Assembly (NCBI GenBank): GCA_017415715.1
Contig: JAFQFD010000044.1
Span: forward strand, 1-49,926
Direction of reading: 5' to 3'
Origin: Bacteroidales bacterium
Lineage (GTDB): Bacteria; Bacteroidota; Bacteroidia; Bacteroidales; UBA932
DNA length: 49,926 nt
In this document: positions 1 to 49,926 of the stretch, piece by piece
How positions within the stretch are numbered: position 1 is the stretch's first letter
Layout of the letters: each line of letters starts with the position of its first letter
Translations under genes and position numbers: made by a program
The notes under the pieces: generated by a model
The model's database searches: none
What the model was told of the DNA's origin: nothing
Seen by the model: only the letters and a program-made list of their open reading frames with translations

Positions 1-72
1 AAGAAATAGTCCAGACTACAACGGCTTAGCATTACGGATGAAGCCGGCTTGTGTAAAAGCAAGAGTAGCAAG
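1..72 (+). ncRNA. 3' part of a group I intron (5' part outside window)
   Basis: The first bases read AAGAAATAGTCC, which resembles group I element S (J8/7 plus the 3' strand of P7, classically AAGAUAUAGUCC). Two hairpins follow: CGGCTT/AAGCCG (about 22-46) and CTTG/CAAG (48-63), placed like P9 domains. The segment ends in G72, the expected omega-G, directly before the tRNA 3' exon. The layout parallels the cyanobacterial tRNA-Leu(UAA) intron, where a similar S element, short P9 stems and a terminal G precede the exon sequence AAAATCC. P1-P7 would lie left of the window, so the catalytic core cannot be checked here. Group I identity is inferred from layout and short motifs. Confidence 0.72.
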
Positions 73-123
73 AAAATCCCGTGGACAGAAATGTCCGTAC
101 GGGTTCGATTCCCGTCCGGAGCA
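73..123 (+). tRNA. tRNA-Leu(UAA), 3' exon
   Basis: The exon starts AAAATCCCG, which supplies anticodon bases A35 and A36, loop bases 37-38 and the 3' side of the anticodon stem, so the intron interrupts the anticodon loop after U34. A long variable arm GGAC-agaaat-GTCC (83-96) marks a class II tRNA. The T arm is ACGGG-TTCGATT-CCCGT (99-115), the 3' acceptor strand is CCGGAGC (116-122) and A123 is the discriminator. CCA is not encoded. The 5' exon must lie upstream of the window and should begin GCTCCGG. Leu(UAA) is inferred from the A35-A36 positions, the class II shape and the classical intron site; Ser is less likely. Confidence 0.8.
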
Positions 124-127
124 CATC

Positions 128-162
128 AATCCCTCTTGGAAGTAATTCTGAGAGGGATTTTT
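128..162 (+). terminator. intrinsic terminator after tRNA-Leu
   Basis: AATCCCTCT (128-136) pairs perfectly with AGAGGGATT (151-159), and a T run follows to 162. It sits 4 nt after the tRNA 3' end. Confidence 0.85.
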
Positions 163-194
163 GCATATAGACATACTTTGGCACAAGTTGTAAT

Positions 195-202
195 TATCTT
201 TG
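195..202 (+). promoter_or_regulatory. Bacteroidota -7 element upstream of the HNH gene
   Basis: TATCTTTG matches TAnnTTTG exactly. A TTTG lies at 177-180, but the gap of 14 nt is shorter than the usual 19-21. Transcription would begin near 209, which excludes the TTG at 200 as a start and favours ATG 218 with a very short leader. Confidence 0.55.
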
Positions 203-217
203 CACGAAAGCTACATC

Positions 218-691
218 ATGATAAGACACCGGACCAAAGAAGAATTTGAGAACGCAGCCAAACAAGCATTCAGCATTGCCGGAATGTGTAGGAATCTGGG
301 GCTCAAGCCATGCGGAGGCAATTATAAACTCATGCATAATGCCATTGAACAGCATGGGATCGACACATCTCATTTTAGAGGGAAAGGGTGGAATGTAGGT
401 TTATCCTTCCAACCCACTTGTGCAAAACCAATCGAAGAGATTCTCGTCAAAGACTCTTCCTACCAATCATATAAACTAAAAAACAGACTCCTAAAAGAAG
501 GACTGAAAGAGCATCGATGTGAATGCTGCGGATTGGAAAAATGGTTTGACTCCAGCATTCCATTGGAGCTTCATCATATCAATGGAGACAACAAAGACAA
601 CCGGTTAGATAATCTCCAGCTTCTCTGCCCTAATTGTCATGCACTTACTGATTCTTATCGAGGAAAGAACAATAAGTCAGGAAAAGGATGA
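218..691 (+). CDS. HNH endonuclease with N-terminal HTH-like region
   Basis: A 157-residue protein. Residues 8-52 form a helical, HTH-like DNA-recognition segment, an architecture common in phage and intron-associated HNH enzymes. Residues 101-141 hold the nuclease: zinc-binding pairs C101/C104 and C137/C140, the catalytic HH pair at 119-120, the LDNLQLLCPNCH block and H141. All key residues are present, so the enzyme should be active. ATG 218 is chosen because a promoter -7 element overlaps the upstream TTG. The gene lies about 95 nt after the intron-bearing tRNA-Leu and its terminator, in AT-rich DNA. A homing role for the intron is possible but not shown; a stand-alone phage-derived HNH is the alternative. 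Confidence 0.85.
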   Translation: MIRHRTKEEFENAAKQAFSIAGMCRNLGLKPCGGNYKLMHNAIEQHGIDTSHFRGKGWNVGLSFQPTCAKPIEEILVKDSSYQSYKLKNRLLKEGLKEHRCECCGLEKWFDSSIPLELHHINGDNKDNRLDNLQLLCPNCHALTDSYRGKNNKSGKG

Positions 692-1071
692 CAACGTCAT
701 AAGATGTCATTAGTATATCATTCGATGCAATACCCCTGTGAGTGTTGTCCGTTTATAAAAACTTTTTCTTAAATTTGTGGGGTCACGCGGTTTTTGCCGT
801 CTGACATTACATATTGTGAAAGTGTTTTTCGCAAATCCTTTCTTGAAAATGTGGTAGTTTTCTTGATTAGAAGGATGGCACGGAACAACACTACACTTTC
901 GTGTAGATACTTGAGGATAGGTGCATTCTGCGCCTTGATACCCCATATCTACTCGAGTGTGGGGTATTGTGTCGTTTATTTCTAATCGGGTCTTACCACA
1001 ACCTTCAAGAAGATAAACGAAAGTCAGCTCCACACTTTCTTTGTATAATACCTATTTCATCTTGGGGTTGG
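692..1071 (+). other. non-coding, hairpin-rich gap
   Basis: No convincing gene is seen on either strand. Two clean hairpins are present: CTACAC-tttc-GTGTAG (891-906) and ATACCCCA (938-945) with TGGGGTAT (960-967), the latter enclosing the palindrome ACTCGAGT (951-958). The sequence could be a relic of a mobile element end or an RNA leader for the coupled genes that follow. No insertion-sequence terminal repeat was recognised. Confidence 0.5.
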
Positions 1072-1347
1072 ATGGAACCAAATCGCTTTATGTTCAAGAT
1101 AGAGAATTTGATGTTTCATTGTTACAACAACGGTGCAACGGAGTTCTATTCTGCTATATTGCGGGATAATAATGAAAGCAAGGATGTAAGGCTGTATCAT
1201 AACGGAAACATCTTCTATGCTCATGAGCCGAGTACTGACTTAATATATCATGTGGATTTTGATTCAAATATCCAATCTCTCAAGGATCTCAAGGATGGAG
1301 ATGATGTTCAGATTATTATGACGATTCCCCCTGCGACAAAACTATGA
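1072..1347 (+). CDS. small hypothetical protein, first gene of a coupled trio
   Basis: A 91-residue protein of unknown family, mixed alpha/beta in composition, with no signal peptide or membrane segment. ATG 1072 is preferred over an upstream start at 967, because the extra 35 residues are cysteine- and tryptophan-rich and fall in the hairpin-rich gap. The stop overlaps the next start as ATGA (1344-1347), so translation is coupled to the PutAbiC-like membrane protein. This suggests a partner, for example a cytosolic sensor or regulator, but no motif supports a specific function. Confidence 0.55.
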   Translation: MEPNRFMFKIENLMFHCYNNGATEFYSAILRDNNESKDVRLYHNGNIFYAHEPSTDLIYHVDFDSNIQSLKDLKDGDDVQIIMTIPPATKL

Positions 1348-2033
1348 AATTTATAAATGATAAGGCTGTAATGATTATAGGTCTCATTGCAACATTAGTG
1401 ACTCCAGTATTATTGACCCGTAATTCATGCTGTGAAATCTTTGACTTTACCGAAACAGGTCAGATCGGAGACACGATAGGAGGAATCACAGCTCCTATTG
1501 TTGGACTCGTTAGCATAATCCTATTGTATATAACACTTAAAGAGCAGCGAGGCTTTAACGCACAACAAGTAATTGACAATAGAGTAAACCATCTGCTTGC
1601 AATTCAAAATGATCTGAATGCACTAAACGATATAACGACTTATAAATACAGGTTAGATGATCGTGATACTTTGGGGAAAGGCCTCGTTGATCTTGAGAAA
1701 TTAACTCATACTAATTCCAGCTTAATATTTGACTACCTTGAATTAAATGGTCTTTTCAGATCGTGTGTGTTAGCAAGGGTCATGTGTGGACAAATGAAAG
1801 AATTTTCTACCAATCTAGATGAATCTACAAAGACTTCTTTTAAGTTGTTTGCTTTCTGCTATCTTAACTCAATCCACAAATTCCTGAACGCTTTAGATAG
1901 AGCAAATGTTACTGGAAATATGATGGATTCATATAAAGACAAAGAATTTGATTCAGAAATCGATAACCTATTGAATGAAATCGCCCAAGAGATCAAAATT
2001 ATAGAACAAGAACTAAAATACTATAAATCATGA
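1344..2033 (+). CDS. PutAbiC-like membrane protein (putative phage abortive infection family)
   Basis: A 229-residue protein with two N-terminal membrane helices (about 8-25 and 48-68). The second is preceded by TGQIGDTIGGITAPIVGL and followed by TLKEQRGFN, the signature layout of the family annotated as putative phage abortive infection protein (PutAbiC). The rest is a soluble helical domain ending in a charged coiled-coil-like tail. Stop and start overlap by ATGA with both neighbours. Family membership is by recognition of the N-terminal signature; a defence role is only inferred from the family name. It could equally be an envelope-sensing accessory of the downstream surface lipoprotein. 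Confidence 0.65.
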   Translation: MKFINDKAVMIIGLIATLVTPVLLTRNSCCEIFDFTETGQIGDTIGGITAPIVGLVSIILLYITLKEQRGFNAQQVIDNRVNHLLAIQNDLNALNDITTYKYRLDDRDTLGKGLVDLEKLTHTNSSLIFDYLELNGLFRSCVLARVMCGQMKEFSTNLDESTKTSFKLFAFCYLNSIHKFLNALDRANVTGNMMDSYKDKEFDSEIDNLLNEIAQEIKIIEQELKYYKS

Positions 2034-3751
2034 AAAGAACCTTATTATTTGCACTCTCACTACTAGCAATAGTGGCCTGCAGCAAGTTTGATGACTCGGA
2101 AATCTGGTCAGAACTCAAAGAACATGAAGATCGTATTGTGAAGTTAGAAACACTCTGCAATCAGATGAACACGAACATCACATCTCTTCAGACTATCATC
2201 ATCGCCTTGCAAAACAATGATTACGTAACCAATATCTCTCCTATCAAAGAAGGAAGCAAAGAAATTGGTTATACTATAACCTTTGCAAAAAGCGGTTCTA
2301 TCACAATCTACCATGGCAAAGATGGAGAGAACGGAAAGGATGGCCAGAATGGTACAAATGGAACTGACGGAAAAGATGGACAGGATGGTAAGGATGGAAA
2401 AGACGGATACACTCCAAAGATAGGAGTAAAACAACATACTGATGGCCAATACTATTGGACATTGGATGGTAATTGGCTACTTGACGATAACGGCAATATG
2501 ATTCCAACTACAGGAGAAGATGGAAAAGACGGCACAAACGGTACTGATGGTACAGATGGTAAGGACGGTGTCGACGGCAAAGATGGTCAGGATGGAATTA
2601 CCCCACAGTTGAAGATTGAAGATGGATATTGGTACCTATCATACGACAATGGCGCAACATGGCAGAAACTCGGAAAGGCGACTGGAAACAATGGTCTTGA
2701 TGGGGCCAATGGTGCCGATGGAGAAGATGGAGATAGTATTATTGATTCAATCACTCAGGATGAAGAGAATGTTTATTTCAATTTGAGTGATGGATCTCTC
2801 ATAACACTACCTAAAAGAAATGTTGATACAATCGTGTTTGAAGATCTAAATGTTAAGGCCATATGTTGTAAGAATTGGGATACCAATCACGATGGAGAGT
2901 TGTCATATTCTGAGGCAGCTGCAGTGTCGAGCATAGATGGTGTATTTTCGAATAGTTCGAGTGAGGGCAACCCCAATATAATAGCATTTAATGAATTAAA
3001 ATATTTTACAGGCATAACAACGATTCCTGCATATGCTTTTTATAAATGTTCAAACTTGTGGAAAATCACACTCCCTGATACAATATCGTCAATCGGCCAA
3101 TATGCTTTCTGGCAATGTTCAGGTTTGTGCTATATAACATTCCCAGGTAATGTAACTACTATTGGGAATAGAGCATTTTCAGGATGTGAAAGCATAACTG
3201 AAGTTATAATTCCCGACACAATTATCCAAATTGATGATTTTGCATTTCAAAGTTGCTCCAATCTTGAATATGTATATATCGGCAAAGGAGTTAATGATTT
3301 TTCGGGATATTTGTTCTCTGGGTGTCCGGGTGAATTAGTGTATTATTCTATCATTCCCGATGGAACTTCAACTTCTAATGGACGTCATACGGGAGTATTT
3401 CATAATACAGATTTCACAAAGGTTACACTTGGTGGAAATGCTATAAAAATTGGCTCGTACGCATTCGGAGACTCGAGCACGGACAATACTTCAAACAGTA
3501 AAATTGTTACATTGATTTTAGAGGAATCAGTAAAAATAATAGGTTCATATGCTGTAAATACAAATTCATTAGATTATGTGTATTGTAAGTCCACAACTCC
3601 TCCGACTGGCACTACAAATATGTTTTATACCGGATTGACAAAGATATATGTTCCGATTGGCACAGGAAATACATACAAAACTGCATCAGGATGGGAAAAA
3701 TATGCCTCAAAGATTGAAGAGTACGACTTTAAAAATAATCCTATAGAGTAA
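2030..3751 (+). CDS. collagen-like, BspA-type LRR surface lipoprotein
   Basis: A 573-residue lipoprotein with lipobox cysteine C17. Residues about 20-95 resemble the DUF4988 / PL29 N-terminal coiled region found before Gly-X-Y tracts. Three collagen-like stretches of GKDG/GTDG/GQDG triplets follow (about 96-126, 163-188 and 217-233), separated by small aromatic-rich modules. An EF-hand-like loop DTNHDGELSYSEA comes next. The C-terminal third is BspA-type leucine-rich repeats (IPAYAFYKCSNLWKITLP and relatives). A secretion signal and Gly-X-Y rods point to a cell-surface adhesin. The start overlaps the preceding stop (ATGA), unusual for a surface lipoprotein. Confidence 0.8.
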   Translation: MKRTLLFALSLLAIVACSKFDDSEIWSELKEHEDRIVKLETLCNQMNTNITSLQTIIIALQNNDYVTNISPIKEGSKEIGYTITFAKSGSITIYHGKDGENGKDGQNGTNGTDGKDGQDGKDGKDGYTPKIGVKQHTDGQYYWTLDGNWLLDDNGNMIPTTGEDGKDGTNGTDGTDGKDGVDGKDGQDGITPQLKIEDGYWYLSYDNGATWQKLGKATGNNGLDGANGADGEDGDSIIDSITQDEENVYFNLSDGSLITLPKRNVDTIVFEDLNVKAICCKNWDTNHDGELSYSEAAAVSSIDGVFSNSSSEGNPNIIAFNELKYFTGITTIPAYAFYKCSNLWKITLPDTISSIGQYAFWQCSGLCYITFPGNVTTIGNRAFSGCESITEVIIPDTIIQIDDFAFQSCSNLEYVYIGKGVNDFSGYLFSGCPGELVYYSIIPDGTSTSNGRHTGVFHNTDFTKVTLGGNAIKIGSYAFGDSSTDNTSNSKIVTLILEESVKIIGSYAVNTNSLDYVYCKSTTPPTGTTNMFYTGLTKIYVPIGTGNTYKTASGWEKYASKIEEYDFKNNPIE

Positions 3752-4051
3752 TGAAAGTTAAACATTAACTGAATTACCTAAATCAAAATTTCAGTTGGTT
3801 GATTTGTGCTTATTTCGGAGTCTGGTTTACAGATTAATGCGAAGATACTTATAGTTCCTTAGCTTTATATAAATCTGCAACAGGTTAGAATATTATTCTT
3901 CACAAATCGTTGAGCAATAGAGCAAATACGATATAACCTTCCCTCAATAGGTAAGCAGATGTAGGATAAACACAATGTGTATCCGGAATTTACTTTATAC
4001 TTAAATTTTGTTATGAAAAAAAACGGGTTTAACACAACTGAGAAGCCTGTT

Positions 4052-4059
4052 TATATTTG
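4052..4059 (+). promoter_or_regulatory. Bacteroidota -7 element
   Basis: TATATTTG matches TAnnTTTG. A start near 4066 would give the DUF1295 gene a leader of about 225 nt beginning with the outer arm of the inverted repeat. No perfect upstream TTTG was found. Confidence 0.5.
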
Positions 4060-4064
4060 CGGAT

Positions 4065-4214
4065 GGTTAAACACACGCTCATTTACAAACCACTGAAAAT
4101 CAATAACATACGAAATACCTTGCACTTAACCCCCGCTTTAAACAAGGGGTTAAGTGCAGGATATTTTAGAACGAATTGATTATCAAATAGTTAGAAAACG
4201 CAGTGTGTTTAACC
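4065..4214 (+). repeat. nested 12-bp inverted repeats
   Basis: Outer arms GGTTAAACACAC (4065-4076) and GTGTGTTTAACC (4203-4214) are perfect inverted copies. Inside lies a second perfect 12-bp pair, GCACTTAACCCC (4122-4133) and GGGGTTAAGTGC (4146-4157). A further related word, GGGTTTAACACA, is at 4025-4036. This may be an RNA leader structure, paired operators or a small MITE-like element. Confidence 0.7.
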
Positions 4215-4291
4215 CTTCCACCACTCTCCTGCCACCGGCGCTGCGGCATAATATTCTCATGGGAGCGGGAGGATATTAATGTTAGTGTGTT

Positions 4292-5095
4292 ATGTGGTAC
4301 CTTTTGATTCTGCTGGCGGTTTCTCTTGCCGTTTCAGCTTTGGGATGGATTTACTTCATCTATTTCTTCAGCATCGGTTACGGATTCGGAATTTCTGCGC
4401 TGGCGGTGGCCGTGGCGCTGATTTTCGGCAGTTCTCTCACTCTCCCGACTGCATTGATGTGCGGTGTGCTCTTCATTTTCGGATGCAGGCTCGGGCTCTA
4501 TCTTCTGACACGCGAGAAGCGGTCGGATGACTACAAGAAGATTCTCTACGGGCCGGACGCGGCGAAGAAGAAGCCGCTCGGCGTGGTCATCGTCGTGTGG
4601 ATCTTCTGCGCTCTGCTTTATGTGGGCCAGATCAGTCCCCTGGCTTTCTATCTCGGGAATTCTGCCGGAGGTGCTGATGTCCACGAAGGATGGATATGGG
4701 CCGGAACGGCGATTGCTGCGTGCGGCGTGGCGCTGGAGGCCTGGTCGGATGCCGTCAAGGCAAGGGCGAAGAAGAAGGCCCCGAAGAGGTTCGTTACCTG
4801 TGGCCCATACAGACTGGTCCGTTGTCCTAACTATCTGGGCGAGATCATCATATGGACAGGATCGTTCCTGATCTGCTTCGGAGCCAGCTGCACCGTATGG
4901 CAATGGTTAATTGCCGCCATAGGATACATAGGAATCATCTATGTGATGTTCAGCGGTGCACGAAGGCTCGAACTGCGTCAGACGCAGACATACGGCAAAG
5001 ACCCCGAATTCCAGGCATACACCCGCACCACCCCGCTCCTGCTGCCGTTCGTTCCGATATATTCCCTCGCAAAGCACAAATGGCTGCAGGCTTAG
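4292..5095 (+). CDS. DUF1295-family integral membrane protein (steroid reductase-like fold)
   Basis: A 267-residue protein with about six or seven hydrophobic helices. The C-terminal half carries the family signature: FVTCGPYRLVRCPNYLGEI (about 166-184), then GARRLELRQTQTYGKDPEFQAYTRTTP, the NAD(P)H-dependent steroid 5-alpha-reductase / isoprenylcysteine-methyltransferase-like C-terminal motif. Members of this group reduce or methylate lipophilic substrates; the substrate here cannot be told. ATG 4292 is the in-frame start; an upstream ATG at 4279 is out of frame. Confidence 0.8.
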   Translation: MWYLLILLAVSLAVSALGWIYFIYFFSIGYGFGISALAVAVALIFGSSLTLPTALMCGVLFIFGCRLGLYLLTREKRSDDYKKILYGPDAAKKKPLGVVIVVWIFCALLYVGQISPLAFYLGNSAGGADVHEGWIWAGTAIAACGVALEAWSDAVKARAKKKAPKRFVTCGPYRLVRCPNYLGEIIIWTGSFLICFGASCTVWQWLIAAIGYIGIIYVMFSGARRLELRQTQTYGKDPEFQAYTRTTPLLLPFVPIYSLAKHKWLQA

Positions 5096-5156
5096 GCGCG
5101 CCAGGGTGCTGACTGAAAAAGATTTTTTATATCTTTATGGTCCAAAACGGACTGCT

Positions 5157-6440
5157 ATGAATGCTTTGACTAAATTGTGCCTTCTGGCGGCGGCCTCCAT
5201 GACCATCTGGAGTTGCGGGAAGGAGGGCGATGACGAAGGCGGCAAGACGGGGCCTCAGGAGAAGGTGGAGGAGGTGATGCTTCAGAAGAGGAGTGCGAAG
5301 AGGGGCGTATGCTTCAACCTCGGAGCCTATGCTTCGGACGACATCCCTCTCCTGGCTGCAGGATGCTGCTGGTCATACAACTGGGGATCGGGCACGACCG
5401 AGCAGGCAATGAGTCTGTTCTCGAAGTATGAGATGGACTATTGTCCTATGGCATGGAATTCCGCATGGGACGAGGAGGCAGTGCGCAGGTTCAAGGCATC
5501 GCATCCCGAATGCCGGTATATACTTGCATACAATGAGCCCAATCTGACTGACCAGGCGAACATGACTCCGGCCGCCGCAGCCAAGGATTGGCCGAGGCTG
5601 GTGGCCGTGGCGAAGGAACTGGACATGAAGATCATAGCACCTGCCATGAACTATGGAACCCTGTCGGGCTACAGCGACCCGTGGAAATGGCTGGACGAGT
5701 TCTTCAGACAGCCCGGAGTGAGCATCGACGACGTGGACGGCATTGCCGTGCACTGCTACATGAGCCATCCGTCCGCCCTGGAGTGGTTCGTCGGAGAGTT
5801 CAAGAAATATGGAAAGCCTATATGGCTGACCGAGTTCTGCAGCTGGGAGGGCAACATTTCCGAGAAGGAGCAGACCAGATATATGATAGAAGTGCTTCAC
5901 TATCTGGAGTCTGACGCAGGTGTGTTCCGATATGCATGGTTCATCCCGAGGACAAACGAGGAATCCCCTTGCCACAACAACCTGCTTGAAGCCCCGGGGA
6001 AAGGGCTGAAGCCGCTTGGGAATATCTATGTCTACATGTCGACCCTGGACAAGACGCTGTGGTACAAGCCGGGAGATGTCATTCCGGCCGAGCATTACAG
6101 CGGTTACAGCGGCACCATTGGTCTGGCGCCGGCCAGTGAGCAGGGAGGAATGCTGCAGATATACGGTCTGGGTCCGGATAACAGGACCGAATATCAGATC
6201 GAACTGCCGGAAGCCGGAGACTACACCCTGGAGATCCGCTATAATGCTGAAGCCGACAACACCTTGAAGTTCCGTCTCGACGGCAAGGATCTCGGAACGT
6301 CGATACTGCCGAATACATACATTTCCTGGAGAAACCACAAGGTGACTTTGTCCCTGCCACAGGGCCGTCACACATTGGAAATGTCATGCAAGGAAGACTC
6401 CCAGTCAAAAATCAACTGGCTGAGAATCCATAATGTCTGA
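5157..6440 (+). CDS. GH128-like glycoside hydrolase lipoprotein with C-terminal carbohydrate-binding domain
   Basis: A 427-residue lipoprotein (lipobox ending in C20). The catalytic core (about 50-300) matches the glycosyl-hydrolase catalytic-core family containing GH128 beta-1,3-glucanases: acid/base motif YNEPN with E127 and nucleophile motif LTEFCSW with E226, about 100 residues apart as expected. Residues about 310-427 form a beta-rich CBM6/35-like module (DYTLEIRYNAE to NWLRIHNV). ATG 5157 is chosen over upstream in-frame codons because it gives the signal peptide directly. Likely role: periplasmic or surface cleavage of beta-1,3-glucan. Family is well supported; exact linkage is inferred. 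Confidence 0.82.
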   Translation: MNALTKLCLLAAASMTIWSCGKEGDDEGGKTGPQEKVEEVMLQKRSAKRGVCFNLGAYASDDIPLLAAGCCWSYNWGSGTTEQAMSLFSKYEMDYCPMAWNSAWDEEAVRRFKASHPECRYILAYNEPNLTDQANMTPAAAAKDWPRLVAVAKELDMKIIAPAMNYGTLSGYSDPWKWLDEFFRQPGVSIDDVDGIAVHCYMSHPSALEWFVGEFKKYGKPIWLTEFCSWEGNISEKEQTRYMIEVLHYLESDAGVFRYAWFIPRTNEESPCHNNLLEAPGKGLKPLGNIYVYMSTLDKTLWYKPGDVIPAEHYSGYSGTIGLAPASEQGGMLQIYGLGPDNRTEYQIELPEAGDYTLEIRYNAEADNTLKFRLDGKDLGTSILPNTYISWRNHKVTLSLPQGRHTLEMSCKEDSQSKINWLRIHNV

Positions 6441-6474
6441 TCAACCTTTATATCAACCCTAATACCAAGTAATT

Positions 6475-7182
6475 ATGAAAAAGTATTTTGCAGAAATGCT
6501 GGGAACTATGGTTCTCGTACTCATGGGATGCGGCAGCGCTGTCATGGCCGGCGGTGCGGCTGCGGCATGCGGAGCTGGCGTAGGCACTCTTGGAGTCGCC
6601 CTTGCATTCGGACTCTCAGTGGTGGCTATGGCCTACTGTATCGGTGGCATTTCAGGATGCCACATCAATCCTGCGATCACCCTCGGTGTGTGGATGTCAG
6701 GACGCATGAGCGGCAAGGATGCCGGAATGTACATGCTGTTCCAGGTGATCGGAGCGATAATCGGTTCTGCAGTACTCTTTGCCCTGACTTCGACAGGAGC
6801 AAATGACGCAGGCTGCACGGCAACCGGAGCAAACACTTACGATGCAGGTGAAATGTGGCAGGCACTCATTGCCGAGGTTGTATTCACATTCGTCTTCGTC
6901 CTTGTAGTCCTCGGAGCTACTGACGAGAAGAAGGGTGCAGGCAACTTCGCAGGCCTTGCAATCGGACTTACACTCGTTCTTGTACACATCGTATGCATTC
7001 CTATCACAGGAACATCAGTGAATCCTGCACGAAGCATAGGACCTGCCCTCTTCGCAGGCGGCCAGGCCCTCCAGCAGTTGTGGCTCTTCATCGTGGCACC
7101 ATTTGCCGGAGCAGCCCTCAGTGCTCTCGTATGGAAATGCCTCGGCAGCGACTGCTGCAAGTGCTGCAAGAAAGCAGAGTAA
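6475..7182 (+). CDS. aqpZ: aquaporin Z-type water channel
   Basis: A 235-residue MIP-family channel with six membrane helices and both half-helix motifs, NPA at 65-67 (HINPAIT) and NPA at 183-185 (SVNPARS). The selectivity filter can be read as F45, H171, T180 and R186, the pattern of water-selective AqpZ rather than glycerol facilitators. The C-terminus is unusually cysteine-rich (CCKCCKK). It is transcribed alone, 34 nt after the GH128-like gene, and ends at a strong bidirectional terminator. Confidence 0.95.
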   Translation: MKKYFAEMLGTMVLVLMGCGSAVMAGGAAAACGAGVGTLGVALAFGLSVVAMAYCIGGISGCHINPAITLGVWMSGRMSGKDAGMYMLFQVIGAIIGSAVLFALTSTGANDAGCTATGANTYDAGEMWQALIAEVVFTFVFVLVVLGATDEKKGAGNFAGLAIGLTLVLVHIVCIPITGTSVNPARSIGPALFAGGQALQQLWLFIVAPFAGAALSALVWKCLGSDCCKCCKKAE

Positions 7183-7200
7183 CTGATCTGACAGAAAAAT

Positions 7201-7240
7201 CAGACCGGCGCCGCAATCCGCAGCGCCGGTCTGTCTTTTT
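7201..7240. terminator. bidirectional terminator
   Basis: CAGACCGGCGC (7201-7211) pairs with GCGCCGGTCTG (7223-7233); a T run follows to 7240 on the plus strand and an A run precedes it (7194-7199), so it serves both aqpZ and the converging transporter gene. Confidence 0.9.
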
Positions 7241-9098
7241 AGAACGGGAAGAGGAGCGGAAGGACGAAGACCATCACTACTCCCATAAGGATCTGGAGCG
7301 GGAGGCCGACCTTCACGTAATCCATGAATGTGTACTGGCCAGCCGACATGACGAGTGCGTTTGGCGGTGTCGAGAACGGCGAGGCGAAGCACATGCTAGC
7401 CGCAACCGTTACCGCGAACATGAACGGAACAGGGCTTACGCCTATCTGCATCGCACACTGGAGCGCTATCGGCGCCATGAGGACCGCCGTAACCGTGTTG
7501 CTGATGAATATTGTCATCACCGATGTCACGGCGTAGATGCCGGCCAGCAGGAGGCGCGGGCCGCTGCCGCCGAGGCCTGTGACTATCGATCCGGAAATCA
7601 TCTCTGACACACCTGTCTTCTCGAGAGCTATGGACATCGGAAGCATCGCAGCGAAGAGCACTATGGTCTGCCAGTTTATGGTCTTGTATGCCGCCTCAAC
7701 GCTGCGGACGCAGCCTGTTATCACCATAAGGACTGCTGCAAGAAGCACTGCTGTCACGGGTGCTACAGGAATGTCGTCCACCACCATCATCACGATCATT
7801 CCGATCATGATCAGGGCTGCCACCGGAGCCTTGTAGTCCAGAGTAACCTTCGCAGCCTCCTGGAGAGGCTCGCCGAGAACCACCCAGTTGGATGACTCGT
7901 TCTTCATGCGGGCGATGTCCGACCATGCTCCCTGCACGAGAAGGACGTCTCCGTCATGCATCTTCTGAGCGCCGAGATCATTCAAGATGTAATCCTTCTT
8001 CCTCCTGATACCCAGCACGTTGACATTGAACTTGCTGCGGAAGCCGGCCTCTATGATGGTCCTGTTGATCATTGACGAGGTAGGCATTATGAGGATCTCG
8101 GCAACTCCGATATCGAAGAAGTCGAGGGATGGGTTTGAAGAGCTGCCTTCGATCTCGTCAGTGTGTCTGTCCAGCAGACGGAACTTATAATCTTGAGCGA
8201 ACCTTTCAATCTGCTCCGGAGCTCCTGACAGATAGAGGACATCACCCGGCTTGAGCACAAGGTCTGGAGAGGCAAGCTTCTGATTGACAGTGCGTACGAA
8301 GCGGTTCTGGCCGGCGCTGCGGCGAAGTTCGAGGATATTTATGCCGTATTCCCTGTATACATTCAGCTCGGCAACCGTCTTGCCTATGGCCGGAGAATCC
8401 TCCTCCTTTATGTGTACGCGGAAGAGGTTGTCGGTCACACCGTATTCATTCACCAGCTCGTTGAACGACTTGCCTGTCTTCTTCTTGTCCTTTGCCTTGT
8501 CCTTCGGAGCGAGCATCTTGGTCACAGGGAGAAGGTACAGGATGCCAACCACGAGGGTCACAAGACCTACCGGGAGGAAAGAGAAGAACGCAAGCGGCTC
8601 GTAACCGGCGCTCTCGAGTGTGTCGCTGACGATAAGGTTGGGCGGCGTACCGATGAGGGTCATCATGCCGCCCATGCTGCTGGCAAAGGCCAGAGGCATG
8701 AGCAGGCGGCGCGGCGAGGTGCCTGCCGCAGCGGCCATGCTGACTACGATAGGCAGCATCAAGGCCACCGTGCCTGTGTTGCTGACGAACATTCCTATAG
8801 CAGATGTCACTATCATCACGAGAAGGAAAAGACGGATCTCGCTGTTGCCTGCAAGGGTCATCACCTTGCTGCCTATCATCTTAGCCAGACCTGTCTGGAA
8901 TATGCCGCCTCCGACTATGAACAGTCCGATCATCATTATGACCGTCGTGTTGGAGAAGCCCGAGAGACCTTCAGCAGGTGTGAGGACCTGGCAGAGCAGC
9001 AGCGCCAGAAGGGCGCAGATGGCCACGAGGTCCGACCTCACCTTGCCGCTGACAAAGAGTATGGCCGAAATCAATAATATTATCAGTGTTGCTATCAT
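7239..9098 (-). CDS. SLC13/DASS-family transporter with two RCK_C (TrkA-C) domains
   Basis: A 619-residue membrane transporter. N-terminal helices (1-190) and C-terminal helices (about 420-619) each contain the SNT hallmark of the divalent-anion:Na+ symporter / CitMHS superfamily (FVSNTGTVALMLP and FISNTVTAVLMAP). Between them are two cytosolic TrkA-C ligand-binding domains (about 213-305 and 325-410). This architecture is typical of bacterial SLC13-family permeases for dicarboxylates or sulfate; the substrate is not readable. The stop codon lies in the T run of the shared terminator. A leader of about 117 nt, if the -7-like TATTTTTG at 9216-9223 (complement) is used, would contain the two hairpins at 9119-9202. 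Confidence 0.88.
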   Translation of the reverse strand: MIATLIILLISAILFVSGKVRSDLVAICALLALLLCQVLTPAEGLSGFSNTTVIMMIGLFIVGGGIFQTGLAKMIGSKVMTLAGNSEIRLFLLVMIVTSAIGMFVSNTGTVALMLPIVVSMAAAAGTSPRRLLMPLAFASSMGGMMTLIGTPPNLIVSDTLESAGYEPLAFFSFLPVGLVTLVVGILYLLPVTKMLAPKDKAKDKKKTGKSFNELVNEYGVTDNLFRVHIKEEDSPAIGKTVAELNVYREYGINILELRRSAGQNRFVRTVNQKLASPDLVLKPGDVLYLSGAPEQIERFAQDYKFRLLDRHTDEIEGSSSNPSLDFFDIGVAEILIMPTSSMINRTIIEAGFRSKFNVNVLGIRRKKDYILNDLGAQKMHDGDVLLVQGAWSDIARMKNESSNWVVLGEPLQEAAKVTLDYKAPVAALIMIGMIVMMVVDDIPVAPVTAVLLAAVLMVITGCVRSVEAAYKTINWQTIVLFAAMLPMSIALEKTGVSEMISGSIVTGLGGSGPRLLLAGIYAVTSVMTIFISNTVTAVLMAPIALQCAMQIGVSPVPFMFAVTVAASMCFASPFSTPPNALVMSAGQYTFMDYVKVGLPLQILMGVVMVFVLPLLFPF

Positions 9099-9118
9099 AT
9101 CTTGTTACATGTTTCATT

Positions 9119-9202
9119 CAAAAGCACAAAAACGGGCGAATTTGTGTTTTTGAACCCTTATTTACTGGTCTAAAGCACAAAACAGGGCTTTTTTGTGCTT
9201 TT
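9119..9202. repeat. paired AAAGCACAAA hairpin repeat, copy 1
   Basis: Two successive hairpins: CAAAAGCACAAA with TTTGTGTTTTTG (9119-9152) and AAAGCACAAAA with TTTTGTGCTTT (9172-9201). The same two-hairpin arrangement occurs at 19634-19725. Confidence 0.8.
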
Positions 9203-9243
9203 AAAATTATCTGTACAAAAATACGAATAAATGGGCATACTTT

Positions 9244-9711
9244 CTATGCCTTCAAAGGGACGGAAAGTGTATTTTTTACTTCGCCTATCACGAAGATGCT
9301 GTGCAGGGATCCTATGCAGTCCAGGTCGCCGAGGGTGCCCAGGACGAAGTTCTGGTAGTCCTGCATGCTGCGGGCATATATCTTCAGCTGGTAGTCATAG
9401 TCTCCTGAGGTGTTGAAGCACTCCACCACCTCGTCGATGTCTGCGATCACCGATGTGAACTGCCTGCTGAACTCCTTGCTGTGATGCTTCAGACGCACAT
9501 TGCACAGGACCATTATGCCGTTGCCTGCCTTGATAGGGTCCACGACTGCTACATACTTCTTGATATACCCTTCCCTCTCCAGCCTCTTCTGGCGCTCGAA
9601 AACCGGTGATGGCGAAAGGTTCACCTTAGCCGCCAGCTCCTTGGTGGTGAGTTTGGCGTCCTTCTGCAGCTCGCGAAGGATCAGAATGTCAGTTTTGTCC
9701 AACGATTCCAT
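9244..9711 (-). CDS. Lrp/AsnC-family transcriptional regulator
   Basis: A 155-residue protein of standard family length. Residues 4-60 are the winged HTH (DILILRELQKDAKLTTKELA, SPSPVFERQKRLEREGYI). Residues 68-150 are the RAM/AsnC ligand-binding domain (CFNTSGDYDYQLKIYARSMQDYQ). It is divergent from metX and borders the methionine/threonine branch genes. A perfect match to the enteric Lrp box lies 27 bp before its start codon, so autoregulation is likely, and control of metX is plausible. Effector amino acid unknown. Confidence 0.92.
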   Translation of the reverse strand: MESLDKTDILILRELQKDAKLTTKELAAKVNLSPSPVFERQKRLEREGYIKKYVAVVDPIKAGNGIMVLCNVRLKHHSKEFSRQFTSVIADIDEVVECFNTSGDYDYQLKIYARSMQDYQNFVLGTLGDLDCIGSLHSIFVIGEVKNTLSVPLKA

Positions 9712-9737
9712 ATTTTTCGGTCAAAATAACAATTATG

Positions 9738-9752
9738 CAGAATATTATTCTG
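9738..9752. promoter_or_regulatory. Lrp-type operator
   Basis: CAGAATATTATTCTG fits the known Lrp consensus YAGHAWATTWTDCTR at all 15 positions, and it lies within a perfect 7-3-7 palindrome (9737-9753). It sits between the regulator (start 9711) and metX (start 9922). Confidence 0.8.
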
Positions 9753-9864
9753 CTACAAACAATATTCACAACAAATTTAGAATAATTTTCCGATTTTTTC
9801 AGAAAGGTTGCATATATTACGTCATTGTATCATCTTTGTAACCCCATAAACAGAGAAAATAATG

Positions 9865-9872
9865 TATCTTTG
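9865..9872 (+). promoter_or_regulatory. -7 element for metX
   Basis: TATCTTTG matches TAnnTTTG; a TTTG at 9835-9838 is somewhat farther upstream (26 nt) than the ideal. The predicted leader is about 45 nt, with no recognisable SAM riboswitch. Confidence 0.6.
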
Positions 9873-9921
9873 CACGTTTTTGTGCCGGCCGGTAAACGGT
9901 TGAGACAGAACGCCTACAAGT

Positions 9922-10944
9922 ATGATAAGAAAGGAATATACACATAACGATATCTTTGAATTCGAGGCTGGAGGAAGCGTGAGCGGGCTCAAGGTGGTCT
10001 ACCACTGCTCGGAGCGCGAGTGGCAGAAGGACGACGAGCGCAAGGTGATATGGATCTGCCATGCGCTTACGGCCAATTCCGACGCGGAAGACTGGTGGCC
10101 GGAACTGGTGGGGCCGGGAAAGCTTTTCGACACTGAAAAGTATTTCGTCATATGCGCCAACATGCTTGGATCGGCATATGGATCTTCCGGACCTTCAAGC
10201 ATATGTCCCGAGACCGGGAAGCCATATTTCTTCGATTTTCCGCGCGTGACAGTGCGCGACATAGTCCGTGCAAACGACCTGGTGCGCAGGCATCTGGGCA
10301 TCGAGCACATAGACTTCATGGTCGGCGGGTCGATCGGAGGATTCCAGTCTGTGGAGTGGTCCATCATGGAGCCGGAAGTGATAAAGAGGGCTGTTTATAT
10401 AGCATGCGGAGTCAGGGTCACTCCTTGGCTGACAGCGTTCAACGAGTCCATGAGGATGGCTCTCGAGGCGGACCCGACCTTCCGCGAGTGCGCTTCGCTC
10501 AAGGGCGGCGAGGCCGGCCTGAGGTGCGCGCGAAGCCTCGCGCTGATCTCGTACAGAAGCTACGAGGGCTACAATGCGACCCAGTGGGAGAAGGATGAGG
10601 ACTGTCTGTTTGCAGACAGGGCAGGATCATATCAGAGATATCAGGGCAAGAAGCTGTCGGACCGTTTCGATGCATATTCATATTACTATCTGTGCGGATC
10701 GGTGGACAGCAACAATGTGGGAAGAGGACGAGGCGGAGTGGACGAGGCACTAAGGAGCATAAGGACCGAGTGTACTGTGATAGGCATCGACAGCGACAGG
10801 CTGTTCCCTGTAGAGGAGCAGAAGCATATGGCTTCCGTCATACCCGGAGCCACATATCACGAGATAACCTCAAAATTCGGCCATGACGGATTCCTCCTCG
10901 AGAACGACCAGCTTACAGAAATAATAAAACCTTTATTGCCATAG
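9922..10944 (+). CDS. metX: homoserine O-acetyltransferase (MetX family)
   Basis: A 340-residue alpha/beta-hydrolase acyltransferase. It transfers an acyl group, most likely acetyl, from acyl-CoA to homoserine, making the substrate for MetY encoded 2.8 kb downstream. Catalytic triad: S137 in GGSIGG, D292 in IDSDRLFP and H321 in FGHDGF. The start of the family core, ICHALTANSDAEDWW, is present. The presence of an O-acetylhomoserine sulfhydrylase-type MetY supports acetyl over succinyl specificity, though this is inference. Own promoter; separated from thrA by a 150-nt repeat-containing gap. Confidence 0.93.
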   Translation: MIRKEYTHNDIFEFEAGGSVSGLKVVYHCSEREWQKDDERKVIWICHALTANSDAEDWWPELVGPGKLFDTEKYFVICANMLGSAYGSSGPSSICPETGKPYFFDFPRVTVRDIVRANDLVRRHLGIEHIDFMVGGSIGGFQSVEWSIMEPEVIKRAVYIACGVRVTPWLTAFNESMRMALEADPTFRECASLKGGEAGLRCARSLALISYRSYEGYNATQWEKDEDCLFADRAGSYQRYQGKKLSDRFDAYSYYYLCGSVDSNNVGRGRGGVDEALRSIRTECTVIGIDSDRLFPVEEQKHMASVIPGATYHEITSKFGHDGFLLENDQLTEIIKPLLP

Positions 10945-10949
10945 ACCAG

Positions 10950-11075
10950 GCACTGTCATGTCGAGCATAGTCGAGACATCCATATGACGGATTTCTCCAC
11001 TCACTACGTTCGGTCGAAATGACAAATAGCCACGGGCGGCCAGGGTTTTCAAACCCCATTCCCCGTCCCAATATA
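10950..11075. repeat. dispersed intergenic repeat (metX-thrA gap)
   Basis: Contains TCACTACGTTCGGTCG next to AAATGAC (10998-11023), the type of imperfect inverted repeat scattered in Bacteroidota intergenic DNA, and CCACGGGCGGCCA (11031-11043) followed by GGTTTT. Related words recur at 13628-13650, 20310-20330, 21809-21835 and 35684-35711. Confidence 0.65.
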
Positions 11076-11097
11076 ATAGAGATAAAGAAGTTAATAT

Positions 11098-13560
11098 ATG
11101 CAAGTATTGAAATTCGGCGGCAGCTCGGTTGCCAATGCGGACAATATGTCAAAGGTTGTGGACATCGTCACAAAGGCGGTGGACCGCGACAGGACCATCC
11201 TTGTGGCATCTGCCATCAGCGGATGCACCGACACACTCATCAAGATCGGCCACCTCGCATCACAGCGCGACGACAGCTACAAGGCACTCATCGACGAGCT
11301 GCAGCACAAGCATCACGAGATAATCAGGAACTTCCTCCCGCTGGAGAAGCAGGACGAGTCAAAGGAAGTCTGCGACTTCCTCTTCGACTCCCTCAGGAGC
11401 ATCGCGCAGGGCGTTTTCCTCCTCGGAGAGCTCTCTCCGACCAGTCTTGATGCCATCCAGGGCTTCGGCGAACTGTGGTCTACAAAGATCCTCGCCACCA
11501 AGCTGGCATCGATCGGAATCGCCACCAAGTGGATCGATTCCCGCAAGATCATCCGCACCGTAGCCAAGGGCGACAAGAACATCGTGGATATCCAGAAGAC
11601 ATATTCACGCATCAACGAAATGGTCGAGAGCAACCCGATCACCCAGCTCTTCGTGCTGCCGGGATTCATCGCTTCCGACAAGCAGGGCCGCACCACGACC
11701 CTCGGTCGCGGCGGCTCCGACTACACCGCTTCGCTCTATGCAGTAGGCTGCAAGGCGCGCGTGCTGGAGATATGGACCGACGTGTCGGGAATGATGACCT
11801 CGAATCCTAAGATAGTGCCGACGGCACGCACTATCAGCAACATCTCATACAAGGCCGCGCTCGAGCTCTCGCACTTCGGAGCGAAGGTCATATATCCGCC
11901 TACCATTCAACCGGTTGTGGCAGAAGGCATTCCTATCTATGTAAAGAACACCTTCGATCCTGACGCATTCGGCACACTCATAGAAAAGCATCCGCCGCGC
12001 AGCAAGGACTCTGTCATCGGAATCTCCAATTCCGACAACATCGCCCTCCTCTCGCTTGAAGGCAGCGGCATGGTCGGCATCCCCGGCTTCTCAAGCCGCC
12101 TGTTCGAGACTCTGAGCCAGAACGACATCAACATCATCCTCATCACTCAGGCATCGTCAGTACACACAATGTGTATCGCAGTGTCCGAGAAAGACGCCGA
12201 GAAGGCGCGCGAAGCGGCCGACAGGTGCTTTGCATATGAGATTTCGCTCGGAAAGCTCAACCCTCTGAAGGTGGAAAAGGGATTCTCCATTGTGTGTCTT
12301 GTGGGTGATGATGTGCTCAACCAGAGCGGAGCGACCGGAAGGATGCTTGCGGCCCTCGGACGCAACAGCATTCCTGTCAGGGCGACAGCTCAGGGTTCTT
12401 CGGAGAGGAACATCTCAGTGATCATATCTTCATCTGACACTGACGCCGCGATCCGCACCATCCACAACGAGTTCTTCGACCGCAGAAGCGGAAAGGACAT
12501 CCACCTCTTCATAGCAGGATACGGAGTTGTCGGAAAGGCTCTCGTGGACATCATCAGCAAGAACAGAGAAAAGATAGAGAAACGTACAGGACGCCGCCTG
12601 CATGTCTGCGGACTGTCGAACAGCCGCAGGTTCATCCTGGACAAGAACGGCCTGTCTCTCGACAACATACAGGAGCAGCTCAACAACGGAATCAGCTCGG
12701 CTGACGAGGCATACTTCACACATCTTGCAACACTTTCTCTTGAGAATTCGGTATTCGTGGACTGCACTGCTTCGGCAGACATCGCATTCAAGTACATGAA
12801 CCTCTTCAAGAAGGGATATTCTGTGGTCGCATGCAACAAGATCACATTCTCATCACCATACAAGCAGTATGCGGCCCTGAAGGAAGCTGCCATCGAGATC
12901 GGAGCGACACTCCGCTATGAGACTACAGTGGGAGCGGCCCTCCCTATCCTGGAGTCCATATCACGCAGCGTACACAGCGGCGACGAGATCCTCCGCATCG
13001 AGGCTGTCCTGAGCGGCACGCTGAACTACATCTTCAGCAACTATGCTGGAGGAGAAGGCGGAACATTCGCAGAGGTGGTGAAGAGGGCGCAGGAGGCCGG
13101 ATACACCGAGCCGGACCCACGTCTCGACCTGAGCGGCCGCGACGTGCTCCGCAAGCTGCTGATCCTCTCACGTGAGGCAGGAGTCGGCATCGACGAAAAG
13201 GATGTGGAGATATCCGCACTGCTGCCTGAGGAGTTCTTCGAGGGAGATGTGGACGCATTCTATGCAAAGCTCGCAGAGAACGAGGAGATGTTTGCTGCAA
13301 GATACAACGAGGCCGCATCAAAGGGTTTGAGACAGAGGTTCATAGCTTCACTGGTAAAGGATGCTGAAGCACCGTTCGGATACAAGGCGAAGATAGGCCT
13401 GGAGGCCATAGACAGCACCCACCCGCTGTATAACCTCAGCGGCACAGACAACGCCGCCCTCATCCAGACAGACTTCTACCCGTCACCACTGGTCATCCAG
13501 GGCGCCGGCGCAGGAGCATACCAGACAGCATCCGGTGTTCTAAACGACATTATCGTTTAG
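11098..13560 (+). CDS. thrA: bifunctional aspartokinase / homoserine dehydrogenase
   Basis: An 820-residue fusion of normal family length. The N-terminal kinase starts VLKFGGSSVANADN and includes TTLGRGGSDYTASLYA (about 200-215); two ACT-type regulatory segments span about 305-460. The dehydrogenase starts at the Rossmann motif AGYGVVGKALVDI (about 468-480) and contains the ETTVGAALPI and GTLNYIFSNY blocks. It catalyses the first and third steps from aspartate to homoserine; asd, for the second step, is encoded downstream. ThrA and MetL cannot be told apart, but the methionine context is clear. Its 3' end lies within a long inverted repeat. Confidence 0.95.
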   Translation: MQVLKFGGSSVANADNMSKVVDIVTKAVDRDRTILVASAISGCTDTLIKIGHLASQRDDSYKALIDELQHKHHEIIRNFLPLEKQDESKEVCDFLFDSLRSIAQGVFLLGELSPTSLDAIQGFGELWSTKILATKLASIGIATKWIDSRKIIRTVAKGDKNIVDIQKTYSRINEMVESNPITQLFVLPGFIASDKQGRTTTLGRGGSDYTASLYAVGCKARVLEIWTDVSGMMTSNPKIVPTARTISNISYKAALELSHFGAKVIYPPTIQPVVAEGIPIYVKNTFDPDAFGTLIEKHPPRSKDSVIGISNSDNIALLSLEGSGMVGIPGFSSRLFETLSQNDINIILITQASSVHTMCIAVSEKDAEKAREAADRCFAYEISLGKLNPLKVEKGFSIVCLVGDDVLNQSGATGRMLAALGRNSIPVRATAQGSSERNISVIISSSDTDAAIRTIHNEFFDRRSGKDIHLFIAGYGVVGKALVDIISKNREKIEKRTGRRLHVCGLSNSRRFILDKNGLSLDNIQEQLNNGISSADEAYFTHLATLSLENSVFVDCTASADIAFKYMNLFKKGYSVVACNKITFSSPYKQYAALKEAAIEIGATLRYETTVGAALPILESISRSVHSGDEILRIEAVLSGTLNYIFSNYAGGEGGTFAEVVKRAQEAGYTEPDPRLDLSGRDVLRKLLILSREAGVGIDEKDVEISALLPEEFFEGDVDAFYAKLAENEEMFAARYNEAASKGLRQRFIASLVKDAEAPFGYKAKIGLEAIDSTHPLYNLSGTDNAALIQTDFYPSPLVIQGAGAGAYQTASGVLNDIIV

Positions 13561-13574
13561 AACACCGGACGCTG
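13526..13574. repeat. long hairpin spanning the thrA stop codon
   Basis: CCGGTGTTCTAAACG (13532-13546) and CGTTTAGAACACCGG (13554-13568) pair perfectly with a 7-nt loop. Outside a single A/C mismatch the stem continues CAGC/GCTG, for about 20 paired bases. The left arm encodes the conserved ThrA C-terminus, so the right arm looks like an inverted duplicate of gene sequence. No U tract follows. Confidence 0.85.
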
Positions 13575-13735
13575 TCCGCTGTTTAACCCCCAGTCGCCTC
13601 CGGCGACAGCCCCGAGGGGCACACCGACCACTCACTACGTTCGGGTCGGGCGACATCGCTGCTTCGATGTTGCAAGCAACATCTCGCTGACGCGAGTGTC
13701 GCGGCGCTGAAGCGCCTTTATAAGATAACATATAT
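13575..13735. repeat. cluster of GC-rich hairpins (thrA-metY gap)
   Basis: Successive short hairpins: GTCGCC/GGCGAC (13592-13606), GCCCC/GGGGC (13608-13620), GATGTT and AACATC (13664-13684), CTCG/CGAG and GCGCT/AGCGC near 13710. TCACTACGTTCGGGTCGGG (13631-13649) is related to the dispersed repeat at 10998. It separates thrA from metY by 180 nt. Confidence 0.6.
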
Positions 13736-13740
13736 ATAGT

Positions 13741-15015
13741 ATGGAACAGAAGAAATATAAGTTCGAGACTTTGCAGGTGAGGGCCGGACAGGAGATCGAT
13801 CCTGTTTCGAAGGGTACGGCTGTGCCTATCTACCAGAGCACTGCATATACTTTTGACAGCATGGAATATGGTGCTGAGCTTTTTGAGCTCAAGCGCCCGG
13901 GCAACATATATACACGCATAACTAATACGACCACTGAAGTATTCGAGAAGAGGATGGCGGCACTTGAAGGAGGAGTTGCATCATGCGCTACTGCATCGGG
14001 CCAGTCTGCCGTGTTCCTCTCCATCACCAACATCTGCGGTCCTGGCGACAACATCGTGGCACAGCCGTTCCTCTATGGAGGCACATTCACAATGTTCGCC
14101 ATCACCCTGCGTGACATGGGCATCGAGGTGCGTTTTGCAAAAAGCGACCTCGTGGATGATCTGGAGGCGCTTGTGGACAATCGCACAAAGGCAATCTATC
14201 TGGAGAACCTCGGCAATCCGGCGTTCAACATCCCTGATTATGAGCCTATAATCGAGATGGCCCGCCGCAAGGGCATCTGTGTGATGGTGGACAATACATT
14301 CGGCATGGGAGGACACCTCTTCCGCCCGTTCGAATGGGGCGCTAACGTATCCATACATTCTGCCACGAAGTGGATCTGTGGTCATGGCACCGCTCTCGGC
14401 GGCGTTGTAGTCGACGGAGGAAACTTCGACTGGACTGCAGAGAAGTATCCGCTTCTGGCTGCTCCTTCAGAGAGCTATCACGGACTTGTATATAAAGAGG
14501 TATTCGGTCCTGCGGCATTCGCCGGACGCGTACGCGTGGACGGCCTGCGCAACATAGGTCCTGCAGCATCACCGTTCAACTCCTTCCTGATGCTCCAAGG
14601 CCTGGAGACCTTGTCGCTCAGAGCAGAGCGCTGCTGCGCCAACACACTCGCAGTGGCGGAATTCCTGGAGAAGCACCCGGCAGTGGAAAGCGTGAACTAC
14701 CCGGGCCTGAAGAGCAATCCATACCATGAACTCGGCTGCAAATATCTCAAGAACGGATTCGGAGGAGTGCTTACATTCCGCGTCAAGGGAGGCTTCGAGG
14801 CAGCGGCCGCACTCGTGACACGCCTGGAGCTCATCCTCCACGTGGGCAGCGTGGGCGACGCCAAGTCACTCATAGTGCACCCGGCATCGACAACCCACTC
14901 CCAGCTCAGCCCTGCAGAGCAGGTCGCAGCGGGCGTATACCCTAACATGCTCCGCCTCTCGGTCGGCATAGAAAACATAGACGACCTCATAGCCGACCTT
15001 GAAGCTGCGCTATAA
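13741..15015 (+). CDS. metY: O-acetylhomoserine sulfhydrylase (MetY type)
   Basis: A 424-residue Cys/Met-metabolism PLP enzyme. PLP lysine K210 lies in SIHSATKWICGHG; other family blocks are YTRITNTTTEVFEKRMAALEGG (about 57-78) and VHPASTTHSQLS (near 380). It condenses O-acetylhomoserine with sulfide, or a related thiol, to homocysteine, acting after MetX. Its length and N-terminal FETLQVRAGQEIDP agree with O-acetylhomoserine aminocarboxypropyltransferases rather than cystathionine gamma-synthase, although the distinction by eye is not absolute. Confidence 0.92.
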   Translation: MEQKKYKFETLQVRAGQEIDPVSKGTAVPIYQSTAYTFDSMEYGAELFELKRPGNIYTRITNTTTEVFEKRMAALEGGVASCATASGQSAVFLSITNICGPGDNIVAQPFLYGGTFTMFAITLRDMGIEVRFAKSDLVDDLEALVDNRTKAIYLENLGNPAFNIPDYEPIIEMARRKGICVMVDNTFGMGGHLFRPFEWGANVSIHSATKWICGHGTALGGVVVDGGNFDWTAEKYPLLAAPSESYHGLVYKEVFGPAAFAGRVRVDGLRNIGPAASPFNSFLMLQGLETLSLRAERCCANTLAVAEFLEKHPAVESVNYPGLKSNPYHELGCKYLKNGFGGVLTFRVKGGFEAAAALVTRLELILHVGSVGDAKSLIVHPASTTHSQLSPAEQVAAGVYPNMLRLSVGIENIDDLIADLEAAL

Positions 15016-15066
15016 AGCACGCTATAAGGCGTACAACACAAAACAGAACAACAAACGTTATAAAAT

Positions 15067-16074
15067 ATGAAAGTAGCTGTAGTAGGTGCCACAGGACTGG
15101 TTGGCACAAGAATGCTGGAAGTGCTCGCAGAGAGGAACTTCCCTGTAACGGAACTCATTCCGGTTGCATCATCAAAATCAGTAGGACGCAAGATCACATT
15201 CCAGGGTAAGGAGTGGACAGTGGTGAGCGCTGAGGAGGCGATCGCCGCACGCCCGGAACTCGCCCTCTTCTCTGCCGGCGGCGGCACATCGGCCGAACTC
15301 GCGCCGAAGTTCGCGGCAGTCGGCACAAGAGTCGTAGACAACTCGTCACAGTGGCGCATGGACCCGACAAAGAAACTTGTCGTTCCTGAGATCAACGGAG
15401 ACGTGCTCGAAGAGTCAGACTACATCATCGCAAACCCTAACTGCTCGACAATCCAGATGCTCCTGCCTCTGTGGCCACTCCACAAGGCATACACCATCAA
15501 GCGTGTGGTAGTATCTACATATCAGTCAGTTACAGGCACAGGCTACAAGGCGATGGACCAGATGACCGCAGAGCGCGAAGGCGGCAAGTGGGGCGAATAC
15601 CCTGCCGTATATCCGCATCCGATAGACCAGAACATTCTCCCTCACATCGACTCATTCCTTGAGACCGGATACACCAAGGAGGAGATGAAGATGGTCAACG
15701 AGACACGCAAGATCTTCGCCGACGACAGCATCGGAGTTTCTCCGACCACCGTCCGCGTCCCTGTCCAGGGCGGACACTCGGAGTCGATCAACCTCGAGTT
15801 CGAGAAGGAGTTCGACATGGCCGATGTGAGAAGAATGATGGAAGAGATGCCTGGTGTAATACTCCAGGACGACCCTGCAAACAATGTATACCCTATGCCG
15901 CTCTATGCATGGGGCAAGAACGACGTGTTCGTGGGACGCTTCCGCCGCGACCCTTCTGTAAAGTCAGGTCTCAACTTCTGGTGCGTTGCCGACAATCTCC
16001 GCAAGGGAGCAGCGACAAACGCAGTGCAGATCGCCGAGAAGCTCATCGAGAAGGGATTCCTGCCTAATGAGTAA
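15067..16074 (+). CDS. asd: aspartate-semialdehyde dehydrogenase
   Basis: A 335-residue enzyme. The NADP-binding VVGATGLVGTRMLEVL lies at 5-20, the catalytic cysteine C126 in NPNCSTIQM, and the catalytic histidine in GGHSESINLEFE (about 240). It reduces aspartyl phosphate to the semialdehyde, between the two ThrA activities. It follows metY by 51 nt on the same strand; its stop overlaps the start of the GNAT gene by 8 nt, so these genes are probably co-transcribed. Confidence 0.95.
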   Translation: MKVAVVGATGLVGTRMLEVLAERNFPVTELIPVASSKSVGRKITFQGKEWTVVSAEEAIAARPELALFSAGGGTSAELAPKFAAVGTRVVDNSSQWRMDPTKKLVVPEINGDVLEESDYIIANPNCSTIQMLLPLWPLHKAYTIKRVVVSTYQSVTGTGYKAMDQMTAEREGGKWGEYPAVYPHPIDQNILPHIDSFLETGYTKEEMKMVNETRKIFADDSIGVSPTTVRVPVQGGHSESINLEFEKEFDMADVRRMMEEMPGVILQDDPANNVYPMPLYAWGKNDVFVGRFRRDPSVKSGLNFWCVADNLRKGAATNAVQIAEKLIEKGFLPNE

Positions 16075-16510
16075 TATGGAGGTTATTCGTCTTACGACAT
16101 TTGACAATGAGCATATGCAGCAGGTTGACAGCCTGCTGCATATGCTTAGTCCCAAATCGCAGCCGGTCGACTCCGCAAGGCTGCGAAGACTGATCGAGGA
16201 GGAGAGGCTGCATCTTTTCGTATGCAGAGATGACAATGCCGGCATCATGGGAATGCTGACTCTGACATGCTGCCCGACGCTGGCCCGTGACAGATATTGG
16301 ATTGAGGACGTCATCGTCGACGAGGCTTTCCGCGGACAAGGGGCGGGGCGGGCCCTGCTGCGCGCCGCCGTGGGATATGCACGTCAGGAGCTCAAGGCAT
16401 CATGCATATATCTGACGTCCAACCCGTCCAGAGTGCAGGCGAGAGCCCTGTACCGTTCGGAAGGTTTTGAGGAATATGAGACCGGAGTCTTCCGAATTCG
16501 TAAAATTTAG
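16067..16510 (+). CDS. GNAT-family N-acetyltransferase
   Basis: A 147-residue acetyltransferase. The acetyl-CoA-binding motif is VIVDEAFRGQGAGRALLRAA (about 83-102), followed by YLTSNPSRVQARALYRSEGFE near the C-terminus, the usual GNAT ending. Start chosen at ATG 16067, overlapping the asd stop (ATGAGTAA); ATG 16076 is an alternative. Substrate unknown. Overlap with asd suggests co-expression but does not prove a role in amino-acid metabolism. Confidence 0.85.
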   Translation: MSNMEVIRLTTFDNEHMQQVDSLLHMLSPKSQPVDSARLRRLIEEERLHLFVCRDDNAGIMGMLTLTCCPTLARDRYWIEDVIVDEAFRGQGAGRALLRAAVGYARQELKASCIYLTSNPSRVQARALYRSEGFEEYETGVFRIRKI

Positions 16511-16512
16511 CG

Positions 16513-16520
16513 TACATTTG
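16513..16520 (+). promoter_or_regulatory. -7 element of the GH109 operon
   Basis: TACATTTG fits TAnnTTTG and lies 20 nt before the GH109 start codon. A clear -33 TTTG is not seen. Confidence 0.5.
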
Positions 16521-16539
16521 GGAAGATAAACCCAATGTC

Positions 16540-17907
16540 ATGAAAATCCATTTTTCTTCCATCGCCGTTCTGGCCATATGCCTCATCTTTTCTGTGGCAT
16601 GCAGCAATGATGAATACGGATACAAGATCAAGAACGGAACGGCTGTCTATAATACTCCCGAGCGTCCCGCAGACCAGATTTCAATGATCGGTTTTGCCGT
16701 CGATCCTATAGACACCGTCAGGATAGGATTCATCGGACTGGGCATGCGCGGTCCAAGCGCGATCGACAGGTTCACATACATCGACGGCGTAGAGACGGTC
16801 GCCATATGCGACCTCTATCTGGAGAAGCTGGAGCCGGTGCAGAGGCTGCTGGAGCGCCGCGGAAAGGCGCGCGCAGCCGAATACAGCGGCGAAGACGGCT
16901 GGAAGGAACTATGCGAGAGGGAGGACATAGACCTTGTGTATATAGTGACGCCTTGGCTCACTCATGTGCCCATGTCGGTATATGCGATGGAGCATGGCAA
17001 GCATGTCGCAGTGGAGGTCCCTGCAGCCGTGAGCGTCGAGGAATGCTGGCAGCTGGTGAACACAGCCGAAAGGACCAGACGCCACTGCATGATGCTCGAG
17101 AACTGCGTATATGACTTCTTCGAACTCACCACGCTCAACATGGCCCAGCAGGGCCTTTTCGGTGAGATCATACACACCGAAGGAGCATACATACATAACC
17201 TCGACCCGTTCTGGGACGAATACCAGGACAACTGGAGATATGAATACAACAAAAAGCATCGCGGTGACATCTATCCTACCCACGGAATGGGTCCTGCATG
17301 CTGGGCTCTTGACATCCACAGGGGCGACAGGATGAAAACCCTTGTCGCCATGGACACCGACGCCTTCAACGGTAAGAAGCTGGCGCAGAAGCATGGCGAA
17401 GAGTCCTATATGAACGGAGACCATACCACCACTCTCATCCGCACTGAGAAAGGAAAGACCATAGAGATACAGCACAATGTCGTGACCCCTCGCCCATACA
17501 ACCGCATGTATCAGGTTGAAGGAACTGAAGGATTTGCGAACAAATATCCAAACGAGGGATTCTCTATAATTGAGAACATGGACGGCGAGGCCTATGTAAG
17601 CAGCGAGATGCGCGACGCCCTTATGGCCGAGTATCAGCATCCTATCACTCGCGAAGGCTCCCTTGTGGAGACAGCCAGAAGGGTCGGAGGCCACGGAGGA
17701 ATGGACTTCATCATGGACTATCGCCTGATATATTGCCTCAGAAACGGCCTGCCTCTTGACCAGGACGTGTATGACGCCGCAGAATGGTCATGCCTGGGAG
17801 AACTTACAAGAGTATCCATAGAAAACGGAAACATCCCTGTCGCAATGCCTGACTTCACACGCGGCGAATGGGACAAGACTGACGGACTCAAACTACACAT
17901 AAAATAA
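16540..17907 (+). CDS. GH109-type NAD-dependent glycosidase (alpha-N-acetylgalactosaminidase family), lipoprotein
   Basis: A 455-residue Gfo/Idh/MocA-fold protein with a lipoprotein signal (C21). The NAD-binding motif is IGFIGLGMRGPSA (about 62-74). Blocks typical of GH109 are AICDLY, EVPAAVSVEECWQLV, HGMGPACWALDIHRGDR and, near the end, HGGMDFIMDYRLIYCLRNG. GH109 enzymes remove terminal alpha-GalNAc (or a related sugar) by an NAD-dependent redox mechanism. The secreted location fits glycan foraging. The following genes encode a CBM9-like protein and a hexosamine-kinase-like protein. Confidence 0.9.
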   Translation: MKIHFSSIAVLAICLIFSVACSNDEYGYKIKNGTAVYNTPERPADQISMIGFAVDPIDTVRIGFIGLGMRGPSAIDRFTYIDGVETVAICDLYLEKLEPVQRLLERRGKARAAEYSGEDGWKELCEREDIDLVYIVTPWLTHVPMSVYAMEHGKHVAVEVPAAVSVEECWQLVNTAERTRRHCMMLENCVYDFFELTTLNMAQQGLFGEIIHTEGAYIHNLDPFWDEYQDNWRYEYNKKHRGDIYPTHGMGPACWALDIHRGDRMKTLVAMDTDAFNGKKLAQKHGEESYMNGDHTTTLIRTEKGKTIEIQHNVVTPRPYNRMYQVEGTEGFANKYPNEGFSIIENMDGEAYVSSEMRDALMAEYQHPITREGSLVETARRVGGHGGMDFIMDYRLIYCLRNGLPLDQDVYDAAEWSCLGELTRVSIENGNIPVAMPDFTRGEWDKTDGLKLHIK

Positions 17908-18536
17908 TGAAAATACAATCTGCTTATCTCTCAGACATTGAGAACAAGACATTTGAGGACATCCTGAGCACTATCGCAGACAGTCAGGAATATCCTCTGT
18001 CATGCGTAAACTGGAAGGAATTCCCATATGCCCCCGAGGTCAGCTTCCATGTCGCTCACACAGACAAGGCGCTTGTGGTCCTGTTCGATGTGAAGGAAGA
18101 CCATGTGCGGGCGGTGAGCCTTGAGGCGAACGGCCCCGTGTGGGAAGACAGCTGCGTGGAGATATTCCTCTCCGTGCCTGGCAAGGAAGGATATTTCAAT
18201 TTCGAGACGAACTGTATCGGCACATCGCTGGCTGCATACAGGCGTTCCAAGACAGATGCGGACATGTTCGGTCCGGAACAGATGGGCCAGATCGGAACAG
18301 TCGCTTCGCTTCCTCACGAAGTCATTGACAGACTGGGCGAAGGACAGGAGTGGAGTATGCTGAAGATCATACCGTTCTCACTTCTGGGACTTACTGAAAA
18401 GCCGGAAATGCTGAAAGGAAACTTCTACAAGTGCGGAGACAAGTGCGCGCAGCCGCATTTCCTGAGCTGGGCGCCTATAGACCTTCCGGAGCCGAACTTC
18501 CACTGCCCGGAATTCTTTGGAGAAATCACATTTTAA
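17907..18536 (+). CDS. CBM9-like carbohydrate-binding family protein
   Basis: A 209-residue protein resembling the stand-alone carbohydrate-binding family 9-like group: LVVLFDVKEDHVRAVSLEANGPVWEDSCVEIFLS (about 54-87, split here by family convention) and YFNFETNCIGT, with a late LSWAPIDLPEPNFHCPEFFG ending. No signal peptide is seen, so it would be cytosolic. It overlaps the GH109 stop by one base (TAATG), implying a shared transcript. Function in the operon unknown. Confidence 0.75.
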   Translation: MKIQSAYLSDIENKTFEDILSTIADSQEYPLSCVNWKEFPYAPEVSFHVAHTDKALVVLFDVKEDHVRAVSLEANGPVWEDSCVEIFLSVPGKEGYFNFETNCIGTSLAAYRRSKTDADMFGPEQMGQIGTVASLPHEVIDRLGEGQEWSMLKIIPFSLLGLTEKPEMLKGNFYKCGDKCAQPHFLSWAPIDLPEPNFHCPEFFGEITF

Positions 18537-18546
18537 ACACTAAGAT

Positions 18547-19617
18547 ATGCAAGAAAGACTTTTAAATATCGCCAGCCAGTTCGACCTGGAAGGCACCATA
18601 GCAGAGATCAAGCCCCTCGGAGAGGGATTCATCAACGACACATTCGTCATAAAGACTGAAGGTGACGCGCCGAACTATATCCTCCAGCGCAAGAACCATG
18701 TCATCTTCCCTGACGTTCCAGGCATGATGGAGAACATCAAGGCCGTCACAGAGCACATCAAGGCCAAGGTCGCTGACCCGCTCCGCGAGACGCTTACTGT
18801 GATTCCGGCAAAGGACGGAAAGCTCTATGTGAAGGATGGAGAGAACTACTGGGCAGTATGTCTTTTCATTCCCGGCACCACTTCTCCGGTCCGTGCCGAC
18901 ACACCGGAGCTGGCATACCAGGGAGGCCTCGGCACAGGTCGCTTCCAGGCTCTGCTCGCTGACTTCGACAAGCCTCTGAACGAGACCATCAAGGGATTCC
19001 ACAACATCCGCTGGCGTTTCCAGCAGTGGGACGAGACCATCGCCGCAGACCCTGTCGGACGCGTTGCACAGCTGCAGGAAGAGATTTCATGGATAGAGTC
19101 ACGCAGAAAAGAGATGCTTGACTTCTGGTCTCTCGTCGAGGACGGCACCATACCTATGCACGTGACTCACAATGACACAAAGATCAGCAACATCCTCTTC
19201 AACGAGTCGGACGGAAGCATGCTCTGCATGATCGACCTCGACACTGTGATGTCATCGACTTCTCTGAACGACTTCGGCGACGCAATCAGGTCTTACACCA
19301 ACACAGGAGCCGAGGACGACAGAAACCTTGACAATGTAGGAATGAGCCTCGAGATGTTCAAGGCTTATGCTGAAGGCTATCTCCATGAGCAGAAGGCCTC
19401 CATGGTGCAGAGCGAGCTCGACTGGCTTGCATTCTCAGCAAGATACATCACCTTCGAGCAGGTGCTCCGCTTCCTGATGGACTACATCGATGGTGACAAG
19501 TATTACAAGATCGCATATCCTGAACACAATCTTGTCCGCACACACGCACAGTACAAGCTCCTCCAGAGCATGGAAGAACAGTATGACGAAATGTGCCGGA
19601 TCATAAAAAACATCTGA
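18547..19617 (+). CDS. APH-family sugar kinase, NahK-like (N-acetylhexosamine 1-kinase candidate)
   Basis: A 356-residue cytosolic kinase of the aminoglycoside-phosphotransferase fold. N-lobe: GEGFINDTFVIKTE and YILQRKNHVIFPD. Catalytic loop: VTHNDTKISNILF with D210; metal-binding CMIDLDTVM with D230. The LQRxNxxVF and THNDTKxxN blocks are typical of N-acetylhexosamine 1-kinases used in GNB/LNB salvage. Eleven nt after the CBM9-like gene, downstream of a GalNAc-releasing GH109, a role in phosphorylating freed GalNAc/GlcNAc is a reasoned inference. Choline- or homoserine-kinase-like activity is the alternative. Confidence 0.78.
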   Translation: MQERLLNIASQFDLEGTIAEIKPLGEGFINDTFVIKTEGDAPNYILQRKNHVIFPDVPGMMENIKAVTEHIKAKVADPLRETLTVIPAKDGKLYVKDGENYWAVCLFIPGTTSPVRADTPELAYQGGLGTGRFQALLADFDKPLNETIKGFHNIRWRFQQWDETIAADPVGRVAQLQEEISWIESRRKEMLDFWSLVEDGTIPMHVTHNDTKISNILFNESDGSMLCMIDLDTVMSSTSLNDFGDAIRSYTNTGAEDDRNLDNVGMSLEMFKAYAEGYLHEQKASMVQSELDWLAFSARYITFEQVLRFLMDYIDGDKYYKIAYPEHNLVRTHAQYKLLQSMEEQYDEMCRIIKNI

Positions 19618-19633
19618 TTCAGCATGATAAGTA

Positions 19634-19725
19634 AAAGCACAAAAAGGGGCGTTTTTGTGCTTTAGAGACAGAAAATCCGGGTTAAAAGCACAAAATGACC
19701 TTTATTTGTGTTTTTAACCCGGATT
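19634..19725. repeat. paired AAAGCACAAA hairpin repeat, copy 2
   Basis: AAAGCACAAAAA (19634-19645) pairs with TTTTTGTGCTTT (19652-19663). AATCCGGGTTAAAA (19674-19687) pairs with TTTTAACCCGGATT (19712-19725), with CACAAA/TTTGTG inside. Located between convergent genes, it can act as a bidirectional terminator. It resembles 9119-9202. Confidence 0.8.
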
Positions 19726-19745
19726 CTATTGCAGTCACTTGACTA

Positions 19746-20222
19746 TCAGAATGCGAATACGATTATCTTCCACATTATGAGGACTGCGACTATGGTCTTG
19801 AGTCCTGTGCCGGTTATGAATCCCAGGAAGGAGCCGAATGCCGCCTTGAGGGCGTCTGCGGCGCCTTTCTTGCCCCAATACATTTCCGAGAGGAAGGCTC
19901 CGAGGAAGGAACCGAGGATCATGCCGATCGGGGTGAATATGATGCCGATGATCAGACCGGCCATGGCACCACGTTCAGCATATCTGCTGCCGCCTGTGAC
20001 CTTGGTGAAATACATCGGGACCACATAATCAACGACTGACACGATCAGGACAACGACTCCCCATATGATCAGAGTCTTGAGCTGCATCTCCTCAGGACCC
20101 CAGATGTAAAGCAGCAGGAGTCCGATCCAGCTGAAAGGGGTGCCCGGAAGACCAGGGAGTATACTGCCGGCAATACCAATGACACCGGCCAATATCGCCA
20201 AAATAATAATTACCGTTTCCAT
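19746..20222 (-). CDS. DUF456 membrane protein
   Basis: A 158-residue protein with four to five membrane helices. The family signature GIAGSILPGLPGTPFSWIGLLLL begins near residue 16, with glycine-rich helices (GLIIGIIFTPIGMILGSFLGAFLSE) and the YVVPMYFTKVTGGS segment. Function of the family is unknown. It is monocistronic, converging on the kinase gene across the paired hairpins. Confidence 0.88.
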   Translation of the reverse strand: METVIIILAILAGVIGIAGSILPGLPGTPFSWIGLLLLYIWGPEEMQLKTLIIWGVVVLIVSVVDYVVPMYFTKVTGGSRYAERGAMAGLIIGIIFTPIGMILGSFLGAFLSEMYWGKKGAADALKAAFGSFLGFITGTGLKTIVAVLIMWKIIVFAF

Positions 20223-20242
20223 TTATTATAATAATTATTCAG

Positions 20243-20353
20243 GACTATAGGTGAAGGGTAGAAAAACTAAATCCCTCCCATCGCTTAGCGATGGGCCCCT
20301 CCCGTTCACGAGGCCACGGGCGGCCACGGTTTTTCTACCCTCCACCTATAGTC
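20243..20353. repeat. 111-bp element with long inverted ends
   Basis: Left arm GACTATAGGTG (20243-20253) and AGGGTAGAAAAAC (20255-20267) pair with GTTTTTCTACCCT (20329-20341) and CACCTATAGTC (20343-20353): 24 of 25 positions. The interior has CCATCGC-tta-GCGATGG (20279-20295) and CCACGGGCGGCCA (20314-20326), the latter shared with 11031-11043. It lies between the starts/ends of two minus-strand genes. Confidence 0.85.
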
Positions 20354-20356
20354 TAT

Positions 20357-21793
20357 TTATTCATTAGACATTATATCCTCTACTTCTGATGATTTGATCG
20401 GGAGGCGGTACGGGCCGAGGCGGCGGGCTCCTTCCGGAGTCACGAGGACATCGTCCTCGAGACGGATGCCGCCGAAGTCGTAGTAGTCAGCCAGCTTCTC
20501 ATAATTCACGAATCCCTTGTCGGTGCCTTCCCTCTTCCACTGCTCGATAAGCGCAGGTATGAAATATATGCCCGGCTCATCCGAGATCACATGCCCCGGC
20601 TTCAGGTCACGGGCCATACGCAGATTGCCCATTCCCAGAAGCGGCGAACGCTGACGCTCGTCACCATATCCAACATAGTTCTCTCCAAGATCCTCCATGT
20701 CATGCACATCGAGGCCCATGTTATGTCCCAGTCCGTGAGGCATGAACAGGCCGGAAATGCCGCAGGCAACCATCTCATCCACATCTCCGCGCACGAAATC
20801 CAGAGCCTTCAGCTGCTCGAGCATATACCTCACGGTCGCACAGTGCACATCCCAGTATGAAGTGCCCGGCCTTGTGAGGCTGAACGCCAGTTCATTCGCC
20901 TGCTCCACGATGTCATAGATCTCACGCTGCTTTGTGGTGAACTTGCCGCTGCATGGATATGTACGGGTGAAGTCTGACGCATAGTGAGTGTTGCTCTCGG
21001 CTCCTGCATCAACGACAAGCAGACGACCCGGAGTGATGATCTGGTAATGGCTGTGATTGTGAAGAGTCTCACCGTTCTGCGAAAGGATCGTAGTGAACGA
21101 CACTCCCCAGCCCTTCGAGAGGGTCACGCCCTCCATCCTGCCGACGATGTCCTGCTCCAGCGCGCCCGGCTTGCAGCCTCTGCGCGCCTCAGTATGCATC
21201 CAGTAGCCGAGCTCGCATGCCTTGTCGATCTCCTCTATCTCGCACTGCTCCTTGATCAGACGCATCGCCACAACTGACTTCACGAGCTCCTCGGAAGCAC
21301 CACCTGCCGCAACAGGAGCGACCTTGCGCACATCCGCATTCGGCTTGCCTGTCAGCTCCGCGAGCTTCATCTGGTTGTAGTACCTTGCTGGCGGGAGGAA
21401 ATGCACAGGACGGCCTGCCGCAACGGCAGCCATGACCGCCTTGTCAAACTCCGCCAGCGGCAGAGTCTTCGAGCATCCTATCGCCTCGCCCTTTGACGCC
21501 ACTATCGGCTGCGGGCCCATCCAGATGATGTCATCTATGTCGACATCATTGCCATAAAGGCACTCGTCAGCACTGTCAAGGTCCAGCACAGCGGCAAACC
21601 AAGGCTCATCTATACCCCAGTAATAGATAAAGTTGCTGTCCTGACGGAATTTGTAGTCATTACCGCGGTAGTTCATCGCAGCATCGACATTGCCGAGGAA
21701 CACAGCGATACCCCTGTTGCCCTCCGCTGTCCTCGCCGCCATCTGCTCCAGCAGCACGCGGCGTCGGTTTATGTATACTTTCGGTTCAAACAT
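20357..21793 (-). CDS. pepP: aminopeptidase P family Xaa-Pro aminopeptidase
   Basis: A 478-residue metallopeptidase. The N-terminal AMP_N domain (about 1-150: FLGNVDAAMNYRGNDYKFRQDSNFIYYWG) is followed by the pita-bread catalytic domain. Metal ligands appear in order: D in VVDAGAESNTHYASDFTRTYP (two Asp), H in HGLGHNMGLDVHD, E in VISDEPGIY and E in GIRLEDDVLV. It removes N-terminal residues preceding proline from peptides. The start is ATG 21793 (MFEPKVY); an upstream extension would run through repeat sequence and is rejected. Confidence 0.93.
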   Translation of the reverse strand: MFEPKVYINRRRVLLEQMAARTAEGNRGIAVFLGNVDAAMNYRGNDYKFRQDSNFIYYWGIDEPWFAAVLDLDSADECLYGNDVDIDDIIWMGPQPIVASKGEAIGCSKTLPLAEFDKAVMAAVAAGRPVHFLPPARYYNQMKLAELTGKPNADVRKVAPVAAGGASEELVKSVVAMRLIKEQCEIEEIDKACELGYWMHTEARRGCKPGALEQDIVGRMEGVTLSKGWGVSFTTILSQNGETLHNHSHYQIITPGRLLVVDAGAESNTHYASDFTRTYPCSGKFTTKQREIYDIVEQANELAFSLTRPGTSYWDVHCATVRYMLEQLKALDFVRGDVDEMVACGISGLFMPHGLGHNMGLDVHDMEDLGENYVGYGDERQRSPLLGMGNLRMARDLKPGHVISDEPGIYFIPALIEQWKREGTDKGFVNYEKLADYYDFGGIRLEDDVLVTPEGARRLGPYRLPIKSSEVEDIMSNE

Positions 21794-21820
21794 ATATTGG
21801 TGTTTTAGATTCCTCCACTT

Positions 21821-21893
21821 CGGTCGGAATGACAATTTAACGGTCGGGTGACATTTAACGGTCAAGTGACATTTAACGGTCGGAATGACAATT
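21821..21893. repeat. short tandem direct repeats
   Basis: TGACATTTAACGGTC recurs in three tandem units of about 18 bp (the first has one extra A), flanked by two copies of CGGTCGGAATGACAATT. The preceding TCCTCCACTTCGGTCGGAAT (21811-21830) belongs to the dispersed intergenic repeat type. Confidence 0.75.
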
Positions 21894-23292
21894 ATCGTAC
21901 TTCGAGATAGACATCGTTGTCTGCCGTGAAGGCAAGCTTCATGTGTTTGGCCTTCGGCAGGTTTTCAAAGACCACCATGTCCACGAAAGCGTCGTGGCCT
22001 GTGTTCTTCCAGACCGGTGTCTGCTTTTCTTCTGTCAAAGTCCATTCCTTGCCGTCTTTCGAGGTGTAAAGCGAAATGGCTGCAGGTGGCACGATGCCGT
22101 CCTTATGGCAGTTCAGCAGACGGACTATGACCTCTGACGAGGCGTCTTCAAGAACTATCTCATGTGATCCCGGAGCATATATATCCCATGGATCATCCAC
22201 ATCCTCCAAAGCCACAGGACCGCGGTTTCCAATGAAGAAGTCCTCGGCAAGAGCCCAATGTTCATCGCCCGAAAGCCAGGTCATATAGTCCTCATATGCC
22301 TTTGCAGACCACTCCGGCTGGCCGAGCGGATATTCAGACGCAGGGTCGTCGAACAGACCGCACATTATGAATGATACTATCCTCTCCGCACCGCCTTCTG
22401 TAGCAGCCGCAAGCTGCGAAAGCAGCCTCGGGAACGGCGCAGGAACGAGAGCCGATGTGCGGTCGTTGGTTCCTCTTTCCCATGCGAATGTCTCGCAGTT
22501 GGCCCACATCTCCACTCCTGTCTTGTCGTGGATGGCACGGAGCTTCTTCCAGTTGCTGCGAAGGTTGGTCAGAGGATACCTCTCGCGGACACAGCCTATC
22601 TCGTCCTGATATGCTATGATGTCGACTTCCAGCCTTGAGAGCTGTTCCTCATAGCGAGGATCGTGGAAATCAGAGTTGAATATTCCATATGGAGATATGA
22701 GTATCTTCGCCGCAGGGGTCAGCTCGCGTGCACGGGCTGTGAGCGCATTCACCGCCTCGACTGCATAGTCTGTAAGCACCGGACCGAGGCAGTCCTCAAC
22801 GGGGAGATACCAGCCATAGAAGGCCTGATGATCTCCATACAGCCCTGCAAGCTCCTCCATCATCTCTATCTGACGCCCCTTGATCGCCGGGTCGCGCAGG
22901 TTGTCGTCCTGGTCCTTCGCCCATCCCGTGCTCATGAACACCTTCATTCCGTGCTCTGCAGCAGCATCCATGATCGCATCCACCGGACTCTGCCTGTCGG
23001 CAGGATAGTGCCAGTCCATCAGCTTGGAAGGATAGTATGCCTTTTCCTCATTGGCCACCGACATGAATATCAGGTATTCCATGCCCATATTCTTCATTTC
23101 GGCGATCTTTGCCGTCCACATCTGAGGATCGGTGCCGTCCATTTCGGCAGGATTTGTATACTTGTTCCTGACGTCCTGATAAGGAAGGTTGATGAATGTT
23201 CCGGTGATCGGAAGTGCCTTCTTCTGAGCGGCAGGTCTGCCGCATGACAGCACCATGGCTGCCATAAGGAATATATATGCAAGTCTCTTCAT
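21892..23292 (-). CDS. DUF4434-type lipoprotein, glycosidase-like TIM barrel
   Basis: A 466-residue lipoprotein with lipobox VLSCG. The N-terminal domain (about 28-310) reads as a TIM-barrel hydrolase of the DUF4434 type: ITGTFINLPYQDVRNKYTN, KIAEMKNMGMEYLIF, FMSTGWAKDQDD, AFYGWYLPVEDCLG (a candidate catalytic E) and ISPYGIFNSDFHDP. The C-terminal part (about 345-466) is a beta-rich, F5/8-like module (EIVLEDASSEVIVRLLN, AKHMKLAFTADNDVYLEVR). The start MKRLAY is used in place of an upstream GTG. Substrate unknown; carbohydrate likely. Divergent from the epimerase gene. Confidence 0.7.
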   Translation of the reverse strand: MKRLAYIFLMAAMVLSCGRPAAQKKALPITGTFINLPYQDVRNKYTNPAEMDGTDPQMWTAKIAEMKNMGMEYLIFMSVANEEKAYYPSKLMDWHYPADRQSPVDAIMDAAAEHGMKVFMSTGWAKDQDDNLRDPAIKGRQIEMMEELAGLYGDHQAFYGWYLPVEDCLGPVLTDYAVEAVNALTARARELTPAAKILISPYGIFNSDFHDPRYEEQLSRLEVDIIAYQDEIGCVRERYPLTNLRSNWKKLRAIHDKTGVEMWANCETFAWERGTNDRTSALVPAPFPRLLSQLAAATEGGAERIVSFIMCGLFDDPASEYPLGQPEWSAKAYEDYMTWLSGDEHWALAEDFFIGNRGPVALEDVDDPWDIYAPGSHEIVLEDASSEVIVRLLNCHKDGIVPPAAISLYTSKDGKEWTLTEEKQTPVWKNTGHDAFVDMVVFENLPKAKHMKLAFTADNDVYLEVR

Positions 23293-23336
23293 AGTCACAA
23301 AATTAAGAAAATTACCTATCTTTACAAAGATTAGAC

Positions 23337-24485
23337 ATGAAACGCAGAGACTTCATAAAGACAGCAGGGCTGCTGACCGCAGGCGCGGCGGCAGGTCTGA
23401 GCGGTTGTGCGCCTTCAGGCGGCAACGCCGGATTCAACTTCAACAGGCTGGGTGCAGGAGAAGGACTTAAGCTGAGCTTCGAGCCATATGAACTCCAGCT
23501 CCGCCATACTTTCACTGTGTCATCATACTCCCGGAAAACCACGCCAGGAGTGCAGGTAAAGATTGACTATGAGGGATTTACGGGATACGGAGAAGCATCC
23601 ATGCCGCCATATCTGGGGCAGAGTGTGGAGACTGTCACGGCATTTCTCTCACGCGTAGACCTCGGACAGTTCCGAGACCCGTTCCAGCTTGAGACCATAC
23701 TTGCATATGTCGATAGCCTGTCTCCCGGGGACGGAGCAGCGAAGGCTGCCATAGACATAGCCTTGCACGACCTTGTCGGCAAGCTTTTAGGTCAGCCTTG
23801 GTGGAGGTTGTGGGGCCTGGACCCGTCAAAGACACCGGACACTACATTCACAATCGGCATCGACACTCCTGATGTCGTGCGTGAGAAGACCCGCGAGTGT
23901 GCTGACAGATTCAACATCCTCAAAGTAAAGGTCGGACTGGAGAACGACAAGGAGATGATCAGCACGATCAGAGAAGTCACTGACCTGCCTCTTGCCGTCG
24001 ACGCCAACCAGGGATGGAAGGACAGGGAAGAAGCCCTGGACGAGATCTTCTGGCTGAAGGAGAACGGTGTCGTGATGGTCGAGCAGCCTATGGCCAAGGA
24101 ACGGATCGATGACAATGCATGGATCACGGAGCGGAGTCCGCTGCCGATATTCGCCGACGAGGCCATCCAGAGACTCGCGGACATCCCGTCCATAAAGGGA
24201 GCATACCACGGCATAAACATCAAGCTGATGAAATGCACAGGCATGCGTGAAGCATGGAAGATGCTGAACTATGCACGTGCAGAGGGCATGAAAGTCATGA
24301 TCGGATGCATGACCGAAACGTCATGCGCAGTGTCAGCTGCGGCGCAGCTCTCCCCTGCCGTAGACTTCGCCGACCTGGACGGCAACCTCCTCATCACAAA
24401 CGACCTCTTCCGCGGAATGGAAGTGGTGAATGGAAAAATAACTCTTTCAGATGCCCCGGGCATCGGATTGGAACCAATAATCTGA
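23337..24485 (+). CDS. dipeptide epimerase (enolase superfamily), Tat-exported lipoprotein
   Basis: A 382-residue protein starting MKRRDFIKTAG (twin-arginine) with lipobox GLSGC (C24). Enolase-superfamily residues: K196-x-K198 in LKVKVG, metal ligands D222 (VDANQ), E249 (VEQPM) and D274 (FADEA), and K296 in NIKLMKC. This set matches L-Ala-D/L-Glu-type dipeptide epimerases of the muconate-lactonizing subgroup. Envelope location fits processing of peptidoglycan-derived peptides. A -7-like TATCTTTA lies at 23317-23324. The stop is one base before the GH2 start, so both are co-transcribed. Exact dipeptide specificity is not readable. Confidence 0.85.
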   Translation: MKRRDFIKTAGLLTAGAAAGLSGCAPSGGNAGFNFNRLGAGEGLKLSFEPYELQLRHTFTVSSYSRKTTPGVQVKIDYEGFTGYGEASMPPYLGQSVETVTAFLSRVDLGQFRDPFQLETILAYVDSLSPGDGAAKAAIDIALHDLVGKLLGQPWWRLWGLDPSKTPDTTFTIGIDTPDVVREKTRECADRFNILKVKVGLENDKEMISTIREVTDLPLAVDANQGWKDREEALDEIFWLKENGVVMVEQPMAKERIDDNAWITERSPLPIFADEAIQRLADIPSIKGAYHGINIKLMKCTGMREAWKMLNYARAEGMKVMIGCMTETSCAVSAAAQLSPAVDFADLDGNLLITNDLFRGMEVVNGKITLSDAPGIGLEPII

Positions 24486-24486
24486 T

Positions 24487-26931
24487 ATGAAAAAGATTCT
24501 TACAGTCATCATCTGCATTGCAGCAGTTCTCACAGCATCGGCGCAGAGCCAGCGCGAGCGCATCAACTTTGACAAGGACTGGCAGTTCGCCTTCGGCGAC
24601 GCCTCGTCTCCAGCCAAGGACTTCGGATGCGGCACCGAGTATTTCAACTATCTTACAAAGGCGGCATCGATACACAACGAGGGTCCGTATTCTCAGAAGT
24701 TCGACGCCTCGTCGTGGGCTTCTGTGGATCTGCCTCACGACTGGGTGGTGGACCTCCCGTACGCTGGCGAAGCAAGCCATAGCCATGGTTATAAAACCGT
24801 GGGATACAAATATCCGGAGACCAGCGTCGGCTGGTACAGAAAGACCTTCACCGTCCCTGCCGAAGACTATGGAAAGCACATCTGGATGCAGTTTGACGGC
24901 ATTTTCCGCGACGCGCGCATATGGGTGAACGGATTCTACATCGGACACGAGCCGAGCGGCTATGCGACCAGGACCTATGACATATCGGAATATCTGAATT
25001 ACGGCGGAGAGAACCTTGTATGCGTGCGCGCAGACGCCACTCTCGAGGAAGGATGGTTCTATGAAGGAGCCGGAATATACCGTCATGTATGGCTCAACAA
25101 GGCTTCCAAGGTGCATGTTGCTCCGTTCGGCACATTCGCATACTCGGAGTTTGCTGTGCCATACAGCCTTCGCGGCGAGGCCGGTCCCGACCTCTCGCTC
25201 GCTTCACTGCACATAGAGACCAAAGTGCAGAACATGGGCGCAGCCCCTTCAGGATACTCCGTAAGGCACATTCTGAAGGATGCTGACGGGAATGTGGCAG
25301 GTACCGCCGATGCAGGCGGAGTGGTCATCGAGGCCAAGGCATCCCATGTCACCACAGCTGTAATTCCTGTGGAGGATCCGCACCTGTGGAGCTGCGAGGA
25401 TCCTTATCTCTATACCATAGTGACAGAAGTTTCTGCCGGAGGAAAGATTGTTGATTCCTATGAGACCGTGACAGGCATCAGGCATATAGCCTTCGATCCT
25501 GACCGCGGATTCTTCCTCAACGGAAAGTCTGTGAAACTCAAGGGAGTGAACATGCATCAGGACCATGCAGGAGTCGGCAGCGGCATTCCTGACGGGCTCC
25601 AGGAGTGGAGGCTTCTCCAGCTGAAGAAGTTCGGATGCAACGCATACCGTTCGAGCCACAATCCTATGACTCCGGAGCTGCTTGACGCATGTGACCGTCT
25701 CGGCATTCTGGTCATCGAGGAGAACCGCCTGACAGGAGTCAACGAAGAGCACACACGCCTTCTGCAGAGAATGATCGAAAGAGACAGGAATCACCCTTCT
25801 GTGATTCTGTGGAGCGTCGGCAACGAGGAATGGGGCATCGAATGGAAGGAGTTCGGCACACGCATCGCAGAGACAATGCGCGAGTATTGCCACCGCTTCG
25901 ACCCTACCCGTCTGATGACGGTGGCGTCAAGCAGCGGTCCGGCCATCCTCATCCCTGCAGATGTTGCAGGATACAACTACATACTCCAGAACCCTGTCGA
26001 AAAACATCGTGCAGACTACCCTGAACGCTGCGCTCTCGGCTCGGAGGAGACTACGGGCTGCGGCACACGCGGAGTATACTTCAATGTGACTGACGGCAGA
26101 AAGCCTTCGGCAGTAGATGCAGTCGGTGGTCGCATGGTGGCCTTCAACCGCAGCAAGCACGGTCCGGACAGCGTGTATAACTGCATTGAGAGAGGATGGA
26201 AGTTCTATGCAGAGAGAGACTATCTCGCAGGTCTGTTCTACTGGACAGGATTCGACTACCGCGGAGAGCCTAACCCTATGGTGTTCCCTGCCACAAGCTC
26301 GGAATTCGGCATCCTGGACTACTGCGGATTCCCTAAGGACGAAGCTTACTATCTTAAGTCATGGTGGACATCTGAGCCGGTGCTCCACATACTTCCGCAC
26401 TGGAACCTTGACGGCCATGAGGGCGAGAAGGTGTCCGTATGGGCATACAGCAACTGCGACGAGGTCCAGCTGATCGTCAACGGCAGGAAGCTCGGCCGCA
26501 AGAAGATGCCGGTGAACGGCCATCTTGAATGGGAGGCGACATATAAGCCGGGGTATGTAAGGGCGATAGGATACAAGAACGGCCGCAAGGTCATGGAGAC
26601 CCGCATCGAGACTGCCGGAGAGCCGGTCAATGCAGTATGGACATACGAGACAGTCGGAGACGTCATGGTGGCGAATGTCGAGATGCGCGACGCCAAGGGC
26701 CGCTTCGTGCCTACAGCCAACTGCGAGCTCGAATTCACCGCTCCGGAAGCAGGCTGGAAGATCCTCGGCTGGGGCAATGGAGACCCTGCATACCAGTATG
26801 TCGAAAGACCATTCACAACAGGAGCGGCAGCCACATGTCCGACCGGAACTCCGGTTCCAGACCCGTCTGCCGAGACCGTGACCATCCACACCTTCAACGG
26901 CAACGCCCAGGTCCTCCTGCAGAAGAAGTAG
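24487..26931 (+). CDS. glycoside hydrolase family 2 (beta-galactosidase-like)
   Basis: An 814-residue secreted enzyme (signal peptide 1-19). Order: sugar-binding jelly roll (25-210; GWYRKTFTVP, FDGIFRDARIWVNG, GYATRTYDIS), Ig-like domain (about 215-335), TIM barrel from about 340 (LKGVNMHQDHAGVG, RSSHNPMTPELLDACDRLG), and C-terminal beta domains. Acid/base E447 in GNEEW and nucleophile E520 in LGSEETTG are present. The overall form matches Bacteroides GH2 beta-galactosidases; other beta-hexosidase specificities cannot be excluded. It is coupled to the epimerase gene. Confidence 0.92.
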   Translation: MKKILTVIICIAAVLTASAQSQRERINFDKDWQFAFGDASSPAKDFGCGTEYFNYLTKAASIHNEGPYSQKFDASSWASVDLPHDWVVDLPYAGEASHSHGYKTVGYKYPETSVGWYRKTFTVPAEDYGKHIWMQFDGIFRDARIWVNGFYIGHEPSGYATRTYDISEYLNYGGENLVCVRADATLEEGWFYEGAGIYRHVWLNKASKVHVAPFGTFAYSEFAVPYSLRGEAGPDLSLASLHIETKVQNMGAAPSGYSVRHILKDADGNVAGTADAGGVVIEAKASHVTTAVIPVEDPHLWSCEDPYLYTIVTEVSAGGKIVDSYETVTGIRHIAFDPDRGFFLNGKSVKLKGVNMHQDHAGVGSGIPDGLQEWRLLQLKKFGCNAYRSSHNPMTPELLDACDRLGILVIEENRLTGVNEEHTRLLQRMIERDRNHPSVILWSVGNEEWGIEWKEFGTRIAETMREYCHRFDPTRLMTVASSSGPAILIPADVAGYNYILQNPVEKHRADYPERCALGSEETTGCGTRGVYFNVTDGRKPSAVDAVGGRMVAFNRSKHGPDSVYNCIERGWKFYAERDYLAGLFYWTGFDYRGEPNPMVFPATSSEFGILDYCGFPKDEAYYLKSWWTSEPVLHILPHWNLDGHEGEKVSVWAYSNCDEVQLIVNGRKLGRKKMPVNGHLEWEATYKPGYVRAIGYKNGRKVMETRIETAGEPVNAVWTYETVGDVMVANVEMRDAKGRFVPTANCELEFTAPEAGWKILGWGNGDPAYQYVERPFTTGAAATCPTGTPVPDPSAETVTIHTFNGNAQVLLQKK

Positions 26932-27029
26932 CTGATGGTCCGTTGAGCGGAAATGTGAGGACAGGGAGTTTCTGGTCGCTCAACGGAATAAATGAAATGG
27001 CTGTTTTTTATTTTGTGGAACGTATCAAT

Positions 27030-27560
27030 ATGAAGACTTATCTTGTCATTTTAACCACGCTGTGCCTGATGGCATTTGCATCTTGTTCTTCGGAGGAAGG
27101 TGCAGTGTATATGCTGCGTCCGCATGAGGATCTGCCGGAGGGAGTTGAGGCGGACAGGAGTTTCACCAAGGTGTTCCTGGCCGGCACTATCGACATGGGC
27201 AACAGCAGGGACTGGCAGGCGGAGCTGTTTGAGGAGTTCAAGAGCAGAGGCGGCAGGTATATTCTGTTCAACCCGAGACAGGAGCACTGGGATCCGTCCC
27301 GCCCGGGAGAAATGGACTATCAGGTCCGCTGGGAATTGTCGCATCTCGAAGAGGCTGACATTATAATCATGTATATCATAGGCTCCAGCAAATCGCCTAT
27401 AACACTGCTGGAGATGGGTCTGCATGCGAAAGGCAGGAAGCTGCATGTTATCTGCGAAGAGGACTTCTATCGGTTTGACAATGTGCGGATAACATGCGAC
27501 TATTACGGAGTGCCGTTCTACACATCAATGGAAGAATTCATAAATACAGACAAGATATGA
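27030..27560 (+). CDS. nucleoside 2-deoxyribosyltransferase-like lipoprotein
   Basis: A 176-residue protein with a signal peptide and lipobox AFASC (C19). The body resembles the nucleoside 2-deoxyribosyltransferase-like family: VFLAGTIDMGNSRDWQAEL, FNPRQEHWDPS, YQVRWELSHLEEADIIIMYI and SPITLLEMGLHA (the catalytic Glu region). The family is usually cytosolic, so a lipoprotein version is odd. ATG 27030 is chosen because it begins a proper signal sequence. The stop overlaps the YkvA start by ATGA. Confidence 0.78.
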   Translation: MKTYLVILTTLCLMAFASCSSEEGAVYMLRPHEDLPEGVEADRSFTKVFLAGTIDMGNSRDWQAELFEEFKSRGGRYILFNPRQEHWDPSRPGEMDYQVRWELSHLEEADIIIMYIIGSSKSPITLLEMGLHAKGRKLHVICEEDFYRFDNVRITCDYYGVPFYTSMEEFINTDKI

Positions 27561-27937
27561 GCAAAGCACCGAAGGACATAGAAAAATATCAGGGACATTA
27601 TTCAGAGGACGGTCTCTGGGGAAAGATCGCCAAGGTGGCGAAAAAGGCCGGCAGCAAGGTTATCTATGCCGCACTTATATTGTATTACATACTGCAGGAT
27701 GAGAACACACCGAAGAAGCATAAGGCGATAATTCTCGGTGCTCTGGGATATTTCATCCTCCCGATCGACCTCCTGCCGGACTTCATCCCGGTTGTGGGAT
27801 TCACCGACGACCTTGCAGCGCTCATCGCGTGCATCAAGTCCGTTTACGAATGTGTAACTCCACAGATCAAGACAAAGGCAGCAAACAAGCTCGCATCCTG
27901 GTTCACCGAAGTTGAGCACATCAGCCTGGAAGATTGA
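27557..27937 (+). CDS. YkvA-family (DUF1232) membrane protein
   Basis: A 126-residue protein. The DUF1232 core is KHKAIILGALGYFILPIDLLPDFIPVVGFTDD (begins near 56), preceded by a hydrophobic helix VIYAALILYYILQD. Function unknown across the family. It overlaps the upstream gene by 4 nt and ends 5 nt before a terminator. Confidence 0.87.
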   Translation: MSKAPKDIEKYQGHYSEDGLWGKIAKVAKKAGSKVIYAALILYYILQDENTPKKHKAIILGALGYFILPIDLLPDFIPVVGFTDDLAALIACIKSVYECVTPQIKTKAANKLASWFTEVEHISLED

Positions 27938-27942
27938 TATGA

Positions 27943-27972
27943 AAAAAGTCAGCCTGGATGGCTGACTTTTTG
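27943..27972. terminator. intrinsic terminator
   Basis: AAAAAGTCAGCC (27943-27954) pairs with GGCTGACTTTTT (27960-27971), five-base loop. It is symmetric, so it can stop transcription from both sides, between YkvA and the lipoprotein locus. Confidence 0.9.
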
Positions 27973-27989
27973 TTGATGTGATGATATGT

Positions 27990-29435
27990 TTAGCGAAAGC
28001 GGAGCCCGGTCACGCTCTTGATCATTGATCCTGACTTTGCCGGTGCGCGTCTGGCAGCCGTTGACTGTGTCTCTACCGGATTCATCTCCGCTATGCCGCG
28101 GAACGTCGGAAGATTCTCGGTCTCAGTGAAGCACATATACTGTCCACCGACCTCTGCCGCATAGAACATAGACATGAATTTAGGGTAGCCTGGCTGGTTC
28201 ACACCATATCTGACGAGGGCGCGCTGTCCGTCCTCAAGGACTCCTGCGATCGCGATTCCATAGTTTCCATCAATCACCGTGTAGAAATTATCATCTACAT
28301 CTCCGCCAAGGAAATACATGTTTGCAGTCACATCATACTCCTCAAGGTAGTAATTCTCCTGCACAAGCTGCGCATAGAACGTCAGGTCGTTACGCTCTTC
28401 GCTGTACTCTACGTCCACCGGTATATCCTCGAAACCTTCCCATCCGTACATCCAGAACGATCTGTTGGCCACGTGTCTGCTCAAAGTCACGGTGAATTCC
28501 ACATCGTTCTCTCCGACGATGGTCCAGTCTCCAAGCCATGACTTGTACTGCTCTGTAGGGATAGCCTCCTTCACCTCGAACACGTCAGAGATGGCATAGA
28601 GTCCGCTGACCTTTCCTTCCGGAGTAATTCCCAGAGCCACAGCTATATAGTAGCCCGGATAGAGGTCGAAGGCATCTGAAGCTGTGCCGGAATAAAGAGC
28701 GTCACCGACAGTGAACGACGTTCCGTAATATTCGTTGTACTCGTCCACATACGCAACAAGGTCCTCGGCAAACAGGACTGCCATGTCATAAAGGTCGTCG
28801 AGGTTCCACAGGCTTGCGTACACTATAGTGATGGCGTATGTATTGCGGTCTGTGCTGTTGACTGTCACCACATGGTCATAATCCTCTCCGTTCACGACTC
28901 CCTCGCCGACATAGTTCACGGTCCATGCCTTGTTGACCTTCATTCCGTCCACTTCCGGATTACCCGGGGTCTGGCCGCCATCGCCGGGGCCGCTTCCAGT
29001 GCCGTCCAGCTTGGTCTCGAACTCCACTGATGCGGAGCTTCCGTATACCTTGCCGTCAGCCGAGAGACCGAATGCAATGTATTTATATGCAGTGCCCGGA
29101 TTGAGATCCTTGAGTACTGTCACATAGCTTTTTGACTTGCGAAGGCCCTCAGAAGAATCTCCGTTCATATAGGCCTCGACCGCCTGAGAGATGAGTTCTT
29201 CCTCATCTCCCTCGACGATTTCGGTCAGAAAGCCATACCAGGTATCGCTCTTCTGTCCGTTGTGAGTCACCTTTATCTTTGCAGATGTGAGAGTGATGTC
29301 CTCGACATCCACCACCAGTTCAAGATCCTCATTGAGGCTGCTTCCGCCTCCTGCCGGAGTCTTCTCACACGCAAAGACCGCCATGGCCGCGATCACGACC
29401 ACAGCTGCCTTGAAAAATGTTCGGTATAGTTTCAT
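27990..29435 (-). CDS. lipoprotein with Fn3-like domain, last gene of BACON locus
   Basis: A 481-residue lipoprotein (C23 in AVFACEK). Residues about 38-142 form an Fn3-like fold (SAKIKVTHNG, LKDLNPGTAYKYIAFGL). A Gly/Pro linker (about 146-162) leads to a larger beta-rich domain, then a region WLGDWTIVGENDVEFTVTL that looks lipocalin-like. The tail ARRAPAKSGSMIKSVTG is basic and unusual for this locus. Family not recognised beyond these modules. Confidence 0.7.
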   Translation of the reverse strand: MKLYRTFFKAAVVVIAAMAVFACEKTPAGGGSSLNEDLELVVDVEDITLTSAKIKVTHNGQKSDTWYGFLTEIVEGDEEELISQAVEAYMNGDSSEGLRKSKSYVTVLKDLNPGTAYKYIAFGLSADGKVYGSSASVEFETKLDGTGSGPGDGGQTPGNPEVDGMKVNKAWTVNYVGEGVVNGEDYDHVVTVNSTDRNTYAITIVYASLWNLDDLYDMAVLFAEDLVAYVDEYNEYYGTSFTVGDALYSGTASDAFDLYPGYYIAVALGITPEGKVSGLYAISDVFEVKEAIPTEQYKSWLGDWTIVGENDVEFTVTLSRHVANRSFWMYGWEGFEDIPVDVEYSEERNDLTFYAQLVQENYYLEEYDVTANMYFLGGDVDDNFYTVIDGNYGIAIAGVLEDGQRALVRYGVNQPGYPKFMSMFYAAEVGGQYMCFTETENLPTFRGIAEMNPVETQSTAARRAPAKSGSMIKSVTGLRFR

Positions 29436-29659
29436 TCGTTGTTGTTTGTTGCTGTTTGTGTCCCGGTTCTGTGTCCGGATTTGCGTCCCGGTTCTATATC
29501 CAGGTTTTGTATCCAGGAGTCAATATCCGAACCCGTCCATCACTTTTTTGCCCGATTTGGTGTCGGACGGTCCCCAAAACACCCCATTTCAAGCAATTTT
29601 CCCGACCGTCCGACATCATTTCAAGCAATTTCCTGCCGGACGGTTGGAAAGACTGCTAA
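29436..29659. other. 224-nt gap with short repeats inside the lipoprotein locus
   Basis: GTCGGACGGTC (29562-29572) and GACCGTCCGAC (29604-29614) form a perfect 11-bp inverted pair. ATTTCAAGCAATTT is repeated directly (29586-29599 and 29618-29631), and GTCCCGGTTCT/ATATCCAGGTTTTG-like words recur at 29460-29520. No gene seen. Confidence 0.65.
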
Positions 29660-32600
29660 TTACTGTTGGTTATTATAATACTTGTAGATATAAATTGCTC
29701 CCTTGCCGGTTGTAGATGATGTATACAATCCAAAAGTTTGATTACTTGTTGTATAGTTCAACATCATCGTATTTTTACTTGAACTGCTGCTACCTATCTT
29801 TGATGTCAATATAGCCTTACCATCCTCTGCAACAGCAATAGTCCATGAACTCTTGTAATCGAGTGTAGACGAAATCTTAATACTGCTAGTATTAGGATAT
29901 AGATATCTGCTATAAGTGTCACACTTCAACGACCAAGTGCCTGCATAATCTGCAGCTCCGCTTTCAAGAGTAAACTGCTCTACACCATCTACGCTTTTAA
30001 TTGTATTTCCCTGGAGTTCAATAGCGATACCCGAAGAAGATGATGCGTTGCTAGATGTATATTTCTTGATCGCATAGTTTTTATCACCATCAGGATTCTT
30101 TGCTGCAATGATCACTTTATCTCCTGCTGCAAGTTCATTGACATCAGTTACAAGGAACCAGCCGACCTTAACGTCCGGGTGGTTGTTCTGACCTACAGCA
30201 ACGGTAACTGAAGCCAGACCGAATGTGAAGTTGAACTCTGCACCGCGTGATGCGCCATTGTTTGCTGCAAATGTTGCAGTTGCTGTCGCCGCGTTCTCGG
30301 TATAATCGAAGGTCACAAAGTCAGCACCTTCTACGATTTCGCCCTTGATGATCTCACCTGAAGGCACCAGATTTCCTGATGTAGCAAGAGTAATGGTTGC
30401 TGTGCCACCCTCATAATCAATCAGGTCTTTATCTGCTGTTGCAGTGAGGCGATAGTGTCCCTTATAGATAGTAGGATTTGCGCTTGTACCACCCTTACCA
30501 ACGCTGGTTGTAACCACGGTAGTAACGGTAACAACATCGCCTACTTGAAGACCAATTTCATCGGCTGTAGCCACAACCTTGCCTTCATCGGTCCTTACAT
30601 ATCTAACTTGTGCGTCATTGCCATTACCATCGGAGATAGTATAGTAGCCCGACTCCGTTGTCGAAACCACAGTTATGACACCAGTAAATTTATAAGCAAC
30701 ATTTAGATCTACAGGCTTGGTAATGAACTCAGCAATAGAAACTTCCATTGGAGCGCCCTTCTGGAGGATATTGAATGTCCAGGTCTTCGACTCCTGACCC
30801 TCGAGAGAAGCAGTAATAGTAGCAGTGGCCTCACGTACGGTAGCCTCGTTAGCAGCAGCGATGTAGGTGAGTTTGTTAGTAGCCTTGTCGAATGCGAAGG
30901 TGATCCATTCAGCCTCCGATGTTGCAGAGATATTCCAGTCTCCGACATAGTTGAATACTACATCATCGATAGGAGTTGCCTCTGCTGCACCCTCCTCTGG
31001 TATTACCACCTTTTCTGTAGAAGCAGGGACTGTAACATCTGCAGGTATGACAGGGATAGTACCCTTGACGCCTACAAGACGATAGAGACAGACTGCCTGC
31101 TTCTCGGTTTCGCCACTATAGAAGTAATTATATGATGAACCTTCGCGATAGTACAACTTATTTTCATTGTAATCGCCCTCCTTATTTCCAATAGTTGCTA
31201 CACCATCTGCTATCGATACTGTGAACGATGTATTAGCATCAATGTATGTCTGGTTGTTCAGCTCATATGATGTGCTTGTCGAAACAAGGAAGCCCTTGTT
31301 TGTTGCATCATAGAAAGCAAATGTACCCTCAGCCGAACCGTTTGCCAGAACCAAAGTCTGAACATCAGCAGTTGGAGTAAGGAAGTAGTTGCCAAGCTTG
31401 GCAGCAGCAACCGCGCTGCGACGCTCGCTTGAGATAGTTGTGCTCATTGCCACATCGTAATCCTTGGCTGCAATGATCACCTGGTCACCGGCCTCGAGAG
31501 TAGAGGCGTCGGTCACAAGCTCCCAAGTATTACCCTTTGCCGTGTCAGCACCCTGCACGACAGCAACAGAAGTCGTTGCATAACCGTCTGTGAAAGTCAC
31601 CACCACCTGACGAGGGGCCCCGTCGTTGGCAGGCAAAGTAACGGTTGCCTTATCTGAGTTTGCTGTATATTTGAGCTCGGCAAAGTCAACGTCAGCTTCT
31701 GCGGTGATATTACCTGCTGGATCCAAAGTTCCAAGCTTATTGAGAGCAATTTCTACACTGCCTCCAGTATAAGCGACAAGGTCGTTCTCCACCTCAGCCT
31801 TCAAGTTGTAGTATCCCTTGCAGATAGCGTGAGCAGTGCTTGAGCCACCTGTTTCTTCGTCAGATACTGCTGCTACGATGGTAACGACGTCACCAAGTTC
31901 TATGCTCGTATTATTGATGAACGCGTCACCATTGGTCATATCAATATATTTGAATGTAGCTGTATTGCCTTCAGCATCAGCTATGGTAGTGCTGCCGGAT
32001 GCGCTTGTCGCCTTCTTGGTAAGTATACCTGTAACCTCATACTCCACATTTGCATCTACTGCCTTCTCAATGAATTCGGCTACAGTAACCTTTACAGGAG
32101 CTCCCTTCTGAACAACAGGGAATGTCCAGGTCTTTGATTCCTCTCCCTCGAGGCTTGCTGTAATGGTTACAGTTGCGTAGCGCACTGTGCCATCATTTGC
32201 CTCTGCAGTGTAGCTGAGAGCGCCATCTGCATAGTTGAGGGTCAGCCACTCAACATCCGTTGTAGCCTTGACTGTCCAATCACCTACATATGTGAATTCA
32301 ACGCCTTCGAAGACAGATTCTTCTGCAACGCCCTCCACTGGAACCACAACTGGCTCATCTGCGTCTGGAACAGTTACAACGGCACCTGCAGTAGGCACAA
32401 CACCCTTGGCGCCTGCCAATCTGTAGAAGCAGACGTCATCATGTTTCGTTGCATTTACACTTGCTGCATCTATGCAAACAAAACGGCGATATGTAGATGT
32501 TGTTGAGTTTGGATTATAATTGTAGAATTTCAAGAGAGTGTTGTCCCATTCGCTGCCAGTAGCCTCAATTGTTGCTACTCCATCTTTAACAGAGATTGCA

Positions 32601-33865
32601 AAAGATGAATTCCTTGAAGGATAATTCGAGAGTTGGAGGTAGTTGTCAGTCTGAGCATTAGTAAGATATCCTGTCTTTGTGTCACCCTCGTAATCTACTC
32701 CATTGTAGAAATCAAACATATCCTTTTCTGCATCCTGCTTAGCAAGTATGAGCGGCTGAACCATCTGTTGATACTTGCTCTTATCCGTAACGATCGGATG
32801 ATAGAGATAATCACCAGCCTTGATAAGTCCGGTATTGTATGATGCATATGGGTAATTAGTTCCACTGCTGCAACCCAGTACAAAATTATTGTTCACTGCT
32901 GCAATAGTCACGATATCACCAGCCTCAAGTGTCGATGCGTCACGTACAAGCACCCATTTTTCGCTGGCTGCAACACCTTCCATGTTTACACCGAAACGGT
33001 TTACCATGCCGGCTTCGAATACGAGAGATTTTTCTGCTGGGATGACGCCTTGCTTTATGTAGAGTTTCTTGTTGGTGATTACTGCTACTGTGTAGGCATC
33101 GCCTGCCTCGAGAGTTGTCGGGAGGACTGTGAAGTATACGTCAGTTGATGATGTTGTGTTTACTGTCACGTTGTCAACACCAGCACCTTCTGCTACGGTA
33201 AACTTATGAGGGTCTGAAAGGTTTGTAGAAACCTTTCCTGCAAGAGACTTGCCTTCTGCTGTGAAGATCACCTGCTCGACCTCGTCGCCAGACTCAAGTG
33301 TAAAGTTCTTGAGGGTCATCTTCACTACCGCTGCCATGCGGGTGAAACTTACCATCTGGGCCTCTGTAGGCGGCTCTGGTGTTTTCAATATCGTTGAAAC
33401 CATAAGGTCGGCAGCAGGATCATATGATCCGGTTGCCATTGTCTGCTCAGCAGGGAGGCTGAGTGTAGCAGCAGCAAGACTTTCAGCACCTACATAACCG
33501 CTTGCAGGATAAATGGTAACATACTGGTACATGGTAACACCCTTGACATAAGAACCTGCACCGAATGTCGCCGTGATCTTTGCCTTTCCGTCCACTTTTT
33601 CGTATTCCACAGAACCCGCCTTTGTAGGAGTACTGCTATTCTGCTGCTCGAGAACTGCAAATGTCTCTGATTCATCCCAAGAGAATAAAGGTGTCTCGTC
33701 GTCTGATGTATCTACCGATGTCTTTGTGTCAGGAGAGCCGGATACGAAAGTAACCTGTACTGTGCCTTCATTTACCGGAACCTCTTCCTGGATTTCCTTC
33801 TGACATGCTGTGAATCCCATTGCAGCTGCTGCAACGAGGATAAAACTCTTTACTATCTTTTTCAT
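29660..33865 (-). CDS. giant multi-BACON surface lipoprotein with N-terminal fimbrillin-like region
   Basis: A 1401-residue lipoprotein (lipobox GFTACQ). Residues about 30-295 look like a Mfa/fimbrillin-type domain. A repeated unit follows: a module beginning WVLVRDASTLEAGDIVTIAA, a BACON-like domain (DWTVKATTDVEWLTL, ending TWTFPVVQKGAP) and an OB-like module (VTVAEFIEKAVDANVEYEVTG). The set recurs with WELVTDASTLEAGDQVIIAA and DWNISATSEAEWITF, and a third WFLVTDVNELAAGDKVIIAA starts the C-terminal module. Internal duplication is therefore clear. BACON domains are associated with carbohydrate or mucin binding, but this protein's ligand is unknown. Confidence 0.8.
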   Translation of the reverse strand: MKKIVKSFILVAAAAMGFTACQKEIQEEVPVNEGTVQVTFVSGSPDTKTSVDTSDDETPLFSWDESETFAVLEQQNSSTPTKAGSVEYEKVDGKAKITATFGAGSYVKGVTMYQYVTIYPASGYVGAESLAAATLSLPAEQTMATGSYDPAADLMVSTILKTPEPPTEAQMVSFTRMAAVVKMTLKNFTLESGDEVEQVIFTAEGKSLAGKVSTNLSDPHKFTVAEGAGVDNVTVNTTSSTDVYFTVLPTTLEAGDAYTVAVITNKKLYIKQGVIPAEKSLVFEAGMVNRFGVNMEGVAASEKWVLVRDASTLEAGDIVTIAAVNNNFVLGCSSGTNYPYASYNTGLIKAGDYLYHPIVTDKSKYQQMVQPLILAKQDAEKDMFDFYNGVDYEGDTKTGYLTNAQTDNYLQLSNYPSRNSSFAISVKDGVATIEATGSEWDNTLLKFYNYNPNSTTSTYRRFVCIDAASVNATKHDDVCFYRLAGAKGVVPTAGAVVTVPDADEPVVVPVEGVAEESVFEGVEFTYVGDWTVKATTDVEWLTLNYADGALSYTAEANDGTVRYATVTITASLEGEESKTWTFPVVQKGAPVKVTVAEFIEKAVDANVEYEVTGILTKKATSASGSTTIADAEGNTATFKYIDMTNGDAFINNTSIELGDVVTIVAAVSDEETGGSSTAHAICKGYYNLKAEVENDLVAYTGGSVEIALNKLGTLDPAGNITAEADVDFAELKYTANSDKATVTLPANDGAPRQVVVTFTDGYATTSVAVVQGADTAKGNTWELVTDASTLEAGDQVIIAAKDYDVAMSTTISSERRSAVAAAKLGNYFLTPTADVQTLVLANGSAEGTFAFYDATNKGFLVSTSTSYELNNQTYIDANTSFTVSIADGVATIGNKEGDYNENKLYYREGSSYNYFYSGETEKQAVCLYRLVGVKGTIPVIPADVTVPASTEKVVIPEEGAAEATPIDDVVFNYVGDWNISATSEAEWITFAFDKATNKLTYIAAANEATVREATATITASLEGQESKTWTFNILQKGAPMEVSIAEFITKPVDLNVAYKFTGVITVVSTTESGYYTISDGNGNDAQVRYVRTDEGKVVATADEIGLQVGDVVTVTTVVTTSVGKGGTSANPTIYKGHYRLTATADKDLIDYEGGTATITLATSGNLVPSGEIIKGEIVEGADFVTFDYTENAATATATFAANNGASRGAEFNFTFGLASVTVAVGQNNHPDVKVGWFLVTDVNELAAGDKVIIAAKNPDGDKNYAIKKYTSSNASSSSGIAIELQGNTIKSVDGVEQFTLESGAADYAGTWSLKCDTYSRYLYPNTSSIKISSTLDYKSSWTIAVAEDGKAILTSKIGSSSSSKNTMMLNYTTSNQTFGLYTSSTTGKGAIYIYKYYNNQQ

Positions 33866-33884
33866 CACTGATTCAATTTAAGAG

Positions 33885-34031
33885 TTAAAGATCAAAATCA
33901 GGATCATTGTAACCAGAGTCCTGGCCTGGTTCACCCGGATCGCCATAAGAACCATTAAGAATACACTGCTCTACCTGCATTTCTGTAACTTCCACGCGGG
34001 GAGCTTCATAGAGTTCATTCAGTTTTTTCAT
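33885..34031 (-). CDS. 48-residue acidic microprotein
   Basis: A short gene reads MKKLNELYEAPRVEVTEMQ, then VEQCILNGSYGDPGEPG and an acidic tail ending NDPDFDL. It has no signal peptide; the form (MKK.Y.P.vEV, E-x-C-I-L-x-G-S, acidic Gly/Asp tail) recalls short proteins often seen beside Bacteroidales surface lipoproteins, whose function is not established. It lies 20 nt upstream of the giant lipoprotein and 24 nt downstream of the FISUMP lipoprotein, same strand, so co-transcription is likely. A RiPP-like precursor or chaperone-like role are both only guesses. Confidence 0.7.
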   Translation of the reverse strand: MKKLNELYEAPRVEVTEMQVEQCILNGSYGDPGEPGQDSGYNDPDFDL

Positions 34032-34054
34032 AATTCATTAATATTTGTTGTTAA

Positions 34055-35671
34055 TTATTCTTTCACACATCTTACAGGTGCCGCAAAGCACTTTGCTCCG
34101 TAGGAGTACCAGGCTGCTGCCTCAGCCGCATCCAGGATAGGATATATTCCATAATAGACCTCGTTGAACGCGACAAAGAGGGTTGCGGCCTTGCCGAAGC
34201 CGTTGGCTCCGCTGCCGAAGGTCTCGGCTGTCCAGTAGAGCATCTTCTCGCTAGTCTCGCCTATGAGGCCTGACACGTCCAGGTTGCCGGTGCTTGGGAA
34301 ATAGTCACCGTTTCCGCCCTTCCAGGTCCATCCATAGGCATTACGTTCCCACTCCCTGTCCACGTATGTGCAGGCATATCCATCCTGGATATCGTCGAAT
34401 GCTCCGCGAGGCGGAACCGCATAGCCCGGAGGGCAAGGGTCGAAGATGGTCTTGTATGCAGTGCCGGCCTGGGCGTAGCCCCAGAGGTCGGACTGCGACT
34501 GCTGCAGCGAGCCGTTCTTGCCGACGAGGTCCTGCTGGAGGTACCAGTCAAAGACGTATTCGCCGATAGGAATGTCGGTACGGCATCCCAGGAAGGTCGT
34601 TGGGTTCTGGACAGAATGCTCGATGTTGCCCGGAGCCTGAAGGGCGACCGGAGCCACCGAAACGTATTCCCATTCAAGGGATCCGTCTCCTGTCTGGGTG
34701 TTGCTGATGTTGAGCGCAACGCGAGCCTGCTCTATCTGAGCCTGGATCGCATAGTATTCTTCCTCTGTCTCAAGAAGGTTGCCTTCTTCGTCATATGTAT
34801 GGAAAGGCACCTCACGGTATGCCTCCGGTGAAGGCAGGAACGGGTCCTTGCGGCCCCACTGGTAGAGCATGCCCCTGTTGGCCATGTCTTCGGGGTCATT
34901 GTTGAGCGCGCCCAGATTGCGGTCCATCCATTCAAGACCATTGCCTCTCGAGGTCTTCACAGGCTCGTCAGATACCCATATGTGCCAGCTCCAGAGGATT
35001 TCGCCCTCAGCGTCATGGACGCTGATGACGGCGTTTCCCTGAATTTCGCCGGTAGAGAAGTATACGGCCTGCTCTTCCTGAGAGTATACAGGAGCGCCGC
35101 TGATGATCTTCGTGCTGCGGGTCTTGTCCGCATCGAATGTGGACTCCCATGCAAGGTCTGCATATGCTGCCTCTGTGATCTCCAGGCCATGATAGCCTAT
35201 ATAGAATGTGTTGCCGTCATCGGCGCCGTTTCCCTTCACTGATGCATCGAATCTGAATGATGCATTTGTATGGGCGATGTAGCTGTTGGCTGTGCCGGTT
35301 GCAGACAGGTCTGCTGTCGCAGCTCCCTTCTGGAGCACCTTGAGCCTTGCCTTCGCCACCTCAGGCTTGGTTCCGGCTATGACATCGACCACTGCAAGGC
35401 GGCTGTCCTTGTCAGGATTTTCATCCACATAGACAGTGATCTTGTTGTCTTCTACACTGATGTCCACCCAATCCTCTATGCACTGCACGTCCCACTCCTC
35501 GCGGTTGGTCGCGACGAAAACGGTCTTTTCGCCGCCGTCCTCGGAGATTACGGCAGAGCCGGACGAGAGCTTCACCGAAGCGAAGTCGGCCTCCGGGTAG
35601 AGGATTTCTGCGGGCTGGCTGCAGGCGGCCAGGAGGAGGGTGAATGGTAGTATGTATTGTATATTTTTCAT
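34055..35671 (-). CDS. lipoprotein with BACON and FISUMP-type domains
   Basis: A 538-residue lipoprotein (C17 in LLLAACSQ). A BACON-like domain (about 32-115: VFVATNREEWDVQCIEDWVDISVEDN, ending LKVLQKGA) is followed by a large domain with the hallmark of the Fibrobacter succinogenes major paralogous family: WMDRNLGAL, YQWGRKDPF, DPCPPGYAVPPRGAF and YGWTWKGGNGDYFP. Such proteins are secreted, surface-exposed and of unknown ligand. It is in the minus-strand lipoprotein run. Confidence 0.82.
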   Translation of the reverse strand: MKNIQYILPFTLLLAACSQPAEILYPEADFASVKLSSGSAVISEDGGEKTVFVATNREEWDVQCIEDWVDISVEDNKITVYVDENPDKDSRLAVVDVIAGTKPEVAKARLKVLQKGAATADLSATGTANSYIAHTNASFRFDASVKGNGADDGNTFYIGYHGLEITEAAYADLAWESTFDADKTRSTKIISGAPVYSQEEQAVYFSTGEIQGNAVISVHDAEGEILWSWHIWVSDEPVKTSRGNGLEWMDRNLGALNNDPEDMANRGMLYQWGRKDPFLPSPEAYREVPFHTYDEEGNLLETEEEYYAIQAQIEQARVALNISNTQTGDGSLEWEYVSVAPVALQAPGNIEHSVQNPTTFLGCRTDIPIGEYVFDWYLQQDLVGKNGSLQQSQSDLWGYAQAGTAYKTIFDPCPPGYAVPPRGAFDDIQDGYACTYVDREWERNAYGWTWKGGNGDYFPSTGNLDVSGLIGETSEKMLYWTAETFGSGANGFGKAATLFVAFNEVYYGIYPILDAAEAAAWYSYGAKCFAAPVRCVKE

Positions 35672-35683
35672 TATCGTTTATTT

Positions 35684-35711
35684 AGATCCCTCGACTTCGC
35701 TCGGGATGACA
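35684..35711. repeat. dispersed intergenic repeat copy
   Basis: AGATCCCTCGACTTCGCTCG followed by GGATGACA, the widespread imperfect hairpin type also present at 21806-21832 and, more diverged, at 10985-11023. It lies between two lipoprotein genes. Confidence 0.7.
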
Positions 35712-35717
35712 GTTGTG

Positions 35718-38700
35718 CTATTTCCAATCTGATGGCATTTCGTTGTAGTCGGTCAGGCCTGTGCAGCCGGCGAAGCAGCCGGCGTGGGCCGATGCCGATA
35801 CCGGAGCGTTAGGGAAGTCGTCTCCTCTCTCGCGTTCATAAAGATGTACTTTCTTCTCCACTCCATCCGCACCTGTTATCATCGTATATGGAGACTCTCC
35901 TGTGAGGGAAGAGCAGCCTTCGAAGCATGAGTCGATGTAGCTTATGCGTCTCACCGTGTCGAAGAGGCCTGCCGGGAGGCTCTTCAGGGCTGAGCAGTTC
36001 ATGAAGCATTCTGCGAAAGTGACGCTGGAGGTCTTCGTGCCTATGGCGCTGAAAAGGTCTTCCGGAATGGTCTCCAGAGCGGTGCACTCTGCGAATGTTC
36101 CCTCGAATGTGTTCACTGCAGGAGTGCTGGCGAAGAGGCCTGACGGAACAGACTTCAGGGACGAGCACTCGGCAAACATCTCCTTGACAGATGTCGCCTT
36201 GGAGTCGACAGGCATGAGGTCTGACGGGATCTCCTCCAGTGACGAGCAGCCGCAGAATGTGCCGGAGAAATTGGTTGTCAATGAGTTCTTGGCGAAAAGG
36301 CCAGCAGGAAGCGACTTGAGTGAGGTGCAGCTCACGAATGTCGCTGTGAACTTGGTCTTCGAGCCTGCTATGGAATCGAAGAGTCCCTCAGGGATAGCCT
36401 CCAGCGAAGTGCAGTTCTCGAATGCATAGGCCAGTGATGACACAGAAGTCGACTCAGGGAATATAGGGCCCTCGATAGTCTTGAGGGAAGTACAGTTGCT
36501 GAACATTTCCTCAAAGCCTGTAGACACAGCGGTGTTCTTTGCAAACAGTCCGGCAGGGATGGTCTCGATGCCAGAACCGTAGAACAGGTTCTTGAAGCCC
36601 GGCGAGGTCACTTTTGTGAATGTGTTGAAAAGGCCCGCAGGGACGGTCTTGAGGTTGGCGCAGTCAGCGAACATGTAGGTGAAATCTGCTGAAGAATAGT
36701 CTCTCGCTTCTGCGAAAATATCCTCCGGAACGCTCTCCAGTGCAGTATTTTCGAATGTGTATGTAAACTCGTAAGCTGCTGTCAGACCTCTGAAGAGATC
36801 TGAAGGAATCTGCCTGAGCGAAGTACAGTCCGAGAAGCAGTATCTGAATGACTTGGCTGCTGTGAGACCATCGAACACACCCGGCTCGATCTCTGTGAGA
36901 GATGTGCAGCCCTGGAATACGGCTCCTATGGTCTTGACGCCCGAAAGACCCTCGAAGATGCCTTTCTGGAGCTTTCTGACGCCAGTCTTGTAGAATATAT
37001 ACTCAAGATTGGTCACTGTGCTGCAGTTGGTGAAAATTCCAGAAGGAATCTCGGTGACAGACTCGCAGCCGGCGAACATATACTTTATGTCCTGAGCCGC
37101 TGTCGCGCCTTTCATAAGCGAAACAGGGATGGACTCGAGGTTCACGCATGCCGAGAAGGCTCCGGTAAATATAGTGGCTGCAGACTGGGCTGCGAAAAGA
37201 TTCTCCGGAATAGACGATATTGCAGTCGCGCCGAACACATAGTCCATCTGCTTTACTGCAGGACAGTTGCGGAAAAGGCCTCCCGGGATTTCCCTGATCT
37301 TGCCTGCCGAGGCAAGGGCCCTGACTTCGTCAAAATTCGCCAATGTGCTGGTAGTCAGGATATATCCCGAACCTGTACCGTAGAATGTATATGAGAAGTC
37401 CTCGGCAGCCACGCAGTTGGCGAAGAGGTCTTCCGGAATCTCTGAAATTGATGCCGAGTGGCTGAAGCAGTCTTCGAAGTTCTTCGCCACAGTTGCATAT
37501 CTGAAGAGGCCCGACGGGATCTCTTCGAGGGATTCGCAGCATGAGAATGCTCCGATGAATGACTTCACAGAGGCGAATGAACCTGCGACATCGTTAGGGA
37601 TGGACTTGAGGTTGTTGCAGCCAAGACACATGTCCGCAGCCGACGTACAGCCCATCTTACCCCACGAGATGACGCTCTGAATCTCCGGAGACATAGATTC
37701 ACCGTCGCTGAATTCGAGTGACTTCGCAGTTCCTTTCATTTCTATGGTATATCTGCCCGGCTCCTTGTATACATGTACCGGCCTTTTCGAGTCAAATGTC
37801 TCCTTCGGCGATCCGTCGCCCCAGTCGACTGTCACGCTGCCGCCTGTCGATGTGGTGATCACAGGGGCTCCGGTCAGTCTGAAGTCCGGCTCGGAGATGA
37901 GCACTTCATATATAAGTTCTTCTGTATCAGGGCCTATCTGACGGATGTTCACCTTTGCAGTTGCATAGTTGTCTGGCTCTCCCACTGTCACGGTCAGCGA
38001 TCCAAGACGCTGGTTTCCTCCAATATTGGACTGGATAGAGACGCTGAGCTGGTCTCCATCTGACGACACGCTGAACCAGTCGCTGCCGTCAGTCTCGAAT
38101 GTCCAGTCAAGCTCCGGATTGGATGTCACTGTAACGGACTTGGTGTCGCCCTCGTCGTCTGTTGCCACATTCTGTGTACTCAGACGCACATAGGCCGTTC
38201 CGTCCTGTCTGACTGTCAGCCAGTCCGAGTCCTCGCCTGCCTTGATCTGGATCTCGGCAATTCTCTGGTCTGTGGTCTTGTTCTGATCTGCTGTCAACCT
38301 GATCTTGTTATCTTCCTTCTCGATCAGGAGCCAGCTGCATGTGCAGTCGAAGTCCCATTCGTCCTGGTTGGTCTCGACCTCGATCTCAGTCACCAGTTCA
38401 GTATACGCCTTGAAACGCTTTTCATTCTCCGCCAGGCTTACTTCCGGCACCCCGGCGTGGTTCTGGGTCACTGTGAGGGTCACAGACGCCTCCTGATTGT
38501 CGTTTGAAGCCTTTATAACAACGGTAGCCGAGTTTGACTTGTCGGACGCGTTCTTCTCTGCCTTCAGTGTCAGGAAGTAGTCATCGGCGCTGACCTCAAG
38601 CCAGTCTTCTCCGCTTGTCTCATATGACCATTCATCCTGATTGGTGAGGACATCCAGTACGACCGAGCCTCCCCTGGTCTTGAAGAGGATATTGCCTGCA

Positions 38701-38852
38701 AGGCCGTCCTCGGACATTTCCAGCTGACGGCTCTCCGACGAGACCTCAAGCGTAACCCTGCCCTCTGAAACAGGAGGTTCCACCGGCTGCGGATCCTTTC
38801 CGCACGAAACTGCAACCGCAATGGCTGCCAATATGTATAGATATCTTTTCAT
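35718..38852 (-). CDS. BACON-PKD-BspA/DUF285 repeat surface lipoprotein
   Basis: A 1044-residue lipoprotein (C17, AVSCGKD). Three BACON-like domains (about 30-130, 130-220, 220-310; each with a DEW/DWxF...W core such as NQDEWSYETSGEDWLEV) precede a PKD-like domain (GGSVTVDWGDGSPKETFD, about 345-375). The rest is some twenty degenerate repeats of about 25-30 residues built on FxxCxxLxxIPxxLF (for example YMFAGCESVTEIPSGIF), the BspA/DUF285 type. The ending TGESPYTMI ... CFAGCTGLTDYNEMPSDW is typical of this group. Likely surface adhesin or glycan-binding protein. Confidence 0.85.
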   Translation of the reverse strand: MKRYLYILAAIAVAVSCGKDPQPVEPPVSEGRVTLEVSSESRQLEMSEDGLAGNILFKTRGGSVVLDVLTNQDEWSYETSGEDWLEVSADDYFLTLKAEKNASDKSNSATVVIKASNDNQEASVTLTVTQNHAGVPEVSLAENEKRFKAYTELVTEIEVETNQDEWDFDCTCSWLLIEKEDNKIRLTADQNKTTDQRIAEIQIKAGEDSDWLTVRQDGTAYVRLSTQNVATDDEGDTKSVTVTSNPELDWTFETDGSDWFSVSSDGDQLSVSIQSNIGGNQRLGSLTVTVGEPDNYATAKVNIRQIGPDTEELIYEVLISEPDFRLTGAPVITTSTGGSVTVDWGDGSPKETFDSKRPVHVYKEPGRYTIEMKGTAKSLEFSDGESMSPEIQSVISWGKMGCTSAADMCLGCNNLKSIPNDVAGSFASVKSFIGAFSCCESLEEIPSGLFRYATVAKNFEDCFSHSASISEIPEDLFANCVAAEDFSYTFYGTGSGYILTTSTLANFDEVRALASAGKIREIPGGLFRNCPAVKQMDYVFGATAISSIPENLFAAQSAATIFTGAFSACVNLESIPVSLMKGATAAQDIKYMFAGCESVTEIPSGIFTNCSTVTNLEYIFYKTGVRKLQKGIFEGLSGVKTIGAVFQGCTSLTEIEPGVFDGLTAAKSFRYCFSDCTSLRQIPSDLFRGLTAAYEFTYTFENTALESVPEDIFAEARDYSSADFTYMFADCANLKTVPAGLFNTFTKVTSPGFKNLFYGSGIETIPAGLFAKNTAVSTGFEEMFSNCTSLKTIEGPIFPESTSVSSLAYAFENCTSLEAIPEGLFDSIAGSKTKFTATFVSCTSLKSLPAGLFAKNSLTTNFSGTFCGCSSLEEIPSDLMPVDSKATSVKEMFAECSSLKSVPSGLFASTPAVNTFEGTFAECTALETIPEDLFSAIGTKTSSVTFAECFMNCSALKSLPAGLFDTVRRISYIDSCFEGCSSLTGESPYTMITGADGVEKKVHLYERERGDDFPNAPVSASAHAGCFAGCTGLTDYNEMPSDWK

Positions 38853-38864
38853 ACGGCTGTCAGA

Positions 38865-40010
38865 TTATAGGGTTTGTTTCTTGAATACGATCGGGCCCAT
38901 AGGGAACAAAGTAGGCATGTAGCGCGATCCCAAAGCGACCTTGTCGCCATTGTCATTGTATGTCCACAGGCCGAATCCCACATAGTTGAAGCCATCAACC
39001 GCAGGGAGTTCCAGCGCAATTGACGAGAAGTCTTCAGACGGCACTCCGTCCACTTCCAGCGAAGCATATGAGAACTTCGACGTGCCCACAAGGGTGATAT
39101 AAAGGTATGTGTCATATGAGAATACGGTCCATCCGAAAGGAATCACGATGTTGCCTGTCTCCTTTTCGTAACGGATCTCCAGACTGGTTCCCGGATAGAG
39201 GAAGTCACTCATCACATATGTCTTTCCGTACTCTCCCTGCTCGATGTCAAAGATCAGATAGTAGTCTGCCGGAGCCGGATTATAGTCCAGGGAATTAAGC
39301 GAGCCGTTAGGCGAGTAATACCATTTCGCCGCAGTGATCTCCCACTTGCCGAGCAGCTGGAAATATGGATTTTCAGCGCGTGTTCCCTGCGATATGACAA
39401 CATCACGCACCTGCATCTGCTCTCCCTCTCCAATATACATGGTAAGGATTGCTGAACGCCGCTCTTCAGATTCATTAGGCTGGCAAAGGACGAGCATCCT
39501 GTCACTTGGAACCTCATGAACGACTGTAAGCCAGTCAGCCTCATAGCCGACTGTCCAGTCATAGTTTGAAGAGACTGTGAAGCATATCTCGCCTCCTTCA
39601 GAATCGAATTCATGGTCTTTGACCGTTGTTGTGAATTCGAGAGGCTCCGCCCCCTCCTGAAGGACCTCGACACGATATGGCTCGAAGTGATCCTCGGGAC
39701 TTGAAAGAATGATGGCTCCGGAGCGCGACTGAGTCGAATAATTCGGCTCCACTACTACGAGCAACGCATCCGAGACCGCCTCAAATGTGAACCAGTCCTC
39801 TTCCTCTGCATATGCTGCAGTCCACTTTTCTTTCTCCGGGAACGGGGCGACAGACAAAGACTTCTCTGCACCATGCATGTCAAAGACGATGCTGCTTTCT
39901 GAGAGCGTCAGCTGATAGGCGAACTCGGTATCGAGCGCCTTGCAGCCTGACAGTACAAAAAATGAAACGACAATCATTATTGTACATAATGACCTTCCAA
40001 TCAACCGCAT
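38865..40010 (-). CDS. lipoprotein with tandem BACON domains, first gene of locus
   Basis: A 381-residue lipoprotein (C23 in VLSGCKA). Two BACON-like domains: about 40-125 (EEEDWFTFEAVSDALLVVVEPN) and 125-215 (FTVSSNYDWTVGYEADWLTVVHE). The C-terminal half (about 220-381) is beta-rich, lipocalin-like (LLGKWEITAAKWYYSPNG). It is preceded by a strong Bacteroidota promoter and followed after 12 nt by the BspA/DUF285 lipoprotein gene, so it heads the operon. Confidence 0.82.
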   Translation of the reverse strand: MRLIGRSLCTIMIVVSFFVLSGCKALDTEFAYQLTLSESSIVFDMHGAEKSLSVAPFPEKEKWTAAYAEEEDWFTFEAVSDALLVVVEPNYSTQSRSGAIILSSPEDHFEPYRVEVLQEGAEPLEFTTTVKDHEFDSEGGEICFTVSSNYDWTVGYEADWLTVVHEVPSDRMLVLCQPNESEERRSAILTMYIGEGEQMQVRDVVISQGTRAENPYFQLLGKWEITAAKWYYSPNGSLNSLDYNPAPADYYLIFDIEQGEYGKTYVMSDFLYPGTSLEIRYEKETGNIVIPFGWTVFSYDTYLYITLVGTSKFSYASLEVDGVPSEDFSSIALELPAVDGFNYVGFGLWTYNDNGDKVALGSRYMPTLFPMGPIVFKKQTL

Positions 40011-40041
40011 ATAAATAGTGACTTCTTTTGGTTATGAATAA

Positions 40042-40073
40042 CAAATATAAGAAACTGCCACCACAAAACCAAA
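40042..40073 (-). promoter_or_regulatory. promoter of the lipoprotein operon
   Basis: On the minus strand, TATATTTG (complement of 40042-40049) matches TAnnTTTG and TTTG (complement of 40070-40073) stands 20 nt upstream, the ideal spacing. The start codon is at 40010, so the leader is about 25 nt. Confidence 0.8.
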
Positions 40074-40265
40074 GGTTAACCCGGTCATTTTCAAGGACTT
40101 ACTATTATACTTATTAAGTGAGAGAGGACATAATGCAACAATCAGACAACAATTGAGCACAGATTGCTTATAGAAAGAAATATGAAACCCCTATTTATGC
40201 AAATATTATAAGATACTGACAAATGTGCAAATATGTTCAGCGAATCCACCTTTTGACACTACGAA
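40074..40265. other. AT-rich non-coding region
   Basis: No gene or clear structure seen between the lipoprotein promoter and the terminator beside the left attachment repeat. Confidence 0.6.
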
Positions 40266-40293
40266 AAAGGCACCCGCGATTGCGGATGCCTTT
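40266..40293 (-). terminator. terminator, probably the original one of the tRNA-Met gene
   Basis: AAAGGCAcCCGC (40266-40277) pairs with GCGGaTGCCTTT (40282-40293) around a GATT loop; on the minus strand a T run follows. It sits just beyond the left tRNA fragment, as expected for the tRNA's native terminator left behind by integration. Confidence 0.75.
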
Positions 40294-40295
40294 CT

Positions 40296-40338
40296 GTGGT
40301 CCCTGCAGGGCATGATCCTGCGACCCCCTGATTATGAG
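40296..40338. repeat. left attachment repeat (tRNA-Met 3' fragment)
   Basis: 43 bases identical to 47241-47283, from the tRNA 3' end through the anticodon stem, ending at ...GATTATGAG. After it the sequence diverges from the tRNA. Confidence 0.93.
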
Positions 40339-40409
40339 GCATAGGTTTTTAGTGTTTTCTCGTTTTTTCAAGTTTTTGGCTATCCTTGTAAAGCATTGTA
40401 AAATAAACA

Positions 40410-40441
40410 CTTGTATATATCATTTGTTTTTCGTAGTTTTG
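40410..40441 (+). promoter_or_regulatory. integrase promoter
   Basis: TAGTTTTG (40434-40441) matches TAnnTTTG, with CTTG at 40410-40413 at the right spacing (20 nt). Confidence 0.65.
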
Positions 40442-40456
40442 CAGTGTTATTGATTT

Positions 40457-40477
40457 TGTTTTCACTTTGTTTTCACT
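40457..40477. repeat. terminal direct repeat inside left end (candidate integrase arm sites)
   Basis: TGTTTTCACT occurs twice in tandem form (10 + 10 bases sharing TT) and the 21-bp block is identical at 47158-47178. The match extends to GATT upstream with one mismatch. Confidence 0.8.
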
Positions 40478-41746
40478 ATGAGGATAGCATCAGTATTTAA
40501 AACCAATGTTCAGGGAGTCGTAATAACGACCACACTCGACACACGCAAGCCATACGAAGCATACCCTGTCGCTGTTCGTGTGACCTATGACCGCAAATCG
40601 TGGTATTATTCGACTGGAGTCCGGCTGACCATAGCCGACTATGACAAAGTGGTGCTTGCCAAGAGCAAAGGCAAGTATTATGATATTCAGAAACAACTTC
40701 AGCCGATTCATCAGAACATCTGCGATAAGGTTGAGAGTCTGAAGAATGCAAACAGGTTCTCATTTGCAGAGCTGAAGCAGTCCATCGGTGACAAGAAGGT
40801 CGGCACGGACAAATCTTTGTCAATGCTCTGGACCGAATTTGCAGAAAGCAAGAAAGCAATCAAAACAAGGGAGCAGTATCTGCAAGCCCGAAAGAGTTTC
40901 TTTGTGGCCAATGGAGCAAAGGAAGTTCCGGACGGAAGAAAGATATATATCAGCGGAAGAATCCTGACTATGAAAGCAGAGGAACTGACAGCAACCCATA
41001 TCGAAAAGTGGTATCAGTACATGAAGGATCAGCAGAATAGTGTCAGCACACAAGGAATGTATCTGCGTGCTTTCCGTGCCTTCCTATATGACCTGAAGGA
41101 GAAGGAAATCATCGAATCAGTACCGAAACTGACCATACCAAAGGGAGAGAGAAGGACAGACAGCTTCCTTGAAGTCAAGAACATTCTTAAACTGCGTGAC
41201 TATGAAGGAGAGGGCAAGATATGGGCTGATTGGTGGCTTATTATATACTTATGTAATGGTGCAAACCTCCGAGACATCGCAGGGCTGACTTGGGGAGCAG
41301 ACTATGAAAACGAACTGACATTCATTCGCAGTAAGACAGCAAACCGGAGTCCGTCAGTCGTACATATTCCAATAACTGATTTGCTCAAGCCATACCTTGA
41401 CAAGTATGCTGCACCAAGGCAGAAAGGTGCAAGGGTATTCCCTCAGATACTTCTTGATGCCAGGACTGAAAAGGCAATCGACAACCGAGTGCATGACTTC
41501 AATGCCGACATAAGGGTCGGACTGAAACCAATCTGCGAGAGCCTGAACATCCCTGAAGTATCGGCAAGCTGGGCAAGAAACAGCTATATAACCACATTGA
41601 CATGGCACGGCATAAGCGATGCCTTCATAGATGATATGGTCGGCCATACTGACGGAAAGGTGCTTTCCGGCTATCAGGGCAAAATAAGTGCAACCAAGAG
41701 AGCAAAGATAAACTCTATGCTTTTCGATGATCCGGAGGAGGAGTAG
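40478..41746 (+). CDS. int: tyrosine recombinase / integrase
   Basis: A 422-residue integrase. N-terminal arm-binding domain (about 14-100: VRVTYDRKSWYYSTGVRLT), SAM-like core-binding domain (about 112-215), then the catalytic domain. Residues: R265 (NLRDIAGL), K286 (SKTANR), R367 (SWARNSY), H390 (MVGHTD) and Y399 (SGYQG). The box II histidine position (H-x-x-R) is S364, a substitution seen in some Bacteroidota integrases. It should insert the element into the tRNA-Met 3' end. Its start codon directly abuts the 21-bp repeat. The next gene begins 3 nt after its stop. Confidence 0.93.
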   Translation: MRIASVFKTNVQGVVITTTLDTRKPYEAYPVAVRVTYDRKSWYYSTGVRLTIADYDKVVLAKSKGKYYDIQKQLQPIHQNICDKVESLKNANRFSFAELKQSIGDKKVGTDKSLSMLWTEFAESKKAIKTREQYLQARKSFFVANGAKEVPDGRKIYISGRILTMKAEELTATHIEKWYQYMKDQQNSVSTQGMYLRAFRAFLYDLKEKEIIESVPKLTIPKGERRTDSFLEVKNILKLRDYEGEGKIWADWWLIIYLCNGANLRDIAGLTWGADYENELTFIRSKTANRSPSVVHIPITDLLKPYLDKYAAPRQKGARVFPQILLDARTEKAIDNRVHDFNADIRVGLKPICESLNIPEVSASWARNSYITTLTWHGISDAFIDDMVGHTDGKVLSGYQGKISATKRAKINSMLFDDPEEE

Positions 41747-41749
41747 AAT

Positions 41750-42538
41750 ATGGATGTAGAAAGATACTATAAAACAAAGGCATTCAGGAGTTGGCCGCAT
41801 GACGAGGACGGACATATTAAGGGACCTGAACATGATAGAGAAGATTTTTTGAGAGTTGTCCGGCTGACCGAAGAAATCTGCAAAGGAGACGAGCCGACCT
41901 TTCACGCAATCATGGAGACCTTTATCAAGGTCTATCCGGAAGTTAAGCATTATAAGATAATGACTGAAAGAACGGACCTCTATCCTGAATGTGGAAAAAT
42001 CATTCAGGGTATAAGCGAACGCGATCAAAAGGGACAAAATGCACGAACAGCCCTAAACAGAGCAGAGGCCATCCGACTGACTATCAAGAAAGGCATGCTT
42101 GTAGGTATCAGCATCGTGACTTCAAGTAAGACTTACGCACTTAAGGCAGACTTGACTAGACCAGACAGGCCGAAGGTGGATGATAGCAAATACATTCATT
42201 GGGCGCATTATGACCTGAAAGATAACGAAGAACTTAACTATATTCTCTCATTGAAAAAGAAGATAGTAAATAAAGATGATGCAGAGTTTCCAGCTATCAA
42301 GGATTTTCTATGGAAGACTCTTGAGAGAAGCAAGGACGAGAGAACAATGTGGCAGGACTTTAACATGAGGATGTACGAAACATTAAAGAACTTCTATTTA
42401 ATAATCCGAGATGTTCATCAGTCCGAAAATCAGGCATTTCGGAGAGCAAGGAGAGCCAAGATAAGTCGTGCCGAAGCTATACCATATATGAAGGCCGTGC
42501 TTGATATGGATTTCGACGAGGGCAAATTATTCCATTAA
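41750..42538 (+). CDS. hypothetical protein of the integrative element
   Basis: A 262-residue soluble, charged protein with no recognised family. It is mainly helical, with a basic C-terminal segment (FRRARRAKISRAEA, about 231-244) that could bind nucleic acid. It follows the integrase by 3 nt and ends in a terminator, so it is co-transcribed with int. A recombination accessory or regulator is plausible from position only. Confidence 0.6.
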   Translation: MDVERYYKTKAFRSWPHDEDGHIKGPEHDREDFLRVVRLTEEICKGDEPTFHAIMETFIKVYPEVKHYKIMTERTDLYPECGKIIQGISERDQKGQNARTALNRAEAIRLTIKKGMLVGISIVTSSKTYALKADLTRPDRPKVDDSKYIHWAHYDLKDNEELNYILSLKKKIVNKDDAEFPAIKDFLWKTLERSKDERTMWQDFNMRMYETLKNFYLIIRDVHQSENQAFRRARRAKISRAEAIPYMKAVLDMDFDEGKLFH

Positions 42539-42572
42539 ACGGGGAGGAACACAGAATCCGCCCCGTTTTTTT
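42537..42572 (+). terminator. intrinsic terminator after int operon
   Basis: AAACGGGG (42537-42544) pairs with CCCCGTTT (42561-42568), followed by T residues to 42572. It overlaps the stop codon. Confidence 0.85.
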
Positions 42573-42579
42573 GTCCTTT

Positions 42580-42611
42580 TTTGTTGGAAGAAACACGATA
42601 TAATACCTTCG
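42580..42611 (+). promoter_or_regulatory. promoter of the replication operon
   Basis: TTTG (42580-42583), a 20-nt gap and TACCTTCG (42604-42611), one mismatch from TAnnTTTG. Start codon follows at 42636. Confidence 0.55.
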
Positions 42612-42635
42612 TGACATAATCTAAAAGAAACGATT

Positions 42636-42908
42636 ATGACACAGGTTTTAAATTTAACAATTGATTACGACCTCCTTGCCGACAAGGTTGCAGAAAGGAT
42701 AGCAGGGAGCATCCCAGACAAGGGAGACACATCCGACAAGGGTCAGAAAGTGTACGGCATCCGTGGAATAGCCGCATATATCGGCTGTAGTCCGGCTAAA
42801 GCACAAAACATGAAGAATGCCGGAATATTGCCGTTTTACGAAGTCGGCAGGAGGGTCTTTTTCTATACCTCCGAAGTTGATAAAGCCTTAAAAAAGGAGG
42901 ACAGATAA
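42636..42908 (+). CDS. DUF3853-family HTH protein
   Basis: A 90-residue protein with a MerR/excisionase-like HTH (YGIRGIAAYIGCSPAKAQNMKNAG, about 40-63) and a wing (YEVGRRVFFYTSEV). This matches DUF3853, commonly found just before the replication gene in Bacteroidota mobile elements. It overlaps the next start by one base (TAATG). Likely a DNA-binding regulator, excisionase or replication initiator accessory. Confidence 0.8.
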   Translation: MTQVLNLTIDYDLLADKVAERIAGSIPDKGDTSDKGQKVYGIRGIAAYIGCSPAKAQNMKNAGILPFYEVGRRVFFYTSEVDKALKKEDR

Positions 42909-44380
42909 TGAAAGAAATGATAATCGGTGCAGACCTCTTGCCCGAAGCCTACACCGAAAAAGCCGTTAAATCCCAGAACAAATGTAGTGAAAGTCAGCCA
43001 CTTGCACAAGAAAAGTATGTAGATTTCATCGGCTACCTGACCGAGACTATAGGAGCAAGCCTATCAGGTCAGGGAGAAGGACATCAGTCTGTGAATGTAG
43101 CTACAGAAGCAAATCTCCGAGAGTTCTTCAGCCGTTACATATCTGGAAAGGACGGAGACCATATAAACAGATATGCTTTTGCAGATTCCGAATGCAGTCT
43201 ATACCTCTACAACGGGAAACACTACGAAAGGCTGGATGTTAAAAAGTTTGCCTTCTATATCCGCAAGGCCATGGAGCAAATGAATATCGGCATAGTTTAC
43301 CGGCACAAGTCAGCCGAACCGATTGCAAGGTCTATTCTCGAAGATATGCTGACTATCGGTGCAGTGTGGGAGCCGGACAACAGATATATGATTTTCCGAA
43401 ATGGCGTGCTGAATACGGACGATATGATTCTACATCCTCACAGCTCAGATTATCAGACAAACATCGTATTTTCTGACCTTGACTATAATGCCGAATCCGA
43501 ATGTCCTATTTTCAGAAAAGTCGTATCTGAAGCACTCGACCCTGAGACAGCAAAAGTACTTCAGGAAATATGCGGTTATCTTCTATTTCCCGATAGCCGA
43601 CATGAGAAGATAGGCGTACTTGTCGGAGAAGGTCGAAACGGAAAATCTGTCATTCTCAGCATGATTTCGTATGCTCTTGGCGAGAAGAATGTAACGCATT
43701 TCAGTTTACCGCAGATCACAGATGCAAGCGGTATCTATATCGCTAACATGGTCGGCAAGCTGGCGAACATCTGTCATGACTCCGGCAATCTCATAAAGGT
43801 AGGAAATGAGGGCATACTGAAGCAGTATGCATCAGGAGAGCCTTTGACTGCAAAAGTCCTCTATCAGCAACTCATTATCACGACGAACTATCCGCACAGC
43901 ATTATAGCTGTCAATGCCTTGCCTGTTTCAGCCGATGTTTCAGACGGATATTTCCGAAGATTCCTCATTATTGATTTTCCGCATCAGATACCTCTGAATA
44001 AAGTTGATAGACAGCTTTTCGAAAAAATGAAGCCCGAAAGAATGGGAGTTCTGCTGTGGATAATCGAAGGAATGAAACGACTTCTCTCAGAGTCCGACTT
44101 CACAGAGAGTAAGGCTGTCGAAAATATCCGAAGGCAATACAGAAAAGACAACGATATAGTTGCGACCTTCATAGACGAGTATGATCTGAGACCGAGCGAG
44201 ACCGAAATGAGACCACTTTCAGAAGTCTTCCGGATATTTAATGCCTGGACTAAAGACAACAACTACAGACCACTATCCAACAGGACATTTGCAAGCAGAC
44301 TTCGCGGACTTAAATTCCGGACAAAGAAGGTCGGAACGACTCAGGTGTTCATGGAATCAGATTCCGACCTACCGATATAG
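42908..44380 (+). CDS. SF3 helicase / P4-type primase C-terminal protein
   Basis: A 490-residue protein. The D5_N-like region (about 90-225: YAFADSECSLYLYNGKHYERLD, YMIFRNGVLNT, EICGYLLFPDSRHEK) leads into a superfamily 3 helicase core with Walker A GEGRNGKS (240-247; K246, S247), a KLANICHDSG block and the arginine-finger region DGYFRRFLIIDFP. The C-terminus is a winged-helix-like DNA-binding domain (NRTFASRLRGLKF). No TOPRIM or AEP primase motif is evident at the N-terminus. Such proteins replicate P4-like satellites and plasmids. An iteron-like region follows directly. Confidence 0.88.
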   Translation: MKEMIIGADLLPEAYTEKAVKSQNKCSESQPLAQEKYVDFIGYLTETIGASLSGQGEGHQSVNVATEANLREFFSRYISGKDGDHINRYAFADSECSLYLYNGKHYERLDVKKFAFYIRKAMEQMNIGIVYRHKSAEPIARSILEDMLTIGAVWEPDNRYMIFRNGVLNTDDMILHPHSSDYQTNIVFSDLDYNAESECPIFRKVVSEALDPETAKVLQEICGYLLFPDSRHEKIGVLVGEGRNGKSVILSMISYALGEKNVTHFSLPQITDASGIYIANMVGKLANICHDSGNLIKVGNEGILKQYASGEPLTAKVLYQQLIITTNYPHSIIAVNALPVSADVSDGYFRRFLIIDFPHQIPLNKVDRQLFEKMKPERMGVLLWIIEGMKRLLSESDFTESKAVENIRRQYRKDNDIVATFIDEYDLRPSETEMRPLSEVFRIFNAWTKDNNYRPLSNRTFASRLRGLKFRTKKVGTTQVFMESDSDLPI

Positions 44381-44584
44381 CGGACGAAACATCGAAAAAC
44401 GGACTAAACCGGAGAGAGAGAAAGTATAAATCCACTACTAAATAATTGATATTTAACCACTTTGGACTTACGGACATAGTTTCAATATATTAAAATATAT
44501 AAGCAAACATCTTATATATAGGCTGATAGAAAAAACTTTTGAAAATCTCGTCCGTTTCGTCCATTGTCCAAAATCAGAAATGAA
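44381..44584. other. candidate replication origin with short repeats
   Basis: GGACGAAAC (44382-44390), GGACTAAAC (44401-44409), GGACTTAC (44464-44471) and GGACATAG (44472-44479) recur directly; GTTTCGTCC (44554-44562) is the exact inverse of the first. Between them is a very AT-rich block (about 44485-44520). Placement just after an SF3 helicase gene fits an origin. Confidence 0.5.
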
Positions 44585-44959
44585 ATGAAAAAAGAAGATT
44601 CAATCAAAGCAGTACTTCGGGGAGCAATCTTTCACGAACTGAAAACACCGAAGGAAAATATATCTATCGTAATTGAGGGATCAGTCGCAGACATTGACAC
44701 GGGTCGCGAAAAGTTCTCCGTATGGCTGGAGTGCCGAAAGATCAAGAAAGCTGACCTTGTGTGCATTTCAGCAGACAAGCAGGAGCAAATCAAGTCAGCC
44801 GGATGCAAGTATCTACTTATCCATTCCGAAAGAGGAAAGGTCGGCTATTGGGCTGAAATAGGCAAAAGCCTGAACTTCTCTGTATGGGAAAGGCAAGCGA
44901 TTGACGAAGACAATGAGAAGGCATTGATATACGAACTTATGCACCCATATACAGCCTAA
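44585..44959 (+). CDS. hypothetical protein
   Basis: A 124-residue protein, alpha/beta, with no known family, signal peptide or membrane helix. ATG 44585 is preferred over a TTG at 44564. The stop is followed after 2 nt by the terminase-like gene, so it belongs to the same transcript. Confidence 0.6.
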   Translation: MKKEDSIKAVLRGAIFHELKTPKENISIVIEGSVADIDTGREKFSVWLECRKIKKADLVCISADKQEQIKSAGCKYLLIHSERGKVGYWAEIGKSLNFSVWERQAIDEDNEKALIYELMHPYTA

Positions 44960-44961
44960 AC

Positions 44962-45234
44962 ATGAGACGATACGACAAGAAGATTCTTCCGGCAAGAATC
45001 ACACTCGGCATCACACCGGAAGAAAAGATGTTCCTTCTGCTGACAGCAGTTCTCGGATATCCGGCAGGGCAAGCATACAGCATCGCGTTTCAGTCAAAAG
45101 CACTTCCGGACTCCGCAAATGCAACAGCATCAAGACTGATACATCAGCGAAGGATGCAGGAGTCTCTGCGAATCCTACTTCAGTATTATGAAGATAACGC
45201 ATTCAAGTTTAACGATAAAGCAATCGAGTTCTAA
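44962..45234 (+). CDS. small terminase-subunit-like DNA-binding protein
   Basis: A 90-residue basic protein. The layout resembles phage small terminase N-terminal domains: a helix with ITPEEKMFLLLTAVLGYPAGQAYSIAF (about 17-43), then NATASRLIHQRRMQESL (about 53-69), comparable to the A-x-ASRLL-x-x-P-x-V-Q-x-x-I pattern that ends the terminase HTH unit. The match is by pattern only. If correct, it would be the element's packaging-specificity protein. A generic HTH protein is the alternative. Confidence 0.5.
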   Translation: MRRYDKKILPARITLGITPEEKMFLLLTAVLGYPAGQAYSIAFQSKALPDSANATASRLIHQRRMQESLRILLQYYEDNAFKFNDKAIEF

Positions 45235-45251
45235 AAATCAACAATTAAGAT

Positions 45252-45458
45252 ATGAATAATCAAGAATTATCGGCAATGATAGCCGAAGAAGTCAGCAAGG
45301 CTGTTGCTCCACTATATGAGCAGATGGCGCAGATCAAAAAAGGAAACATACCACCAAAAGAAGAGGAGACGAAGCAGGAGCCGGAGGAAAAAGAGGAAGA
45401 AACTCCGGACTTTACCTCAACAGCAAAAAGATTAAGAGCAAAAGGACTTATAAAATAA
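45252..45458 (+). CDS. small charged coiled-coil protein
   Basis: A 68-residue protein: an amphipathic helix (AMIAEEVSKAVAPLYEQMAQIKKG), a Glu/Lys-rich central linker and a basic end (TAKRLRAKGLIK). No family recognised. One nt-scale spacing to the next gene (TAA then ATG) suggests coupled expression. The form would suit a scaffold-like or DNA-binding accessory, but this is speculative. Confidence 0.6.
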   Translation: MNNQELSAMIAEEVSKAVAPLYEQMAQIKKGNIPPKEEETKQEPEEKEEETPDFTSTAKRLRAKGLIK

Positions 45459-46097
45459 ATGACAATGAAACAGATAATACCAATATCGTTTGTTTCGGCA
45501 ATCAGCCGAGATTTCATTAAGGGGGAGATAGCCACCCTCAACGATAAGTTATCAAGGATTCAGGCGGTACTTGCAACAGCCGGAGAAGCGACCCTTGAAG
45601 AAGCAGCCGAATATCAGGAGAAAGGCGCCGACCACAAAAGAAAAGCTGTTATGCAGGAGTGTGAGGACTATATAAACCGCACTGGGATGCCGGACTATTT
45701 CCGAGAGGATTTCCGGAAAAAGGCATGGGAATCTTGCCCGAATGAGTATATATCAAGACTTGCGAGCGTTATGACCATAAACAAGTTGAGGTTCGATAAA
45801 GATGTGCGAGAGGTTGGCGGGAAGTGGGTCATATCGCAGGAGATCGAGGATGCAATAATACAGAAACGCACATACACGCTGACAGCCGAAGAAATGGAAG
45901 CATTCGGCATATATGAGCAGATTTTGGAACTTGCCGACCAGCTTCATAAAAGGCATTACTACCTTTCTGACAATGGACTATATGAAGATGATTTCGAGAT
46001 AATTGAGGACAAAGCGGTGCTTGCCGAAAAGTTCCTGACTTATCAGCGCAGTAGTCCTGAAGAATATGAGAGAAGAAAACAGATGATTCTTCCATAG
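45459..46097 (+). CDS. hypothetical protein, last gene of replication operon
   Basis: A 212-residue helical, charged protein with no recognised domain. It may start at ATG 45465 instead (MKQIIPISF). It directly follows the small coiled-coil gene and ends before a terminator at 46131-46165. Function unknown. Confidence 0.6.
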   Translation: MTMKQIIPISFVSAISRDFIKGEIATLNDKLSRIQAVLATAGEATLEEAAEYQEKGADHKRKAVMQECEDYINRTGMPDYFREDFRKKAWESCPNEYISRLASVMTINKLRFDKDVREVGGKWVISQEIEDAIIQKRTYTLTAEEMEAFGIYEQILELADQLHKRHYYLSDNGLYEDDFEIIEDKAVLAEKFLTYQRSSPEEYERRKQMILP

Positions 46098-46130
46098 TTT
46101 CTGACATAATCCATTATTTTGTTGAGCGGA

Positions 46131-46165
46131 AAAGGGACAGCCGAGAGGTTCTCCCTTTATTTTTT
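46131..46165 (+). terminator. terminator of the replication operon
   Basis: AAAGGGA (46131-46137) pairs with TCCCTTT (46152-46158), followed by ATTTTTT (46159-46165). Confidence 0.75.
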
Positions 46166-46166
46166 A

Positions 46167-46174
46167 TATATTTG
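46167..46174 (+). promoter_or_regulatory. -7 element of the structured RNA
   Basis: TATATTTG matches TAnnTTTG. Transcription would start near 46181, just ahead of the long hairpin. Confidence 0.6.
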
Positions 46175-46180
46175 CAGAAC

Positions 46181-46344
46181 ATACTGAAATTTATGCGTTA
46201 ACCGCTATTCTCGCTGTTGGAACTTAGGACACTTCAATGCGATCGGGAATGACTGTTAATGCTCATGCTTTGCATGGGCTGAGTCGTTCTGTCGCAAGGT
46301 TAGTCCTAAGGCCTCAACAGAGAATGGTTTAGTCCATGCTTTTT
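46181..46344 (+). ncRNA. long-hairpin RNA, 6S-like
   Basis: About 160 nt that folds as one rod: AACC/GGTT (46200-46203/46326-46329), ATTCT/AGAAT (46207-46211/46321-46325), CTGTTGG/TCAACAG (46214-46220/46314-46320) and CTTAGGAC/GTCCTAAG (46223-46230/46303-46310). Then comes a near-symmetric bubble (46231-46239 opposite 46295-46302), CGA/TCG, GAATGACT/AGTCGTTC (46247-46254/46282-46289) and GCTCATGC/GCATGGGC (46261-46268/46272-46279) around a TTT loop. A -7 element precedes and TTTTT (46340-46344) follows. The rod with a central open bubble is the form of 6S RNA. Family assignment is by shape only; an mRNA leader is the alternative. Confidence 0.55.
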
Positions 46345-46578
46345 ATGTGGGTGCTAGGTGTCATATTGGGAGTGATCATTGTTACCTGTCTGATTTTCGG
46401 ATGGTATTCAATGGATAATTATGCTCCTAAAAAAAGAGTCTTGATCTTGTCCGTGATCGTGGCTGGTATAGTAATGTTTGCTTTTCTTGTTTGCTTTCTT
46501 GCGGACATATTGGGTACTATTGGCTTATACCTCTTGTGTACTATCGCCTTTCTTGGGCCTATTTTTAAAGGGAAGTAA
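46345..46578 (+). CDS. small two- to three-helix membrane protein
   Basis: A 77-residue protein made mostly of hydrophobic helices (VLGVILGVIIVTCLIFGWY, VLILSVIVAGIVMFAFLVCF, IGLYLLCTIAFLG). ATG 46345 is preferred over ATG 46336 because the latter overlaps the RNA's T run. Function unknown; it shares an AT-rich segment with the lipoprotein that follows. Confidence 0.6.
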   Translation: MWVLGVILGVIIVTCLIFGWYSMDNYAPKKRVLILSVIVAGIVMFAFLVCFLADILGTIGLYLLCTIAFLGPIFKGK

Positions 46579-46600
46579 TAAACCATTTAATACTTGTTAT

Positions 46601-47002
46601 ATGAAGAAATTAGTTTTATTAATGCTTTTGGCATTCGGTTTCCTGTCGTGTTCAAAGAGTGGAGACGAATTGAATTTATCTTTGGCTAATACTACATGGA
46701 CATCAAGTTATGGATCAGATGAAAGTGTGGTATTAGAGTTTGCTGAAAAGAGTGTCGTCTTTTTTAAAGCAGACAAGCAATTAAATATCAAAGGTGACGC
46801 TCAATCAGGTACATATAGTTATGATGGAGAAGTTGTTAAGTTTAACCTTAATGGTAAACCTTGGCATCAGTGGACCTTTAAGGAGGGAGTAGTGACCGGG
46901 AATACTATGTTTGTGACATATGATCAGTATAACTATAATCCGGATACAGGTAAATATGATGACTTCATGTTTGAGGATGATCGAACTTTTAGAAAATTAT
47001 AA
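46601..47002 (+). CDS. small lipocalin-like lipoprotein
   Basis: A 133-residue lipoprotein (C17-18 region, GFLSCSKSG). The mature part, LANTTWTSSYGSDESVVLEF through GTYSYDGEVVKFNLNG, is the short beta-barrel pattern of Bacteroidales lipocalin-like/ META-like lipoproteins. It is the last gene of the element and is likely cargo. A terminator follows at 47111. Confidence 0.75.
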   Translation: MKKLVLLMLLAFGFLSCSKSGDELNLSLANTTWTSSYGSDESVVLEFAEKSVVFFKADKQLNIKGDAQSGTYSYDGEVVKFNLNGKPWHQWTFKEGVVTGNTMFVTYDQYNYNPDTGKYDDFMFEDDRTFRKL

Positions 47003-47110
47003 TAAAAATTTCTCAAGGTCGCACATCAACGAAAACGAGACTCCGGCCATACCCCCGACCCCCTTGCCGATCTGCCGGAAAGTTCCGATCTTTGTCAAAA
47101 CCGCTATCGA

Positions 47111-47142
47111 ATCCTGTACCCCTATAAGGTGCAGGATTTTTT
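47111..47142 (+). terminator. intrinsic terminator after the lipoprotein gene
   Basis: ATCCTGTACC (47111-47120) pairs with GGTGCAGGAT (47128-47137, one G-U pair), followed by a T run to 47142. The rest of 47003-47240 shows no gene. Confidence 0.8.
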
Positions 47143-47157
47143 GCATCAGGCCGATTC

Positions 47158-47178
47158 TGTTTTCACTTTGTTTTCACT
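47158..47178. repeat. terminal direct repeat inside right end
   Basis: 21 bases identical to 40457-40477 and in the same orientation, 62 bp from the right attachment repeat. Confidence 0.8.
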
Positions 47179-47193
47179 CTTGTTCACAGAAAA

Positions 47194-47228
47194 AGAAAAA
47201 GCACTCACGAAAAACATCGTAAGTGCTT
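47194..47228 (-). terminator. terminator of tRNA-Met supplied by the element
   Basis: AAGCACT (47199-47205) with AGTGCTT (47222-47228), and ACGA/TCGT inside; on the minus strand the T run follows (complement of 47194-47200). Confidence 0.75.
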
Positions 47229-47240
47229 GATTTTCAATGC

Positions 47241-47283
47241 GTGGTCCCTGCAGGGCATGATCCTGCGACCCCCTGATTATGAG
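47241..47283. repeat. right attachment repeat (within tRNA-Met)
   Basis: 43 bases identical to 40296-40338, forming the 3' half of the intact tRNA gene. Integration therefore restores the tRNA. Confidence 0.93.
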
Positions 47284-47316
47284 TCAGGTGCTACTAACCA
47301 ACTGAGCTAAGGGACC
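47242..47316 (-). tRNA. tRNA-Met(CAU), probably elongator
   Basis: On the minus strand: acceptor GGTCCCT (47316-47310) with AGGGACC (47249-47243), discriminator A at 47242, anticodon arm CCTGA-CTCATAA-TCAGG with anticodon CAU, and T stem GCAGG/CCTGC. The T loop is ATCATGC instead of the usual TTCRANY, and the D stem has only three clean pairs, so it is atypical. The first base pair G-C argues against the initiator. A lysidine-modified Ile(CAU) is the main alternative. CCA is not encoded. Confidence 0.85.
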
Positions 47317-47341
47317 AGACTTATTAAAGAACTAAATTTGC

Positions 47342-47380
47342 TGTGGTTCGGAGTGGTTACCGAACCACAATGCAAATATA
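47342..47380 (-). promoter_or_regulatory. -7 element and leader hairpin before tRNA-Met
   Basis: On the minus strand TATATTTG (complement of 47373-47380) fits the -7 consensus. The hairpin TGTGGTTCG (47342-47350)/CGAACCACA (47361-47369) lies at the expected transcript start. No -33 TTTG is visible; the region could also carry read-through from rpsJ. Confidence 0.5.
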
Positions 47381-47403
47381 ATACTTTTTTCGATTTTATC
47401 GAA

Positions 47404-47712
47404 TTAGTTGAGCTTAATCTCAACCTCTACTCCGCTTGAAAGCTCAAGCTTCATGAGAGCGTCCACAGTCTTTGGAGTTGCATCATAGATGTCAAGGAGA
47501 CGGCGGAAAGAGTTGAGCTCAAACTGCTCGCGTGACTTCTTGTTTACGAAAGTCGAGCGGTTTACAGTGAAGATCTTCTTGTTGGTCGGAAGCGGAATAG
47601 GTCCGTTTACGCGAGCACCAGTAGCTGTCACTGTCTCAACGATCTTCTTTGCTGACTTGTCAACAAGCATGTGATCGAATGATTTGAGTTTAATTCTGAT
47701 TATCTGGCTCAT
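47404..47712 (-). CDS. rpsJ: 30S ribosomal protein S10
   Basis: A 102-residue protein of normal length: [53 protein letters not shown] and [23 protein letters not shown]10 is part of the 30S head and of NusB/NusE antitermination. It lies 29 nt downstream of fusA on the same strand. Unusually for Bacteroidales, no rplC follows; the next feature is tRNA-Met. Confidence 0.97.
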
Positions 47713-47741
47713 ATCAAATTTCGTTGAATTCAGTTAAACAA

Positions 47742-49856
47742 TTATTCGTCGTCATCAGTGTTCTTGTAACCACTCTTCTCGATAACTTCCTTAGCAAGTC
47801 CTGCAGGAACCTCAGCATAGTGGTCGAATGACATTGTGCTGGTTGCACGACCTGAAGAAATGGTACGGAGGATAGTTACGTAACCGAACTGCTCTGCGAG
47901 TGGAACGTATGCCTTTACGATACGTGCACCGAGAGTCGAGTCCATCGCGTTGATCTGACCGCGACGACGGTTGAGGTCACCTACGATATCACCCATGTAG
48001 TCCTCTGGAGTAACGACTTCGAGGCTCATGATAGGCTCGAGGAGAACCGGCTTAGCCTTAGGGCAAGCGTGACGGAATGCCAGACGTGCTGCAAGCTCGA
48101 ATGAGAGCTGGTCTGAGTCCACTGGGTGGAATGAACCATCCTTAAGGGTAACCTTGAGTGATGGAACCTCGTATCCTGCGAGGACACCGTTTGACATTGC
48201 TGACTTGAAGCCCTTCTCTACAGACGGGATGAACTCCTTAGGAACGTTACCACCCTTCACCTCATCAATGAACTGAAGTCCTGTAACTCCCTCATCTGCA
48301 GGTCCGATCTCAACGATGATATCTGCGAACTTACCACGTCCACCGGTCTGCTTCTTGAATACCTCACGATGCTGAACGGTCTGAGTGATAGCCTCTTTGT
48401 AGTTAACCTGAGGTGCACCCTGGTTGATGTCTACACCGAACTCGCGACGGAGACGGTCAACGATGATGTCAAGGTGAAGCTCACCCATACCGCTGATGAC
48501 TGTCTGGCCTGTCTCGTGGTCAGTCTTGACTGTGAATGTAGGGTCCTCCTCTGCGAGCTTGGCGAGTGCAATGCCGAGCTTGTCAAGATCCTTCTGGGTC
48601 TTAGGCTCGACTGCAAGTCCGATAACCGGATCAGGGAACTCCATAGACTCGAGAGTGATAGGAGACTGCTCGAAGCAGATTGTATCACCGGTGCGGAGAT
48701 CCTTGAAACCTACTGCTGCGCAGATGTCACCTGCCTCAACGAACTCGATAGGGTTCTGCTTGTTTGAGTGCATCTGGAAAAGGCGTGAAACGCGCTCCTT
48801 CTTGCCTGTACGTGTGTTAAGCACGTATGAACCTGCATCAAGCTTACCTGAATATGCTCTCATGAACGCGAGACGACCTACGAATGGGTCTGTAGCGATC
48901 TTGAATACGAGAGCTGCGAATGGCTCCTTGATGCTAGGCTGGCGTACTTCCTCGTCACCTGTGTTAGGGTTTGTACCCTTTACGGCACCCTTGTCAAGTG
49001 GTGATGGGAGGTAACGCATTACTGCGTTGAGAAGGAACTGAACACCCTTGTTCTTGAATGATGAACCACAGCATGCAGGAACGATGGCCATGTCGATGGT
49101 AGCCTTTCTGAGGGCTGCGATAACCTCTTCCTCAGAGATTGAATCAGGATCCTCGAAGAACTTCTCCATGAGAGTCTCGTCATACTCGGCAGCAGCCTCA
49201 ACGAGCTTCTCTCTCCATGCGTTTGCCTCATCCACATACTTCTCAGGGATGTCAGTAATCTGATAGTTTACGAGAGCATCTGAGTTGTGGTCATAGATCA
49301 TTGCCTTCATTGCGACAAGGTCGATGATACCGTCGAACTTGTCCTCTGCTCCGATAGGAATGCAGATAGGAACTGCACGCGCACCGAGCTTCTCCTTCAT
49401 CTCGTCGATTACTGCGAAGAAGTCAGCACCTACACGGTCCATCTTGTTCACATAGGCAATCTTTGGAACGCCATACTTGTCAGCCTGGCGCCATACAGTC
49501 TCAGACTGTGGCTGTACACGTCCTACCGCACAGAAGGTAGCGACTGTACCGTCGAGCACACGGAGCGAACGCTCAACCTCAACAGTGAAGTCAACGTGGC
49601 CCGGAGTGTCGATAAGGTTGATCTGATATGTATCCCCGTTATAGTTCCAGAATGCAGTTGTAGCAGCGGATGTAATGGTGATACCGCGCTCCTGCTCCTG
49701 AACCATCCAGTCCATTGTGGCACCACCCTCATGCACCTCACCGAGCTTGTGTGTCTTACCGGTATAATAGAGGATACGCTCTGAGGTAGTGGTCTTACCG
49801 GCATCAATGTGAGCCATGATACCGATGTTTCTTGTGAATTTAAGATCTCTTGCCAT
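47742..49856 (-). CDS. fusA: translation elongation factor G
   Basis: A 704-residue GTPase of normal length. G1 AHIDAGKTT (about 15-23), switch region [14 protein letters not shown]3 DTPGHVDF (about 84-91), G4 NKMD (about 138-141), then EF-G domains II-V ending in the [21 protein letters not shown] block. It catalyses ribosomal translocation. Gene order rpsG-fusA-rpsJ is as in Bacteroidota str/S10 clusters. Confidence 0.98.
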
Positions 49857-49880
49857 TGTTCGTCTGGTATAGGGATAAGA

Positions 49881-49926
49881 TTAGAACCTGAAATGTGCAA
49901 ATGCCTTGTTGGCCTCTGCCATTCTG
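49881..49926 (-). CDS. rpsG: 30S ribosomal protein S7, C-terminal end (partial)
   Basis: Reading the minus strand from the window edge gives RMAEANKAFAHFRF and stop at 49881-49883, the conserved C-terminus of S7. The rest lies beyond the window. It is 24 nt upstream of fusA, in the usual order. Confidence 0.88.
   Translation of the reverse strand, partial: RMAEANKAFAHFRF

Follow-up and report, generated by a model that had tools for sequence, protein, structure and literature searches.

The locus raises the question of what interrupts the gene at the very start of the window, and whether the interrupting element could move together with the gene that follows it. The window is the entire contig C41 (49,926 nucleotides) of G000, the genome of a gut bacterium, and its first base already lies inside an intron. 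From positions 1-123, the first-pass annotation had proposed a group I intron in the tRNA-Leu(UAA) gene of a Bacteroidales genome; the host is indeed a member of this order. It left unmentioned the HNH endonuclease gene at 218-691, which proved to be part of the same problem.

Reconstruction of the interrupted tRNA gene

Contig C14 of the same genome holds the missing part of the gene. The final 137 bases of the C14 reverse complement equal window positions 1-137 exactly, a pattern that adjacent contigs in a de Bruijn assembly would be expected to produce. Upstream of this overlap, C14 has the 5' exon, with the acceptor strand GCTCTGG and ending in CGGGACTT, the final T of which is U34, followed by the first 208 nt of the intron (C14 138-345, minus strand), which is 280 nt long in all. 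The 3' part of the intron, truncated by the contig start and recognized from sequence and covariation, occupies positions 1..72 of the plus strand and ends in the terminal (omega) G at position 72. The 3' splice site, 72/73, was placed by comparison with G026, an intronless sister genome. The 3' exon (73..123, plus strand) runs from A35 to the discriminator A123 and contains the long variable arm, the T arm, and the acceptor strand. The insertion lies between U34 and A35, the same position at which the tRNA-Leu(UAA) intron of cyanobacteria sits.

The identity of the gene and the classical anticodon-loop position had both been proposed from the 3' end only, with the advice to look upstream for an exon ending in U34 and with a missing 5' exon or P1-P7 core named as grounds for giving up the claim; exon and core are both on C14, and the acceptor strand foreseen, GCTCCGG, came within one letter of the actual one. 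ARAGORN did not call the split tRNA-Leu gene on the window. Nearly all of positions 1-123 was matched at 92-100% in 5 of the 101 genomes searched (G000, G039, G056, G021, and G052).

Comparison with G026 supplied an empty allele of the gene. Its tRNA-Leu(taa), called by ARAGORN, is intronless and, across the 85 bases compared, identical to the exons of G000 once spliced, which confirms both the contig junction and the exon boundaries. A misjoin of C14 and C41, or an intron brought into the bin by a phage or another organism, might be suspected because both contigs end at the intron, a shared repeat, in a draft genome that is 86% complete. However, the intronless tRNA of G026 has counterparts of genes from both contigs on its two sides, in unchanged order and, near the tRNA, mostly at ~90-100% amino acid identity, and the same intron lies within longer contigs of G039, G056, and G021; we regard such an artifact as extremely improbable.

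The HNH gene, too, has no relative that we could find in G026, where ~230 nt separate the tRNA from the next gene. Compared with G026, the G000 locus has extra DNA at window positions 125-4033 and, on the other side of the gene, ~200 bases before the tRNA that have diverged; beyond these differences the aligned DNA is ~90-96% identical. The segment without counterpart (125..4033, plus strand) has the HNH gene as its first gene, followed by open reading frames at 1344-2033 and 2030-3751. The protein encoded at 2030-3751 combines DUF4988, collagen-like, and BspA-type leucine-rich repeat regions. Intron and HNH gene are both missing from G026 alongside 3.3 kb of further differing DNA, and because the extra DNA in 125-4033 exceeds the HNH gene, the difference between the 2 genomes may not be a single homing event.

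Structure of the intron

We aligned 13 introns of the window subtype from the P1 3' strand to the 3' exon, including 5 from the genus, 2 from other Bacteroidales MAGs, 3 from Prevotellaceae MAGs, 1 from a 120-kb viral contig, and those of the phages Lak-C1 and Lak-B1. The structure drawn for them has 47 pairs in P2, P3, P4, P5, P6, P6a, P7, P8, P9, P9a, and P9b. Across the 13 introns and 47 pairs, 96.9% of cells were paired, a fraction that leans towards the drawn structure because the structure was drawn on these same sequences. Changes on both sides were identified at 21 of the 47 predicted pairs; the cells with such changes numbered 80, compared with a shuffled mean of 25.4, and none of 500 shuffles reached as high a value. 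Sliding the partner columns by 1-3 destroyed the covariation signal. On one of the five measures, further pair types, the alignment was not above the shuffles (36 versus 38.4).

P3 covaried at 4 of its 5 pairs, three P9a pairs had changes on both sides, and P8 and P6 were mostly paired; P7 and P9 never varied in the 13 introns and are therefore uninformative for or against the fold. In the window subtype, P4 has only two clear pairs, unlike in the genus's other intron subtype, and no P10 could be made out by eye. ACUU of the 5' exon pairs with GAGU to form P1, with a U.G at the splice site, and closes a variable hairpin that folded in 6 of the 6 ORF-less introns tested. Within the window, the P7 3' strand TAGTC, or element S, is at 7..11 (plus strand), its partner GACTA being on C14, and the P9 domain spans 16..68 (plus strand), with P9 at 16-19/65-68, P9a at 22-27/41-46, and P9b at 48-51/60-63. 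The element-S-like start, the P9-type stems, and the terminal G on which the original proposal had been built are thus real features, and the full 280-nt intron, with covariation among its relatives, backs a group I fold: a pseudoknotted P3/P7 core with P4-P6 and P8, the P1 U.G pair, and a terminal G. By eye, the other subtypes resemble group IC3, and the window subtype diverges from it in P4-P6. The window intron is of the same type as the tRNA-Leu(UAA) intron of cyanobacteria, with a divergent P4-P6.

The stock Rfam model (RF00028, Intron_gpI), which had been suggested as a check, gave no intron match on the window and none at E 0.1 on C14 or on the same-subtype loci L002, L004, and L005. 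Of six loci with the genus's other subtype, five (L022, L016, L013, L020, and L012, but not L015) passed the Rfam gathering score. The miss is a limit of one profile and not a defining structural feature.

Judging from its sequence, the intron most likely self-splices. An element that no longer splices, with the tRNA made by other means, could be read into the P10 that was not evident by eye and the two clear pairs of P4, but the paired fraction and the strong covariation speak against it. So does the role of the gene, the sole tRNA for UUA codons found in G000: the other leucine tRNAs have the anticodons CAA, UAG, GAG, and CAG, and no second tRNA-Leu(UAA) was found among the 38 tRNA matches of this genome, which at its level of completeness could miss one. 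We therefore consider loss of splicing very improbable.

Distribution of the intron in bacteria

Since the stock Rfam model gave no match, we built a model, R1, from the 3' half of the intron and the 3' exon. Because R1 includes the tRNA exon, intronless tRNA-Leu genes also score with it, mostly at ~30-45 bits; thresholds of at least 128 bits in the genus and at least 74 bits in the order were applied, and matches were partly read individually. In the genus, 55 of 151 genomes scored at the intron level; in the order, 3 of 393 genomes (G000, G395, and G405) reached 74 bits. In the phylum, 27 of 395 genomes, G000 included, passed E 1e-12, spread over 17 of 171 genera, with some of these introns possibly in other tRNAs. 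Outside the genus, the intron is sporadic in the order and phylum. The first-pass annotation had known of no well-described case in this phylum: we likewise found no description of tRNA-Leu introns of Bacteroidales in the open-access literature searched (most subscription journals lie outside it), although these counts show that the window is not a unique case.

Two matches were set aside. The G405 match (L349) was rejected as a tRNA-Leu intron, the tRNA reading as Ile(UAU); it appears to be a group I intron in a tRNA-Ile(UAU) gene, likewise inserted after U34. A 74.7-bit match in G037, outside the 55, is a broken remnant, a tRNA-Leu gene with intron pieces (L389, G037:C6:27400-29400), in a genome that has other matches at the tRNA-Leu level.

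A motif scan of named genomes (at least 118 stretches) identified introns of this kind with tRNA-Leu-like exons in Chitinophagaceae, Saprospiraceae, Cytophagales, and Prevotellaceae and, among the matches listed, also in Alphaproteobacteria, Acidobacteriota, Planctomycetes, and a cyanobacterium (Myxacorys). The intron itself is a further member of an already known intron type.

The HNH endonuclease gene and its bacterial relatives

The free-standing HNH gene (218..691, plus strand; 157 amino acids) starts 94 nt past the end of the tRNA. Two features precede it, both recognized by eye: a terminator-like hairpin with a T run 3' of the tRNA (129..162, plus strand), which was absent from the pattern-scan output, and a promoter-like box, TATCTTTG (195..202, plus strand), resembling the Bacteroidetes -7 box, which we take to be TAnnTTTG. 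The protein matched Pfam HNH above the cut-off and phrog_10822 over residues 4-155 (E 7.9e-46). C101, C104, H120, N132, C137, C140, and H141 are invariant in 35 HNH sequences and comprise the zinc-ribbon cysteines and catalytic residues of an HNH domain. A sequence search of the PDB gave weak matches only, the best being McrA-like, and no relatives were found in plasmids.

HNH relatives were identified in 14 of the 61 genus genomes searched, and all 14 were at tRNA-Leu(UAA), whole or broken. The gene is downstream of the tRNA in G000 and G039; in the other genomes it separates the 5' exon from the intron core, with an intact open reading frame inside the intron in G052, G040, G045, G011, G057, and G005. 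The contigs of G004, G010, and G015 stop short of the 3' exon, so that only the 5' exon and the HNH gene are visible there. A looser repeat search of 18 HNH-less genus genomes gave no match. HNH relatives also lie inside the same intron in Prevotellaceae, and at the motif-scan loci the family occurs inside the intron near P1 or P6 (positions assigned from distances), just upstream, or downstream. Downstream genes at ~34-96 nt were identified, among the matches listed, in G039, four Chitinophagia/Bacteroidetes contigs, and nine viral contigs, and a fifth bacterial case, also among the matches listed, lies 276 nt from the tRNA. The place of the HNH gene relative to the intron is labile.

Among the matches listed, 99 of 113 distinct bacterial intron loci had no same-strand HNH gene nearby, so that for the majority of these introns there is no visible sign of mobility; one of the 99, L172, has an HNH gene on the opposite strand. 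Several genus loci fall outside this tally through the pattern and the duplicate filter, and the genus counts above come from separate genome searches. A short remnant of an HNH C-terminus was observed inside a tRNA-Leu intron of Planctomycetia, close before P7 (L143, ~4252-4302).

We compared the HNH genes to see how they have changed at these sites. For the window HNH and its kin, dS was saturated and no dN/dS was computable; three HNH pairs without the window HNH gave dN/dS of 0.07-0.11, with dS already at 2.3-3.8. The saturation means that the pair is old at the site or that the HNH gene evolves fast, and recent movement within the genus is unsupported. In the HNH tree, the closest partner of the window HNH is the intronic one of G052 (98/92), and the clade around this pair also includes the G039 HNH and three intronic HNHs of Prevotellaceae. 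Taken at face value, this would suggest that the HNH gene moved out of the intron, the reverse of the classical proposal. Two separate exits, in the window and in G039, would be one reading of this grouping, but a constrained tree with both HNHs together was not rejected (p-AU 0.365). A larger HNH tree, made with a quick method and having many open forks, requires no fewer than 19 changes of state, of which only a part is imposed by starred branches. This tree covers part of the 73 viral loci described below, with at least one locus present twice (L269 is the L442 contig), three rows without a label, two long rows omitted, and one row too short.

HNH relatives in viral contigs

Viral contigs were scanned by HNH alignment alone. 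At least 582 of 600 stretches encoded a relative, and the best 80, the nearest relatives of the window HNH, were kept, giving 73 distinct loci; weaker matches were present in 103 phage records. Compared by name, 18 of the best 80 contigs are also in the intron-motif set, so the two samples overlap. A tRNA with the anticodon UAA was identified within 340 nt at 68 of the 73 distinct loci (best 80 of at least 582). It was not found nearby for L392, L415, L428 (at a contig end), L441, and L454; L392 had been a candidate and was rejected on the reading of its 3' exon, its HNH being 957 nt from another tRNA.

Mobile genes of the HNH kind are widespread, and the window gene could in principle be a chance neighbor of the tRNA. 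With a UAA tRNA near 68 of 73 viral HNH genes picked by HNH similarity alone, and with all 14 HNH-bearing genomes of the genus having theirs at tRNA-Leu(UAA), this is very unlikely, to the point that we give it almost no weight.

The tRNA was intron-bearing at 38 of the 68 loci and intronless at 30. In the former group, the HNH gene was 56-78 nt downstream at 15 loci, inside or upstream at 16, and with the tRNA on the opposite strand at 7; in the latter, it was 13-107 nt downstream at 23, upstream at 5, and opposite at 2. At eight viral loci (L223, L224, L245, L277, L287, L295, L332, and L336), the HNH relative immediately precedes a tRNA-Leu with an intron and has the family order swapped, with the catalytic part first and the N-terminal part second. 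The long variable arm was missing in 22 of the 68 tRNAs (10 of the 38 with and 12 of the 30 without an intron, the latter 73-78 nt long), so some may not be ordinary tRNA-Leu, leucine being read from the anticodon. Short tRNAs of this kind (73-78 nt) beside an HNH gene were observed at L411, L422, L426, L427, L434, L435, L448, L450, L458, and others.

Nearly identical HNH proteins are encoded beside an intron-bearing tRNA-Leu at L442 and an intronless short tRNA(UAA) at L448, and as these tRNA bodies are quite different, the anticodon arm is the remaining shared part. An HNH family that occurs at different tRNA bodies with one anticodon, either alone or in an intron of the anticodon loop, would most simply recognize the anticodon arm.

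We analyzed this arm at loci with a free-standing downstream HNH gene. U39-C40 was kept in 13 of 14 intron-bearing and 10 of 23 intronless tRNAs (Fisher p 0.0043 in a post hoc test), and a fifteenth intron case, outside that test, likewise has UC; alone, the contrast is not proof of self-protection, because the intron P1 needs these bases and R1 favors them. A changed anticodon stem was frequent in intronless viral UAA tRNAs with a free-standing HNH gene (L400, L407, L422, L448, L457, L458, and others). It is possible that such changes protect the carrier from self-cutting.

These loci also bear on whether the intron moves at all. It could instead be old, vertically inherited, and immobile, with the downstream HNH a selfish free-standing gene that targets the tRNA or its flank and does not move the intron. 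HNH relatives beside intronless UAA tRNAs at 30 of the 73 viral loci agree with this, as do the many bacterial introns without a same-strand HNH gene (99 of 113 among the matches listed) and the comparison of G000 with G039, in which the intron core is 95% alike and the HNH proteins 62-63%. Yet the same HNH family lies inside the intron in close relatives, the close sister G026 is without both intron and HNH gene, and the intron has a patchy distribution across the genus (55 of 151 genomes). On balance we consider an immobile intron unlikely, while giving it clearly more weight than the other alternatives, and favor a mobile pair.

Introns in Lak phages

The window intron also has relatives in megaphages. 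Lak-B and Lak-C phages match window positions 4-112 or 4-117 at ~80%, and the tRNA-Leu(UAA) genes of Lak-C1 and Lak-B1 bear an intron of the window subtype. In Lak-A phages, the exon was matched alone, and the tRNA-Leu(UAA) of Lak-A1 is intronless. In the intron tree, a branch with support of 100/99 parts the introns of Lak, the viral contig, and Prevotellaceae from the seven others. Prevotella is the reported host of Lak phages (PMC6784885), and the tree suggests that introns may have been exchanged between phages and Bacteroidales. Passages of that report call the tRNA introns of Lak phages enigmatic and place one in each baboon phage, in tRNA-Tyr; unlike here, they make no mention of tRNA-Leu or of group I (PMC6784885). 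With the window subtype, one tRNA intron of the Lak-B and Lak-C megaphages can be explained as a group I intron.

An apparent second insertion of ~300 nt was observed in the D loop of the same tRNA-Leu(UAA) in Lak-C1 (L042, ~2400-2706) and Lak-B1 (L043). It ends in G and has a P7-like GACTA/TAGTC, and its 5' segment GTGTTTGCC is complementary by eye to the joined exons GGU/AGACAC. It had no Rfam match at E 0.1, and the strict pattern for it matched no viral contig. A group I intron in the D loop of a tRNA would be unusual.

A candidate collaborative homing pair

In collaborative homing, an ORF-less intron is mobilized with an adjacent free-standing endonuclease, as described for T7-like phages, a cyanophage, and ICP1 (PMC3984707, PMC10448857). 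The window locus resembles these systems in having an ORF-less intron and, beside the interrupted gene, a separate endonuclease gene whose family is otherwise found inside such introns. It differs in being on a bacterial chromosome and in a tRNA gene, in the several arrangements of one HNH family, and in that cleavage at the insertion site is putative here. We think it likely that the ORF-less, probably self-splicing intron in the only tRNA-Leu(UAA) found in G000 and the UAA-tRNA-linked HNH gene form a collaborative homing pair. Under this reading, P1 (ACUU/GAGU) would place its U.G at the 5' splice site, P3 and P7 would make up the core, and the terminal G would define the 3' site. The HNH protein would cut an intronless tRNA-Leu(UAA) at the anticodon arm or close to it. 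Repair with the intron-bearing chromosome as template would then carry the intron into the empty gene, together with the HNH gene by way of the flanking tract. The 30 viral HNH genes beside an intronless tRNA(UAA) count against it, as such a tRNA should be cuttable unless its site has changed, and 10 of the 23 downstream cases keep U39-C40.

The cyanobacterial and plastid trnL intron of group IC3 (PMC4476775) shares with the window intron the gene, the ORF-less form, the S element, and the terminal G. Unlike it, the window subtype has another P4-P6, a two-hairpin P9, relatives that carry an HNH gene next to P1, and a sequence that the stock Rfam model misses. Bonocora and Shub reportedly described in 2001 an endonuclease of the Synechocystis tRNA-fMet intron, which concerns a different tRNA. 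The PHROG description of phrog_10822 has no tRNA link, and we found no description of a link between this HNH family and UAA tRNAs in the open-access literature searched, to which most subscription journals do not belong. An HNH linked to UAA tRNAs, combined with an intron in several arrangements, would be a variation on known collaborative homing.

More tentatively, and with slightly less than even confidence in the whole, the UAA anticodon arm may be a homing platform shared by bacteria and phages, on which the HNH family repeatedly alternates between free-standing forms and forms within a group I intron at the cut site. Intronless carriers would survive by changes in the anticodon stem, introns would be exchanged between Bacteroidales and their phages, Lak among them, and the window would represent a chromosomal two-gene stage.

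Such introns can escape both an ARAGORN search and the stock Rfam model. Their interest lies in how group I introns and endonucleases unite, for which many stages stand side by side within a single HNH family and a single type of gene: HNH genes with an uninterrupted tRNA, HNH genes with an intron-bearing tRNA, HNH genes inside the intron at two places, and broken remnants. Because these stages occur side by side, the order of events can be tested by tree and by cleavage assay. The locus of this gut bacterium, whose HNH has kin at UAA-anticodon tRNAs in both bacteria and phages, suggests a two-part mobile element in several stages of assembly.
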